From positions 17,799,084-17,863,083 of the forward strand of contig CM044964.1 of assembly GCA_024516035.1 (NCBI GenBank): 64,000 nucleotides of DNA. Reading direction: 5' to 3'. Origin of the DNA: Bactericera cockerelli (taxonomy: Eukaryota; Arthropoda; Insecta; Hemiptera; Triozidae). Both the position numbers and the translations under genes were made by a program. Shown here one piece after another: positions 1 to 64,000 of the stretch. Numbering within the stretch: position 1 is the stretch's first letter; every line of letters starts with the position of its first letter. The notes below the pieces were generated by a model, which saw only the letters and a list, made by a program, of their open reading frames with translations, made no database searches and was not told where the DNA came from.

Positions 1-43
1 CCTTCTCCAGGACTTCAATGCCGCGCTGGCACACCTCTCTGAT
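1..43 (-). CDS. PELP1: PELP1 homolog exon, runs off left edge
   Basis: The first 43 bases of the next exon read IREVCQRGIEVLEK in phase with the previous exon. Acceptor TTTTCCCCACCAG. This matches the SSFCSEALVTCAAL helix of vertebrate PELP1. The rest of the gene is outside the window. Confidence 0.75.
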   Translation of the reverse strand, partial: MREVCQRGIEVLEK

Positions 44-3000
44 CTGGTGGGGAAAACGATGAGAATCAGGCCCGAATTATGAAACAGGATTAACTTTAAG
101 ATATAATAATAACACTCTTTAGTGGAAGGTAACCACCAGGCGAGGTTAATGCTCAAAGCATTTTTTACCACCTAACCCTCAGAGTCTTATTATTATATGG
201 TCACAAACTCAAATTAACGAGGAAAAATTTGTGCACTGGGTGGGATTCGAACCAACGGATCCCTACGCTACCTGGATTACCAGACTAGCGCGTTAACCAC
301 TTGACTACCAGTGCATGCATAAGATAAGTCAGACCCTCCCTTAAGTTCGTGTTTCAACCAACCACAGCACACTATAGCCTGACTTGAGAGGGACAGTCAA
401 GCTTAATTCATGTTCTATAATTTGGACCGTAGGGGAAAACCACGCCTAACCGGGAGACCATGATAAAGCAGCTCTACAAAAAGTTAATATTCTTCTATTT
501 AGAGGTTACAGTGGAATATCCACATGTGTATAGACTGCGCGGGGTTGGTCCCAGGGACTGTGTGGTACCCGGGAATATAATAGGACCACGGGTTTTTCCC
601 CCTGTCGTACGAGACACCTAACAGGAAGGCAAAACCCTTCACCAGTCGGTCTCGTCTCTAGCTAGCTAGCTGGTCTCGTTTAAAAGTCTACTGAGGTTTA
701 CAACAGATAAAAACGCCTAAAGTCCCTACGATGAAATACCATTTGTCTGAACCTCAATACAAGAGAAACTGGATTTAGTAGACACCTCGATATCAGAGGG
801 GGAAAAATTGGTCTGTTGAATTCTCTTATATCCAGGTTCGACGTTATACGGATGGTGATTTTATAAACATACATACTTTTACTTTCCATGTCCATGTGTA
901 ATTCCGTGTCAATGTGTGTCACGTGTCCATGGTAGTGGAGGGGTAGTGAACCCCTTGAACGCCCAGAAGCAATCTTCAAGGCTCCTTCCGTGTCCTTTGT
1001 GTGTATCAAGGGTTGACTAGTTAATGCTAAGGGCGCTAATACTATTGCATGTACTTAACATGCACTTACCTCACAATGGCTATCATTCAGGCCGGCATGG
1101 TAGAACACGGATGCGTAGTGGGACAGAATGCTAAGGGCGCTAAGACTGCAGCATGTACTTAACAAGCACTTACCTCACAATGGCTGTCATTCAGGCCGGC
1201 ATGGTAGAACACGGACGCGTAGTGAGACAGATCAGGCACCAGAGGAGCAGAGTAAAGGAGAAGGGATGCCAGACTGGAGTACAGGGCCAGTCGAGAGGCC
1301 ACGCAGGTAGAGTAGGGAGGTACAGGGGCCCCTGTGGTCAGGGGCAGTAGCAGACCACAGATCTGGGTTTGGATGTTCTGAAATTAATATGGAAACAAAA
1401 TCGTTGGATTGGTTGGTAAAATAATATGTATCTAATCATTTTTGTCATAATTATATGAAAGGTTCGTGTTTCAAATTAATTCATATTTATTTACAAAACA
1501 AAAGTTCTAAAATAGTTTAATGAATTAATCCAAGGTTCAAAGTAACTTTTACATATTACAGCATTAATCTAGAGTGGATATTTTTTTCTCTTGGACTCTT
1601 GGTGCCAAGAAAATTAATACCTATAATATGAAAGTATTTTCTAGTTTAAAAAAATACCTGACAGGTATTGTGAATATTTCATTTCCGGTCTTACCTGATC
1701 AGGTAAGACCGGATTTGGGGTGCAACAGATCTAAATAATAATAATAATATCGCCTTATTTTTACTGCCCAATTAGGACAATTAAAGTCCCATTATTCCAG
1801 CAGTAAGCCCAAGACATATTATTATGTGGTAAAAATTCCAATTGGGAGGATAACATGTCATGTCCCAGCTGGGCTTCGAACCCACGACCTTTGGAGTCTT
1901 TGGATTCACAGTGCCGCCTTTACCACTGAGCTACCGGGACAGACGGGGTATAACGACAAATTTAATAATGAACGGGGTACGTAGGAATTCATTTGGAAAA
2001 GACCCCCAGTAATAATGTAATATACCTTGATCAGGTCTGGTTTCAGCAAGAGTCCGGCACTTTGGGGTGCAACAGATCTAAATAATGAACGGGGCACGTA
2101 GGAATTCTTTTAGAAAAGAAATGTAATGTACCTTGTTGTTGTAGCCAGCTTGGCTACAGCTGGAGGGGTGAGTGATGGTCTCCAGCCAACTTTAATTCAA
2201 AGTTGGCTCGTCCTGAACCACATATTTCTATGTGCGATCAACCATCGTGAGGACTTGAACTTTTCTTTATAAGCCATTAAACCCTTGGGAAACTGCAAGC
2301 TAGCCTGGCTTGTAAGGGTTGGCTAGTCTATTCTTTGTTTATAGTCCTCTAGCGGGACACTGGTCTTCTCCCTGTTTAACACTTTGAGCCCCAGAGCTGG
2401 GATCGGCGAGTGAGCTCGAGGGACTACAAATTTCAGAACCCAACACTCATACATTGCTCCCAAGGACCACTAGAACCTGTTCCCTATGAGATACACATAG
2501 AAACGAATACCATAGGGAGTACTCATGTCTTCCAAGTAAAGGAAGGTCGTGAATACCATATAGAGTACACAAGTCTACAGTAAAATTTTGGGTGAGGGTC
2601 ATATAATATGGTACTCATGTCCTTTGTGAAATGTCAGCTGAGGGTCATATATGGTATTCATGGGCTCAAAGTGTTAATGTACCTTGATCAGGTCTGGTTT
2701 CAGCAGGAGGCCGGCACTCTTGAGCAGATCCCCCAGAACCAGAAATAATAATGTAATGTACCTTGATCAGGTCTGGTTTCAGCAGGAGGCCAGCACTCTT
2801 GAGCAGATCCCCCAGAACCAGGTGAGCGAGCGCGCCCAGGGAGTCTCCTGTCTCTCTCAGCTCGGCCCTGTTGCCGCTTCCTGCCGCCACGGGTCGCTTC
2901 TCCGCTTCCAGACCCACCTTGGTTTTGTGCTTCTTGCGAGTTTTCTTGGTCACCTGGAAGAGAAAAATAAATATGAAGTTAAATGAAAAAGTGCAGAAAA

Positions 3001-6000
3001 ATTGTCTGATTATTTCACTTTGTAGGCACAGCGGAGAAGTCAAAAACAGGAGCCGCTCCCCCAAATAAAGCTAGATAAACCTATCTAGCAACAGTAAAGT
3101 TGCAATTATAATTTGCTACAGAGGCACGGGCACAATTGCAAATGTATCTTCTGCTTGATTTCCAAGCTCTGTTGTGTTTCTGTAGTGCTGCCACTGGTAG
3201 ATAATCAAATAACGATTCATTTATCCTTAAATGACCACACACAAAATAGTGAGCATTGTACAATGATTTTCTGTCGTCCAATCTACAAAGATTGCTGTAA
3301 AATCTAAAATCTATCTACCGTAAATATGGAAAGTGAAGGCTTTTTATTTATTTATTAAATTGATTAATTTTAAAATCACAGGAGATACACTAACTTGATC
3401 CATCCCACTTGCATGAGGTAATGTACCTAACATGCAGGTAGCATTACCTCGTTGGATCGCCAAAGAAATCCTCTGAAAGAGGAAAGCCTTGGCGGCCCTA
3501 TTGCCAGTGAGACAAACCAAGCCATCACCAATATTGGTTTAAAGAATACATACCGCAGTCAAGGTGACCGGAGGCTTCTCGTAGGTTACATCGGCCAGTA
3601 TGTAGCCAACCAGCTCGTCTGCCATGAGCTCTATGTTGCTCGAGTATCCCGCTAGAGTGAGCCACGAGTGCAGAGTCCGGTACACAGCGCAGCGGAGAAC
3701 TCTGGTGGCAGAACGGGGAACTTGTTTGAATATGTTTGTTACATGTTTATATGAACTCTTTCCGTAAATACAAGTGCCTTGGAGCACCATTACCATTACC
3801 AATTAAAGTTGATCATTTATTTTGTTGAGAAGTATTGTATTGTTTTCGGTCAGAATTTTTGAAATTGACATCACAACACTTATGGACGAGTTAGACTCTC
3901 ATGTTGTGATTTTTTTTAAACACAGAATGGGCTTCAGGCCTTTGGACAGGAAGGAGGAAAAATCTCTATAATAGAGATACCAGGCCCAAGACGGCAGCAT
4001 ACTTATGTATACTGCCGCCATGTCGGAAGCCTGGTTATGTGAAAATGGAAGGCCATTCCATTATACCTGTAAGAGAGGAGAGCCCCGGATCCCATGGTTC
4101 CCTAGCCTTCCCTACAACCGACCACAAAACACTAAAACCTTCCACCCCTCCACAGACCCAATAAATTAACCCCTTGGAACTACCTTTAGTATTACTTCAA
4201 GAGGTCAATCCTCTCATCCTGCGTGTGATTTTTATATACTTTACTATAAATGTAGGTGTTGATTGATTGAGATGACTCACCTAAAGGGCCGGTCCAGGGA
4301 ATACCTGGCGCCCTCCTCTGTGTTGGTCCACTTGAGAGAGTGCAGGGTCAGCTTGCAGATGTAGAGGGAGTGGGGGATCAGATTGCGCCCGGCCCTGGAA
4401 AGCAATTACAACAAAATAAATCCAGGGCGGAATTAACAGACGTTTTTGTAATACCTCTGTGGCGCTAAGTCACGGAATGCGTATAGGCGCTAAGTCACGC
4501 AATGACTCGTGATGAAGAATTTGTCTCATAATTTTGCCCTTAAAGTCATCATTTCTTGAAGGAAGTAGGAGTTCCAGAAGCAACCAAATTCAACCATGAG
4601 GAAGAGGTTGAACAATGCCGACCCCAAGTAGGTTTTGGAAAAGGCTAAGTGAAAGAAGAGTGTGACCACATAAGAAAAAAGGGCGGAATAAATAGACGTT
4701 TTTGTAATATCTCTGTGGCGATAAGTCACAGATTGCGATCTGTGTAAGATAGGGAAAACCGACGCGACGCTTAGCAATGACTTGTGATGAGGAATTTGTC
4801 TATTAATTTCGCCCTTAAAGCCATCATTTTTTTAAGGAAGTAGGAGTTCCAGAACCAACCAAATTCAACCATGCGGAAGAGGTTGAACAATACCAACCCT
4901 AAGTAGGTTTAGGAAAAAGCAAAGTGAAAGAAGAAGGAGATTTGAGAATGTGACCACATAACAATAAGGGCGGAATTACCTCTGTGGCGCTAAGTTACGG
5001 AATGCGTACTGTGTAAGATAGGGAAAACCACCGCTTAGCAATGACTCGTGATGAAGAATTTGTCTATTAATTTCGCCCTTAAAGTCATCATTTTTTTAAT
5101 TAAGTAGGATTTCCAGAAGCAACCAAATTCAACTACGAGGAAGAGATTGAACATTGTCAACCACAAGTAGGTTTTGGAAAAGGCAAAGTGAAAGAAGAGT
5201 GTGACCACATAACAATAAGGCGGGAATAAACAGACGTTTTTGTAATACCTCTGTGGCGCTAAGTCACAGATTGCGATCTGTGTAAGATAGGGAAAACCGA
5301 CGCTTAGCAATGACTCGTGAAGAAGAATTTGTCTGTTAATTTCGCCCTTAAAGTCATCATTTTTTTAAGGAAATAGGATTGCGAGAAGCAACCAAATTCA
5401 ACCATGAGGACGAGGTTGAACAATGCCGACACTAAGTAGGTTTTGGAAAAAGCAAAGTGAAAGAAGAAGGAGATTTGAGAATGTGACCACATAACAATAA
5501 GGGCGGAATTAATAGACGTTTTCGTATTACCTCTGTGGCGCTAAGTCACGGAATGCGTACTGTGTAAGATATTGAAAACCAACGCTTAGCAATGACTCGT
5601 GAATTAGAATTTGTCTGTTCATTTCGCCCTTAAAGTCATCATTTTTTAAGGAAGTAGGAGTTCCAGAACCAACCAAATTCAACCATGAGGGAGAGGTTGA
5701 ACATTGTCAACCCTAAGTAGGTTTTAGAAAAGGCAAAGTGAAAGAAGAAGGAGATTTGAGAATGTGACCACATAACAATAAGGGCGGAATAAATAGACGT
5801 TTTCGTATTACCTCTGTGGCGCTAAGTCACGGAATGCGTACTGTGTAAGATATTGAAAACCAACGCTTAGCAATGACTCGTGATGAAGAATTTGTCTATT
5901 AATTTCGCCCTTAAAGTAATCATTTTTTTAAGGAAGTAGGATTGTCAGAATCAACCAAATTCAACCATGAGGAAGAGGTTGAACAATACCACCCCCAAGT

Positions 6001-9000
6001 AGGTTTTGGAAAAGGCAAAGTGAGAGAAGAAGGAGATTTGAGAATGTGTCCACATAACAATAAGAGCGGAATAAACAGACGTTTTTGTAATACCTCTGTG
6101 GCGCTAAGTCACGGAATGCGTATTGTGTAAGATAGCGAAAACCAACGCTTTGCAACGACTCTTGAGATCGCCCTTAAAGTCATTATTTTTTTAAGGAAGT
6201 AGGAGTTCCAGAACCAACCAAATTCAACCATGAGGAAGAGGTTGAACAATGTCAACCCCAAGTAGGTTTTGGAAAAGGCAAAGTGAAAGAAAAGTGTGAC
6301 CACATAACAATAAGGGCGGAATTAACTGACGTTTTTGTAATACCTCTGTGGCGCTAAGTCACGGAATGCGTACTGTGTAAAATATTGAAAACCAACGCTT
6401 AGCAATGAGTCGTGATGAAGAATTTGTCTATTAATTTTGCCATTAAAGTCATTATTTTTTTAAGGAAGTAGGAGTTCCAGAAGCAACCAAATTCAACCAT
6501 GAAGAAGAGGTTGAACATTGTCAACCCTAAGTAGGTTTTAGAAAAGGCAAAGTGAAAGAAGAAGGAGATTTGAGAATGTGACCACATAAGAATAAGGCGT
6601 TATTAATAGACAGTTTGTAATACCTCTGTGGCGCTAAGTCACGGATTGCGTTCTGTGTAAGATAGGGAAAACGGACGCTTAGCAATGACTTGTGATAAAG
6701 AATTTGTCTATTAATTTCGCCCTAAGAGGTGAAAATGATTTGAGCATTAACCTCGCCTAGTGATTACTTTCCACTAAGGAGTAATAATTTTGACTGTGAC
6801 CTGACCGTTCTTGTACCTTGACATGAATGTCTAGGGCGGAATTAATAGATAACATCAATAACTTAAGTCGTTGGTAAGTGTCGGTTTTAACTATCTTACA
6901 CAGTACGCAATCGGTGACTTAACGCCACAGAGGTATTACAAAAACGTCTATTAATTCCGCCCCTAATGTCAACACTCGCATCAAGTTACCCACAAAACTT
7001 TGACTGTACCTTGACTTTCACAATAGTGTGCATCAGGATTTACTGGTTTAACCACTCTGAATTGATACTTTCACAACAACAAAAATAACATTATTCAAAC
7101 TATTGACTTACACAGTGATGAGCATGCCGAGCATGGCATGAGCCTGGGCATGCAGTTCGGGCAGCATGGACAAGAGGATGGCATGCCCGGACGTAACATC
7201 CAGGTTGGACAGAACAGGAGGGGTGACGCTCAGAGTACGGGCAACCTGGGGAGAGGAAACATAGCAGTATTGCTGAAAATAATGTATTTTATAAATGAGT
7301 ACATAGGTATTGAAGACACAATAAACTCATAAAATATGTACTTAAATTGAATGACATAATAATACTTTTTTGGGGGGGGGGCCATGTAAATGTCATATGA
7401 CGGCAAAGGAAATCCTCATGGATAAATAGCAATTTCTGCGACGGATGTACGAGGGGGGACCCAAAAGTAACGGGAATTAGGTGGTAGGGGGAACACGGAG
7501 GGGGGGATCGGGTTCTCCATTGATTCTTTTCCAAGCGGCTACTCTCCCAAGTAAGTGGGCAAAGTTCATTTGCTGTGAGTGCATTCGTTCGTCCGTGAGA
7601 ATTTTTCTAGTGAAACGACTTTTTCCGTTTCGGCGAAAAAGTGAAATGGCACCGTGAAATGGCTGAGTGCGGCGAGCAACGAGCGGCTGTAAAAATTTCG
7701 GGGTCATAGCCGTAGCACCATGATTCATCGCCAGTTATAACCTTGAGAAAAAAATCTGGGTCTTCATCCAACTGATTTTGCAGCTCCAGACAGGCCTGAA
7801 GTCTCAACGCTCCTTGTTTTGATCGTCGGAGAGGAGGCGAGGAACAAATTTGGCTGCAATCCCCTTCATGATCAAATCTTCAGTTAAAATCCTCTGAATT
7901 GAACTCCATGACTATCCAGACATTTCATAAAGTTGATCGATGGTTCTGCAAGGTCTTCACGGACAAGAGTGTCGATTTGTTCAATGTTTTTGTCCGTTCT
8001 TGAAGCCATTTCACGTTTTCGCCGAAACGAAAAAAGTCGTTTCACTAGAAAAATTCTCACGGACGAACGAATGCACTTACATCAAATGAATTTTGCACAC
8101 TTACTTCTAAGAGTAGCCGCTTGGAAAAGAATCACTGGAGAACCCGATTCCTCCCTCCGTATTCCCCCCACCACCTAATTCCCGTTACTTTTGGGTCCCC
8201 CCTCGTACAGAGATGAAAAACTCAAACCTGTAAACCCATCACCGAAGCTCGCCAGATAATGTTGGACTCTTACCAACTAAAACCTTTCCGACTATGACTC
8301 TTCATATGGGAAATGTCAACCGGAACCACGTGAATATTACTTCAGTTTGACGTAATAATACTGAGGGTTAACATTCAACACAAAATGAGCAGGAAAGTGG
8401 GCAGGACGAATGCGTACATGACAATACAAATCTAAAAACAAATATTATACCCATTAGGGCACAAAAAGAAACACCTTTGGGTTAGGAAAAATACATGTTA
8501 TTGTACGCAAATTAGTATCATTTTTTCAGAATGTTAACAGCTCAGTAGGCTGCTCATTTTTTCACTTCACTAATTAAAAAAGAAAGAAATATATAAGGTA
8601 TTGAAAAAAAAAATGTCTGAAAGGGTGGCGCCGCAGGTTCTCGTGTTTTTGAAACGGCTAGTACGGCCGAACGGAGGGGATGGCGGGGTCGACGACCAAC
8701 CCCTCTTGAAGGGTAGGAGGGGCAGTTTCAGTAACAATGCCGACCTGGTCCGTGGAGCATCGTGTTTTCGCTGTAGAGCAATTTCTGCGAAATAACGAAT
8801 CTATCGTTGCAGTCACGCGCGCCTTCCGCTGCCATTTCAACGTCCCACATCGTGGTGCTGTTCCCTATCGTGATTCGATTTTGGAGTGGGTACGAAAATT
8901 TCGTGAAACGGGGGTTCATGTGCACCGACTTGGAACAAGACTCAACCTCGAACAACAAGAACACCGGAGAATGTGGAACGTGTTAGGCTTGACTCCAAGA

Positions 9001-12000
9001 ATGCAGCGCCCAAGAAGGAAGTCATTTGATGGACATCATTGATCATAATTGAATATTTTTCTTTTCTTAAATAAAATGCCCTTGTTACTGAACATTTTAA
9101 AATTTATTTCAACCCGATACCTTCAACATTGACGATTTGACGACTGTTTCAAATTCACGAGGCATAGCTGCGCCACCCTGTATGGCAACCAGACAAAGAC
9201 AGGCAGCCTTTGTTCTAATTTAATACATTATATTTTGTTTATCTCCACTTCCGCATTGAAGTCTAGGACAGGAGAAGTAGCAGTAGAAGTTGAAGGTCTC
9301 TAGTTGGACTTTTTTTCCAATGAGTTACAATAAAAACAATGAATTCATCGATGTATCTGTCGTATATTTTTTGAAGGACTACCGCTTTGAATATGTGTTG
9401 CACTAAGAACACAAGTGGATGATGCCTGTGAAGCTCACATGAGGTTATTAATAACACTTATCACGCAAACACGATTAGGTAAAAGAAATAATAATTCATT
9501 TCAAATGTGAACAATTACCGACTGGGTTTTGTTTTGGTAATCTATTGATAATCACCGGGTTGCTGCTATTTGTTACAACTCAATTAATGAAAATGTTTCC
9601 TACTGCAACGCGAGGACAAACAAATAATTCAATAATTACAAGTGTGAGTTTTCTTGTCTTCTATTATAGATACTTCAGACTTTCTTTAGTGTTTCAAGTG
9701 TTTGTACGCCGTACTTTCATTCACCTCATTTAATTTCGTACATCTCACGATGTATTCAAATTTGAAGGATCCACCTTCCATATCTCTTCTTCTTGTCTTA
9801 CTTGAAAAATCAGGCCTAGTCAATTTCAATCGCAGGAAACGCATCTGGCAAAATAAAATACAAGACATTTTCTGTTGGTTTCAAATATTGTTCATTACCA
9901 TTTTTATGTTAGCTCAATTTAACTACATTATAAGCTTCTACGAAAAGTCTGAAAAGGAACTGTTACGGAGTATGAATGAATTTATCTACATTTTATTTTA
10001 CAATGTGTCCACGCTTATCATGTATCGAAAGTCTGAAGAATTGAAGAATCTGGAAAACTTCATGATACATTCTTTCAGTCACGCGGATCCTGATGTTATT
10101 TGCAAATATAGAAGAAGAACGTATGTGTTCCTCAAAACATTGATAATTTCCTACTGCCTGATGTGGCTTGCATACATGGTCGATTTACTTTCACCCAATG
10201 AAATTGATGTGCACCAACGAGTCCCATATGTTGAACAAGAATATCTGAAGTCAAGTAAAATATACCTGATGTGTGTCATCCTATTTTCTTTCGATATTTC
10301 ATCATGTTACTAGCGTTTCTCAATATGATTCCGTGTGTGATATTTGATCTCATCGCTCAGTACACTATACTATGCAACTACGCTGGAAAACTAGGCGTGC
10401 CTCATTACAATTTGGAAGGCAAAGAAATCATCTACGTAGATATTGAAGAGAACAAGTTTGTTCTTCGTTTGCAAACATTGAACAGAATTGAAAAAGGTCC
10501 CAGTCAGCAGACGTCAAGTCTCCACTCAAGTTCCTCTACTCAGAGAGCAACATACGAACAGAGCTATTTGAAGCAGATCATAAAGTTTCATCAGAAACTC
10601 TTGTACTTTCAAGGAGAGGTTAGTTTTATCATTTTATTTATTAACAAAGATAATCAATTTGGCCAAAGCGCACTGTATGCTTGCAAACACACCGCACTTC
10701 AAAATTCTACTTGCTGCTTCAAAAGTACACATACTTCTCCAAAATTCTACGTCCTCCTCGAAACGACTTTCTACTTAAATTTCAAGTTTTGCTTGAAATT
10801 TTACTTGCTGCTTCAAATTCTTACTTACTGCTTCAGAATTACACATGCTCCAAATTTCACGTCCTGCCTCAAAATTCTACTTGCTGCTTAAAAATTCCAT
10901 GTTCTGCTTCAAAATTTCATCAGAAACTCTTGTACTTTCAAGGAGAGGTTAGTTTTATCATTTATTTATTAACAAAGATAATTAATTTGGCCAAGTGGGT
11001 AGCGCACTAGGCTTGCAAGCACGGTGACTTGGGTTCGATCCCCAGCAGGACAAGATTTTTTCTGCTCTATACTTGGATGACCGGGGTTCACTTATACCAC
11101 GTGAGGAAAAATGAGTAGCTGCTTTAATGTGAGCAGCGATCGTGACGGAATTATAGGCAAATGATACACAAGAATATGAAAAAAAAGTGTCAACTGGCTT
11201 CATTGAATGCATGGATTATAGATTTTGCTAAGTGAGTATATTTGTAGAAAAAAAATAACGTCAACGCAACATTGGGCAATATATGTGGGACAATGTAGTA
11301 AACAATAAATTGAAAACTATAAAACAAGAAGTCGGAAGATGGGAATCTTCAGTACGCCAGACGAGATACGAAGAGGTAGTGCTTACACGTCTTAGAATTG
11401 GTCACACAAGACTGACTCACTCTTTCATCTTTACCAAGACCCCTCCTCCTGTGTGTACCTGTGGTGATCCCATATTTGATTCTGACTTCAATGAAAAAGC
11501 CATTCACAAGTTTTGTTCGAAATCCAGCGAATGTCTCCAAATAATCAGTAGAGTAAGTCCTTTATAAATTCTTATTTTCTTTCTTTTGAACATTTTTTTT
11601 CTCATGTATGTTGAAAAAAAACCTACAATGTAGTGAAAAATAAACGTTATTCCAAAATTATCATCATATTTGCGTCAGCTAATCATTTTATAAATAAAAC
11701 AAATTAATTTATTATGATACCTACCACTCTAACAGAATCTCGATAATCACACACGTGAGACTTGAACTATTGGCTCCCTAGTTAGAATTCTCTCTCCCTG
11801 ACATAACCACTTCACCACTAGGCCTTGCAGACATGTATTAAATGTTGCATAGTTTTTCTTTTCGTAAAATTTTGACAGCACCCCCAAACCAAATTCCCAC
11901 CGGTCGCGCCTGATCCCTACTGAACTCTACCAGCGAAGTGGACTCACTTATGACTTTTCTGAGAAGTATCAACCTCCTTCATCTTATCTAGACCTTGAGA

Positions 12001-15000
12001 GGATCGGCACGAACGACCATACAATAAATGGAAGTGCCTAATAATGGAGAAAAAAAATACTATACAACTTTTATGTACATTATATTAGTTGTTTTAAAGC
12101 CATTTAAAAATATATTTTTAAGAGATTTATTGAAAAAAACTTATTCTTTATAGAGACTGAACAAAAAGCAAAACAATTAAAAGTATGTACACTTAAATAA
12201 CAAAATGTAAATCACACATACTCGTATTCACATAACCGAAATTAACCGTAATTTCTGATGAAAACACGATTAGGTAGAAGAAATAATAATTCCCTTCAAA
12301 TGTGAACAATTATTGACTGGGTTTTGTTTTGGTAAACAATTGATAATCACCGGGTTGCTGCTATTTCATACAACTCAATTAATGGAAATATTACCTACTG
12401 CAGGAAGAGCACAAAGAAATAATTCAACAATAATTACAATAGTCAGTTTTCCAGTTCTCCATTTGTAGTGCCATCAAGTTCAAGTGTTTGTACGCCGTAC
12501 TTTCATTCACCTCATTTAATTTCGTACATCTCACGATGTATTCAAACTTGAAGGATCCACCTTCCATATCTCTTCTTCTCGTTTTACTTGAAAAATCAGG
12601 CCTAGTCAATTTCAATCGCAGGAAAAGCATCTGGCAAAATAAAATACAAGACATTTTCTGTTGGTTTCAAATATTGTTCCTTACCAGTTTTATGTTATCT
12701 CATTTTAACTACATTATAAGCATCCACGAAAAGTCTGAAAAGGATTTGTTTCGGAGTATGAATGAATTCATATTCATTTTACTTTACTATGTGTCCATGC
12801 TTATCATGTATCGAAAGTCTGAAGAATTGAAGAATCTGGAAAACTTCATGATACATTCTTTCAGTCACGCGGATCCTGATGTTATTCGCAAATATAGAAG
12901 AAAAACGTATGTGTTCCTCAAAACATTGATCATTTTCTATTGTCTGGTTTGGCTTGCAAATGTGGTCGATTTATTTTCACCCAATAAAATGGATGTGCAC
13001 CAACGAGTCCCATATGTTGAACAAGAATATCTGAAGTCAAGTAAAATATACTTGATGTGTATCATCCTATTTTCTTTCGATTACTTCATCATGTTACTTG
13101 CGTTTCTCAATATGATTCCGTGTGTGATATTTGATCTCATCGCTCAGTACACTATACTATGCAACTACGCTGGAAAACTAGGCGTGCCTCATTACAATTT
13201 GGAAGGCAAAGAAATCATCTACATAGATATTGAAGAGAACAAGTTTGTTCTTCGTTTGCAAACATTGAACAGAATTGAAACAGGTCCCAGTCAGCAGACG
13301 TCAAGTCTCCACTCAAGTTCCTGTACCCAGAGAGCAACATACGAGCAGAGCTATTTGAAGCAGATCATAAAGTTTCATCAGAAACTCTTGTACTTTCAAG
13401 GAGAGGTTAGTTTTATCATTTATTTATTAACAAAGATACTCACCTTCCAGGTAGGTAGCGCACTAGGCTTTCAATCACGCCCCGCTTCAAAATTCTACTT
13501 GCTGCTTCAAAAGTACACATACTTCTTCGAAATTCTACGTCCTCTTCGAAACTACTGTCTACTTCAAATTTCAAATTTTGCTTTAAATTTTACTTGCTGC
13601 TTAAATTCTACTGCTGCTTCAAAATTTTACTTTCGGCTTCAGAATTAAAAATGCTTCAAAATTCTTATTGCTGCTTAACAATTCCACATCCTGCTACAAA
13701 ATTTCACAGCCTTGCTTCAAAATTCCACTCTGCTACAAATGAATTCTGCTACAAATTCTGCGTCTATTTTAAAAATACAAGTGAAAATAAGGAAAATGGA
13801 AATAATATACGAGAAGATTTCAAAAAGATGCCTCTCCATCAAAACTGTTGACGAGGCAAAAGTCCCGGACATGGTTCCTAGTTGACCTGACACAGGGAGT
13901 GAAGAAAGTAACCTGCCATAAAGTATGGTGTACCTCGCCCTGAGAAGCCTCACATTGAGAAGAACCAACAAACCGTACTAAAAGCCATAGGCTCTACCAA
14001 ATGCAGGCAGATTCTTTGATTTCTAACGGGCATTTTATAAATAAATAAACATCTGATGTACAGAAATTTTCTGTTTTTCATTTCTTGTAAACTTTAATAA
14101 ATTTTCATTTACTGTTTCTTCTGATAACTCGGCCCCATTCAGGCTGGTTACTGTGAGTAGCTAGGATAGCATATTAGTAGCGAATGATCGAGAAAAAATT
14201 CTTTTGAGATGTGGCTATTCTAGTTGAAAGAACTATTTCTCAGAACGTCTGAAAATCTCATATTTTTCTTCGATATCGCTAACTAATATGGCCAGATGAA
14301 ATTTCTTAAACATCACCTTAAAACAATCGATTTAATGTAAAGGAATATTCTCCAAAAGTTCAAGATATCAAAAATTACCAAATTAAACCTTTTTTAAATA
14401 ACACAATTTCTCATTTTTCAGTTCGTACGACTGTTTGGTGCCAACGTGTGGTGTCAAACAATCATAAACTTTTCCGGTACGGCCATGTGTCTGATTCAAA
14501 TGGTCGGCAATCATGGTTCTATCATGCAGCCTCAGTTCTACGCTCTGATATCAATGCTCGCCATAATCAACCTGATCAGCTACTACTGGTGTCACTGCTC
14601 GGAGCTGCTGGATGACTGCAATGCAGAGCTCTGCCGGGCAGTGCGGGAGAGCGGATGGGTCCGGTGTGACCTGGAGACGAGACGACACCTGTGCATGCTT
14701 CTCCGGAGGGCGCAGAGAGCCAACCATTTGAAAATCTGCCGAGGCATGATCCAACTGAGAAAAGTTCATTTCCTGAGAATCCTACAGTTTTCGTACACTG
14801 TCTCAATTTTATGAGACACGTAGGCAAACTTTGATCGCCATGATCTGTCGTGTCTATAGTTCTAAGGTAGTGTGGTAGTTCTTTTTGAAGTAATATTTAA
14901 CAGTCTCACAACGGTATGGTTTAGTATTGATGAGGAGCCGCGGGTTTTAGTTAGGGTAGCAGCATGGATACCGGGCTGTCCATGTCTGAGTCCCACACTT

Positions 15001-18000
15001 TTCGGCATGAACTTCCCCTCCTCAAAAAAAAGTAGTGTGGTTCAAAAAGAGAGTCTTCTTCTTTGCGTGTCCATGATGGTTGTGTCATGGTGGTGGAAGG
15101 ATTGGTGGGATATTAATCCCTGTGGACGCCCAGAAGTAATTTTCTCGGCTCCTTCCGTGTCCTGTGTGTGGTGTATTGTGTTGTGTTATTTATGTATATA
15201 AAAAAAACTCACGAATAAAAATATATCTAAATTCCGATTAGGAACTTTTAATTTTGATGTTCTCTGCTTTGAATCTGACTGGTAAAAAAGAGGGTAAGAA
15301 ATTATGACTAAACAGGTCTCTGAAATGAGTGAAATTTGATAATTTTATTGTTGTTTATCCTCGTATACTTGTCCACGTGCAGGACGAAACAATTCGGTAC
15401 TCTTCGTGACTTCAGTTGCTTGTTTGAGACCTCTTGTGTAGGAAACAAATACTCGTCTTGACCTGTTTCGTCCATCATCTTCAAACAGTGAGCAGATATG
15501 AAATAACTGTGAGATAGAAAATTCATCAGAGAAATAAACCATTTTTAACTGTCGAAATCTATATCAATGTTTTTCAAGTCATCAGTTCTTTTATTGTTAC
15601 ATTCTTTCAGGTAAGTCACCCAGAGTTATTATTATTTTCATTTAACCATGATGATCTATTCAAATTAGAAGCCTATTTCTAACACAAATAAATGAGACTT
15701 TGTTTACAATGTGAGAGTAAAGGGACTCTTTCGTCTTATTATGCAGGGTTGGGTGAAGATTGCCACAGGCGATAACCCCGCCTTTAGGTAGGACATAAGC
15801 TTTATTCATCTTATTTCTTTATTCGATCTATTTTCTTTTTTTATAATTTCATTGTATGTTCTGTCAATATTGTACTTTGTCCTTACTAATAAAGGTAATA
15901 TAATAATAAATGATATATTGAGAACTGTATTGTATTACTTTCAACTTACCACACTCAGCACAGCCTCAATGTTCACGGTTTTGGGCGCAGGAAACGGAGC
16001 GGTCAGGTGGGTGCGAATGAGAGTGGATAGTACTTTGAAGGCGCGCAGCAAATGCTCGGAGGCGTGAAGTTTGCTGGTATCACGCGTGTTGGAATAGTAA
16101 CTCGGAAACGGAATCGTCACTTCCAGAGCTCTGATGGACGCAGGAATGGGGACCGTCTGAAATTGAAGAGTGGATCATTTGGTATACCGTTGCCTCGTTG
16201 CATAGTATAATAATAATATTTTTTTTTAGTATAAATACAAAGTGTGTATGTGCTCAACGTCATTCCTTATGGACAATAAACAATTTTGTGAGTGAGTTTC
16301 TGTTTTGCTGAACGTCTCATTAACACCTACGTAGGTCATTCAAGACGGGGGTTTTACCCTTCATTCGATGGAAACTTACTAATCAGCAAATAAATATCGC
16401 CTTGATTATACTGCTCGATTAGGACTATTAAGTCCCATTATTCCAGCAGTAAGCCCAAGACGTATTATTATGTGGCAAAAATCCCAAATGGGAGGGTAAC
16501 TTGTCTTGTCCCGGCTGGGTTTCGAACCCGCGACCTCTGGAATCTCTGGATTCACACAAATAAACAACTTTATACATTCTTGCTGGGGACGTTAAGCGTC
16601 TAACAGGGTTGATGTTAGGAAAGCCGTAAAATGTGGAAGAACGAGGAAAAAAGCAAAATGGCTAATAGTCAATTAAGTTCACGGTTAAATCAGCCCGTTA
16701 GAGACAATTTAGGTGGAAAATATGGAGGGCGCGTATAAGGTACAGCGAGTCTCCGTCGTCCTCAGTGCTCGTGATGAAAGGAAAATTCCACATCCCTGAT
16801 GCTGCGCTTATTATTATTATTAAATGATTACTAGATACAAAGACATGTACATGTACAATACAAATAATTATTATTAAAAAATGGAAATAATATAAGCAAT
16901 AAAATGGGAAAAAATAGATAAATACATATGTCCTAACTAAAGGGCGGAGTTATTAACTATGGCAATCTCTTCCACCCAGCCCTTACTATATGATGAAAGA
17001 GACGCGTCGAAAAAAATAAACAAATTAAAGCCAGCGTGAATGGCATGTTGAATACACCAGTTCTCATTCTGTTACTGAAGTTCAGCGAGGCTAGGACTTG
17101 GATGGGTGACTATTAGAATTTGAACCTTTGTGATGCTTTTTTCCTGGCCTGCTGGTTGTACATGTAACTAGGTGTTTAACTCATGCTTATAATATTGTTT
17201 TTTGGTTTAACGTCGCATTCAACTGCACGGTCATATCACGAGGGGGGTTTTACCCTTCATTTTTTTTTTTTTTTAAACAAGTTTTTTTCATTTATTTATT
17301 TATTTAATAACAATTTCACAAGCTTGTTCCTTACAACTAAGCATTTTACCAAGCATAACAAAATATTTTTATTCTTTAACATGTCTATTGGTTACAATAT
17401 TTATTTTAGCTTATTTTAGTTCTTAGAGGGTAAAAAGATCTAGCTATATAAAAAAAACCTCTTACAAATTATAATCTAAATTTCTGGTGATGACTTACAT
17501 TCTAGAGATGAAATAAATAAATTTTATTAAGTATAATTATGGTTTACATATGCATACATATTATTTTATGGGTGCCATTTTCACATCATGGGGACATATC
17601 TATGCTTAACTCTTTTATAAGAGTATTTTTTATAGCGGGTTTTACTGGGGTTATTTAAGTCATGTAAAAGTCGATTGTTAACTTTGTGTAAATTTTTGAA
17701 AAAATCGCTACTAATTTTGTCCAAATATGTTCTGATGTAATATATTTTAAGGTCGTGATGCATGTCTTGGATTCTTGTGTACATGGGGTAGTTTCCTATG
17801 ATTTTAAGACAGTTATTTTGCAAAACTTGCAGCTTTTTAACATTGGTATTGCATGTATTGCTCCAAACTGGGGCTGCATAGGAAATAACTGGTCTAATGC
17901 AAGTTGTATATAACATTTTTTTATTTTTGATGTTGAGTTTGGACTTTCTGTTAAAGATTGGGTAAATCAATTTCAGGGCTATGCAATATTTTTCTTTAAT

Positions 18001-21000
18001 TTTATTTACATGAGCACCAAACGTGAGCTTTTTATCTAGGTATACCCCCAGGTATTTCACAGTGTCGGACCAGTTTAAGGTTTGATCGAATACTTTTATA
18101 CTGGGTGGTATAAGTGGTCGTCTTCTAGTGAAAAATATGGCTTCAGTTTTTTTCTTTATTTATTTTAATTTTCCATTTTTGGAAGTATTTTTCTTGTTTC
18201 CTCGCAGATTCTTGAAGTCTTTTAACTATAGTATTGACCCGCCACGAGCTTGTAAAATTTGCTGTATCATCAGCAAAAAGACCTGTCTCAACATATTTTG
18301 ATTTTGGCATATCTGATATGTACAGGGTGTATAATCTGGGCCCCAAAATACTACCTTGGACTATTCCTGCCGTTATTTTCTTAGGTAGACTAAAAATATT
18401 TTCTAAAAATACTTTAAACGTTCTGTTACTTAAGTATGAGCTCAGCAAAAGTATAAGATACCGAGGTACGTTGTACTTTATGAGCTTGTACAATAAGCCT
18501 TTGATCCAGATGGTATCAAAGGCTTTTTCGACGTCTAAAAGTAGCATTCCTGTGTGCTTTCTAAGATTGAATCCATCCACAATGCGGTCAACCACCCTAG
18601 CTAGCTGAGCTGTGGTCGAATGGCGAATACGGAACCCGAATTGTTCATCCGGTAAGATGTTATTTTCTTGAACAAAGGCGTCTAGTCGCGTAGCAATAAC
18701 TTTTTCTACCACTTTGCTAATGGTGCTAAGCAAACTTATAGGTCTATAACTAGACGGCAGCCAGGATGGTTTTCCGGGCTTGTGGATAGGCACAACCATA
18801 GCACATTTCCATGCATCAGGAAAATATGAGTATTGAATGATAGCATTCACAATAGATACAAGAAAGTTTAGACCCACAAAACCAAGATTTTTAAGAGCCC
18901 GGGTTGTGACCTGGTCGATTCCAGGTGCCTTCCTATTTTTAAGATATTTTAAAATTGTACTCAGTTCTGTCTGATTACAATAGTAGTCACTCCAATTCTC
19001 TTCGGCTGTCGAGGGATCACTAGAACTAATGTAAGTATCAACTTTTCTTTCAACTTGATTATTAAAGTGAAATGAACCATAATGTTTTGTTAAATTATGT
19101 ACTTGCTCGAAATGATTGGCAATAGACTCAACTTTATCCTCTTTAGTGTATAGATAACTGTTGCTGCCCGGGTCTGACAGTAAGGGTGGTACAGAACTTT
19201 TATTTCTAGTAGTAACTACTTTTTTAACCGTCCATAAGTGTTCCGCTTTTTTAGTGTTTTTTAACCTTTTTGTCCATGCCAAATTTTTATTTGCAATTAA
19301 TAGCTTTCTATTAATTTTGTTGAATAGGGAGCTTAATTTATAGTACAAGTACAGGCGAGTTCTCTGAAATTTCCTGCGGAAGTAATTTTTAATTTTAATA
19401 AATAATGCTATCACACGTGACTCGCGAGTCAATCCATGCTTGTCGTTCTGAGTAAGGGGAACCGAAACACTCAATGACTGGGTAATACTATTAGTAAAGA
19501 TTTGTATTGCACCATCTATATCTGTTGAATTATTTATTATAGGAATACTATCGAGACAGGTATCTAATGTATATCGGAAGGTCTCCCAATCTGCTTTACT
19601 ATAGTCATATGTTTTATTGTTTGTATAGTGGGGAATTCTATTCAAAGTAAATACTACTGGGTTATGATTAGAACTTAATTTACTCAGGGCCCGTACGGAG
19701 CTCACTATAGAGGGGTCATCACTTACACCTATATCTATGACACTAGCTTTGTGATGACTAATGACTGGGTAATGTGTTGGCTCTTCAGGGCTTATTACAT
19801 AAATACATTTTTCGGTGCAGAATTTATTTAAGAGACAACCATCTCTATTTCGAGTGGTGCAGTTCCATGATGCATGTTTGGAATTTAAATCGCCAATTAG
19901 CAAAAAGTGTCCTATACCTTTTAAAATTTCAAGGTCAGACCAGCTTAATTTCACCGACGGAGCTTTATAAGCACACAGAATTGTTAATTGTTTAGAACCA
20001 ATTTTTATACATGAGCTAGTAGCCTTAAGGGAACTAAAGTTTAATGGTTTTCCCTCACTATACTGGATAGAGTTTTTGATTAAAAGAGCGACTCCGCCTC
20101 CTCTTGAGTTTCGATCACTCCTCAAGGTCGAGTACCCTCTAACTTTAAGTTTAAAAGTACTATCAATTTTTGTTTCTACTAGACCAATTATGTCAAAATT
20201 ATGTTCATATATTACGTATTCTAATTCATTTAGTTTTCCTTTTATTGAATTACAGTTCCAAAGTAAAATATTAATGGAAGAGTCTACCATTAATCAAATA
20301 TTTGAAATATACCTTCAACAACAATAATTACTTTTGAAAACGTATCTTCCGTTTCTTTGAGTTTGGCACCTATGTTTGTAATAGCAGACATAATTTTTGG
20401 CAGGTTTAGGATCTTGACTAGATTTTTGATCTCCTCGAACATACCCATGTTTGATTCTGTAGCAGTGTTAGGTGGCCTCCTTGAGCTGCGCCCCTGGCCT
20501 GGCTGTGTAGCTACGATGCTTGCCCAGCTGGTCCCTTGTGTATAGTGACGAGAACTTTGAGTGACTGGTTCCTTGCGTTGCGTGCTGACTTGTCTTGGTT
20601 GTGGTGTGGGTGCTTTGCGTTTCATTTCAACATTCTTCATATAAATTGAACAAGTTTTCTCGTTTGCTTGATGGTTTTCTCCACAGTTAGCGCATTCTAT
20701 GTTATCCACTACGCATTCCTTGACAGTATGTTCTCCCGAACATTTGAGGCATTTTATTTTGTGGTGACAGTTTTTACTAATGTGACCATATTGAAGACAT
20801 TTATAGCATTGGGTGATATCAGATTTATTTTTAAACTTGCTCCATGTCACCACACAGTAGCAAAGCCTGTTTACAGATACAATGTTCTTGACCATAGTTT
20901 CTTTCTCAAACACAACTGAGTACAAAGGGTACTGGCTAGTTGTTGGACTAATTTTCTTGATTTTAACTACTTTTAATCCTTTACTTGTAAGTTCTTCTTC

Positions 21001-24000
21001 TAGTTCTTTACTTTCGATTCCTTGTGGCAACCCGCTTACGACAAAGTTTGGTTGATAGTCTTCTTTTAGCGAAAATGAATGAAATTCATACTTGAAATCC
21101 AGATGGGCTACAGCCGCCCTGTGGTCCTCTGCATTGTTTACCCTAAGTAACGTTTTCCCAGCTCGGGACACTTTTATTGAAAAATCATTTTTCAATATTT
21201 TTTTTAGATTTGTTACTACTTCTCTATGGTTTTCAAGTTGTCCATTAATAATTATGGGTGGAATAGACTTTGTTTGTGTTGGGAAAATCTTCTTACTTTC
21301 AGTGGGATCGTCACTATCCTCAGTATCCAGATCGCTTAGAGGGTCAAACCTGTTCGCCGTTGAGAGAACGGGAGAGATTTTCTTTCTCTTTCGATCCTGG
21401 GCTGCATTTCTCCTGGTAGTCCTAGCGTCCGGAGTAGACATCACTCAGGTCACCGTTATTAATATTCAGTACAAAAATAATTCAATTTTCAAAATAAGAT
21501 GAGAAAAGATTGAAAGAAACACCTGAGTTATGAAACAAGGAAAAAATAATTTTAAATTGTCACCAGCACTACGTCTATGACTACGATGAGCTTTATACAG
21601 TACGAGCACTAGATAACAACTGAGCACTAGATTCATTCTCTGGAAACGCACAAATAGCCAGTGCGTTTCCAGAGAATGGAGGGTAAAACCCCCGTCGCGA
21701 TATGACCGTGCAGTTGAATGCGACGTTAAAACAATATTATAAGCATGAGTTAAACAGCTAGTTACTCGTACAACTCAGACTCACCTGTATCTCTGGAACA
21801 TCTTCTAACACGCTGTCCAAAACTTCATGCCCGTACTTGGCATGAATTGAACAGCTAGTTACTGGTAAAACTCAGACTCACCTGTATCTCTGGAACATCT
21901 TCAAACACGCTGTCCAAAACTTCATGCCCGTACTTGATCAGCTTGCACAAGGCTGTCTGCCAGTTGTCCCTGTAGAGGGAAGTCTGGTGTCCACCCCCAC
22001 CCAGTTGGGCTAGTAAAGCATGGCATAGGCCAGTGTGAACCAGGATAGTATCTTGGGAGTGCCATGTCTCTATGCACTGCAGCAGGAAGCGCTCTATGGA
22101 TTTCTGTTGAAATATAATATAATATACATATAATGCTTTTTCTTTGTGTTATTATGTCACAATTTTAGTGGGTAGCGCAGAATCATAGGACTTTACCACT
22201 TTAATTTACAATATCTTGTATTATTTTTTTGCATAAGATTCTGCCACTGGTCGCTGCTTCATATTAAAGCAGCTACTCATTTTTCCTCACGAGGTATGAG
22301 TGGACCCCGAACATCCAAGTACAGAGCAGAAAAAATCCTCCCCCGCTGGGAATCGAACCCAGGTCACCATGTGTGCAATGCCTAGCGCGCTAACTCGCTC
22401 TGCTACAGTGATTTCTGTTGAAATACATTCATAGTTAAGAAAATAAGAGGGGTCTGATGTCCACACCCAGTTGGGCTAGTAAAGCATGGCATAGATCAGT
22501 GTGAACTAGGATAGTATCTTGGAAATGCTATCATTGGCGGCCTTAACGAGGTAGGCGCTAGGAAGTGCATCCAGCTGTAAATGTGGAAGTAGGAGTGCCA
22601 GAACCAACCAACCTCAACCGTGAGGAAAACAATGCCGACCGCAAATAGGTTGCGGAAAAGGCAAAGTTAAAGAAGAAGAATATAAGTTTCACAGGCTCTC
22701 GTCATTATTTTGTTCATACATCTAATAATTATATTGCCTTATTTATGCTACCTGATTAGGACTAATGAGTCCCATTATTCCAGCAGTAAGCCCAAGACGT
22801 ATTATTATGTGGTCAAAATCCCAAGTGGGAGGATTACTTGTCATGTCCCGGCTGAGTTTTGAACCCGCGACCTCTGGATTACCAGTCTGATGCCTTGAAC
22901 ACTGGGCTACTGTTACATATCTAATTTCAAAATGCATGAAAATCTTACATAGTGAGAGAAGCAGGGTCCGTTGTAATACTTGAGGACTTTTTCCAGGCAC
23001 TTGAGTTTCTCACAGCAGACGTTGGGACTAGCAGGAACAGTTTCTAACTTCAAAATGAACTTGGGTAGTATAGATGACACAAACTGTTTCTTTACATCAT
23101 TTGAATGGTGTGTCTTTGAGATAAGAAGATCTGTGGAATAATGTGTAAATGAATAATCATATTTTTAACTTTGTTTACCTTGACCTTGAGGCCTCAGATA
23201 TTAATCTGATTTTGTACAAGATGCCCATATTGCCCATATATACTATGTATTTATGTTGTGTGTAAATTTAATTGTACAAATAAAGGCTACATTACATTAC
23301 ATTACATTACCTTGACCCAAATTATCAGTACAGTAATACAAAAAAACTTTTTGAAACAAATAATTGTAATAAATAAATAACATAATATAAAGAAGTATGG
23401 TTGAAGACTTTTTATACAGATTATTCATTCATTTGAGTTACTAGATACTATTGAGTGGTGCAATTTATTGTTTTTAAACATTAATACAATGTCTGATTTG
23501 ATAATTGAGTGACTACTTACACAAGTTGGAATAATCTACGGACTGAATACTAGCAGACAGTGAGTCACCGGATCGGATGCAGAATGACATCCAACTAATG
23601 GCATGGTTAAGCAGTAGCTCTTCACTACATTGAAGTATCACCGTATTCAGCAAGAGATGGTTTTGTTCAATGTTGATGTTAGCATTGAGGTTGGAGTTGA
23701 TTTGACTGATGAATGATGAATCCTGAGGGAATATGTTACAAGAATTATAGGTATGAAGGATTTTTTTATTGCTGATTTATATAACTGCTGTAACCTCATT
23801 AAAGGGACTTACAAGTGCTGGGCTTGTATAATTTCCCACAAGAAGAGAGGTTTACAACAACAACAAAAAATTAGTCTATGTAGATATATGTAGGTATTGA
23901 TAAGTGCTTTAGATAAGACCTATCTGGTTAGGATAAAATGATAACCTAGTTTCAGTAAACTGCTATCTATTCACACACAAGTTCTTGTTTCTTCCTTAGA

Positions 24001-24244
24001 TTCAGGATGTGTGAGCTTTTTTTTCTTCTTTCAAATGTAAGTAAATAATCAATTTTTCAAAATATAATCTGCACCTAATCATTGAACGTTTATTCTTTTT
24101 TTAAATTTATGATTTTAAAATGGATCAATTGAAGCCTCACAAGCTTTGGTAAACTTACCTTATCAGCAAAGTTCTGATACTCGTGACATGACTTGAGGAT
24201 TGTTTGAAGAGATTTACTGCTGAATTCATTCTCAAACACTATGT
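1..24244 (-). CDS. PELP1: PELP1/Rix1-family ribosome biogenesis protein, multi-exon, partial at both ends
   Basis: Eleven exons join in frame on the minus strand: 24244-24159, 23722-23521, 23130-22949, 22103-21882, 16156-15950, 7245-7112, 4394-4281, 3701-3554, 2953-2762, 1377-1174 and 43-1. They total 1734 nt (578 codons), every junction is GT-AG, and phases match throughout. The translation is colinear, from memory of the family, with the RIX1 and NUC202 portions of vertebrate PELP1: an LLLNTVILQCSEELL helix, the LLAQLGGGG segment, FPAPKTVNIEAVLSV, YRTLHSWLTLAGYS, KPDLIK and a STCVASRLALYSSLASLLLY helix. PELP1 is a nucleolar scaffold of the rixosome (with TEX10 and WDR18) that supports ITS2 processing of pre-60S particles. 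The acidic, proline-rich C terminus would lie left of the window. The first coding exon was not found. The introns are unusually crowded with inserted repeats and contain two antisense odorant receptor copies. Confidence 0.82.
104..319 (-). repeat. tRNA-derived SINE, family A
   Basis: On the minus strand a tRNA-like head (GCACTGGTAGTCAAGTGG, then box B GGTTCGAATCCC) is followed by a body with GAAAATGCT-like and AACCTCGCC motifs and a (TTA)n tail. Copies of the same family occur at about 29950-30142, 45438-45650 and 60625-61010, with body fragments at 6728-6790, 39203-39290 and 48940-49060. A 7-bp possible target duplication (TAAGATA) flanks this copy. Confidence 0.75.
880..1010. repeat. dispersed repeat shared with 14960-15190
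   Basis: The segment with CGCCCAGAAG and GGCTCCTTCCGTGTCC recurs at about 15127-15175 in similar context. It looks like a 3' untranslated remnant of a retroelement, but no coding part is attached. Confidence 0.45.
1024..1173 (-). repeat. 104-bp tandem duplicate holding a copy of a PELP1 exon end
   Basis: Bases from about 1024 repeat the sequence from about 1129 with a 104-bp offset. The copy includes the last 57 nt of exon 1174-1377 and its donor, with a few substitutions. It lacks an acceptor and is probably a non-functional exon fragment. Confidence 0.8.
1174..1377 (-). CDS. PELP1: PELP1 homolog exon
   Basis: A 204-nt phase-0 exon of 68 codons, from NIQTQICGLLLPLTTG through STCVASRLALYSSLASLLLY to a C-terminal GLNDSHCE. 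It aligns with the vertebrate block running from the LHDLVLPL helix to the SLGQREDSLEV segment. Acceptor TTAATTTCAG; donor GAG|GTAAGT. A 104-bp tandem repeat unit immediately downstream holds a copy of its last 57 bases. Confidence 0.87.
1684..1713. repeat. 30-bp perfect palindrome
   Basis: The sequence reads TCCGGTCTTACCTGA followed directly by its exact complement. It is followed by a segment (TTGGGGTGCAACAG) that also follows a degenerate PELP1 exon-end copy at 2063. Confidence 0.85.
1737..1945 (-). repeat. tRNA-derived SINE, family B
   Basis: The minus-strand head TGTCCCGGTAGCTCAGTGG, box B GGGTTCGAAGCCC and a body with CCATTATTCC-type sequence define this family. The tail is a (TTA)n run next to 1737. 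Other copies are at 16395-16560 (head truncated), 22731-22915, 49913-50095 and 62393-62598. Confidence 0.75.
1960..2130 (-). repeat. degenerate duplicates of PELP1 exon end and adjacent intron
   Basis: Sequence around 2015-2062 repeats the donor-side 35 nt of exon 2762-2953 with substitutions. Intron sequence with ATGAACGGGG and ACGTAGGAATTC appears twice, at about 1967 and 2087. Confidence 0.7.
2376..2677. mobile_element. TTAA-flanked MITE, piggyBac-like
   Basis: The element is bounded by TTAA on both sides. Its ends are a perfect 12-bp terminal inverted repeat, CACTTTGAGCCC and GGGCTCAAAGTG. At 302 bp it has no coding capacity. TTAA target sites are the hallmark of the piggyBac superfamily. 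Internally it holds repeats of a GTCATATAATATGG-like motif. Confidence 0.75.
2675..2753 (-). repeat. 79-bp tandem copy of PELP1 exon end and donor
   Basis: The 79-bp unit repeats at 2754. It holds the last 60 or so bases of the neighbouring exon plus the GTACATTA donor, nearly identical to the functional copy, indicating a recent duplication. Confidence 0.85.
2762..2953 (-). CDS. PELP1: PELP1 homolog exon with basic stretch
   Basis: A 192-nt phase-0 exon of 64 codons. It opens with a lysine-rich run (VTKKTRKKHKTK), which could act as a nuclear localisation signal, and ends LLKSAGLLLKPDLIK. Donor AAG|GTACAT is weak. A tandem copy of the last 60 or so exon bases plus a donor sits immediately downstream at 2675-2745. 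Use of that distal donor would shift the frame, so the proximal one is preferred. Confidence 0.85.
3554..3701 (-). CDS. PELP1: PELP1 homolog exon
   Basis: A 148-nt exon beginning with the last base of the shared Arg codon, then VLRCAVYRTLHSWLTLAGYS and MADELVGYILADVTYEK. This corresponds to the VYAILELWVQVCG block of vertebrate PELP1. Acceptor TTCTGCCACCAG; donor GCG|GTATGT. Confidence 0.85.
3940..4140. other. possible dispersed repeat, unclassified
   Basis: Intronic sequence of higher GC content with short inverted motifs (for example CTCTATAATAGAG and ATACTTATGTAT). I find no second copy in the window and no terminal repeats, so its nature is open. Confidence 0.25.
4281..4394 (-). CDS. PELP1: PELP1 homolog exon
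   Basis: A 114-nt exon encoding AGRNLIPHSLYICKLTLHSL and ending SLDRPF plus two bases of an Arg codon. Acceptor TGCTTTCCAG; donor TAG|GTGAGT. The tandem MITE array begins only about 30 bp upstream of this acceptor, so the branch point probably lies within or next to array sequence. Confidence 0.82.
   Translation of the reverse strand, partial: GRAQSDPPLPLHLQADPALSQVDQHRGGRQVFPGPAL
4424..6727. repeat. satellite-like tandem array of about nine 250-282-bp units
   Basis: The marker CCTCTGTGGCGCTAAG recurs at about 4454, 4711, 4977, 5248, 5529, 5810, 6091, 6342 and 6622. Each unit joins two parts. The first is about 135 bp bounded by GGGCGGAATTAATAGAC and an inverted GTCTATTAATTTCGCCC, so it looks like a TIR element. 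The second is a 115-145-bp spacer with CAACCAAATTCAACCATGAG and AAAGTGAAAGAAGAAGG, which resembles SINE tails at 22580-22680, 46650-46760 and 62070-62230. Small ORFs in the array are repeat artefacts. Confidence 0.88.
6728..6790 (+). repeat. SINE family A body fragment
   Basis: GAGCATTAACCTCGCCTAGTG followed by a CCACTAAGGAG segment matches the 3' body of family A. No tRNA-like head is present. Confidence 0.6.
6834..6963. mobile_element. solitary MITE related to the array unit, opposite orientation
   Basis: A 130-bp element with 16-bp terminal inverted repeats, GGGCGGAATTAATAGA and TCTATTAATTCCGCCC. Its interior carries the reverse complement of the array's CTGTGGCG and TACTGTGTAAGATA motifs. 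CTA flanks both ends, a possible 3-bp target duplication. Confidence 0.8.
7112..7245 (-). CDS. PELP1: PELP1 homolog exon
   Basis: A 134-nt exon ending in phase 2. It encodes VARTLSVTPPVLSNLDVTSG and a following SMLPELHAQAHAMLGMLIT helix. Acceptor CTCTCCCCAG; donor TGT|GTAAGT. It joins the next exon through a Val codon. Confidence 0.8.
7450..8205 (-). mobile_element. mariner-like relic with about 200-bp inverted repeats
   Basis: Outer ends CGAGGGGGGACCCAAAAG and its complement are flanked by TA dinucleotides, as expected for Tc1/mariner. The left arm (7450 to about 7652) and right arm (about 8005 to 8205) are inverted copies. The 350-bp centre encodes, on the minus strand, a transposase fragment with FFLKVITGDESWCYGYDPE, which holds the first catalytic Asp of the DD34D triad. 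Stops and lost ends make it non-autonomous. Confidence 0.85.
8621..9180 (+). mobile_element. non-autonomous transposon with HTH (DUF4817-like) remnant
   Basis: Terminal inverted repeats of about 35 bp (AGGGTGGCGCCGCAGG and the complement of TAGCTGCGCCACCCT) bound a segment. Its plus-strand frame 8737-9042 starts MPTWSVEHRVFAVEQFLRNN, continues to a DSILEWVRKFRETG segment, and ends without a DDE domain. This N-terminal helix-turn-helix is common in insect mariner-like transposases. The AATAAA at 9070 lies inside the element. Confidence 0.7.
9465..9749 (+). repeat. 5' flank of odorant receptor copy 1, duplicated at 12262-12535
   Basis: AACACGATTAGGTA to the start codon is repeated upstream of copy 2 with scattered differences. 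This shows that the duplication unit (about 2.8 kb) included the promoter region. Confidence 0.8.
9750..10618 (+). pseudogene. odorant receptor copy 1, frameshifted, lacking terminal exon
   Basis: The start codon at 9750 and the first 182 codons parallel copy 2 closely (MYSNLKDPPSISLLLVLL start). Near 10297 one base is missing relative to copy 2 (CGATATTTC against CGATTACTTC), which introduces an early stop. The frame resumes as YFIMLLAFLNMIPCVIFDL and runs to a GTTAGT donor at 10619. No equivalent of the C-terminal exon lies before the second copy. Even if it spliced to the exon at 14422, the frameshift would abolish the receptor unless it is a sequencing error. Confidence 0.8.
10681..10905 (+). 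repeat. about 17-bp degenerate tandem repeat in receptor intron
   Basis: Variants of TGCTTCAAAATTCTACT repeat irregularly. A related array follows exon 1 of copy 2 at about 13486-13760. Confidence 0.75.
10906..10985 (+). repeat. second copy of receptor exon end and donor
   Basis: TTTCATCAGAAACTCTTG through the GTTAGT donor and about 30 bp of intron repeats the sequence at 10588-10665, about 318 bp downstream. Confidence 0.85.
10990..11185 (+). repeat. tRNA-derived SINE, family C, degenerate
   Basis: GTAGCGCACTAGGC, box B GGGTTCGATCCCC and the body motif GTGAGGAAAAATGAGTAGC place it with the complete copies at 22115-22409 and 28954-29250. It is more diverged than either. Confidence 0.75.
11283..11567 (+). 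mobile_element. non-LTR retrotransposon C-terminal fragment
   Basis: The 94-codon frame contains TRLRIGHTRLTHSFIF followed by PPPVCTCGDPIF, the conserved region near the end of ORF2 in insect jockey/I-type elements. It has no upstream RT portion and sits in the DNA between the two receptor copies. Confidence 0.75.
11730..11830 (-). repeat. tRNA-like SINE head fragment
   Basis: Minus strand GGCCTAGTGGTGAAGTGG and a box-B-like GTTCAAGTCTC suggest a tRNA-derived head. No recognisable body follows. Confidence 0.4.
12262..12535 (+). promoter_or_regulatory. 5' flank of odorant receptor copy 2
   Basis: This duplicates 9465-9749. It should contain the proximal promoter and 5' untranslated region, but I see no definite TATA box or initiator. 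Confidence 0.35.
12536..13405 (+). CDS. odorant receptor exon 1
   Basis: The ATG at 12536 was chosen because copy 1 shares it and the upstream ATG at 12488 adds a segment unlike receptor N termini. Transmembrane segments 1-5 or so lie here. Confidence 0.85.
12536..14814 (+). CDS. odorant receptor (7tm_6 family), two exons
   Basis: Exon 1 is 12536-13405 (290 codons, donor GAG|GTTAGT). Exon 2 is 14422-14814 (acceptor TTTTTCAG, 130 codons and TGA). The 420-residue product has the typical receptor length. Hydrophobic segments include IFCWFQILFLTSFMLSHF, FIFILLYYVSMLIMY, FLKTLIIFYCLVWLANVVDL, CIILFSFDYFIMLLAFLNM and MLAIINLISYYW. The C terminus has the family signature, a CHCSELLDDCNAEL segment, a Trp after ESG, LRRAQRANHLKICRG and an FSYTVSIL end. 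Insect receptors of this family have inverted topology and form cation channels with Orco. The gene lies antisense within a PELP1 intron. The longer frame past 13405 reads into the intronic repeat and is not used. Confidence 0.88.
13486..13760 (+). repeat. about 17-bp degenerate tandem repeat in receptor intron 1
   Basis: Irregular repeats of a GCTTCAAAATTCTACTT-type unit, homologous to the array at 10681-10905. The rest of the intron up to 14421 is AT-rich with nothing recognised apart from a SINE-body-like CCCCATTCAGGCTGG at about 14131. Confidence 0.75.
14422..14814 (+). CDS. odorant receptor terminal exon
   Basis: This begins FVRLFGANVWCQTIINFSG and ends with the conserved C-terminal transmembrane helix. 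The exon is more GC-rich than the surrounding intron, consistent with constraint. Confidence 0.88.
   Translation, partial: FVRLFGANVWCQTIINFSGTAMCLIQMVGNHGSIMQPQFYALISMLAIINLISYYWCHCSELLDDCNAELCRAVRESGWVRCDLETRRHLCMLLRRAQRANHLKICRGMIQLRKVHFLRILQFSYTVSIL
14960..15190. repeat. dispersed repeat, second copy of 880-1010 type
   Basis: It shares CGCCCAGAAG and GGCTCCTTCCGTGTCC with the first copy and ends in GT-rich sequence. Probably a retroelement 3' remnant. Confidence 0.45.
15745..15900 (+). repeat. LINE 3'-end-like repeat
   Basis: GGGTTGGGTGAAGATTGCC, a CGATAACCCCGCC segment and AGGACATA are followed by T-rich sequence and an ACTAATAAAGG end. Copies of the same tail occur at 16922-16985 (minus), 30232-30330, 44428-44600 (minus) and 56850-56950. 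This distribution suggests a 5'-truncating LINE. Confidence 0.6.
15950..16156 (-). CDS. PELP1: PELP1 homolog exon
   Basis: A 207-nt phase-0 exon of 69 codons. It begins TVPIPASIRALEVTIPFPSY and ends in PAPKTVNIEAVLSV, the counterpart of the PVSVPVQEILDFICRTLSV segment of human PELP1. Acceptor CAATTTCAG; donor GTG|GTAAGT. Confidence 0.85.
16395..16560 (-). repeat. tRNA-derived SINE, family B, head truncated
   Basis: The body and box B (GGGTTTCGAACCCG region) match the family B copy at 1737-1945. The 5' half of the head is missing. Confidence 0.7.
17028..17150 (+). repeat. degenerate 5S-derived SINE head
   Basis: AGCCAGCGTGAATGGCATG, TTGAATACACC and GGACTTGGATGGGTGAC match the heads of the complete 5S-derived SINEs at 26935 and 59147, with an internal deletion. 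Confidence 0.75.
17153..17260. repeat. left arm of inverted repeat flanking the LINE
   Basis: GTTGTACATGTAACTAGG through CGGTCATATCACGAG is the reverse complement, with few differences, of 21664-21770. The inner part is SINE-body sequence. Confidence 0.8.
17581..18140 (-). pseudogene. LINE ORF2 C-terminal part in shifted frame
   Basis: The frame continues from the homopolymer as TEAIFFTRRR and reaches YLGVYLDKKLTFGAHVNKI, then CIRPVISYAAPVWS and VKKLQVLQNNCLKIIGNYP. These are standard RT thumb and C-terminal motifs of jockey/CR1-type elements. It ends at 17581 with TGA. Confidence 0.88.
18143..20290 (-). CDS. LINE ORF2, endonuclease and reverse transcriptase, stops early by frameshift
   Basis: The N-terminal APE-type endonuclease shows LLWNCNSIKGK, DIIGLVETKI, RGGGVALLIK, LIGDLNSKHASWNC and LSSNHNPVVF. 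The last motif has Asn where SDH is usual. The reverse transcriptase follows with SYRPISLLSTISKVVEK, DEQFGFRIRHST, LLLDVEKAFDTIW, GIVQGSILGP and the catalytic LFADDTA. The frame ends at TGA (18143) just after a run of seven A. The protein normally continues in the next frame to 17581, so a one-base insertion in the homopolymer explains the break. It could be a true mutation or an assembly error. Confidence 0.9.
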   Translation of the reverse strand: MVDSSINILLWNCNSIKGKLNELEYVIYEHNFDIIGLVETKIDSTFKLKVRGYSTLRSDRNSRGGGVALLIKNSIQYSEGKPLNFSSLKATSSCIKIGSKQLTILCAYKAPSVKLSWSDLEILKGIGHFLLIGDLNSKHASWNCTTRNRDGCLLNKFCTEKCIYVISPEEPTHYPVISHHKASVIDIGVSDDPSIVSSVRALSKLSSNHNPVVFTLNRIPHYTNNKTYDYSKADWETFRYTLDTCLDSIPIINNSTDIDGAIQIFTNSITQSLSVSVPLTQNDKHGLTRESRVIALFIKIKNYFRRKFQRTRLYLYYKLSSLFNKINRKLLIANKNLAWTKRLKNTKKAEHLWTVKKVVTTRNKSSVPPLLSDPGSNSYLYTKEDKVESIANHFEQVHNLTKHYGSFHFNNQVERKVDTYISSSDPSTAEENWSDYYCNQTELSTILKYLKNRKAPGIDQVTTRALKNLGFVGLNFLVSIVNAIIQYSYFPDAWKCAMVVPIHKPGKPSWLPSSYRPISLLSTISKVVEKVIATRLDAFVQENNILPDEQFGFRIRHSTTAQLARVVDRIVDGFNLRKHTGMLLLDVEKAFDTIWIKGLLYKLIKYNVPRYLILLLSSYLSNRTFKVFLENIFSLPKKITAGIVQGSILGPRLYTLYISDMPKSKYVETGLFADDTANFTSSWRVNTIVKRLQESARKQEKYFQKWKIKINKEKN
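20290..21444 (-). CDS. LINE ORF1, Gag-like zinc-knuckle protein
   Basis: A 384-residue nucleic-acid-binding protein. Three knuckles lie in the middle: CYKCLQYGHISKNC, CLKCSGEHTVKEC and CANCGENHQANEKTC. A basic N terminus with RRNAAQDRKRKK precedes them, and a Gln/Arg-rich tail follows. Such proteins coat the element RNA in a ribonucleoprotein. The stop codon overlaps the ORF2 start as TAATG, one shared base, which suggests ORF2 translation by termination-reinitiation. Confidence 0.9.
   Translation of the reverse strand: MMSTPDARTTRRNAAQDRKRKKISPVLSTANRFDPLSDLDTEDSDDPTESKKIFPTQTKSIPPIIINGQLENHREVVTNLKKILKNDFSIKVSRAGKTLLRVNNAEDHRAAVAHLDFKYEFHSFSLKEDYQPNFVVSGLPQGIESKELEEELTSKGLKVVKIKKISPTTSQYPLYSVVFEKETMVKNIVSVNRLCYCVVTWSKFKNKSDITQCYKCLQYGHISKNCHHKIKCLKCSGEHTVKECVVDNIECANCGENHQANEKTCSIYMKNVEMKRKAPTPQPRQVSTQRKEPVTQSSRHYTQGTSWASIVATQPGQGRSSRRPPNTATESNMGMFEEIKNLVKILNLPKIMSAITNIGAKLKETEDTFSKVIIVVEGIFQIFD
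21634..21676. repeat. 17-bp-arm hairpin at the LINE 5' junction
   Basis: ATTCTCTGGAAACGCAC and its complement flank a 9-base loop. It joins the LINE 5' end to the right flanking SINE body. Confidence 0.8.
21664..21770. repeat. right arm of inverted repeat flanking the LINE
   Basis: SINE-body sequence (GAATGGAGGGTAAAACCCCC) and its downstream flank (AAGCATGAGTTAAAC, AGTTACTCGTACAAC) invert the left arm at 17153-17260. Confidence 0.8.
21754..21850 (-). repeat. 97-bp tandem copy of PELP1 exon end and donor
   Basis: ACAGCTAGTTACT and the donor plus about 53 exon bases of exon 21882-22103 repeat with a 97-bp offset. A substitution (TCTAACACG for TCAAACACG) and truncation at the far end mark it as non-functional. 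Confidence 0.85.
21882..22103 (-). CDS. PELP1: PELP1 homolog exon with LLAQLGGGG segment
   Basis: A 222-nt phase-0 exon of 74 codons starting KSIERFLLQCIETW. It contains HALLAQLGGGGHQ and NWQTALCKLIKYGHEVLDS, matching the helix pair before the acidic linker in vertebrate PELP1. Donor CAG|GTGAGT. The acceptor TTTCAACAG is one of two identical copies created by the SINE insertion at 22115-22409. Decayed partial copies of this exon lie on both sides (about 21793-21843 and 22450-22535). Confidence 0.85.
22115..22409 (-). repeat. complete tRNA-derived SINE, family C
   Basis: A minus-strand copy with a GCAGAGCGAGTTAGCGCG box A, box B GGGTTCGATTCCC, a long body and a tail. It is flanked by a 16-bp target duplication, GATTTCTGTTGAAATA, at 22099-22114 and 22410-22425. 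It differs from 28954-29250 at only a few positions, so both are young. Confidence 0.92.
22450..22535 (-). pseudogene. decayed internal copy of PELP1 exon
   Basis: CCCAGTTGGGCTAGTAAAGC and GTGTGAACTAGGATAG repeat the middle of exon 21882-22103 with substitutions and a 4-bp loss in the Gly-rich run. It has no flanking splice sites in register. Confidence 0.75.
22560..22690 (+). repeat. SINE tail module
   Basis: GAAGTAGGAGTGCCAGAACC, CAACCTCAACCGTGAGG and AAAGTTAAAGAAGAAG match the spacer in the 4424-6727 array and the SINE 3' ends at 46650-46760 and 62070-62230. Confidence 0.7.
22731..22915 (-). repeat. tRNA-derived SINE, family B
   Basis: The body CCCATTATTCCAGCAG and a box-B-like element match the other family B copies. 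The head is degenerate. It lies in the PELP1 intron just downstream of exon 22949-23130. Confidence 0.7.
22949..23130 (-). CDS. PELP1: PELP1 homolog exon (RIX1 region)
   Basis: A 182-nt exon. Its first two bases complete a Tyr codon with the previous exon, followed by LLISKTHHSNDVKKQFVSS and a segment ending in CFSHY. Acceptor ATTCCACAG; donor TAT|GTAAGA. It ends in phase 0. Confidence 0.8.
23225..23312 (+). repeat. LINE 3' end with (ATTAC)n tail
   Basis: A TACAAATAAAGGCT signal followed by about four ATTAC repeats is typical of a truncated non-LTR insertion with a microsatellite tail. Confidence 0.55.
23521..23722 (-). CDS. PELP1: PELP1 homolog exon (RIX1 region)
   Basis: A 202-nt exon with acceptor CCCTCAG and donor TGT|GTAAGT. 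It carries NHLLLNTVILQCSEELLLNH, which corresponds to the conserved helix before the HCVSWLRS segment of vertebrate PELP1. It ends in phase 1. Confidence 0.8.
24159..24244 (-). CDS. PELP1: PELP1 homolog, most upstream exon visible
   Basis: This 86-nt exon reads IVFENEFSSKSLQTILKSCH and onward for 28 codons after two leading bases. The acceptor is a CTTATCAG at 24245-24252 and the donor is AAG|GTAAGT. An in-frame TGA lies about 30 nt further upstream and there is no in-frame ATG, so at least one more 5' exon must exist. I found no convincing candidate for it between here and 26 kb. Confidence 0.68.
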
Positions 24245-25935
24245 CTGATAAGAGATTTTTGAGTTTTTTCAGTCATTTTAGATGTGCATCAATTGTACTC
24301 CTAGAGTGATAGTTAAAATAGTTCCAAGACAAAATATGTATTGCAACCTACAGGCTGTAATACTATGGTAGGTTAATAAGCTGGTACTTCATTTTCGTTA
24401 TTATTTAGGTGTTAATCTTAATTAAGTTTATGGATTAATTCAATAAGTAGGTTTTTATAAAACTCTTCTTTCTTCTACTACAATAATTTATAACTATGTG
24501 GGATTTTTTCACAGTATGAAATAAAAAGCATAGAAACAAAGAAAACCACAAAATAATTCTTTTTCTTTAACTCTTAACTGAAAATGGATGTCACATAAAA
24601 AATCAGGTTGGGACAAATAAGATAATTCTGGTTGATGGAGAAGCCAAACATACATTGAAAGGGAAAGGAAAATAACAAGAACAGTAATACAAGACAATGG
24701 TATTGTATTTGAGAACACTCTAATATATAAATAAATTATTTTTACAAGAAACATTATACATATAGAAAACCACCTAATTATAGTTCATGTATAGGTACTG
24801 AATATGTTTAACTTAAGTTCTACCTACATCATTATAACCCTTTACCAAATTATTTAGTTTAAAAATAACTAAAATAATAATAAGACTTCTCCAGAATATA
24901 GATGGTTCATAGAGAAACAATTAGGTAGGTACATACTTTATGTAGATACCTATTTTTTTTTACTTCCCTTTAATTTTAACCCATACCTTATCAAAAATAT
25001 TTTAGACCAATATGTACATACATTGTATTACCTAATAAGGGCAGCAAAATGACAGTTTCAGTTAAGAGTTTAGAAGAAGAATAAGATTATGAGTATTCTG
25101 ATCCAATAACAAGCAATGCTGTGGCAATATGTTGCTACCTTTAGTATACTTATGAATTACATCAAACATGCTCACTGGACTGAACAGTCAAGGAATGGAT
25201 AAATCTCATGGTCAAGACTGCTGTTTTTTCTTTCTTCTTCTTTTTTTTTTCTATCTCTGTGTCACTGATATTTCTTTGGTTTGATGCACATGCAATGCAT
25301 GGTTATTGTGAACTCTCCTCATTACACGAATTGATGCAACTTTGGGATACCAAAGTTTAAATGGGAATGATTATTTTTTAGTTTTTAGAGCTGTACCTTT
25401 TCTTCACCAAAGTTTTTCCTTGAGACTAGATTAAATTTTGTGGGTTTGATATTTTTATTTACAATTTACAAAAGTTTATACCTAGTAAACATAATAATTT
25501 ATTTGAATGTAAGCAATAGGTATGCTTACATTTAAGACATTGATGTGCTAGACTGTGCACTTTGAATACTTTTGATGCAAGATAAATTAAGCAGAGATAG
25601 TGAAACTTGTATTTAATGCTGAGGATAATAGCTCTATTAAATTTAAGGGTGTACTCTAGTCATGTTCTGTTCCAAGTTCCAACAAACCAACCATTTTCAT
25701 TCCTCTTTACGCCAGATAACTGCACCATAGGTTGTGCTGTTGTTGATCTTATTTTTATGTGGGCCAACATAATGCTTACTCTGTTGGAAGCCAGCAGTCA
25801 CTGTATGTTACGGCTCATTTACTATAGTAGCACATCCAATATTTTTAACACATACCATTCACAGCTATCCTGCCCACATTATTTAACTGAACAATTTGAT
25901 ATGGGACCAGCCATCATGAGGACATGAGTACTTTG
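24245..25935. other. no recognised gene
   Basis: AT-rich sequence between the first visible PELP1 exon and the cytochrome b5 ORF. Short frames here look random. The missing PELP1 5' exon could be here, but none of the ATG-to-donor combinations I tried was open in the required phase. Confidence 0.5.
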
Positions 25936-25941
25936 TTTATT
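25936..25941 (-). terminator. possible polyadenylation signal for the cytochrome b5 gene
   Basis: Minus-strand AATAAA about 150 bp after the TGA at 26089. No GT-rich downstream element was identified. Confidence 0.4.
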
Positions 25942-26088
25942 ATAGTTCATAATTATCTGATTCAGTTATGTGCGTGGCTCTTACTGTAGTAATAACAAGA
26001 GTACAGTAACTATCTCCACTTTAGCATAATTTGTCTGATGGGGCCTAGGAATCTTAGATTGAACATGAAAATCTTTAAATGGATTGTC

Positions 26089-26502
26089 TCACTTTTTGGC
26101 ATCAGCAGGAATTACAAAGGGATTCTCATCTGGCAAATTTGATTCCATCTTTCCGACAACACACTTCTGCAGGATAGCCTCGTAGTTGACCCAGGGATGC
26201 ACCTTGTTGAAGAGAGCTGTGGCATCGGATCCCGCTCCCTTCATTAGCTCTTCCCTCCCCCCAGGGTGGAAGTCCATATACCTTGTCACATTGTAGACCA
26301 CCCCTCGTATGCACATCCACACATTGTCCTCTTGGTTATGTTCTGCTAGTTGAGCTTTTGTTACCAAGATCCTGTGAGGGACACCTGCTAGGTTGACTCC
26401 TGTTTTTCCCAGTCTTATCCAATCCATGAGAGAGTGGCCTGGCTTCAGGGCAGTCCTGTTTCTGGGGTTGCCAGTGGCAGAACTTGGTTGCAGTGAGGAC
26501 AT
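26089..26502 (-). CDS. stand-alone cytochrome b5 domain protein, CYB5R4/NCB5OR-like
   Basis: The 137-codon ORF from the ATG at 26502 starts MSSLQPSSATGN. It contains LKPGHSLMDWIRLGKTGVNL, the N-terminal signature of NCB5OR (CYB5R4), then a cytochrome b5 fold with VWMCIRGVVYNVTRYMDFHP, the heme-binding HPGG and the second heme His in KVHPWVNYE. NCB5OR normally continues into CS and flavin reductase domains. Here the frame ends after IPADAKK at TGA. The end reads AAAAAGTGAGAC, which could also be a splice donor, but no downstream reductase exon was seen. It is an intact, intronless ORF, so it may be a genuine short protein, a first exon, or a retrocopy. An in-frame ATG at 26559 is less likely to be the start. 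Confidence 0.82.
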   Translation of the reverse strand: MSSLQPSSATGNPRNRTALKPGHSLMDWIRLGKTGVNLAGVPHRILVTKAQLAEHNQEDNVWMCIRGVVYNVTRYMDFHPGGREELMKGAGSDATALFNKVHPWVNYEAILQKCVVGKMESNLPDENPFVIPADAKK

Positions 26503-26559
26503 GGTACAGCAAGGTGTTTTATTTACAAAACCACAATCTACAATTTTAATAAGTAACAA

Positions 26560-26922
26560 TTATTAGCTAGATTTATTTACAGCAAGAAATCCTAGCAATC
26601 TCAGACGTGAGCTAGGACACATATTAATATGGTAATCCTTCATAACCAAGAAACAGGAAAAATTAAAGAAAAGAAAATTCAAGGAAAAATTGATTATTAG
26701 GAAAGCAAGGCCTAACTTTGAAATTTCAAAAACACGTGCTCTTTTTCAAAGATGTAATCAAATGATTTGATTGGTTTAAAATACACACTGCGTGTTGCAT
26801 AGAGAAGTCACGTTTCATAGAGTAGGCGCAAGTTGATCGGAATACACTGCACATTGCATAACGTTCCCTTAGAATTAAGGTGTTACATCGATAATAATAT
26901 TTTTCCATTAACGTAGATCTAG
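26560..26922 (-). promoter_or_regulatory. upstream region of cytochrome b5 ORF
   Basis: This spans from the ORF to the 5S-derived SINE and presumably holds the 5' UTR and promoter. I see no definite core promoter element. Confidence 0.3.
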
Positions 26923-26934
26923 AATTAACTCGAA

Positions 26935-27194
26935 AGCCAGCGTCGATGGCATGTTGAATACACCGGTTCCCTTCAGAACACCGAAGTTAAGCGACATCCA
27001 GCGAGGTTAAGACTTGGATGGGTGACCATTCAAATTCTAATTCTCGCGACGCTGGCTTTTCCCGGCCCCACTCAGGCTGGGTGAGGTCAATGTGAGTAGC
27101 AGGTTTGTGAGTTTCCTGCGAATGGAGGGTAAAACCCCCGTCGTGATATGACCATGGCAGTTGAAAGCGACGTTAAACCCCACTTAAAAAAAAA
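26935..27194 (+). repeat. complete 5S-rRNA-derived SINE (SINE3-like)
   Basis: The first 122 bp mirror 5S rRNA: AGCCAGCGTCGATGGCATG, TTGAATACACCGGTTC, ACCGAAGTTAAGCG (box A region) and GACTTGGATGGGTGACC (box C region). GACGCTGGCT closes helix I with the start. The body then has CACTCAGGCTGGGTGAGG and GAATGGAGGGTAAAACCCCC, ending in poly(A). A 12-bp target duplication AATTAACTCGAA flanks it (26923-26934 and 27195-27206). Confidence 0.93.
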
Positions 27195-27206
27195 AATTAA
27201 CTCGAA

Positions 27207-28937
27207 GAAAATTAACTAAAAGTTCGTTCCTAGGAACGGTATGATCATAACGACTTACACTGCTCTCAGTCATACTATTCCAGTAGGGGATATTTTCAGT
27301 AGAAATTTTCGCCCTGGTCAGGATTCAAATCAGTAGTTAGTTACCGATCAAATCAGAGAAGGCACTAGTTTATTTTGTTCAGATGTTATACGTTATACCT
27401 ATAGGATTATGCCACGAGGATTAAAACAGTAGACAATGGCCACAGTGATGCATCTGTTTACTGCTTGGATTCAATTCAAGTGAGAATGACGTCCATGACG
27501 ATAATATAAATAAAATTCTCGCCCATCAGAGGGAAGGCATATTACGAGATGGGCAAGCTACAACGCAGACCACAAGAGTCTAAAGTAGCCCCTGTTTCAT
27601 GGCTACGAGTTGAAACAATCATATTAAAAAAAAAAAAAAACCGTAAACTTTGAGGGTCGATTACATCCACTTTGAAATTTATTTTACAAAGTTCTAATTT
27701 GTTACAAAAACTTGAGTCTTGATAAGATCTTTAGAATGATAAAAAATCATTAATTTTCAATTACCTACCCAATTTTCCGGAAAATGCTTTATTTCAACTT
27801 CAATATAAATCTTTGTAACAGTAGGTAGGTACAATGTACATACCTACATTGTGCAGAAATTCCGGTTACACGGCTTCATAGAGAATAATACGAATTTACT
27901 GATAGATAACTCAAATTTGAAAGAAAATGTTAAATAACAAGTTTTGGCATTTAAATAACATTTTTTTAATTTATTTTTTCAATTTTTTTTCTGGATGTTT
28001 CATAACCTCCTGAGCAACTTTAGTTTTGTGTCTGTCTGTCGGTCTGTTTTTACCTTATCAAGCGAAACGCTAGTTTTGCAACGCCAAGAAAAACAAAACG
28101 AGCGTGCTATTACCCTGCTTACTTTGGACCACAATTTAGTGACCGCTGTCCCAGACAAAGGAGAAGCTAACAAACACATGGCCACATGGAAAACATTGAA
28201 ATCTCAAAGGTCGAATTATTCAAAAGGCAGTGAAGCAGTTAATTTTGAAACCAAGACGTAACATACACGGTAAATTAGGTACCCCACCTATACCTATGTA
28301 CTCCATATAGGTATATCTAGTAGTTAGCTATATAGGCACTAAATTAAATAAGAGACCTTAATTAGGTATATATTAGGTACAACGAGTGGCACAGGAATAG
28401 AACATTTATAAGAGGAGCATCATGCATCCAAAGTTCAACTTTTTTTTTTTTCTTCTTCTTCTTCTTCTTCTTCTTCTCCGACTTCTTCTTAAAAAATATT
28501 TTGACGTGAAAGAAGGGGCACGGATATGCCATGAACTCTGCCAAATGTGCTATTTATTTCTTTCCAATTTGCTAATGAACAGATTTAATGTTGAACTTAA
28601 TGAACAACTTTGTTCACCATCGAATCCACGGTTCAGAGGAGCAAAATTTTCAACCACAGCGATACTAGAAAAGAAAATAATTTCACAAAGAACCTGTTTT
28701 TAAAGATGTTGTATAATTTTGAATGTAACAAAATATCTTCTTCTTGTTTTATTTTCTATTACAATTTGATATAACAATATAATACATAAATAAATATATA
28801 CAAATGTAATGGAATGAAAAATATGAAAGTTATTATAGCCTTTTCAGCGCTTAACTTTCATTTAATTTCAATATTTTCACGAATTGATCACATCCCGGCC
28901 AGTTATCTGTATATATTTTTTTTTTTATGAAATGTAT
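27207..28937. other. no recognised gene; one TTC microsatellite
   Basis: AT-rich sequence. A T-run joined to (TTC)n lies at 28440-28490. A frame at 27995-28261 has no recognisable domain. Other short frames look random. Confidence 0.5.
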
Positions 28938-28953
28938 AATTTATATTTAATCA

Positions 28954-29250
28954 GGTAGTCACTGTGGCAGAGCGAGTTAGCGCGCTAGGCATTGCACACA
29001 TGGTGACCTGGGTTCGATTCCCAGCGGGGGAGGATTTTTTCTGCTCTGTACTTGGATGTTCGGGGTCCACTCATACCTCGTGAGGAAAAATGAGTAGCTG
29101 CTTTAATGTGAAGCAGCGACCAGTGGCAGAATCTTAGGCAAAAAAATAATACAAGATATTGTAAATTAAAGTGGTAAAGTCCTATGATTCTGCGCTACCC
29201 ACTAAAATTGTGACATAATAACACAAAGAAAAAGCATTATTATTATTATT
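28954..29250 (+). repeat. complete tRNA-derived SINE, family C
   Basis: Head GGCAGAGCGAGTTAGCGCG, box B GGGTTCGATTCCC, body with TCGTGAGGAAAAATGAG and a (TTA)n tail. It is flanked by a 16-bp target duplication AATTTATATTTAATCA at 28938-28953 and 29251-29266. Confidence 0.93.
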
Positions 29251-29714
29251 AATTTATATTTAATCAACAGACTGACATCATTATGACGAAGAAATAATAG
29301 TATACATATTAACAGTAGATCACAGGTAATCCAGCTCCATCTTCATAAGGTAGACTCCTTACAGTTTTTCTAGTTCCTCTGAGTCTAAGAGAGACAGCCC
29401 GAATGATAGATAATTATTGTTCTTAGGTCCTTATCCATGCTAGAATATTGGAAAAAGTTTAATTCCATTTGGCGCTTAAGACATTAGACATTCTTTGCAG
29501 ATAATTGTCGTATTCGGTATGCATTACTCATGTGTAAAATTGTACATATATGAGAGATCACTAGTTCAGTAATGTCTTGATTGTCTATTTAAGATATCCA
29601 ATCTGTAATTTTCTCTGGTTCCAGTATCAGTGAAAATATTTTGATGGCATCTCTGAAACATAAAAAAAACAAAAATGAAGATAATAAAGCAATTTTATAT
29701 ACATAAAAAACTTA

Positions 29715-29835
29715 CTCCGGCTGAGTGAGGTTTATTTGTAGTTCGAGTACCTAGCTGGTTTGTGAGTTTCCAGCGAATGGAGGGTAAATTCCCCATCGTG
29801 ATATGACAATTAGCGACGTTGAACCCCCAAAAATT
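29715..29835 (+). repeat. SINE central body fragment
   Basis: CCGGCTGAGTGAGGTTTATT and GAATGGAGGGTAAATTCCCC match the body of the 5S-derived SINEs without the 5S head. Confidence 0.65.
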
Positions 29836-29949
29836 CAAATTCGCAAAGCAACATAGAATATTACAAATAAAAAATTGTTCCCCAACCCCTAGCAAACGTA
29901 CTGGTCAAGAGTTGAATTTTAAATCTATCTCATCTTCCAGATGGTGTAC

Positions 29950-30142
29950 AGTGAGTGTAACCTGGAGGTCGGTAATGCTCGAAACATTCTCTAAAACCTA
30001 ACCCTCAGAGTCTTATTATTATATGATCACAAACTCAAATTAATAAGGAAAAATTCATGCACTGGGTGGGATTCGAACCAACGGATAACTACTTTACCTG
30101 GGTTACCAGACTAGCGCGCCAACCACTTGACTACCAGTGCAC
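29950..30142 (-). repeat. tRNA-derived SINE, family A
   Basis: Head and box B (GGTTCGAATCCC) on the minus strand, with the body at the left. A substitution-rich body suggests an older copy than 104-319. Confidence 0.7.
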
Positions 30143-30231
30143 GAGTAGAGTAGTGGTCTATACTCCCTAGAAGTAGTCAAATTGGTTAGATGTAGTAGGT
30201 AGGTACCTAATACATACTAATTTTGCTTATT

Positions 30232-30330
30232 GGGTTGGGTGGAAGAGATTGCCATAGGCAATAACCCCGCCCTTTACTTAGGACATATGTTTTTATATAT
30301 TTTTCTATTTTTTTTTCATTTTATTGTATA
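30232..30330 (+). repeat. LINE 3'-end-like repeat
   Basis: GGGTTGGGTGGAAGAGATTG, CAATAACCCCGCCC and a T-rich run match the tail family at 15745-15900. The Helitron at 30331 begins exactly where the match ends, so it may interrupt this copy. Confidence 0.6.
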
Positions 30331-30583
30331 CTAGCCGTTTGCCCGTGCTTTGCAACGGGACTAAATTTCAAATTTACTAAGGCATGGCCGTACTGCTGGA
30401 CAGCAATGCCTTTTTGAACTTTTTATAATTTTTATGGTCAAAACGATAATGGTTTTGGGGGGGTCAATTCTGAGACATTTTTCGTTATCTCTTACCGTTT
30501 TGGCTAAACAACTCCGGACAAACAAACAAACAAACAAACATAAATGTAGGTAGTAGTCCTTTTTTCTGTTTTATATATAGAGA
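30331..30583 (-). mobile_element. 253-bp non-autonomous Helitron
   Basis: On the minus strand the element begins TCTCTATATATAAAA and ends with the hairpin CCCGTTGCAAAGCACGGG, then CAAACGGCTAG. The flanking bases are A (30584) and T (30330), exactly the AT target of Helitrons. A CAAA microsatellite lies within. It has no coding capacity. Confidence 0.88.
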
Positions 30584-30599
30584 TTTATAGTTTCCATTT

Positions 30600-31240
30600 T
30601 TACTTTCCTTATCCTATAGGTAATAAGGAAAGTATTGTATTCGTTGAAAATTTGACCTCGCCAGTTTTTCACATTTCTGGACGAATCATAGCCTCAGGAT
30701 ATCAAAAAAGTTGTTTTCAGGCATTGGTCCGTGCGTCTGTCTGTCTGTGTGTAAACAGAATATCTCGAGAACGGTAAAAGCTAGAGACTTGAAATTTGGT
30801 GTACAAATTAATTTTATACACCAGTCGAACCACGAAACTTTTGGTTGAAATCGGTCGCAAGATGCGGCCGCAGGGCCGCAAATATTGGCCACAACCGCCG
30901 CTTCTTTGAATTGGTTAAAGATACACAAAAAAGTTAGAGAACAAAATTTTCTCGGATTAAAAAAATAATAGGGATTTACTCAGATCATTTTTTTGATACC
31001 TTGAATTTTTGGAACCCGGCCCCAATTTATCGGTATTTTGGGGGGACCCGCTTGGACTAACTTTTTTATTATTCACCCTAGATGGGGGTTGCGACATATC
31101 AAATCCAATGATTTTGAGGTGCTGATTATGAATTAGGCACTGATTTTTAACTATCTGTTGCCGTTGAGTGACCAGTGGCGGAGTTCGACTTCTTTTTGGG
31201 GGATAAGGAAAGTCGTGTGATGTTTACACCAGATTTTTTT
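30600..31240. repeat. dispersed repeat bounded by AAGGAAAGT motifs
   Basis: TAATAAGGAAAGTATTG near 30621 and GATAAGGAAAGTCGTG near 31202 bracket a segment with CTCGAGAACGGTAAAAGC, then CTTGAAATTTGG. The latter recalls the CTTGAAATTTTGCAGG motif in the Helitron units at 50978. I cannot assign a family. Confidence 0.4.
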
Positions 31241-33210
31241 CATTGTTTGAATAATTATTTAAATTGTACATTATGTCCATTTATATCTAATAAAGTGTAA
31301 AATAATAATAATAACAATAATTCAAATAAGAGGTAGGTATTTCTATTTTATAAATTTTCCCTTTAATAACTTAGATTTGTCAACATTGAGGTTAATTTGA
31401 GACGGAGTTTTGGACTCCATTTGAAAAATTACTTATAAACTTTTTACCCACATTAAGTTCTCCCAGCCTGGGTTGGGAATAAAAGACCACCAAGGTTCGA
31501 ACCATGTGGATCACCCACCAAATCTTCACCTCAGTGAACGTTTCTTATTTTCAGTGATCTTAATACGAGAAATGGTAAGGTGTTCAATATAGCTTTCGAC
31601 GGCTCATTCTAGCATTAAGAGATAGGTACATATTTTCCGTATTTGCGCCTAAAATAATAGATGACTCAAGGTTTAGGTATGTCCAGACTCCAGAGACATG
31701 TCACAGTCATTGATTCTTCGTTTTAACAAAAACAAATAATTTTGTCAAATGATTTGTCAAATAATCTATTGTCAAATGATGACAAAATGTTTGTGGTTAT
31801 TTCATGTTCGCACACGCTGGAACATCAATAGACCCGGTGTTGAATATTAGGGTTCAGAAGAACTATGGACTTCTGTAGCTAACTCCAAGATCTTTTACAA
31901 GTACCTGATCCAAAGGAAAGGTATCTCTAGCATGTCAACATATAGAGGACTGGGAGTTGAGGTGCCCCAATCCAATCCAAAGTTCGTTCGTTCCATGCGA
32001 TGAGCCAAAGTTCAGATTCCAACTTGTCAATTTGAAGATCCCAAAAGGGTCCACTTTATTCGTTGTGTTTGTTTAAGATTTTAGTTTCGCTTCGAGTGTC
32101 CATCAGGCTGGTCTCCTATCGGTAACTTTCAATAGTTGTTCAGTTTTGAAGATTGTGAAATAGATTCAATAGTTTAATTATTTTCCAAGTCTTTCTTTGG
32201 TGCAGTGAACAGCTTTTATTCGTCACTTCGTTATTATTAACTAAACTTCCTTATTATTTCTTGTTACAATATTTATTTTTTGTTTTCCGTGTTTTCCAAA
32301 TTCAACATTGCTAAATTCGTTAAATTAAAGCAAGCACCTACATTGTGCAGTGTTTTTGATTAACATAGTTATATCTATACGAATTAGATATTTAAATAAA
32401 ATAACTCACCAATAAGATAGGTATTCCCCTTGTTTTTTTGGATACTTAATGTGTGCTGCTTTCTAAATAAGTAGGTACATATCCAATAGGTAATTTACCT
32501 ATGTCATATGTATCTGAAGTAGTTATACATAGATAGTTACCTATAGTTATACTTTTAAACTATTGTACCTACTATCTAATAGTTAATACTTAACTACCAT
32601 AAAATTAAACAATTTCTTACCAAGTATAATTGCTACCTATGTCAGTTGGTTTTAATTGAAAGTGTTTTGTGTTCCTGGATCTGTGGGTTCTCACAGCTAT
32701 GGTATTGATGGACGTGGAAGATTTGGATATAATGGCTTTCGGTGAGTTTTACTTTAATCCCTGTCTTCTTCTCTCACTTTCCATTTTCTTTCTATCAGTA
32801 CAAGTATAAGTAAAAGCAGTGCTTTATTTAGACTGTCAGATTTTTCTAAATTTTGTATGCTATTTTTTATAATTTTTTGTTTGTACATAATTATGTCCTA
32901 TTAATAAAGAGTTTCATAATAATAATGTGTTCCTTAAGGAAGTCTAACCCGCGGTCTCTAGCAAACTACACCAGCTCAGTAATGATGACGTCATCACCAG
33001 ACGTGATTCATGTGAAATTAAACACCAAGGGTTGTGTTGTAATAATAATTCAGTTCCTACTTATGCTTCACTGTTTCATTGATGACAAACTTGTAATGAA
33101 CGCAACCAGGACTCGTACACAAGACTGAGTTTTGATTTTCCCCCATTTAGAGTTAAAAAGTTACCTTACATAATATTTGTGATAATCACAATGTGATAAA
33201 TATCACAATT
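31241..33210. other. no confident gene
   Basis: AT-rich sequence. A SINE-body-like CCCAGCCTGGGTTGGG and a box-B-like GGTTCGAACC occur near 31465-31505. A possible first exon at 32699-32741 is listed separately. Confidence 0.45.
32699..32741 (+). other. weak candidate first coding exon
   Basis: An ATG opens MVLMDVEDLDIMAF and is followed at once by a good donor, G|GTGAGT. No downstream partner exon was found, so chance is quite possible. Confidence 0.2.
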
Positions 33211-33214
33211 CGCT

Positions 33215-33310
33215 TCACTAAATCTTTGCTAAACTTGGGACTCGAACCATCGACCTCTGGTTACAAGTCCATCACCTTATCGATCGAGCTACTGAACTCG
33301 GTCTCTGTAC
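33215..33310 (-). repeat. tRNA-derived SINE head, family D
   Basis: Minus strand GTAGCTCGATCGATAAGG and box-B-like GGTTCGAGTCCC. Relatives are at 57660-57745 (minus), 59525-59600 (plus), about 61208-61265 (minus) and weakly 40335-40400. Confidence 0.65.
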
Positions 33311-35422
33311 GTATTTCAAGAGACTTGTGCACGTATTTCGATTGGTTGAGTGGAAGAGCTCACATGTGAGAACCCTGTCACTTTAAAGAAAGCCAAAAAA
33401 AAAGAGACTTTCCCTAAGTAGGTACTTGAGAGCTAGTAAAAATTTCGTCCTTAGACTGCCAAACAAATGAGCGCTGGAAATCCTATTTCTCCAACAGTTT
33501 ATTAACATAACAATTCAATTATTCAATATTCACACTATGAAAGTTATTAGTCGTGGTCCTAAAGAACACAGGTTCCTGAATAAAGGTCGATTTAGCCTTT
33601 TTCGGTCCTTACTTCGAAACAGCAGTGAATACGGTGAAGCTACACGCGTGCGCTCTGATGTACGTCCAAACCTCTGTGCTAACTGCCAACGGTACTATAT
33701 GATATTTATTATGTAGGACTACTATTCTATTTGAATGACTATTTCAAATTAATTAAAGTTTAAACTTTTTAATAAATCGGATTTAATAATTAAAACAAGA
33801 TTCAGTGCAATTTAAAAACATTTACAATTATTTTGACTAAAAATTTTACGTTGTTTTTTTATCTGACGTTGTTTGATATACAGTACTTACCCGTTTCTAT
33901 AAATTTAAAAGTATTTTGACTATGTCAAAAGTTCTCCACAATTTTTGTTTTCAAAAGTTCACCATCAAGAATTTTTAATACATCGAAAATTAAAGACCGC
34001 TTGTTGCTCGCTGATTTCGCTTTTAGAATTAATTTCAAAATATTAGAAACAATTTTAATTATTCTAATTAGTGTTAAAATTGTGTCAATCGGATCAATTT
34101 TTAACTGTAAATTATTCAAAGTAAAATAAACATAACGTACCTACTTCTAAATTATTATTTTCCAAAATAAATGCATGAAAAAGCGCTTAGAGATATTTAA
34201 ATAAATAATTTAAAGTGATTTAAATATTTTTTATATTTTTCCTGAAAGAATGAATGCTTTTCACGGCGACAAACTGAACCTCTGATAGCAAATAACCATA
34301 CAAACTGGGTGTAATTTTTTATCAGGAAAACCCACAATAGTGAATAAGCGCAGAATACTTAGATAATTATTTAGGTACTGATTAAATTTTACTATTACCT
34401 ATAACTCAAGTTATTAAAAAATAACCTTGAAATTTACCATTTCCTAATTACTCAAATTATTTGAATAGTTTTTTTATAAAGAATTTTGGACTTTTCAAAC
34501 TTGTCAAATTGATCGAATTTGTCTTGTAATGCTACATGTTTTGCTGAATACTATTGATGACATTTTTTATTAGAATAATTCACGTTTCAAAGGATTAAAC
34601 GCTACTTTTGAGACACTTCTTTTTAACGCTCCTTCATTGAGGACTTGGTTGGGTTTTGACCATAGTGAAGAGAACGCTTTGATCATTCTAAATTCAAATC
34701 AAAGAAGAAAATGTCCTCTCCTAGGGAATATCTGCGGAATATTGGTAAGTTTTTGAAACTAATCACGGGCATTTTAAATTCTTTCAAATGATCTGATTTA
34801 AAAGAAAATGTTTTTCACTAAATTGTTTGTGAAAAAATCTTTTTCACAGGGTGAACAATTGTCAAGAGATACTCACAGGTTGGCCATTATTAAACCCATA
34901 GGAACACGTAACGGTTTGTAACATGTTTGTTAATTAAGTTGTATCCTCCCAATTCCTGATAACTTTTGTGAGTACGTATTTGAAACATTTTCAAACATTC
35001 TTCATCATGATCATACTCATCCCATATGTAAAAATCTAATTGAGTGTTTCACCACCAAAAAGTTTTCGTCGAGCTTTATCTCAAAAAATCTCATAACATA
35101 TTAAAAATAATAATTTCCATACTTACGTCTGCACATTTTCAACAATGGCCCATATTCCACTACTGGTTGCTGTTTTGGCTGCTGATTATAGTTCTTCAAA
35201 TTTCCTGATTCTTTGCCTTCGAATTTCTTTGTTTTATTTAGACCGAATATTTTTTGACATCTAATCCTTCTTGGTTTCTATCTATACATTTCTTCTTCAA
35301 CCTGGTCTTTTCAAGGGGTTTCTTTCAAATGTTGATTGTAAATCATACTACATTTAGTATTCAAGTTATAGTTAGAGATTTTGGATTTATGGTTTCTTCT
35401 GTTTCATAGATATGCATCAAAA
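33311..35422. other. no confident gene; weak candidate exon at 34711-34744
   Basis: AT-rich sequence. At 34711 an ATG after AAGAAGAAA reads MSSPREYLRNI and meets a donor ATTG|GTAAGT. It resembles a first exon but has no recognised continuation. Confidence 0.3.
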
Positions 35423-35907
35423 TCAGGGGATCATTATTTTCAACAATTTCATTGATTCATTTGCTTTCTTTCCATATTGCTCTATAGTCTCTATACAATT
35501 GCGCAAATCTTTCGAGTGTTTCGCAACTTTCAATTTGTATAAGTTTTTAGTTATGATATTTTTAGGAGTATTTTCTGAGAATTCCACTTGAAGGTATATT
35601 GATAATATTATGAATTTCTTCATTCCGGTCCACATCAGCTCAACCATCAAGGCGGGCAGTTGCCTCTGCAGCAATGCAATTGGTATGGTTTATGGTTGCG
35701 AATGTTGCGACTGGTTTGTTGTACTAACTGCCTACCTCATTGTTGTATGTAGCACCCAAGTGTCTCATCGGCAACAGAGCCACCGACGTAGCAACCCTGT
35801 CGCCCCATGTTTTGTAGCAGTGACAGGGGCTTCCACCTAGTGATTCTCCTACATCTCCGTGACGGCTTGTTGGAGGTCTAGAACTACCTCCTTAGAACGT
35901 GTGCACA

Positions 35908-36050
35908 GATCAGTGGGGGTGGCTGTATAGTTGAAGAGATGTTTGTACACTGATCAGTGGGGGTGGCTGCATAGTTGAAAAGATGTTTGTCCACAGATCA
36001 GTGGGAGACAAATCAGTGGTGGTGGCTGCATAGTTGAAAAGATGTTTGGT
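35908..36050 (+). repeat. 44-bp tandem repeat, about 3 copies
   Basis: GATCAGTGGGGGTGGCTG recurs at about 35908, 35952 and 35996 with a 44-bp period. The last copy has an insertion. The 300 bp to its left are more GC-rich but carry no recognised domain. Confidence 0.8.
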
Positions 36051-36849
36051 GTCATGTGGTAATAGGTTGCATCCAAGCATACGCTAAGTAAGGTTACTGT
36101 GGTTTGCATGTACAATGTTGCTGAATTTGTTTTCACTTTAGTTTTTTGTTACATAGTTTATGTTGGGTTTTTAATTAAATGTTACGTAGATATTACTGAG
36201 TATGATATAATTTATGCTAAAATGAACTATTATTTTCAATAATTTATTGTAATATGTATGAGGAATTGAATGCCAGATTTCAGAAGAACACTAACTGTAG
36301 GCTTAGAGCAAAACTTTTATTCTTATTGCCTCAAGTACAATATGAATTAGAAATGATTAGTTCGTTGTCACAAAAGACACACTGCTACAAAACTCTGCCT
36401 CAGAATTTTTGTATGGTTACGAACCTTTTTGTCGTTTTAAAAAGGTTGGTAGTGTTGATGCCCTAAAACTTTGACTTAATAGAAAACTGGGTCGCCTCAA
36501 AATTTCGGACACGATTGACCACTGTCACGCTCCACGCACAAATCCACCATCCTTAGATCTTATAGGTCCCAATTTTGCACGGTCACTTTTTTCGCGGTTT
36601 TCTGTCCGCACTTGCGTTATCTGACAACGACTGTCCGACATTAAAGTTTTTTTTCGATAAAATTGTTGTGTTTCCACGCAAACAGCACAGCCAAGACGTG
36701 AGCAATAGATAAGATAATACGAGAGCTGATTAGATTATGGCTGCTGATTTTAAACATTTTTTCCACTGTCATACTTTCTCATCTAAATTGAGTGTCCGAA
36801 TATGGAACGCAACCTGATAACATGTCCAGAAGTGAGTGCTGGCTTTCTT

Positions 36850-37940
36850 TTAACTCTGAGACCTGGGCATGTTTTCCCGAAAGTACTGATTAAAGACCTG
36901 GCGTACTTTTAAAAGTACATGGAATTTTCAAAATTCCCGACGGTTTTTGAGAGAAGATAGTGGTCTGAAGTTGATCGAATATTTTATTCAGGTGTTTTGA
37001 ATTGTAAACAAACAATTTTGTGGAAAAAATCTTTTCATTTGTAGTTATGATTTGGAGCTAAAAAATTGTCCAAGCGTCGCCAGAAAACGCAAACCCCTAT
37101 GAAAAGCAGTAATTGAATATCTTGAATTTTGACACGTTTTAAATTAAATATATATTTCTTTTACTTTGGACCTCATCTGAAGTTACCTCATGGTGTTTAC
37201 TATTTGTTTCCTTTGCAATAACAACGACCAAAGTTGGGTGTACTTTTAAAGTACATTGGGATTCAATCTAGTAATCAGTAAAGAAAGAGTGGAGCCAAAC
37301 ACTTGCCTATTGTTGAAGACAACACAGTGCCGTGGGGAAAATGCAATCAAAGAACAAAAATCAAATGTACTCTGTGCTATAACAAAAAAGCACAATTGCT
37401 TTCTAACATTCCATCAAAATTGATGTCAGTTCCACTATGATTATTTAGAAAATACTTCTATACTTTGTAGTTCCAAGTACTGATATGTTTAATAACAAAG
37501 TTCTTAAACTTTAAGAATAGGTATGGAAAAAAATCTAATATTTTTTATTTCTATGAAAAAAAAATCTACAAAAAAATCAAAATTTATGTTTCTCACTGTT
37601 TCAGTAAGTAGTTCATTTAAAGTTTATAATCTTGTCAAAACTTAAGTTCAAATAAAAGACCAAACACTTTTTTATATGAAAATTTGTGTTTTCTTTACTC
37701 AGCTGTGAGAGTAATAGTAGAAAAAACACTGCATTGAGTCCTTATGTACTTTATAAAGTACATTGATATCTCTTATTTCAGGCCGTATTTGGTAATTTTT
37801 CTTTGTACTTACACACTTAATGACTCCCTAATCATTATGAACAGGAATAAAAAATAAAAAAAAATCAAAAAAAATCTCAGGACTCAAGCAGTACCTGCCT
37901 CATGTACTTTTAAAAGTACATCCAGGTCTCAGGAGGTTAA
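36850..37940. mobile_element. 1.1-kb TTAA-flanked non-autonomous element
   Basis: Both ends abut TTAA. The left end CTCTGAGACCTGG and the right end CCAGGTCTCAGGAGG form imperfect terminal inverted repeats. Four copies of GTACTTTTAAAAGTAC-type palindromes lie at 36903-36918, 37240-37254, 37746-37761 and 37903-37918. There is no long ORF. TTAA targeting suggests piggyBac mobilisation. Confidence 0.7.
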
Positions 37941-39200
37941 ATATAAAAACTTTGAAAAATTCTGGTTCCCAAATTGGACAAATTTTAACGGTGTTAAAAG
38001 CAAATGACAGAACGGGTCCATACGAAAATTTTCTATTAGTTAATATTCTGTGTAAAACACAACAATATTAATACAATTTCCTCTGGTATGGCAGAACTCC
38101 CGAAGATTGCTCATCCTGAGAGCCAAAATCCCCACAAAAAATTCCATTACAAAACAATAAAGAAGTCCACAAAAGAATCCTTCGTACAACATACATGGCC
38201 AATTGGCCACGAATGCACAAGAGAAAGGATCAAACATTTGTCTGTTTTGTAATAGCTGTAAAAAAAATGCACACTTTGCTAATAAAGTTGTGTCATGAAT
38301 CTGGAATGTGAGCCCCGGCCTCTTGATTCTGAGTCCATTGGACGAACCACATTACATTCTTCTAAGGTAACTGGAATCACCTGAAGTACAATGGTGAGTT
38401 TAGATATTTAGTTTTATTTACTATGCACAATTGCACATATTGTGTGTAGTATTAGGTATGAACAACATAATTATTCTGTATCTAAGTACAATTAATATTG
38501 TATGTTATACATAATTATCATAAAAACTCTAACTGTATGTATTTACATTGTACCTATATCCACCCGATTGTCTTCATGAATTTCCATAGCTATGCAGGTA
38601 CCTACTGTATAATAAATACAGAAGGCGGGGTTTCCAACCAATATGTAACATGTTTTGAGTTGCTTTTTCCAATGCATAATCGGGCAGTAGATATACTCCT
38701 CCATTATACATGATCTATAGTAAGTAATAATACCTAGTTTTAACTTTTATGATCTTTAAAATTCCACTTGCTTTTACAATGACGCTTCGCCACCTATGTA
38801 CATAGGTAATTAGGTATACCTGCATAAAATTAACTACTATGTATAATGTAGGTACATACATAAATGGTTACATACGTACATATGTATGTATTTAGGTATA
38901 ATGTTTTAATACTAACTTATACACTTAGTACTCTCCGGAGTGTTTTAATTTTTATGGGTGATAATTATACCAAACCTAATTCTGTGCTTCAGTCCTTGTT
39001 GCCTTCTCGCTGATGGGCAACACTGATAAGAGATGCAGTAAACCGTGGGTTCGATTCCAGGAACGGAATTTTAGGGGGAACGATGGGGCATGCGACATAC
39101 ATTATTTCATGGTTTCATAAACATAATCGGGAGGCCGGGATCCTATAATAATTATGTGCTATATTTTGTCTCGAATTTTGAATACAAAGAGTTGTGATGG
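37941..39200. other. no recognised gene
   Basis: AT-rich sequence with ATGTA-type low complexity near 38850-38900. A box-B-like GGGTTCGATTCCAGG at about 39047 may be a SINE head remnant. Confidence 0.45.
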
Positions 39201-39202
39201 GG

Positions 39203-39290
39203 TAATGTTAGATGGTAGAAAATGCTTTGAGCATTAACCTCGCCTGGTGGTTACCTACCACTAAAAATGTTATTATTAATACGATGATTG
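39203..39290 (+). repeat. SINE family A body fragment
   Basis: GATGGTAGAAAATGCTTTGAG and AACCTCGCCTGGTGG match the family A body. The head is absent. Confidence 0.65.
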
Positions 39291-39399
39291 TATACATGAA
39301 TCATATGAATGTCGGAACATACTTGGTCTGCTGTTTCGATCTTATTCGCTCTCATCCAGCAAGTAATAGTTCTGAATATCCATGCCATCGACTAACATC

Positions 39400-39727
39400 A
39401 TCATTTCCTACACCTTTTCCCGTTTAGACGAGATCGGTGTTTCTCGATAGAGTCCTCCACTTGGTCCAATTGTGCCACTCGTCACCTCTCATTCCCTTCT
39501 CTCTTATATCACTATTCACACAATCCTCCCATCTCTTCTTTGGTCTAACTCTCTTTCTTCCTCCTCGCACCTCTATTCTCCCAACTTTCTTACTCACATA
39601 ATTTTCGTCTCTTCCTTTGACATGCCCATACCAATGTAATCTTTTCTCCTGTTTCTTTTTTGTAACTTCCGTCACCTTGATTCTGTTTCTAATTTCTTCG
39701 TTCCTTATTCTGTCCAATCTAGTTACT
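39400..39727 (-). mobile_element. 5'-truncated LINE insertion with intact C-terminal frame
   Basis: The minus-strand frame 39717-39424 (97 codons) reads DRIRNEEIRNRIKVTEV, LHWYGHVKGRDENYV and RPKKRWEDCVNSDIREK, the C-terminal end of a reverse transcriptase ORF common in insect LINEs. The insertion is bracketed by a 20-bp duplication, CCATGCCATCGACTAACATC, at 39380-39399 and 39728-39747. The intact frame and exact duplication imply a recent event. Confidence 0.9.
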
Positions 39728-39747
39728 CCATGCCATCGACTAACATC

Positions 39748-41440
39748 TCTAATTAAATCAGTAGATTTATTATGTAGGTAATAGGTAGTACAGAAAAGTG
39801 AGAAGTAATGTCCTCCTATTCAATCTATGTCCTCTGTAGTGAGGCCCCTGCTAAATCCGGCTCTGACGCTCATATAATGGAAGTGTTTGGAAATTTTCCC
39901 GGTGATGTTGGAGGCATATTTTTGTATTCCGTGATGCAAGTGGCGAAACCTGATTGGCTGAGACTGTCATAAACTCAGCATACATAAATCAGATGATGTC
40001 CTTCATATATTTTTACTTCGTCTTTTTTTTCTCAATAAAAAGAAATGATATTTTTGAAACAAGTCAAACTGTAACATTATCATTTATTACGTAGGTACAT
40101 ACTACATACCTACAACTTTAATAAACCTTATTATTATTATAACATGTTCAACCAAACTTTCATAATAATATGTATAGGTATAGGGAAAACAGGTATAAAT
40201 AAAGTATTACACTAAGTGTCTTATTTATACTTACCTTATTAGTAGGTATTACATTTACATTCTTTGCATTATAAGAGAATAACTTACATTTATTGACCTC
40301 AGTTATAGTTGATCAATATAGGTATAAAGCGGGGACCTGTAATCTGGAAGTCGGTGGTTCAAATTCTAAGTTCAGCAAAAAATTAATAAAGCGATTTTGA
40401 GTATACCTATTTGAGGGTATTTTCCCTTATCGAAAGGAAAATTGGATTTGAGAACTGAGAACCGTTCTCTTGTATCCAGGTTTCTCTTACCTACGTATTT
40501 ATTACCTTTATATCCAGTTATCTTACATCCAGGTTCGACTGTATAGCCCGTGATATTTGGGACAAAATACAGTCGCGTTTATCATGGTTGACTTTATTTT
40601 TGGTGATTAATTCATAATACCTACTTAATACTTATCTAATGCTGATTAAATTCTATCGGTTTCCCGCCAATTTGCAATCGCCGACGGCGGACTGTCTTAT
40701 CGCCAGGCTGGATTAGGTTGAGGTGCACTGAGATAACAGAGTGATAATACAGACCGGGCCTAGAGATAAAGCTGCCGTGGAGGCATGGACAATGTGTCTG
40801 GGGGTATTGTTTTTTTTTTTTTTTTTTTTTTTTGAGAACCACTGCTTCACCCAAATAAAATAAGCTACAATGACATTTTGTAACACGCGAATTTAGGGGG
40901 CGGAATTCAGGTGATTTGTTGCTCGCCCCTTAACTTGCGCCTTGTGATGTGGTACCAAAACTTCTTGCATTCATTTAGGTTGTAAGCTGCGAGGAACGTT
41001 GATTTTTCTGAAAACCATTCAAAGAGGAAATGCTTCTTGCATCCTCGGTTCCATTCTAGAAGGACGGTCCCTGCGGGACAAGTTTTTTTATATTTAAAAA
41101 AAAAATATAACATGAATTATATACTTCTTAAAAATGTGTTTTACTATGCATAAAACATAACTTACCTGTATTAAGCACAATTTACAATAATGTATGTACA
41201 AATTGTACATTGGACCTACTTCTGAAAAAGATTTCTTAGCGTCGCCGACTTATTATTTGGTGTGTTAGACTCTCAATGTTGACATGAACCACTATACTAA
41301 AAGATACCTAGATGGATAGAATACTTATTTGCCTTATACACCTGTACGATTACCTATTCACCGATATCTACATTAGTGATAGTGGAATGAGTGATAAACC
41401 GGAGTGATAACTGATACCCAAGCACGTGCTTTTTATCAGC
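39748..41440. other. no recognised gene
   Basis: AT-rich sequence with a T21 homopolymer at about 40810-40833 and a weak family D SINE remnant at 40335-40400. Confidence 0.45.
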
Positions 41441-41735
41441 ACATGCCGAGCCGGGTTAAGACCCCTTAAACAAAAAGGTGTCTCTGATCTACTAACTCCG
41501 ATATAGTAGTCTCGGAGATTGATACGAGAGAGTAAAAACAGCGTGCTCGGAAACATCTTTCTCTGGGAGTGCTGCGGGAATGGATTGGAACTCTCCCGGA
41601 GAATGTTTAACCAACTTACTCGGAACCTATCCCGGATCTATGCCCGAGCTAACTCGGGACAAGATCCGAGCTAACTCGTCCCGAGTACATGTTCTCCGAA
41701 CCGTCTCGGAACGAGATCCAATACCCTGTGGCAAC
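41440..41735. repeat. CTCGGA/TCCGAG-rich repeat, copy 1
   Basis: A CCCCTTAAACAAAAAGG start is followed by dense short inverted motifs (CTCGGAGA, CCCGGAGAATG, CCGAGCTAACTCGG). The complement of the start, GTTTAAGGGG, ends the related copy at 44640-45010. Confidence 0.6.
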
Positions 41736-42750
41736 ACCGGAAATTGAAAGTAAAATTTGCAAAACATTTTCAAAATCGAGTGAATTCCGAAATTTGAATA
41801 GATTAATTAGTTTTCCTGAGATAATTAGTAAAACTCAAATACATAAAAGGTAAAGATATTTTATACAGTATTTTGAGAAACTACCGTCAATATGTGTAAT
41901 CTCATTCCTAAGATAAAGTAACTTCATAAGTAATTTCACATCAGTGACTTCTGCTCATCCAAATAAGTGATTTAATAAAACGTGTTTTAAGTAATTTAAG
42001 TAATGGTCAATATGTCTGCAAACATAATATCTTTTTAAACTGGACCTAGCATTTAAAATAATTATGATCCATGGAGGAAATCCACATGATATTTTCCACC
42101 TGTTTACATGTATTGTGCATCCAATCCAACATAGCTTCAACCTGAAGATACCTATTCAAGCTGCCTCCCTCCTCAAACATATTGAACCTGACATGGGATA
42201 AGTGAAAGTGACTACAAATTGATGATTTACACAAAATAATTATATCTAACAATTTCTGATAAAAGTCCAACAAGTTGATTCTTCTAAAGTTCCTACATCA
42301 TAGTTTTAGGGTATAACTAAAAAGAAATTTTTCTCTACTTTAAAAAGTTTACTGTTCTAAAGTGTACCAATTTCCATGCATTAATCATAAGTGAGTTTTA
42401 CACTCCAATTAGTGGGGTAAGCAATATCTAAACAATATCTTACATTTTACATTGTTTTATAGTCAAACCAGGATATGTATGTGGAAATGCTGGAGATTAA
42501 CCTGTTCCAGATATTCCACTTAATCAGAATCACACTCTTGACAGGTGTCTGACTGGGGGATTTTAAACAGGGAAAATACCAGTGTTTTGCTAGACAACTA
42601 TGAACAGAGAACTGACTAGCTAAAGGCTTTTTAATAGGTTCACATTATTGAAGATTTGACTATACTGTTCCATAATCAATAGATCCTGTGTTCAATTCAC
42701 AGTTTTTTTTTCTTTCAAACAGCAATTCTGTTCCCTTTAAAAATGAGGCA
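41736..42750. other. no recognised gene
   Basis: AT-rich sequence with only short chance frames. Confidence 0.45.
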
Positions 42751-42754
42751 TTTC

Positions 42755-43435
42755 TAGCCCTTATCAGGCTAAGTGAGGTTAATGTGGGTAGCTGGGACTA
42801 TTCCCAGTAAATTCAGTATACAACCCCCATTTTTATTTTAAATAAATAAATCTGTTCTCCGAAGATGTGAGGCTGGTATATCTAGCCCTACTCAGGCTGA
42901 GTGAGGTGAATGTGGGTATCTGGTACTGTTCCCATTAAATTCAGAATGAAATTCCCATCCTCACTATCTCAAATCAGGACAGGGTTTTTCATGAACCAGC
43001 TATAACATAAAAAAAAAAAAAATATTGTAAGTTTAGAAGAAGTATTAAATGTTGCAAATTTAGACATTTTTTTACTTGTAATAAGTACATTTTTTACTAT
43101 AATGTGTTCATTAATTTTAATTTTTAAAACAGTAGCTTGCATTATTCAGGATTTGACTACTCCCCGTAATCTAAAGATTTTGGTTCATTTTTGTTGTTGT
43201 GAAACAGATAATTCTCCTTCTTTAGAAAATATGAGGCTGACATGTGTATACACAGCCTTTATCAGGCTGGGTGAGGTTAATGTGGCTACCTGGTACTATT
43301 CCCAGTAAATTCAGAATAAAATGGCCCAACCCAGGCTCAGTGAGCTTAATGTGGGTAACAGGTTTGTGAGTTTCCTGCAAATGAGGGTAAAACCTTGGTC
43401 ATGATATGACTATGCAATTGAGGTTAAACCCACTT
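42755..43435 (+). repeat. tandem degenerate SINE-body copies
   Basis: At least four versions of a body with a CAGGCTGAGTGAGG-like motif and CCCAGTAAATTCAG follow one another (about 42770, 42890, 43262 and 43325). The last continues into GGTAAAACC and GATATGAC. No 5S or tRNA head is retained. Confidence 0.65.
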
Positions 43436-44427
43436 TAATCAAACAAAAAAAATCTGGAAGACTGTTCTTTTTTTATGAATGCCATATTATAGTCAAAATT
43501 CTCTCTGGGTTCTATTTCCTAATTTCATCTTTAATAATCTCAACTTCTGTTCTGGTATTCTTTGTCTTCAGGCAGCCTGCTGCTGGGCAGGAAGATGGCA
43601 TTTCAGCACATCTCTCTCTTAATTACCTATATGTATAATAGATTTAGATTAATTAAGTCCACTTGGCTTAATTTATCTGCTGATTCTATGTATTATATTC
43701 TGTTTGTTTCATGTTTTTGTTTGTTACATATTTTTGCTTTTAATTCTTTTACCATGAAAATGGAAAAATATAAAACTGAAAAACACAAATTGTCTTCTTA
43801 TTTATTAATGTTAGCATTTCATCAACAGCTTTTCATCATTGTAGAACCAAATTGCCTTGAAATAGTATATTTTTCATCAAATCCAAATTAATTTTAAAAA
43901 TTTCCTGTGAAATCACAATTTTCAAATTTTTCCGGGCAATGGCGGTGGTATGAAATTCAATATGGAGCCCCTTAATTATTAATTAGGTATTCAATTTCCA
44001 AAACCTTGTAAAAATAAGCTTAATAAAATGCTCAGGGGGAGGAAATAGTAAGCTTATAAAAGTGTTTCTAAAATGTTAAGCCTTGTCAAAATAAGCTTTA
44101 TAAAATGTTTGAATCTTGTCAAAATAAGTGTTTTTAAAATCTTTTTAAACACTTTCTGTGCCGTCTGGGTAGTCTGCTGTGACTAAAGATAGAGATACTT
44201 TTAAGATGTGAACTTATGTGATACTTTTATTTTCATGTCAATTTTTTTTCTAATGTTTCTAAATTGATTGCATAAATATATTGATACCTTAGATTCCTTG
44301 GGTCAAATAAGCATGGATTATCTCTATCAACTAGGGGTCAGAAATGGACCCTAACTGAGTTAGAACTGACTTAAACTCGAAAAATTAATATTAAAAATTG
44401 AATTCGTATCCAATGTCCTATACATAT
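43436..44427. other. no recognised gene
   Basis: AT-rich sequence. The segment 44000-44150 repeats AAAATAAGCTTAATAAAATG-like stretches three times. Confidence 0.4.
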
Positions 44428-44600
44428 GTCCTAACTAAAGGGCGGGGTTATTGGTTATTGCCTATGGCAATCTCTTTATTCCAATTGTTTCTAGTCTCTT
44501 ATTGGGATTTTTCATTCTTTAAGGTTTATTCTTCTTTTTTTTTTTGTTTTGTTCTTAATTATTTTATTTTAAATTTCACAATAAAAAATATGTTCTATTA
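44428..44600 (-). repeat. LINE 3'-end-like repeat
   Basis: Minus-strand match to the 15745-15900 tail: GGCAATAACC, CCCCGCCCTTTAG and AGGACATATG, with an A-rich stretch at its left. Confidence 0.6.
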
Positions 44601-44639
44601 TAAAAATGTGTCGTATTATTTTTAGGTGGTTTTACAGCT

Positions 44640-45010
44640 AAAATTCCCAGGGTATTTAAAACGGTCTGTGGTCTAGAAGAGACAGTCCCCGAGAATGTTC
44701 TCGGAGACGGTTCCGAGAAGGCTCGGAGACAGTCCCCGAGAATGTTCTCGGAGACGGTTCCGAGAAGGCTCGGAGACGGTCCCCGAGAATGATCTCGGAG
44801 ACAGTTCCCGAGACCGATCTTGGAGCAATCTCGAGCACCAGCAATCGACGCTACGGTGCGGACGTAGACTGTCCCGTAGCAGTCTCCGAACGGTCTCCTA
44901 GGTGTCTCCGATATCATTTTTTGGGATCCGAGACAGGACGATACAATCTCGTTCCTAGATCTCGGAGATGGTTCCGAGACTGTTTTTTGTTTAAGGGGGA
45001 TCAAGAGACC
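44640..45010. repeat. CTCGGA-rich repeat, copy 2, with 47-bp tandem core
   Basis: AGACAGTCCCCGAGAATG repeats at 44680, 44727 and 44774 with a 47-bp period. Each unit contains the palindrome CCGAGAATGTTCTCGG. Both strands stay open for more than 60 codons by composition only. The copy ends TTTGTTTAAGGGGG. Confidence 0.75.
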
Positions 45011-45064
45011 CCAAAGAAATAACGGAGTCTTGTCTGGAATTTCCATGGAATTGTGGTTGATATG

Positions 45065-45260
45065 GAATCATTAAAATGCAGAATATAAAAGTTGGAGAAA
45101 AAAAATTCTAGCGTCTCTAGCTGATGTTTTAAAGGGACCATTAGACGATGTCTTTAGAGGGATGATGAACTCTTAAAACGCAGAATATTCAAGTTGGAGG
45201 GAAAAAACTCTAGAGCGTCTAGCTGATGTTTTAAAGGGATATTATAAAGGGAACTTCCCT
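45065..45260. repeat. 102-bp tandem duplication
   Basis: TTAAAATGCAGAATAT at 45071 and TTAAAACGCAGAATAT at 45173 start two units that share GTCTAGCTGATGTTTTAAAG. Confidence 0.75.
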
Positions 45261-45437
45261 AAAGTTCGTATTAATTGGAAATGGACCACACAATACACAA
45301 ACATAGAGAGGTAGGTACTGGGGATACATATAGCCTTGGTAGGTATAGCTAGATAATACGTTACCTAGATAATACATTATTATGTTTTGAAAAGTAGAAA
45401 TTTTTTAGGTCGTATATCCAAACAGTCATAATGCACG

Positions 45438-45650
45438 TTCACTGGTAGTCAAGTGGTTAAGGCGCTAGTCTGGTAATCTAGGTAGCGTAGAGTTCCGTTA
45501 GTTCGAATCCCACCCAGTGCATGAATTTTTTCCTCATTACATTGAGTTTGTGACCACATTATAATAAGACTCTGAAGGTTAGGTGGTAGAAAATGCTCTG
45601 AGCAATTCTCCTTCCACTGAAAAGTGTTCTTATTATTATTATATGTGGGT
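45438..45650 (+). repeat. tRNA-derived SINE, family A
   Basis: Head TGGTAGTCAAGTGGTTAAGG, box B AGTTCGAATCCC, body GGTGGTAGAAAATGCTC and a (TTA)n tail. The head is cloverleaf-like but fused to the SINE body, so it is not a tRNA gene. Confidence 0.8.
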
Positions 45651-46019
45651 ATTTATACTTATTTATGAGGGTAGGTAAACAGAAAACCATACGAGTATTT
45701 CCATTTCGGGACGAAACGACTTCATCAATTGAGCAGATCGCCCTAACAGTAGGTAAAGGAAAATTGCCTACGGGTTTATTGCTTATCAATAAGCTGAGAA
45801 ACACATGTCTTTTTTATCATTCACACTTGACTGCGATAATTTTCTGCTAATTAATAAGCTACCAGATATCATTTCTAGTAGGGAGATAATTTTATTCCAT
45901 AATCTCATTCATGTAAACAAATCTGTGCTGTGGGTGAACTCTGAACAACTTTTTTTCTATTTCTAGCATTGTACCTAGCTACCTATTACCTGTTTGTAAA
46001 ATAAAAAAAGTTATTCCTC

Positions 46020-46210
46020 TTCCTCGTGAGGAAAAATGAGTAATTAGTTGTATGAGTGACGACTAGTGGCGGTATTGCAAGAAGGGATTATGTTCCTTTT
46101 CCTCGTGAGGAAAACTGAGTAGGTATCTACTTGGATGAGTGACGACCAGTAGGAATTATGTAATACTTAGACAAATGATGTGATTAGAAGTTTTGTTATG
46201 CTGAGATACC
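46020..46210 (+). repeat. family C SINE body, twofold partial copy
   Basis: CTCGTGAGGAAAAATGAGTA occurs at 46024 and, slightly altered, at 46102, each followed by a GTGACGAC segment like family C. Confidence 0.6.
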
Positions 46211-46534
46211 CACTAAAGTATAGAAGTAATAAAACAAAGAATTTGCATACAATAAATGTAAATAAATTTCTTATCAGTTAGGTACATTATCTCTAAATTG
46301 AAAAAATATAAAAAAAAAATCGGAGCGAAAAAAAATATTTTTTTAATTACAAAAACAAACACAATACTTCCGAATTCTAACGTTAGAAATTTATCGGAAA
46401 TAAAAAAGTTAGTTCAGAAGACACTGAATCGAAAGTGGCTGTTCGAGTCCTAATAGGTTGTATGTCCATTCAAATATCAGTGGTGTAATAGAGAACAGAA
46501 TATTTTTGTTTTTTTCTATTAGGTTCATATACAA

Positions 46535-46770
46535 AGTTTTCGGCCCTACCCAGGCTGGGTGAGGTAGCTGGTACGATTCCCAGCGAATGGAGGGTGAAAC
46601 TCCCGTCTTAATCTAGGACGTTAAATCAAATAGAATCGTTGGCGTTAGGAAGGGCATCCAGACGTAAAAAATGTGCCAAAAACCAACCATCCTCAACCAT
46701 GAGGTTGAACAACGTCACCCTGCTTGACGAGATAAGACAGAGTAAAAGAAGAAGAAAGAAAAGAAGAAGG
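46535..46770 (+). repeat. SINE body plus tail module, no 5S head
   Basis: GGCCCTACCCAGGCTGGGTG, CGAATGGAGGGTGAAACTCC, GTTGGCGTTAGGAAGGGC and AACCATCCTCAACCATGAGG run in order and end GAAGAAGAAAG. The same modules in the same order occur inverted at 62050-62365. Confidence 0.75.
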
Positions 46771-48935
46771 TTCAATAGGTACATACATAAAATATAGTTC
46801 TTATACTGTACAGATGCACTTACAGGTAAAATTTACTCTTGGTCATCATCCCACCACTTGACTGATTCCATACAATAACATTACTGAATGATAGAATAAC
46901 CAGATCAAACGATTTTTTTTCTTGTAAATAAGAGGAGTACTCTTCTATCTCTGTGAATATGAAGGGAAATACCCTTAAAGTTTTTTTTTCGATTTAAGTG
47001 GGAACGAAAAAATGATTAAAACAAGAATTAACAAATCATCCCACTTTGTAGGTATTAGTAGACTAGTTGTGAGAATCTTGTCGAATAACAGAATTAAATT
47101 TATTCATTATACTCATTACATCAGAAACAAAATAGCAATCTTATTTGCTCCGAAATCAAATTTACATTCTTGGTCTTCTACTACCATCATATGTTTACAG
47201 TGGTTGTCAACTATAACATTAACCAATATTACAATTGTTCCTAATACTTATCTAACTTGACCACCTCATATTATTATTGTTTACATTGTAAGATTTAAAA
47301 TAATCTCCTGACAGTTTCCACGGTAAGGTCAGATGATCACATCGCTTATCACTTATCACTTTCACTTCCTTATCACTAGGAGTGATATAAACGTGATATT
47401 TTCGTTGAATAGCTCGGATGACAGTGATAGGGAGTCTGATTTGAAGAAATGAATAGACGATTTTGCTATCTTCATCAAGTTTAGATTAGGAAAGTCGCGG
47501 ACATTTTTTATCGCAAATTTAGGTGTGCTGTCTTCTACTCTGGTGGCGTTTGGTGACCTTCGTCTTCTCTGAAGAAATATATATAGGTCAAGTGACTGAT
47601 AGAAGAATAATAAGCTTGATATCGTTATCATGGACATCAGCATCTAGAGATGGCGTCAGCAGTAACTTATGATAGCAGAACAGTGAATTATCCTTGAGTG
47701 ATTCTAGAATTTTCTAAGTTAATGTTAAGACTCATAGCAGATGAGCTCTTTTTCAATATCAAGTACTTTGCTTTTGCACATGCTCTTTTAAACATTACGG
47801 GCTCATTGACCTCCTGATCCAAATGACACAATTAGACAGCTGATGCGCCATCTACTCGCACATGTTGAGCTGCCTTCCTGAAAGCAATGAAACCTTGAGT
47901 ACCTACCTAATTTAAAAGCAGCACTTTTACACATAGAAAAGAATCCAGCGATGAATTTTCATGAATCGGAAGTGTATAAGATGGCCAGTTGGTCACTTGT
48001 TTAGCTTCTTAATGCCAAATGGAAACCAAATGAAAAGTGAACACCAAAATGTTCCAATATTGATGAACACCAAACACAACTGGACCTGATCGCTCCCTTG
48101 CACGTGGGGTTAATATGGCACACAAAACTTTACACTGACCACTTAAAAGAATTTCCATGATGTTCAGTTGTTCACAGCCCTATGACGTCCTGTCGTAAGT
48201 CGGAAGTAACTCGTAGCTTCTTAACGCCAAAGAAACCAAAAGACCAATTACTCCTGTCTTCCTCAAACGCGTGCACGTGTTCACTGATGGCACACGCTGA
48301 ATCGTGTTCACAAATAGCAACACACCACCTGTGTAGAGACCTATCAGGGATGGGGGCACTTAAAGATTTTTCAGTCAGTGAACACTAAGACCTCTCTGTC
48401 AGGGTCCATTTCGCCAGAACCACCAACTTTGAAATGCAATGTTTTAGTTTTACATGGGTATTTGTTCAGTGTCTTGAGGTATAAATTAGTGGACAGGGTG
48501 ACAACTGGATAGACCGGTAAAGTACCGGACTGTAAGGGTAGGTTAATAGTGGATACAGACGCGCGACGCAAGCGTTGTGAACATTATGTAAAGTAGGTGA
48601 TCCTGCAACACAGAACTTCCATCTCATTATCAGAGATGAGGGCACTTGAAGACTTTTCACGGTTACTAAAGCACACGATCTGAGTAAGCTACCTAAAACA
48701 GTTAAGGGAGGTTAGAAGTAGTGCAGGAAATTAGGGGTTGTAGAAAATGAGTAAATGTAAGAAATGTACATTCATACAAGATATAACCTATGTATAAAAT
48801 GAATTCATATAATTATACACAATTTGTATGTATGTATTTTTGTAAATGTTAAATTTTCCTCAGTATCTTAGTACCAACTTACCATGTACAAGTATAATTA
48901 GTATACATTAGGTACTGGTAGGTATGTCTGAAAAC
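46771..48935. other. no recognised gene
   Basis: No coding signature. Small frames at 48182-48660 are somewhat more GC-rich but show no domain or splice structure that I can defend. Confidence 0.45.
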
Positions 48936-48939
48936 TAAT

Positions 48940-49060
48940 TTGAGTTTATGACCACATATAAAAAGACTCTGACGGTTAGGTGGTAGAAAATGCTGTGAGC
49001 ATATGAGCAATAACCTCGCTTGATGGTTACCTCCACTTAAGAGTGCTATTTATTGACGGA
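48940..49060 (+). repeat. SINE family A body fragment
   Basis: GTTAGGTGGTAGAAAATGC and TAACCTCGCTTGATGG match the family A body. The head is missing. Confidence 0.65.
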
Positions 49061-49521
49061 TACTTATTTATTTACATTTTTATTAAGTATATCCCCCATC
49101 AATTCGTTATTCCTCTACCCTTGATATTAATTTTCAGATCAAGCGACCTTTATTAGATTTATTATAATTTATATCATCTCCTACTTGACTGTAATACCTA
49201 TGTAGTATGTATGTTGTTGTACAATACCTATATGTACTTTGGGTCCTCAAGATCTCCTGCAAACCACAGGACTTAAATCCCTGTAAATAATTGATTCTGA
49301 AACAACATTTCTTCCGACCAAGTCTTCCTAACATTGGGTCTACATTAGTTCCTTCTCGGTCCTGGTATTGATTGATCTACAATGCGAAACCAACCCAAAC
49401 CAATTCTCCCACACCCGCTGATGTGGTTATTTATTTGTCTTTCTGTGGGGTGCGTTTCCCGTGCTGTCTGATCCCACCCTGGAGTCTCGAGCTCAAACAT
49501 CCGCTGGGTCCTTTCTGACAG

Positions 49522-49630
49522 CCTGGAGGAAGACAAAGAAAGAGATGAAGATCCTGGAGGAAGACAAAGAAATAGATGAAGATCCTGGAGGAAGATAAAA
49601 AACTAGAAGAAGTTCTGGAGGAAGAAGAAA
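49522..49630 (+). repeat. 31-bp minisatellite, about 3.5 copies
   Basis: CCTGGAGGAAGACAAAGAAA repeats at 49522, 49553 and 49584, then degenerately at 49614. Purine-rich. Confidence 0.85.
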
Positions 49631-49912
49631 AGGACTGTTTTGAACGATAAGAAGATTTGGAACAAAAGAATACCTATACATCCCTGTTTGACTGCTGGTG
49701 TAAAGGGACTTTTCAGTCTTACCTCGGCAGTATAAACAAGGTATTTTTATTTTTTTTATTATTATTATTTTTTTTCCTAGGTAGTGTTCTGATATTTAGT
49801 GGGATACTTTCATCCCGCGTCAAAAATAAACTATGGAACCTATCTCTTCCTGAGATTTTTTATTCTATTCTATTCTATATATATGTACATTATGTAATTA
49901 AGTATGACAGTC

Positions 49913-50095
49913 TGTCCAGGTAGTTCAGTGGTCAAGACGTCTAGTAATCCAGAGGTCGCTGGTTCGAAACCCAGCCGGGACAAGACCAGTTATCTTCCCA
50001 TTTGACTGTAAAATGTGGATTTTGACCACATTTTACAGCTGGAATAACGAGACTTCCTAGGGCTAATCGGTCATTATAAATAAGGTAATATTACA
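49913..50095 (+). repeat. tRNA-derived SINE, family B
   Basis: Head GTCCAGGTAGTTCAGTGG, box B GGTTCGAAACCC and a body with TGGAATAACGAGAC. It lies inside the large duplicate and is not present in the other copy. Confidence 0.75.
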
Positions 50096-50232
50096 TAAGA
50101 GACCTATAATAAAAGATAGTGAAAACAAGGAAAAGAAAGCCAAGTTTTAATCAGGGTATTAATTGATACTGTGATGGGAGTGAATAATGGACCATTTGGT
50201 CGAATCATGTCGAAGGTCTGTCGAAGTTGAAT

Positions 50233-50405
50233 TATGAAATATTAGGATTATGGATAGTTATGAAATATTAGGATTATGGACAGTTATGAAATATTAGGAT
50301 TATGGAAAATTATGAAATATTAAGATTATGGACAGTTATGAAATATTAGGATTATGGACAATTATGAAATATTAGGATTATGGACAGTTATGAAATATTA
50401 GGATT
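50233..50405 (+). repeat. 26-bp minisatellite, 7 copies
   Basis: TATGAAATATTAGGATTATG begins at 50233, 50259, 50285, 50311, 50337, 50363 and 50389. Unit differences are few, so expansion was recent. Confidence 0.92.
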
Positions 50406-50977
50406 TCAAGGAGGATAAGCCAGACCATTCCTCAAGTCGGAGTTTCAACCAATCAGAGCGCACTTTATTATGACATGAGGAACTTATCTTTGCTGTAATC
50501 CTAGTTTATAATTCGGCCCTTAGAGGCAACCAGCTTATGGTTAGGTGTAGGTACTAAAGCCTTCCCATAAGGAAAATAACGTTCTTATGTTGGCATGCTT
50601 AATTTAGTGGTTAATACTATTTATTACTATAGGTACCTGTTATTATTATTTATTGTAATTATTATTATTATATTGGGATTATTGTTATTATTATTATACC
50701 GTGATTATTGTTTTACTAACAGCGGCTAGAAACGTGACTCGATGCCTGTACACAGGTGTCACTGCTCTGGCGTACTATAAGCTTGGTGTAGGAAACATTA
50801 CTATACTATGCCACACTGCTTGGATCTAAAGTCCATGGGGTTATTGACCTGCTAATATTTGCACACGATTTTGCACAGAATTTTTTTAATTCTCTATTAC
50901 TTAGTCACATACCTACCTATAATAAGTGTATAAAGTATAAGCTAATCTATATATATAAAATCCATTTACATTCATTC

Positions 50978-51835
50978 ATAATCAACGCAGAGCCTAAACG
51001 GCTGGGCCGATTGACTTGAAATTTTACAGGAAGCTTCCCCTTATGATGTAGGGGCGTACTAAGAACGGATTTTTTGAAGGAAACAGGGTTCTCAAACTTA
51101 TGGCCAAAAATTAACATTTATTGATAATCAACGCAGAGCCTAAACGGCTAGGCCGATTGACTTGAAATTTTGCAGGAAGCTTTTCCTTATGATGTAAGGG
51201 CGTACTAAGAACGGATTTTTTTGAAGGAAACAGGGGTTCTCAACTTATGGCCAAAAATTAACATTTATTGATAATCAACGCAGAGCCTAAACGGCTGGGC
51301 CGATTGACTTGAAATTTTGCAGGAAGCTTTTCCTTATGATGTAAGGGCGTACTAAGAACGGATTTTTTTGAAGGAAACAGGGGTTCTCAACTTATGGCCA
51401 AAAATTAACATTTATTGATAATCAACGCAGAGCCTAAACGGCTGGACCGATTGACTTGAAATTTTGCAGGAAGCTTTTCCTTATAATGTAAGGGCGTACT
51501 AAGAACGGATTTTTTGAAGGAAACAGGGGTTCTCAACTTATGGTCAAAATTAGTCATTTTTAGAGTGTTGTCAGATTCTCAAAGGGTTGAGCTGAATGAC
51601 TTGAAATTAGGCAGAAAACTTCTTTCTGTGATGAAGAAGCTTACTATGAAAGAATTTTTCAAAGATAACAGGGGTCCTCAACTTATGGACAAAAGTAGAC
51701 ATTTTAGCGCCTTGCAAGATTCTCAAAACGGTTGAGCCGAATGACTTGAAATTTGGCAGACAGCTTTTTTTGTGATGTAGGAGAATAATAAGAAACAAAT
51801 TTTAAAAGAAAATAGGGGTTCTCAACTTATGGTCA
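50978..51835 (+). repeat. 147-bp tandem units in Helitron 5' region
   Basis: ATAATCAACGCAGAGCCTAA begins at 50978, 51124, 51271 and 51418. Two further degenerate units carry GAGCCGAATGACTTGAAATT-like versions up to about 51835. Confidence 0.9.
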
Positions 51836-51893
51836 AACTGGATGGCGAATACTATGTTTTTCGACTCATGAAAGATACTCTCCTGTCATACAT

Positions 51894-52325
51894 TTGGCCG
51901 TCCACTTTGAAAATGGACAAAGGGTAGTTTTTACAACCGAAAATGTCCAACAGAGAATTGACAACCCTCCTAAAACAACATTAATGGCGTTTTTCCAACT
52001 ATGCAACCAGGATGAATTTGCAAAGACTCTTTTTTATAATGAAGTACCAGCATTTTATGTGTGGAAAAACAACATGTTCCAAAGAAGGAAAAAAAGATCA
52101 ATTGTTCCAGGACATCCGAGTGTAAAAAAAGACCAGGTTCTTGGTAAAATTTATACCGTACATCCGAATGACTCAGAATGTTTCTACCTGCGATTACTTC
52201 TACATAAAGTGCGAGGACCTACTTCATTCAGAAGCCTCAAAATGGTAGGCGGTATTGAATACCCTACGTTCCATGCTGCCTGCCTAGCCATGGGTTTGTT
52301 ACTTGATGATGCGCAAGCAATGTGA
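51894..52325 (+). pseudogene. Helitron helicase N-terminal segment
   Basis: The frame contains VHFENGQRVVFTTENVQQR, NPPKTTLMAFFQLCNQDEFA and YTVHPNDSECFYLRLLLHKV, then RGPTSFRSLKMVGG. This is the conserved stretch before the Pif1-like helicase in animal Helitron RepHel proteins. It stops at 52325. Confidence 0.85.
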
Positions 52326-52439
52326 ACATTATTACCAACAGAACTTATTTGGCAGAAATTTCATACAACACGTTTCAAATGAGGTCTTTCGTCTCTGAAA
52401 AAGTGCCATTACTCAATAGAGATACGCGTATGAAACTGT

Positions 52440-52734
52440 ACTTCAGAGCGTCACTTCATCTCTTGATTCTGTAGGTAATAATTTGTTCTTCCTAGATGCT
52501 CCAGGTGGAACTGGAAAAACATTCTTAATAAGCCTTTTGTTAGCTCCAATACGCAAAGATGGAAATATTGCCATTGCTGTTGCATCGTCCGGTATTGCCG
52601 CCACACTGATAGAAGGAGGCCGCACTGTTCATTCTGCTTTGAAATTGCCGCTCAATTTAAATTCAGTAGATACACCAAGCTGTATTATTGGAAAGCAAAG
52701 TGATATGGCCAAAGTCCTCAGATTTTCAATTTGA
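52440..52734 (+). pseudogene. Helitron Pif1-like helicase Walker A segment
   Basis: NLFFLDAPGGTGKTFLISLL holds the Walker A GGTGKT and is followed by IAIAVASSGIAATLIEGGRT and HSALKLPLNLN, typical of the Helitron helicase. It ends in a stop soon after. Confidence 0.88.
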
Positions 52735-53009
52735 TCTTATTGATTGATTATAATTACTCATTAAACTGGCTTAGAACCTATGTAGTACTTAAAGTAATTT
52801 GTATGTTGTGAAAATACTTTGGTGTTAAGATCTCTCGCTTACTGATTACTGTAAATTTGACAAAACTTTTTTACCGTTGTTCCAACTTTGGTCACATAGT
52901 CTGACCGGTTGGAATTGATTTTAAAAATCCAACCAAATTCTTCCACAGTATGGGGTTATTTTCTTTAAGTTGGTTCCTGCTGTGATACCACCTGGACGCT
53001 GATCAAAAT

Positions 53010-53160
53010 GCAGGGTTTTTCGACAGCTTGCTGGAGAAGGTGATGGACAGTTACCTGAGGAAAATGAAAAAATTGAAATTCCTGAACCGAAACAGACTGT
53101 ATTTGAATCGATTAATACTTCTAGAACAAAAAGCTACCCATCTAATACCACAGTTTGTTG
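53010..53160 (+). pseudogene. further Helitron helicase remnant
   Basis: One frame reads RQLAGEGDGQLPEENEKIEI, resembling the GNG-x-LP ... IEIPE segment of Helitron helicases. It is out of frame with the Walker A piece. Confidence 0.5.
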
Positions 53161-53194
53161 TCCTGGTGGATTTCAAGTTAACGGCATACTAAAC

Positions 53195-54160
53195 AATATA
53201 ATAAATTTCTTTCTAGGTAATGTAATAATGAACTTTATTAAAAAAATTCCTCTTCTGAATTATCTATTACTATTATATGACATTATGTGAAGAGAAGTAT
53301 GACAGTCTGTCCCACCGGATTTCTTAAACACTAAATCCTCCTGTTGCCAACCCATCCGGCTAATGCCTTAAGGTTGGAGCCTAAATATTTAAAAAGGGAA
53401 ATCCTGAGACCAAGATAATTGTGTTAACGACTTCGGCTATCAAATTTACATCCATAATAAAAAAAATACATTAACGAGGCGGTTATATAAAAGATGTGAA
53501 CAGGAAAACGAAGCAAGTTACATCAGGATTATATTGTTCGTGGGGGGTTGAAACGGGACCTTCGAATCATGTAAGGTCGTAGTCGAATGAAATATAACAT
53601 CAGAGTATTTGTGGATGGCTCATTTGAATATAGGATTCATATAGAACTATGCATTTGGGTTTTTATTTTTTTAATTGGAATGGCAGAGAAATATTCATTT
53701 CAAAGGACTACCCAGATCCTGCCTGGGGTAGTGGGATATCCACCATCTAAAACCACACCTTATTCTACTGAGCTAACCTACTTGGACTGTAATCATTAGT
53801 TAATTCGGCCCTTAGGGCAACCACTATTTCGTGTGTACTAGCCTCCCATAGGAAATAACTTCTTAGTTTAGAAGCTTAATAGTGCAATATATTTATACTA
53901 GTACACTTTATTTTATATGTATTCATATTATTTCATGAATTATGTTTTATTATACCGTATTATTGTTTACTAACAGCGGCTAGAAACGTGACTCGATTGC
54001 CTGTCCACAGGTGTTCCTGGCTCGGCTCTATAAGCTTGTTAGAAAATTACTCTATGCCACACTGCTTGGATCTAAAGCCAGGGGGTTATACTCTAAATTG
54101 ACACGGTTTTGCAAGAAGTTGTTTTAACCTCTATAAACTTAGTCACATACCTCTTTGCCT
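53195..54160 (+). repeat. large diverged duplicate, copy 2
   Basis: This matches 49740-50920 but is shorter, with many small deletions, a single minisatellite-like unit and no SINE. The two copies flank the Helitron relic. Confidence 0.8.
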
Positions 54161-54714
54161 TAACTAAATGTGCATCTTGTCAAGTCGGCGACCCTCATGA
54201 GTTTATAAAAATATAATCATGGCTCTGTGTCAGAAAAGAAAAAGATGTCTACGGTGTCTACCAATTGCGCAAATTTACAGTAAATTTCGTTACTAAAATC
54301 GATCATGTAAACATTACGAATCAATTAAATATTAAATAGGTGTATATAGGTCAAACTAAAATCCCTCAAAGGCTTGTTACCATTGTAGGCCATGCAATTT
54401 TTAGCTATTTAATTATATTTTACATTACTATCCGATAAATTTTAGTATTAGAAATCGGTATTACAGTTGTTTTTATCTTGAAGAATTACTATAACGATAT
54501 CTATAAAACATAGAACTTGATGCATGAACGTCTCAATTCAGAGGCAACGACGAAAAGCCATTTTCGGCTTATCCCGTACGTAAGGAATTTTATAACATGA
54601 ATCTCTTTTTTAATGCGAAATAATAAAAGAAAAATTTCCTTCTCCCACGCGAGCATGTTCTGTCAGGTGTTACAGCAATCCCTGCTGCGAGGAGCAGACC
54701 TGGGATAGCTCGTA

Positions 54715-55012
54715 ATGCTGGGCCACACAGGTGCAACATGCAACATGTTGCGCAACATGAATTCACTCTGTGTGACGGCTTCTGAACAACGAACATGAAT
54801 GTTCAAAAATTATCCATGAGATGTCGGTTTTCTACCGAACATCTTTGATCTTTGTTGCTACTATGTTGCACGTGTGTGGACGGCACCTGGTCATTAAAAC
54901 AGAATGATCACTGACGAACACGAACTGCAACACGTTGCTGCAACAGTGTTCCAATTAACCACACACATGTTGCAGCAACGTGTTGCATGTTGCACCTGTG
55001 TGGACCCAGCAT
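54715..55012. mobile_element. 298-bp MITE with about 37-bp inverted repeats
   Basis: Left end ATGCTGGGCCACACAGG, right end the complement of ATGCTGGGTCCACACAGG. The repeats run inward through GCAACATGCAACA. Interior GCAACATGTTGC and CAACACGTTGC motifs add further symmetry. No coding capacity. The superfamily is undetermined. Confidence 0.85.
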
Positions 55013-56133
55013 AAAATATGCATTATTATGTACCCACCTACCTATGCTTTTGAAAACTTGAGTGATTCTTGCACTTGTCAAAGAGTTATAACTGCACAGT
55101 CGTCATGTAGTGAAGTGGATTTCTGTCTTTAATAGCTTGGTGAGTACTGGCGATGCAACAGAGCGTAAACTAGGTCACACCATATGGGTAGTAGGAAGAG
55201 CTTTTCGGACCATGGTTGTAGCTGCATTAATGCAGTTTTGTACCATAGTTGTGTGCAAGTGTGCAGTTTCTGCAGGTTTATAAACTCAAGGCCCACAAAA
55301 AAAGCATATGGGACACATGGAAAAAGAATGGCGTTAGGATATTTGCCCAGAAAACTAGACTTTTTAGCAGTAAACTTCTTGACCTGAATTGACAGTGAAA
55401 ATTCTTGGAGTTTTTGAAAGCACACTATATACCTATATGAAGAAACTGTGCCAAACTCTATTTAAAATTTATAACATCCAAATTAGGTTTAGGTTTTCAG
55501 GATAATCTTCTAATAAAATCTTATCTACCTATCATATTTTTTTTTTTTCAACATCTATATGGTCAATTGGTCAAACATACCACTGAATTTGATATACTGG
55601 ATTACTAAAAGTTAGGTAACTAAAGCTTTAAATGTTTTTTCTGAAATAAAAGTGCACAAGTGGACATACTGAAACCCAAAATCCGAACTCTGAACATGAT
55701 CCAAGATCTGATTGCCACTCATCCCGCTCACCTCACTCAAGAAGATACCTCTCACTTACTCACAACTATCAGCACCGACAGTAGAGGTAGCGCCATGACC
55801 CACCACTCACTCTTCCAATCCTTATCAAAAAGAGCCACGTTGAGATTACAGCGCCAGACAATCTGGCAATAAAATTACCTATCAGCTGGTTTGCTGATAG
55901 GGCCCTATCCAGATCGGGAAGGGCTTTAACTTTACACGCCGGGGAAAGATAGCATTTTTATCACTCCTAACGCCTCCCGTCTAAGTTGATAACGAACCAT
56001 AATGTGTTCGCTCTTCCAACTGATATTCCATATCTGTTATTGCCTTCGCCACTTCAAATCATCGCAGTTCAGTTCACCGGGAATCGTCGAAAAACGAACA
56101 ACTGTGCGCCGACGGGCGGAAAGATTTCGGTGA
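55013..56133. other. no confident gene; one unexplained ORF at 55645-55872
   Basis: The plus-strand frame at 55645-55872 starts VDILKPKIRTLNMIQDLIAT and continues for over 70 codons without a known domain. Codon content looks protein-like and could be a retroelement fragment. GC content rises towards the gap at 56134. Confidence 0.25.
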
Positions 56134-56233
56134 NNNNNNNNNNNNNNNNNNNNNNNNNNNNNNNNNNNNNNNNNNNNNNNNNNNNNNNNNNNNNNNNNNN
56201 NNNNNNNNNNNNNNNNNNNNNNNNNNNNNNNNN
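56134..56233. other. assembly gap of 100 N
   Basis: Exactly 100 unknown bases, a conventional scaffold gap. The true distance and content are unknown. Confidence 0.99.
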
Positions 56234-56849
56234 CTTCCCCTAAAGAGTATATCATTAGGTATTATTATTATGTAGGTACCCTATGCGTAAGAAACACTGA
56301 AATCGCGATACCATCGGATGTAAAGTGGAAGCATATACAAGAGAAATTAGTACCCACCTACCTGTGTGTCTCGTTCACTTCATACAATATTTTAATTACA
56401 ATGGAAGTTATTATTAACCTATGCTTACTGAAATTACAAATGCAGTGCAGGTGAGTATACTTAAATCACAAAGAGATAGAAATTTTTTCTAGCGTAATGT
56501 ACGAGTACAGAAAGAAATTCCTGAGTAATTTGTTAAGCTGGAAAGATTGGTATGGGAGATTGCAACTCCAGCAGTCTAAAGATTAGGAATATCTACCGAG
56601 AAATATAAGTGCATTTTTTACAGCCCGTTGAATGTAAACTTTCCAGAATTTTGCAAGTTTATCATTAAATATCGTTACATTATGTATAGCACTACACATA
56701 CATAGAACAGGACAGTCCATATTCTCCTAGTTTCCTGACCCTGTTCCGGCTGGGTGAGGATAATGTGGCATTTTTATGAAGTAAATAAGAAAAAATCCTT
56801 GCACTAGTTGGATTTTAAATTCACGAATCCTCACGATCCACCACGAAAG

Positions 56850-56950
56850 GATTGGATGGCAGGGATTGCCATAGGCAATAATCACGACCTTTTTTACATT
56901 AGTTGCAATCTTGTAATTTCAAATAAAAGGCCTTATTATAATTATTATAA
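56850..56950 (+). repeat. LINE 3'-end-like repeat
   Basis: GGGATTGCCATAGGCAATAA is followed by an AATAAAAGGCC end, matching the tail family at 15745-15900. Confidence 0.55.
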
Positions 56951-57299
56951 AGGATTCATTTATTCATTAGTTTGAGCATTAGGATCCACTGTCACACCTA
57001 CGCCACCAATGAGACAAAGTACTGCAGGCTATCAGCGTCTGACCTCCGCAGAGATCATCTCCCTTTATGGTCAACGACGAAAAATGAAAGTGACTCTAAT
57101 ACCGTAATAAATAGCCTATGAACGGGCATGCAACCAGTCAAAAAGAATGTTCGCAGTCTGGAGGAAGAGCTTATTAATGGTCAAAAGTTCCAGCGCAAGG
57201 GTGAAAGGTCAAGCATTAAGCTTGGAATCGAGGAGGTAAAAGTTAGTGGATTCCTTGTCCGATTTAGAAAGCGGAGGCCACACGACCCACGTACGTCTG

Positions 57300-57400
57300 T
57301 TGCTACTGCTATTAATAGCCGAGTGGTTAAGCACTCGCTTGTCATGCGGAAGGTCCCGGGTATCCCTTACAAACAGTTGTTTGTAAGGGATACCTTCCGG
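57300..57400 (+). repeat. tRNA-like head ending in a 36-bp hairpin
   Basis: GCCGAGTGGTTAAGCACTCG followed by GTCATGCGG resembles a tRNA-derived head. Where box B should follow, an inverted repeat with 16-bp arms (GGTATCCCTTACAAAC) and a 4-base loop lies at 57360-57395. Confidence 0.7.
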
Positions 57401-57659
57401 TACGCTCGTGTTGAGTGATGGGAAGTATTGTGTCACTTCTCACCCATCAGAGGGGAGTTTAGCGAAGCTAGTTTGAGAAATTGAGTCATCAGTCAGGACG
57501 ATTGTGTAAAATTTCTTTCGTCAACTGTATCGAAGTTTCAGTCAGTAAATGAGTCAAATTTTCAAATATAACAGATATCTAACTTGTGCTATGTACAGTT
57601 TTTACTAGTTATCAGTTTGTTCTTATCAATTTCGTTATATCACAACTACTCAAACTTGC

Positions 57660-57745
57660 TTTACTAAATCTACGTACAAAACCGGAACTTGAACCAACGA
57701 CCTCCAGGTTGCAAGTCCTCCGCCTTATCGATCAAGCTACTAAGG
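57660..57745 (-). repeat. tRNA-derived SINE head, family D
   Basis: Minus strand GTAGCTTGATCGATAAGGCG and a box-B-like GGTTCAAGTTCCGG match 59525-59600. Confidence 0.65.
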
Positions 57746-57899
57746 TCGGTTATATTGTTTACTATTATGGTAGTTAATACTATGACTACTGAGCAGATAG
57801 CAAAAAGCACGCATGGCATAGTGTCATTAAAATGTCATCAAGTTAAAATAAAATCCAGCGTCCTGGGTTGGACATAATACCATTCAAAATAAAATTACA

Positions 57900-59130
57900 G
57901 AAAGTTAAAGATTCTGCGTGAGATAGATGACATACTCCTATAATATTTATACATACATAAGATCTATGTAAATATCTATGTAGTAACCTCTTGGGTAACC
58001 AGTGGTGGCCAGGTGGCATCACCAAAAATATTGTTAGTAATAGTGCTGTGCTACCTACAAAAGTTGTGAAGAGGCTCATGCATAGATTCACTACAAATAA
58101 TTCATACTGGTAAATAATCAGAATGATATGTAGACTTATGCATATCATAAGACCAAGTACATACAATATACTTATATATGTACATACATACCTTTACTTA
58201 CCTTATAAAAACACTTTCGAGATGCTATCATAGTAAAACTTTACAACATACTCGTACATAAGTGAAATTTAAAGCTCTTCACAGCCCACACAAAATCGTC
58301 ATCAACATTTTTTCTGAACTTTAATCCTGCTGTTAAGTTTGGGTTCATGCTTCATTACAGTGTACTCCAGACTTCATAGGGCATCTTTCATTTACAGGCC
58401 ATGATCGCTGAGATTCATATACAGCATATAAGTGTTGAGGCTAAAGATTTTGCCTATTTTTTTTATTTTTTTAATGCTGAAGTTAAGGCAAAATTAACGG
58501 CTAAAACAACCTTTTAGCAGAGAATAAATAACAAAACATCATCTAACAATAACATATTTTGGTAGAAAAGCGTATTATCTATGTAAGTATAGCACTATAG
58601 CTGGACCAGGTAGATATATTTGAACGTACCTATACCTACAAGTACCTTCGAATGAAAACAGGCCGATAAAGTTAATATACTCTCCATGCTAATTTTACTC
58701 TTCAATTTTCAAGAACCATCAACCTGAATGATTGTCTAGTTGTATACCTATCACTACATAAATCTCAAGTCCCTACATATAAATTTCAGCTCCCTCCGAT
58801 AGGTAGGTATATCATGTGCCAAAATATTGCTGAATCATGTATGCAAATGAGAGTTCCCGTGGCTAAATCTATTACTGATATACATTATGAGCGCAAACAT
58901 ACTCAATTCATCACTTTATGATACCTAATGATTACAGGCATATTACTATGAAATATTAATTTCAGTTTTCATTCATCAACACATAGGTAAAACATTTATC
59001 ATACGGACAGACGCACTTAGTATCAATAGAAAAATTAATTGCTTCATGGGAGCACCTTACGAGGGAATTCATTTATCTTACCTATATGTAAGATAGTATA
59101 CGAGTAAACGAGTCAGTAGTATACCTACTA
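57900..59130. other. no recognised gene
   Basis: AT-rich sequence with TACATA-type low complexity and only short frames. Confidence 0.45.
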
Positions 59131-59146
59131 CTGACTACAATAATTT

Positions 59147-59404
59147 TTTTTTTTTTGTGGGGTTTTAACGTCGCTTTCAACTGCCATGGTCATATCACGA
59201 CGGGGGTTTTACCCTCCATTCGCAGGAAACTCACAAACCTGCTACTCACATTGACCTCACCCAGCCTGAGTGGGGCCGGGAAAAGCCAGCGTCACGAGAA
59301 TTAGAATTTGAATGGTCACCCATCCAAGTCCTAACCTCGCTGGATGTCGCTTAACTTCGGTGTTCTGAAGGGAACCGGTGTATTCAACATGCCATCGACG
59401 CTGG
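59147..59404 (-). repeat. complete 5S-rRNA-derived SINE (SINE3-like)
   Basis: Reverse-orientation copy of the element at 26935-27194, differing at only a few positions. The 5S helix I complementarity is kept (AGCCAGCGTC against GACGCTGGCT). A 12-bp target duplication CTACAATAATTT lies at 59135-59146 and 59405-59416. Confidence 0.93.
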
Positions 59405-59524
59405 CTACAATAATTTAGGTACTTATAATATATCCTCACTCCTCAGGAGTTTCAGATAAACTTTTAGATAGGATTTTGTGTAATCAACTTCATATCTAGT
59501 TTTTCTTCCTTAATTTTCTGATCG

Positions 59525-59680
59525 ACCTCAGTAGCTTGATCAGTAAGGCGGTGGACTTGTAACCTGGAGGTTTTTGGTTCAAGTGCCGGTTTCAGCGTGG
59601 ATTTAGTAAAGCGAGTTTGAGTAGTTGTGACAGCACGAAAGGGAATAACACAAATATGATAGTTTTTCCTCCTCAGATTA
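59525..59680 (+). repeat. tRNA-derived SINE, family D
   Basis: Head GACCTCAGTAGCTTGATCAG, box-B-like GGTTCAAGTGCCGG and a short body with TAGTAAAGCGAGTTTGAG. This is the best family D copy here. Confidence 0.7.
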
Positions 59681-59952
59681 GGGTTAAATGATTGAAAAAA
59701 AACAAACCCAGTGGTTTTGGGTACAAAAATATTTTCACAAAATATTGGTCTCGGCCAAGAATCGAATCAAAGACCCTGAGGTTCAGCGACAGGACCGCCA
59801 GACTTTTAACTAAACAGACGGACGGATTTTCATTCAGTTGCCACCAGCGATATTTTCAAAGAAAAAGACACGATCCATGTAGGTAGTTAGAGTATTATGG
59901 CATTATAGCCCTCCTTTTATGCCCATTTTTTGACGAATTCGCCTTGCTAATG

Positions 59953-60310
59953 CTCGTTGTTGTTCAACCTACGTTGTTGTTCAACTAATTCTCGTTATTG
60001 TTCAACCTCAGTTGTTGTTCTACTAATTCTCGTTATTGTTCAACCTCAGTTGTTGTTCAATTAATTCTAGTTATTGTTCAACCTCAGTTGTTGATCAACT
60101 AATTCTAGTTATTGTTCAACCTCAGTTGTTGTTCAACTAATTCTCGTTATTGTTCAACCTCAGTTGTTGTTCAATTAATTCTAGTTATTGTTCAACCTCA
60201 GTTGTTGATCAACTAATTCTAGTTATTGTTCAACCTCAGTTGTTGTTCAACTAATTCTCGTTATTGTTCAACCTCAGTTATTGTTCAACTAATTCTCGTT
60301 CATCCTCAGT
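59953..60310 (+). repeat. 38-bp minisatellite with 114-bp higher-order period
   Basis: About nine units of a CTCGTTATTGTTCAACCTCA-type repeat run in register every 38 bp. Units 3-4-5 and 6-7-8 form the same triplet of variants (marked by CAATTAATT, GATCAACT and GTTCAACT), giving a 114-bp higher-order repeat. Confidence 0.92.
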
Positions 60311-60624
60311 TCATCCGCAATAGAAAAGAGATTATCTTTTTTTGATGACTTGAACCCTAATATTCCTGTATGTCAGTCTTGAGTCTGGTGAGAAAGCTCA
60401 ACAATAACACCCTGTATATACAGAAGAGTACCCGAGCACAGAACAGCATCAGGTCCACAAATCATATCCGAGTTGGCTATTTTTACATCTCGACATTCTT
60501 GGCAAGCGTCGCGCGAGAGTGAAAGAAATATTTGAAGGAATTAGGTCGAGTAATCGTTTCTCTTGGATTTGAAAATTTTACCTGTCGGTCATTTAATGCC
60601 TCCGACGCTAACATTCCCTCTTAA

Positions 60625-61010
60625 TAATAATAATACTCTTTAGTGGAAGTTAACCACTAGGCGATGGCTGTATGGCAAATTCCCATGATAAGGAGAATAA
60701 CCAATGCCAAAAAATTAAAAAAAAAACAACTAGGCAAGGTTAATGCTCAGAGCATTTTCTACCACCTAAGAAGTTAGTCCTCAGAAGTTAGACTTAGCTT
60801 ATAGGAGATGTATTGTGTTATAATACCATTCTTGTACAAATAAATAAAAGTATTCAATTCAACCCTCAGAGCCTTATTATTATGTGGTCATAAACTCAAA
60901 TATTAATGAGGAAAAATACATGCACAAGGTGGGATTCGAACCAACGGATCCCTACGCTACTTGGATTACCAAACTAGAGCGTTAACCACTTGACTACCAG
61001 TACCTCTCGA
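60625..61010 (-). repeat. tRNA-derived SINE family A interrupted by two insertions
   Basis: The family A body and head are intact in outline. One piece (about 60664-60735, with GGCAAATTCCCATGATAAGG and an A-rich end) and another (about 60769-60862, ending TACAAATAAATAAAAG) interrupt the body. Both look like truncated LINE 3' ends. Confidence 0.75.
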
Positions 61011-61265
61011 TAAGATCATAGTTAAAACCTGTATGCGTCGTGATATGATCATGCAGATCAAAGCGATGCTAATAAGCCAAAAAAAAGACAAAAACAAAAA
61101 AACCTTTTTATTCAAGGAATTATTTGTATGTACATACCACAAATTTATGATTAAAAAGTACTCTACTATGCACTCATGATGGGTAGATACTAAACTTCGG
61201 TTCTCTAAGCTCTGTCTTTGGGACTCGAACCCACGACCTGCAGGTTACAAGCTACTGAGGTCCGG

Positions 61266-62045
61266 TGTCCAAAACTAATGAATAGCAGAAATAATAACCA
61301 ATTCTAATTATTCGCAAATTCGGTACTATTTCTTGGTCCCGATCAACTCCCCGGTAGATCGCTATCGCTTAGACCGGAGAAAAGGTGAGCGCATTTCACG
61401 CGCATTTTTAATTGCTGATTGGTCTGAAATGAAAGTTCAAAATATTTGCCTCAAAGAATGATAGATGACCCAACTCTCTCTATGAGCCTTCTGGTTTTAT
61501 ACCTGTGTAATTAAATACATACATATCTTTATTTATAATGAAGCCTAGAATAATTATCTACATCAATTATAATAATGAACTTGAATGCTTCTTTATATCT
61601 AATAAAATTTATTATATATTTAATTTATGTATTTAATACATAAATCATATGTATAATCTATAACTACCTATAAGTAAGTACACTAAGTAAAGGTACAGAT
61701 AATAAAATACATAGGTGTTTATTGTTTCTATAAAACTCATGCATAAATATTATAGCTTTGAGGAGTGAAGATATTATTAATTAAAATCCTTATTTGATTT
61801 ATTTTTATATCATGTTGATAAGGTTATGAATATTTAACATGATGAAAAAAAGTAAGTTTATATGTATCTACAAATGTACAATTGTACATATACATATGTT
61901 AAGGGCATAAAATATGTATTGTAAATTTTTAAATGTAAATGAATGCGTTTCCTATCAAAGAAACATCAATAATATTGAGGTTTTTTAAGAGATTCAATCA
62001 TGCATAATGAATTTAACCCCGTCTGTTGGTTTGTCGAACCAAAAA
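61266..62045. other. no recognised gene
   Basis: AT-rich sequence. The part near 61330-61400 is slightly more GC-rich without coding signature. Confidence 0.4.
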
Positions 62046-62049
62046 GAAA

Positions 62050-62365
62050 TTCACTAATCTTCTTCTTCTTTCACATTGCCTTTTCCCAAACCTAATTGCA
62101 GTCGGCATTGTTCAACTGGGGTTGGCCTACATGGGGTCGGCATTATTCAACTCAACCAACCAACCTCATGGTTGAAGTTGGTTGGTTGGTTGGTTGTTTC
62201 ACATTTTCTTAGAAGGATGCCCTTTCCTAACGCCAACGATTCGACTTTAATGTTCTGATTAGAACGGGGGTTTTACCCGCCATTCGCTAGAAATCGTACC
62301 AGCTACTCACATTAACCTCACCCATCCTGGGTAGGGCTGGAAATATCAGCCTCACGAGGAATCGA
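62050..62365 (-). repeat. SINE with central body and tail module
   Basis: On the minus strand: CCTCGTGAGGCTGATATTTC, CCCAGGATGGGTGAGG, GGTAAAACCCCCGTTC, CGTTGGCGTTAGG and a GGTTGGTTGG-flanked tail ending GAAAGAAGAAGAAG. The modular order equals 46535-46770. Confidence 0.75.
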
Positions 62366-62392
62366 TTCACCAATCAATTCTTTCCTGTCTCG

Positions 62393-62598
62393 GTATACTC
62401 GTATGGCTCAGTGGTAAAGGTGATACTCTGTGAATCCAAAGATTCCAGAGTTCGTGGGTTCGAAACCCAGGCGGGACATGACAAGTTATTCTCCCATTTG
62501 GGCATTGTAAAACATAATAATATCTCTTGGGATTACTGCTGGAATAATGGGACTTTAATAGTCCTAATGGGGCAGTATAAAAAGGCTGTATTATTATT
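62393..62598 (+). repeat. tRNA-derived SINE, family B
   Basis: Head TATGGCTCAGTGGTAAAGG, box B GGGTTCGAAACCC, body CTGCTGGAATAATGGGAC and a (TTA)n tail. This is the most complete family B copy. Confidence 0.8.
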
Positions 62599-63815
62599 TT
62601 CACATTAAAAATGTTATGTATGGACACTAGAAGATATAGAACTTATAGCGTACAGAACAGCTTCAAGCATCTATTTGGTCATGGGAGGAATTGAAAAGGT
62701 TTGCTATAAAATATAAAGCTTGCTAGAACGCAGACCATTATTTCAGTTAGTATTTAGATCGAGGGATTCAGTAAAAAGATCGCGTAAGACTTTTTGGGAA
62801 TTTCTTTTCCTTGTTAGAGGAGATGCTAAAACTACCAAAAATTGTATTTTGGAAAGTTCTCTCATGAAAAAAGTATTTATTTTTCTTATTGAAAAAAAAA
62901 AGATAAAATACAAATTTACATCATTTACCAGATAGAATTATTAAAATAAAAAAATATTTACATACATTCTACATAAAAAATGTGTACAATTTTCAGTTGA
63001 TTCAAATGTATTCTTGTAACTACTACAAGTATTATAGTAGAAATTTCAGAGAAATTGATCTTCAAATCTACATAGAGCGAAGGACCGTAGGTCCTTGGGT
63101 TCTGTTGCTGTCAGTATTACAATCCAGATGACACCAAATATGGAGCCAAGTTATTAATATTTGGTGTACGGTGGCATGTCCCGCAACCCACACATGAACA
63201 AATTTGGCTCAACTTTCTTTCGAGTGTCATGATTTTTGACGAAATAGATACTCATAATGGGTGGCTGAGCAGAGGATGTTAGAATCCTTCCGACATTTAT
63301 TTGAGTCACTATTTTATAAATAATAATTTATTTATTCTGCCGGTGCCACTCTGCCAGTGCTGGTGCCGGCATATAAATTCTCTACTCCACCTAGGTGCAT
63401 AAGTTTAGTGACATCAAACAATAGTGAACTTTTAGGTGTTTCATCATCAGTTATCCAAAAAAGTAGGTATTCTTTTAGTCGATTCAAAATGATATAGTTA
63501 TGCAGGAATTATGTTGTTCACGTTGAAAGATCCTTACAATTGCAACCAATACTTTTCAAATATCCTGCCCCGTTAGACAGGCAAAGTAGCTGAACTTTTT
63601 AAACACCCTGTCCCGTTAGACAGGCAAAGTAGCTGAACTTTTCAAATACCCTGCACGCCAATTATTCGTCCTGGAAGATGCACGTTCGGTCAATAAAACA
63701 GGCGGATGACCATTTCAAACGTATAAAATGTATTTAGTACTGGTACCTCTATATTTAGCAGTATGTATGCAATGTATACAATATACATAGTACAATGTAT
63801 ACAATATACATAGTA
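62599..63815. other. no recognised gene; 3' flank of the terminal exon
   Basis: It contains a 43-bp tandem duplication (CGTTAGACAGGCAAAGTAGC at 63571 and 63614) and short ATACATAGTA repeats at 63770-63815. Minus-strand AATAAATAAATT near 63335 could be a distant polyadenylation signal. Confidence 0.4.
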
Positions 63816-63978
63816 TTAAATGTACCCAGTGGACTTGAAGATTTTACTTTTCCTTCTCGCCGAGGAATCGAAAGTTGTCTGAGGCGGAGGCAGAACACTC
63901 CGGCCGGTTCTCGAGACATCACTCTCGGCCTTAGCTGAGGATTTCAGAGCCTCTTCCGTCACACGGAGTAAGAACTCG
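63816..63978 (-). CDS. terminal exon of an unidentified gene
   Basis: A minus-strand acceptor (TGTCTATCTTCACAG) precedes 163 coding bases. One base completes a codon from the previous exon, then EFLLRVTEEALKSSAKAESD, and the end is SARRKSKIFKSTGYI and TAA. GC content and codon use contrast with the flanks. The tail is Ser/Arg/Lys-rich with a PPPQTTF turn. I do not recognise the family. The rest of the gene lies right of the window. Confidence 0.72.
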
Positions 63979-64000
63979 CTGTGAAGATAGACATTTGAAG

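Follow-up and report, generated by a model that had tools for sequence, protein, structure and literature searches.

Bactericera cockerelli very probably harbours a recently active, non-autonomous SINE3 element with a 5S-captured head, in which the predicted 5S rRNA fold is preserved and strengthened with compensatory changes. The classification as a 5S-headed SINE (SINE3) is firm. Two young copies are present in the window, the 64,000 nucleotides of DNA analysed. Rfam cmscan assigned both heads to RF00001 (5S_rRNA), covering model positions 1-120 of 120, with 63.5 bits for copy 1 (26936-27057; E 5.4e-11) and 68.6 bits for copy 2 (59284-59405; E 2.4e-12). A sequence-only reading of this DNA had proposed a 5S-like head over about 122 bp with internal promoter regions and both strands of helix I, followed by a poly(A) and a perfect 12-bp target duplication. 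The covariance-model scan that it had named as a test placed both heads above the gathering score of 38. The head contains boxes A, IE and C, the helix I strands of copy 1 form an exact inverted repeat of 13 nt, and the 12-bp duplication is exact (Table 1). The near-identity of copy 2 also held, with 98.1% identity to copy 1 over 261 aligned positions, four mismatches and one gap, whereas its limits had been drawn at 59147-59404 instead of about 59146-59406. The last GAA of the 5′ duplication of copy 1 may represent the first three element bases. The window has 14 more diverged, partial matches to the element (E below 0.001); some of these may instead be copies of a tRNA-headed relative with a common body.

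Table 1. Positions of the 5S-headed SINE copies and their parts in the window.
Feature	Position	Strand	Remark
Copy 1, full element	26935-27194	+	Head, body, poly(A), target duplications
5′ target-site duplication AATTAACTCGAA	26923..26934	+	Exact direct repeat, 12 bp
5S rRNA-derived head with promoter boxes A, IE, C and full predicted 5S fold	26936..27057	+	RF00001
Helix I 5′ strand, paired to 27047-27059	26933..26945	+	Exact inverted repeat
Helix I 3′ strand, overlapping the beginning of the shared body module, then a TTTT run	27047..27059	+	
Body module common to a tRNA-headed SINE of B. cockerelli	27046..27142	+	Local alignment
3′ tail GTGATATGACC...GACGTTAAACCCCACTT, presumed recognition by the partner LINE	27143..27185	+	
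Poly(A) tail, end overlaps the duplication start	27186..27196	+	
3′ target-site duplication	27195..27206	+	Exact direct repeat
Copy 2, young	59146..59406	-	Head 59284-59405; 11-bp duplication
Copy 2 flanks TACAATAATTT	59136-59146 and 59406-59416		11-bp duplication
Old diverged copy, head and body start	17029..17149	+	72% identity
Old diverged copy, near full length	31367..31601	-	64% identity
Older piece, body and tail	43323..43443	+	78% identity

The surroundings of the copies contain other features. Just upstream of copy 1, a frame with a cytochrome b5 domain (26089-26559, minus strand; Pfam Cyt-b5) resembles Cyb5r4; its named database matches included Gryllus and Fopius and do not point to a particular host. 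Two odorant-receptor-like frames (9702-10891 and 12488-13648) are very similar and probably arose by tandem duplication. The first is divided between two frames; the second, which had no Pfam match, had one named homologue, from Diaphorina citri, with 26% identity. Four tRNA-like matches, at 232-314, 1861-1940 and 30058-30140 on the minus strand and 45439-45521 on the plus strand, reached 26-36 bits with the Rfam tRNA model, one of them under the gathering score, and resemble further SINE-family heads. Tandem GGAGACGGTTCC-like repeats at 44576-45046 form a long inverted repeat with a sub-threshold mir-3199 match.

The assembly (565.0 Mb, 1,032 contigs) has at least 13 contigs of chromosome scale (23.6-65.4 Mb for C1-C12), and psyllid assemblies have 13 pseudo-chromosomes, with 567 Mb for B. 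cockerelli (PMC12203342). Its 16 COX1 matches each span at most about 63 of 436 positions and give no usable mitochondrial gene. A search of the assembly for the element, as the sequence-only reading had suggested, yielded thousands of matches. The first 31 bases of the element matched 8,289 places with at most three mismatches, the reversed control none; a second element pattern matched 8,264 places, an overlapping set, again with no match of the control. At least 100 exact matches to the 31 bases lie in the initial 12 Mb of C1; at an even density, the total would extrapolate to about 4,700. Divergence was low: the best 40 of 853 candidates, the query itself included, were 99-100% identical. 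A set of 29 young copies comprises both copies of the window and 27 of the remaining 39 of these best-matching hits. In 25 of them, the locally aligned part has no substitution against the consensus, indels uncounted. One unselected copy, present in 200 kb of random sequence (60 stretches drawn, 20 fetched, 11 contigs), was 99.2% identical. Target duplications of at least 8 bp, mostly 8-15 bp, flank 23 of the 29 young copies, compared with 2.6% for shuffled flanks, and were not seen at this length in the other six. A poly(A) of 9-33 nt is present in all 29. Upstream of AGCC, AA occurs in 27 and a G at -3 in 16 of the 29 copies, and the element therefore seems to start as (G)AAAGCC, slightly ahead of the first 5S base. 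Near-identity, duplications, poly(A) and abundance together identify a SINE with a recent burst. The earlier proposal that an insect genome contains a complete and young SINE derived from 5S is supported by the cmscan, the near-identical copies, the duplications and the thousands of matches. A 34-mer of the young head had no exact counterpart in viral contigs.

The body had been described as unrelated; a stretch of 97-98 nt of it also occurs in a tRNA-headed SINE of this insect, according to a local alignment with a rough consensus of four tRNA-SINE copies. The shared module starts at GTGA.GCTGGC, within the 3′ strand of helix I. The tails of the two SINEs differ. The tail of the tRNA-headed SINE contains GGCGTTAGGAAGGGCATCCAGCCGTAAAA, which resembles RTE tails, and the 5S SINE ends in GTGATATGACC...GACGTTAAACCCC-poly(A). 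An older form of the latter tail had 3,332 matches with at most one mismatch (control 0), and the tail also occurs on truncated pieces. Very short tail-only pieces (L049, L051, L052, L059) begin near GTGATATGACC, where the modules meet, and may represent either extreme 5′ truncation or a mini-element of their own. The presumed partner LINE would be one ending in GTGATATGACCATGCAGTTGAAAGCGACGTTAAAC. A small search by eye, covering 260-700 bp of upstream sequence at 32 tail loci, saw no LINE. At one of these, L051, the search extended to 6 kb, where the frames belong to a Gypsy-like LTR element and not to a LINE. A Jockey-like LINE of the window was rejected as partner, being without this tail at its end. 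It occupies about 17275-21500 on the minus strand with a poly(A) at the 17261 end, and was recognised by Pfam matches to RVT_1 and an endonuclease and, by eye, a frame with CCHC-like knuckles. Two inverted repeat pieces with a SINE-like tail and CAATATTATAAGCATGAGTTAAAC flank this LINE (window 17149-21780).

The 32 tail loci, chosen by the older tail and taken in order along C1, revealed subfamilies: 16 have a short head and three a long one, and the remaining 13 comprise truncated, headless and unclassified loci. Among the 32, three pairs look mutually copied (L057/L058, L073/L074, L078/L084). The short head is without about 30 nt, and the deletion includes box C. A 35-mer of the short-head junction matched 7,574 places with at most three mismatches (control 0). 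Among 20 short copies, fetched as exact 35-mer matches in order along C1, 17 extend to the 5′ end. Of these 17, seven are flanked by a duplication of 8 bp or more and ten showed none, as raw counts with chance repeats included. Three of the seven with duplications, L122, L127 and L130, are 99.0, 98.6 and 98.1% identical to the short consensus. Duplications and high identity indicate that the lineage without box C was itself copied, partly recently. A B-box-like alternative promoter in the short subfamily found no support, the best match having three mismatches in nine positions. In the short consensus, a predicted 7-bp hairpin replaces the lost arm, and the three-way junction is predicted to be closed. 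For the old-long subfamily, 20 of 61 exact 35-mer matches were fetched. This stretch of the old-long consensus was therefore fixed by the choice of copies, and its first bases rest on 8-9 of 22 rows.

Host 5S genes reached 104.8-114.9 bits among the best 47 scored of 53,589 first-look candidates. These 47 best matches are located on six contigs (C1, C2, C3, C5, C8, C10). They do not form a single tandem array; some are close neighbours, in either orientation. The old-long head is identical to host 5S at 99 of 117 positions and the young head at 88 of 117, which fits descent of the head from a 5S gene of the lineage and later divergence. Box C of the young SINE equals that of host 5S over all 13 bases compared; boxes A and IE differ in places, with assumed positions and limits for the three boxes. 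Judged by sequence, the young family carries a type 1 Pol III promoter and would be transcribed from it.

The young head alone is predicted to fold into the 5S architecture of helix I and two arms. The folding energy is -48.2 kcal/mol for the consensus (z -4.6) and -49.2 kcal/mol for L030 (z -5.25), a copy near-identical to copy 1; in each of two runs, none of 200 shuffles of the young head was as good. The old-long consensus has -49.4 kcal/mol (z -5.0) and the short consensus -40.0 kcal/mol (z -4.2), and a 5S-like three-way junction is predicted for all three consensus heads. Host 5S has -37 to -39 kcal/mol with z values of -1.9 and -2.1, and 11 and 7 of 200 shuffles were as good. The sequence-only reading had considered the intact helix I to be notable. 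This was a good lead, and what it led to is evidence for maintenance of the whole 5S fold.

Between host 5S and the young head, seven of the 24 pairs in helices I-III changed: four doubly and compensated, one singly and compatible, and two broken. Compensation occurred at 5-115 and 9-111 (helix I), 17-62 (helix II) and 30-48 (helix III). In simulations, at least four compensated pairs had a P value of 0.00046 for helices I-III jointly, and the single helices had P values of 0.012 (I), 0.27 (II) and 0.066 (III). The broken pairs of the covariance-model alignment, 14-66 and 15-65, are located at the base of helix II, where the predicted fold re-forms three pairs in another register. Helices IV/V show two compatible single changes and two broken pairs in this alignment. 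Within the SINE, from old-long to young, 13 substitutions separate the heads; five of six changed pairs still pair and two are doubly changed (P 0.006 each, simulation). By comparison, 34 of 91 changed pairs still pair in 25 dead copies (Fisher P 0.037), most of which also contributed to the old-long consensus. A variant of the old-long to young test restricted to common pairs gave no broken pair (P 0.001); it is biased towards kept pairs, and the unconditioned version with one of six broken (P 0.006) is therefore preferred. If one old copy, L056, is taken as the starting point instead, helices I-III of the young head have no broken pair and only one double change (P 0.28). The tests within the SINE lineage are weaker than the comparison with host 5S. 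Random mutants of old-long with 13 substitutions were as stable as the young head in 22 of 1000 cases and shared as many pairs in 6 of 1000. All these P values are from simulations with simple or empirical substitution spectra that do not treat CpG separately, partly conditioned on predicted structures, and CpG decay can imitate paired changes. Selection on the RNA fold of the head is supported, not proved, because the events are few, the structures are predicted, and CpG decay or capture of a variant 5S gene may have contributed.

The life cycle of the element is probably as follows. The head was captured from a 5S rRNA gene of the B. cockerelli lineage and would supply the internal Pol III promoter. 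A LINE enzyme would reverse-transcribe the RNA from the tail/poly(A) end, and insertion generates the short target duplications. The 5S-shaped RNA itself may be useful, for instance by binding 5S-binding proteins, presumably uL18/RPL5, uL5/RPL11 or TFIIIA, or by docking on ribosomes near the nascent LINE protein. The fold could aid retrotransposition, as the Alu domain does; if the selection is real, docking on 5S-binding proteins or on the ribosome would be the simplest mechanism, by analogy with the proposal for Alu RNA and SRP9/14. Tentatively, and at somewhat below an even chance, we propose that the fold is selected and even strengthened, that it, rather than a complete promoter, is indispensable, and that the element is a ribosomal-RNA mimic, the 5S counterpart of the Alu domain, which would gain access to LINE protein by recruiting 5S-binding proteins or the ribosome.

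An ordinary SINE3 with selection on the promoter boxes only, in which the fold is an undecayed leftover of the 5S ancestry, is also possible, if on the doubtful side. It would account for the identical box C in host 5S and young SINE and is compatible with the few pair changes within the SINE lineage and the non-significant excess of double changes from L056 to young. Against it, the predicted fold surpasses that of host 5S in stability, and none of 1000 random host 5S mutants reached the old-long stability of -49.4 kcal/mol. In helices I and III, the compensated pairs are outside the boxes, whose limits are assumed, and pair 17-62 is half in box A. The subfamily without box C keeps its predicted closed junction at 7,574 matching places. 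This branch, with a predicted 7-bp hairpin in place of the arm, still multiplied, which argues that the fold was not kept for box C.

The paired changes may instead have arisen in variant 5S genes that were then captured or recaptured, which would shift the selection from the SINE to ribosomal 5S. We consider this unlikely. In its favour, the differences from host to SINE alone cannot be placed on the SINE branch, and the 5S sample comprises the best 47 matches scored with seven loci read. Against it, young and old-long share SINE-only features, such as a longer and altered 3′ arm, and the head was therefore not simply replaced. Their consensus sequences nevertheless differ at 17-62 (C-G to U-A) and 30-48 (A-U to G-C), and the SINE states occur in none of the seven host 5S loci read, six of them aligned and the seventh, L067, compared by eye. 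5S retropseudogenes, tandem duplication or an assembly artefact in place of a SINE family are very improbable; nothing was found in favour of these, and the copies are dispersed on many contigs with their own flanks, mostly their own duplications (23/29) and a common non-5S body and tail. A SINE family with a maintained 5S fold remains the preferred reading.

An insect 5S SINE had been expected to be notable in itself, a view that the literature does not sustain. Publications describe SINEs with a 5S head from Tribolium, from Helicoverpa, Plutella and other Lepidoptera, from Aspergillus and from vertebrates, as far as the accessible text of these reports goes (PMC8010984, PMC3272025, PMC5063351). 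SINE3-1_TC of Tribolium castaneum is a 5S-headed insect SINE too, known here by citation and not by sequence comparison (PMC8010984, PMC3272025). The lepidopteran HaSE3, PxSE4, PxSE5, LaSE2 and CsSE2 have, like the psyllid element, a head from 5S that contains boxes A, IE and C, duplications in some copies and up to thousands of copies (PxSE4 4,415); their 3′ ends are (TGA)n or (ATGT)n instead of poly(A) (PMC8010984, PMC3272025). In Helicoverpa, HaSE3 has body and tail in common with the tRNA-headed HaSE1, and the 5S/tRNA chimera described here recalls it (PMC3272025). The psyllid element differs in that its tail is not that of its tRNA-headed relative. The accessible text on the lepidopteran elements describes them by promoter similarity and not by fold conservation (PMC8010984, PMC3272025). 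Compared with these descriptions rather than the sequences, the psyllid element stands out by the full predicted 5S fold and by one subfamily without box C.

In SINE1-1_EBu of hagfish and in Alu, the head fold is kept by compensatory substitutions and has been argued, in the accessible text, to be needed for efficient retrotransposition; this fold is the 7SL/Alu domain with SRP9/14, in contrast to the 5S-like three-way junction here (PMC7245038). AfuSINE3 of Aspergillus fumigatus is also 5S-headed with predicted structures and has five copies, with a head well preserved over positions 1-64; a test of selection on the fold was not seen in the accessible part of that report (PMC5063351). Cassandra and Ajax have a 5S-derived internal promoter in a mobile element too, but are LTR elements, and the predicted structure of Ajax is unlike 5S according to its author (PMC10886601, accessible text). 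Two psyllid genome papers treat SINEs as a class only in the text available (PMC12203342, PMC13003732). In the literature searched, subscription papers aside, no title concerned 5S SINEs of psyllids or fold selection in 5S SINEs. On this basis, a head that keeps and strengthens the predicted 5S fold appears to be new among 5S SINEs, and so does a subfamily without box C with a predicted closed junction.

SINE heads are usually explained as promoters. The young family, the series of subfamilies and the branch without box C make a role of the fold in 5S SINEs testable by comparison and assay. The apparent spread of a 5S-headed element without box C bears on how such elements are transcribed.
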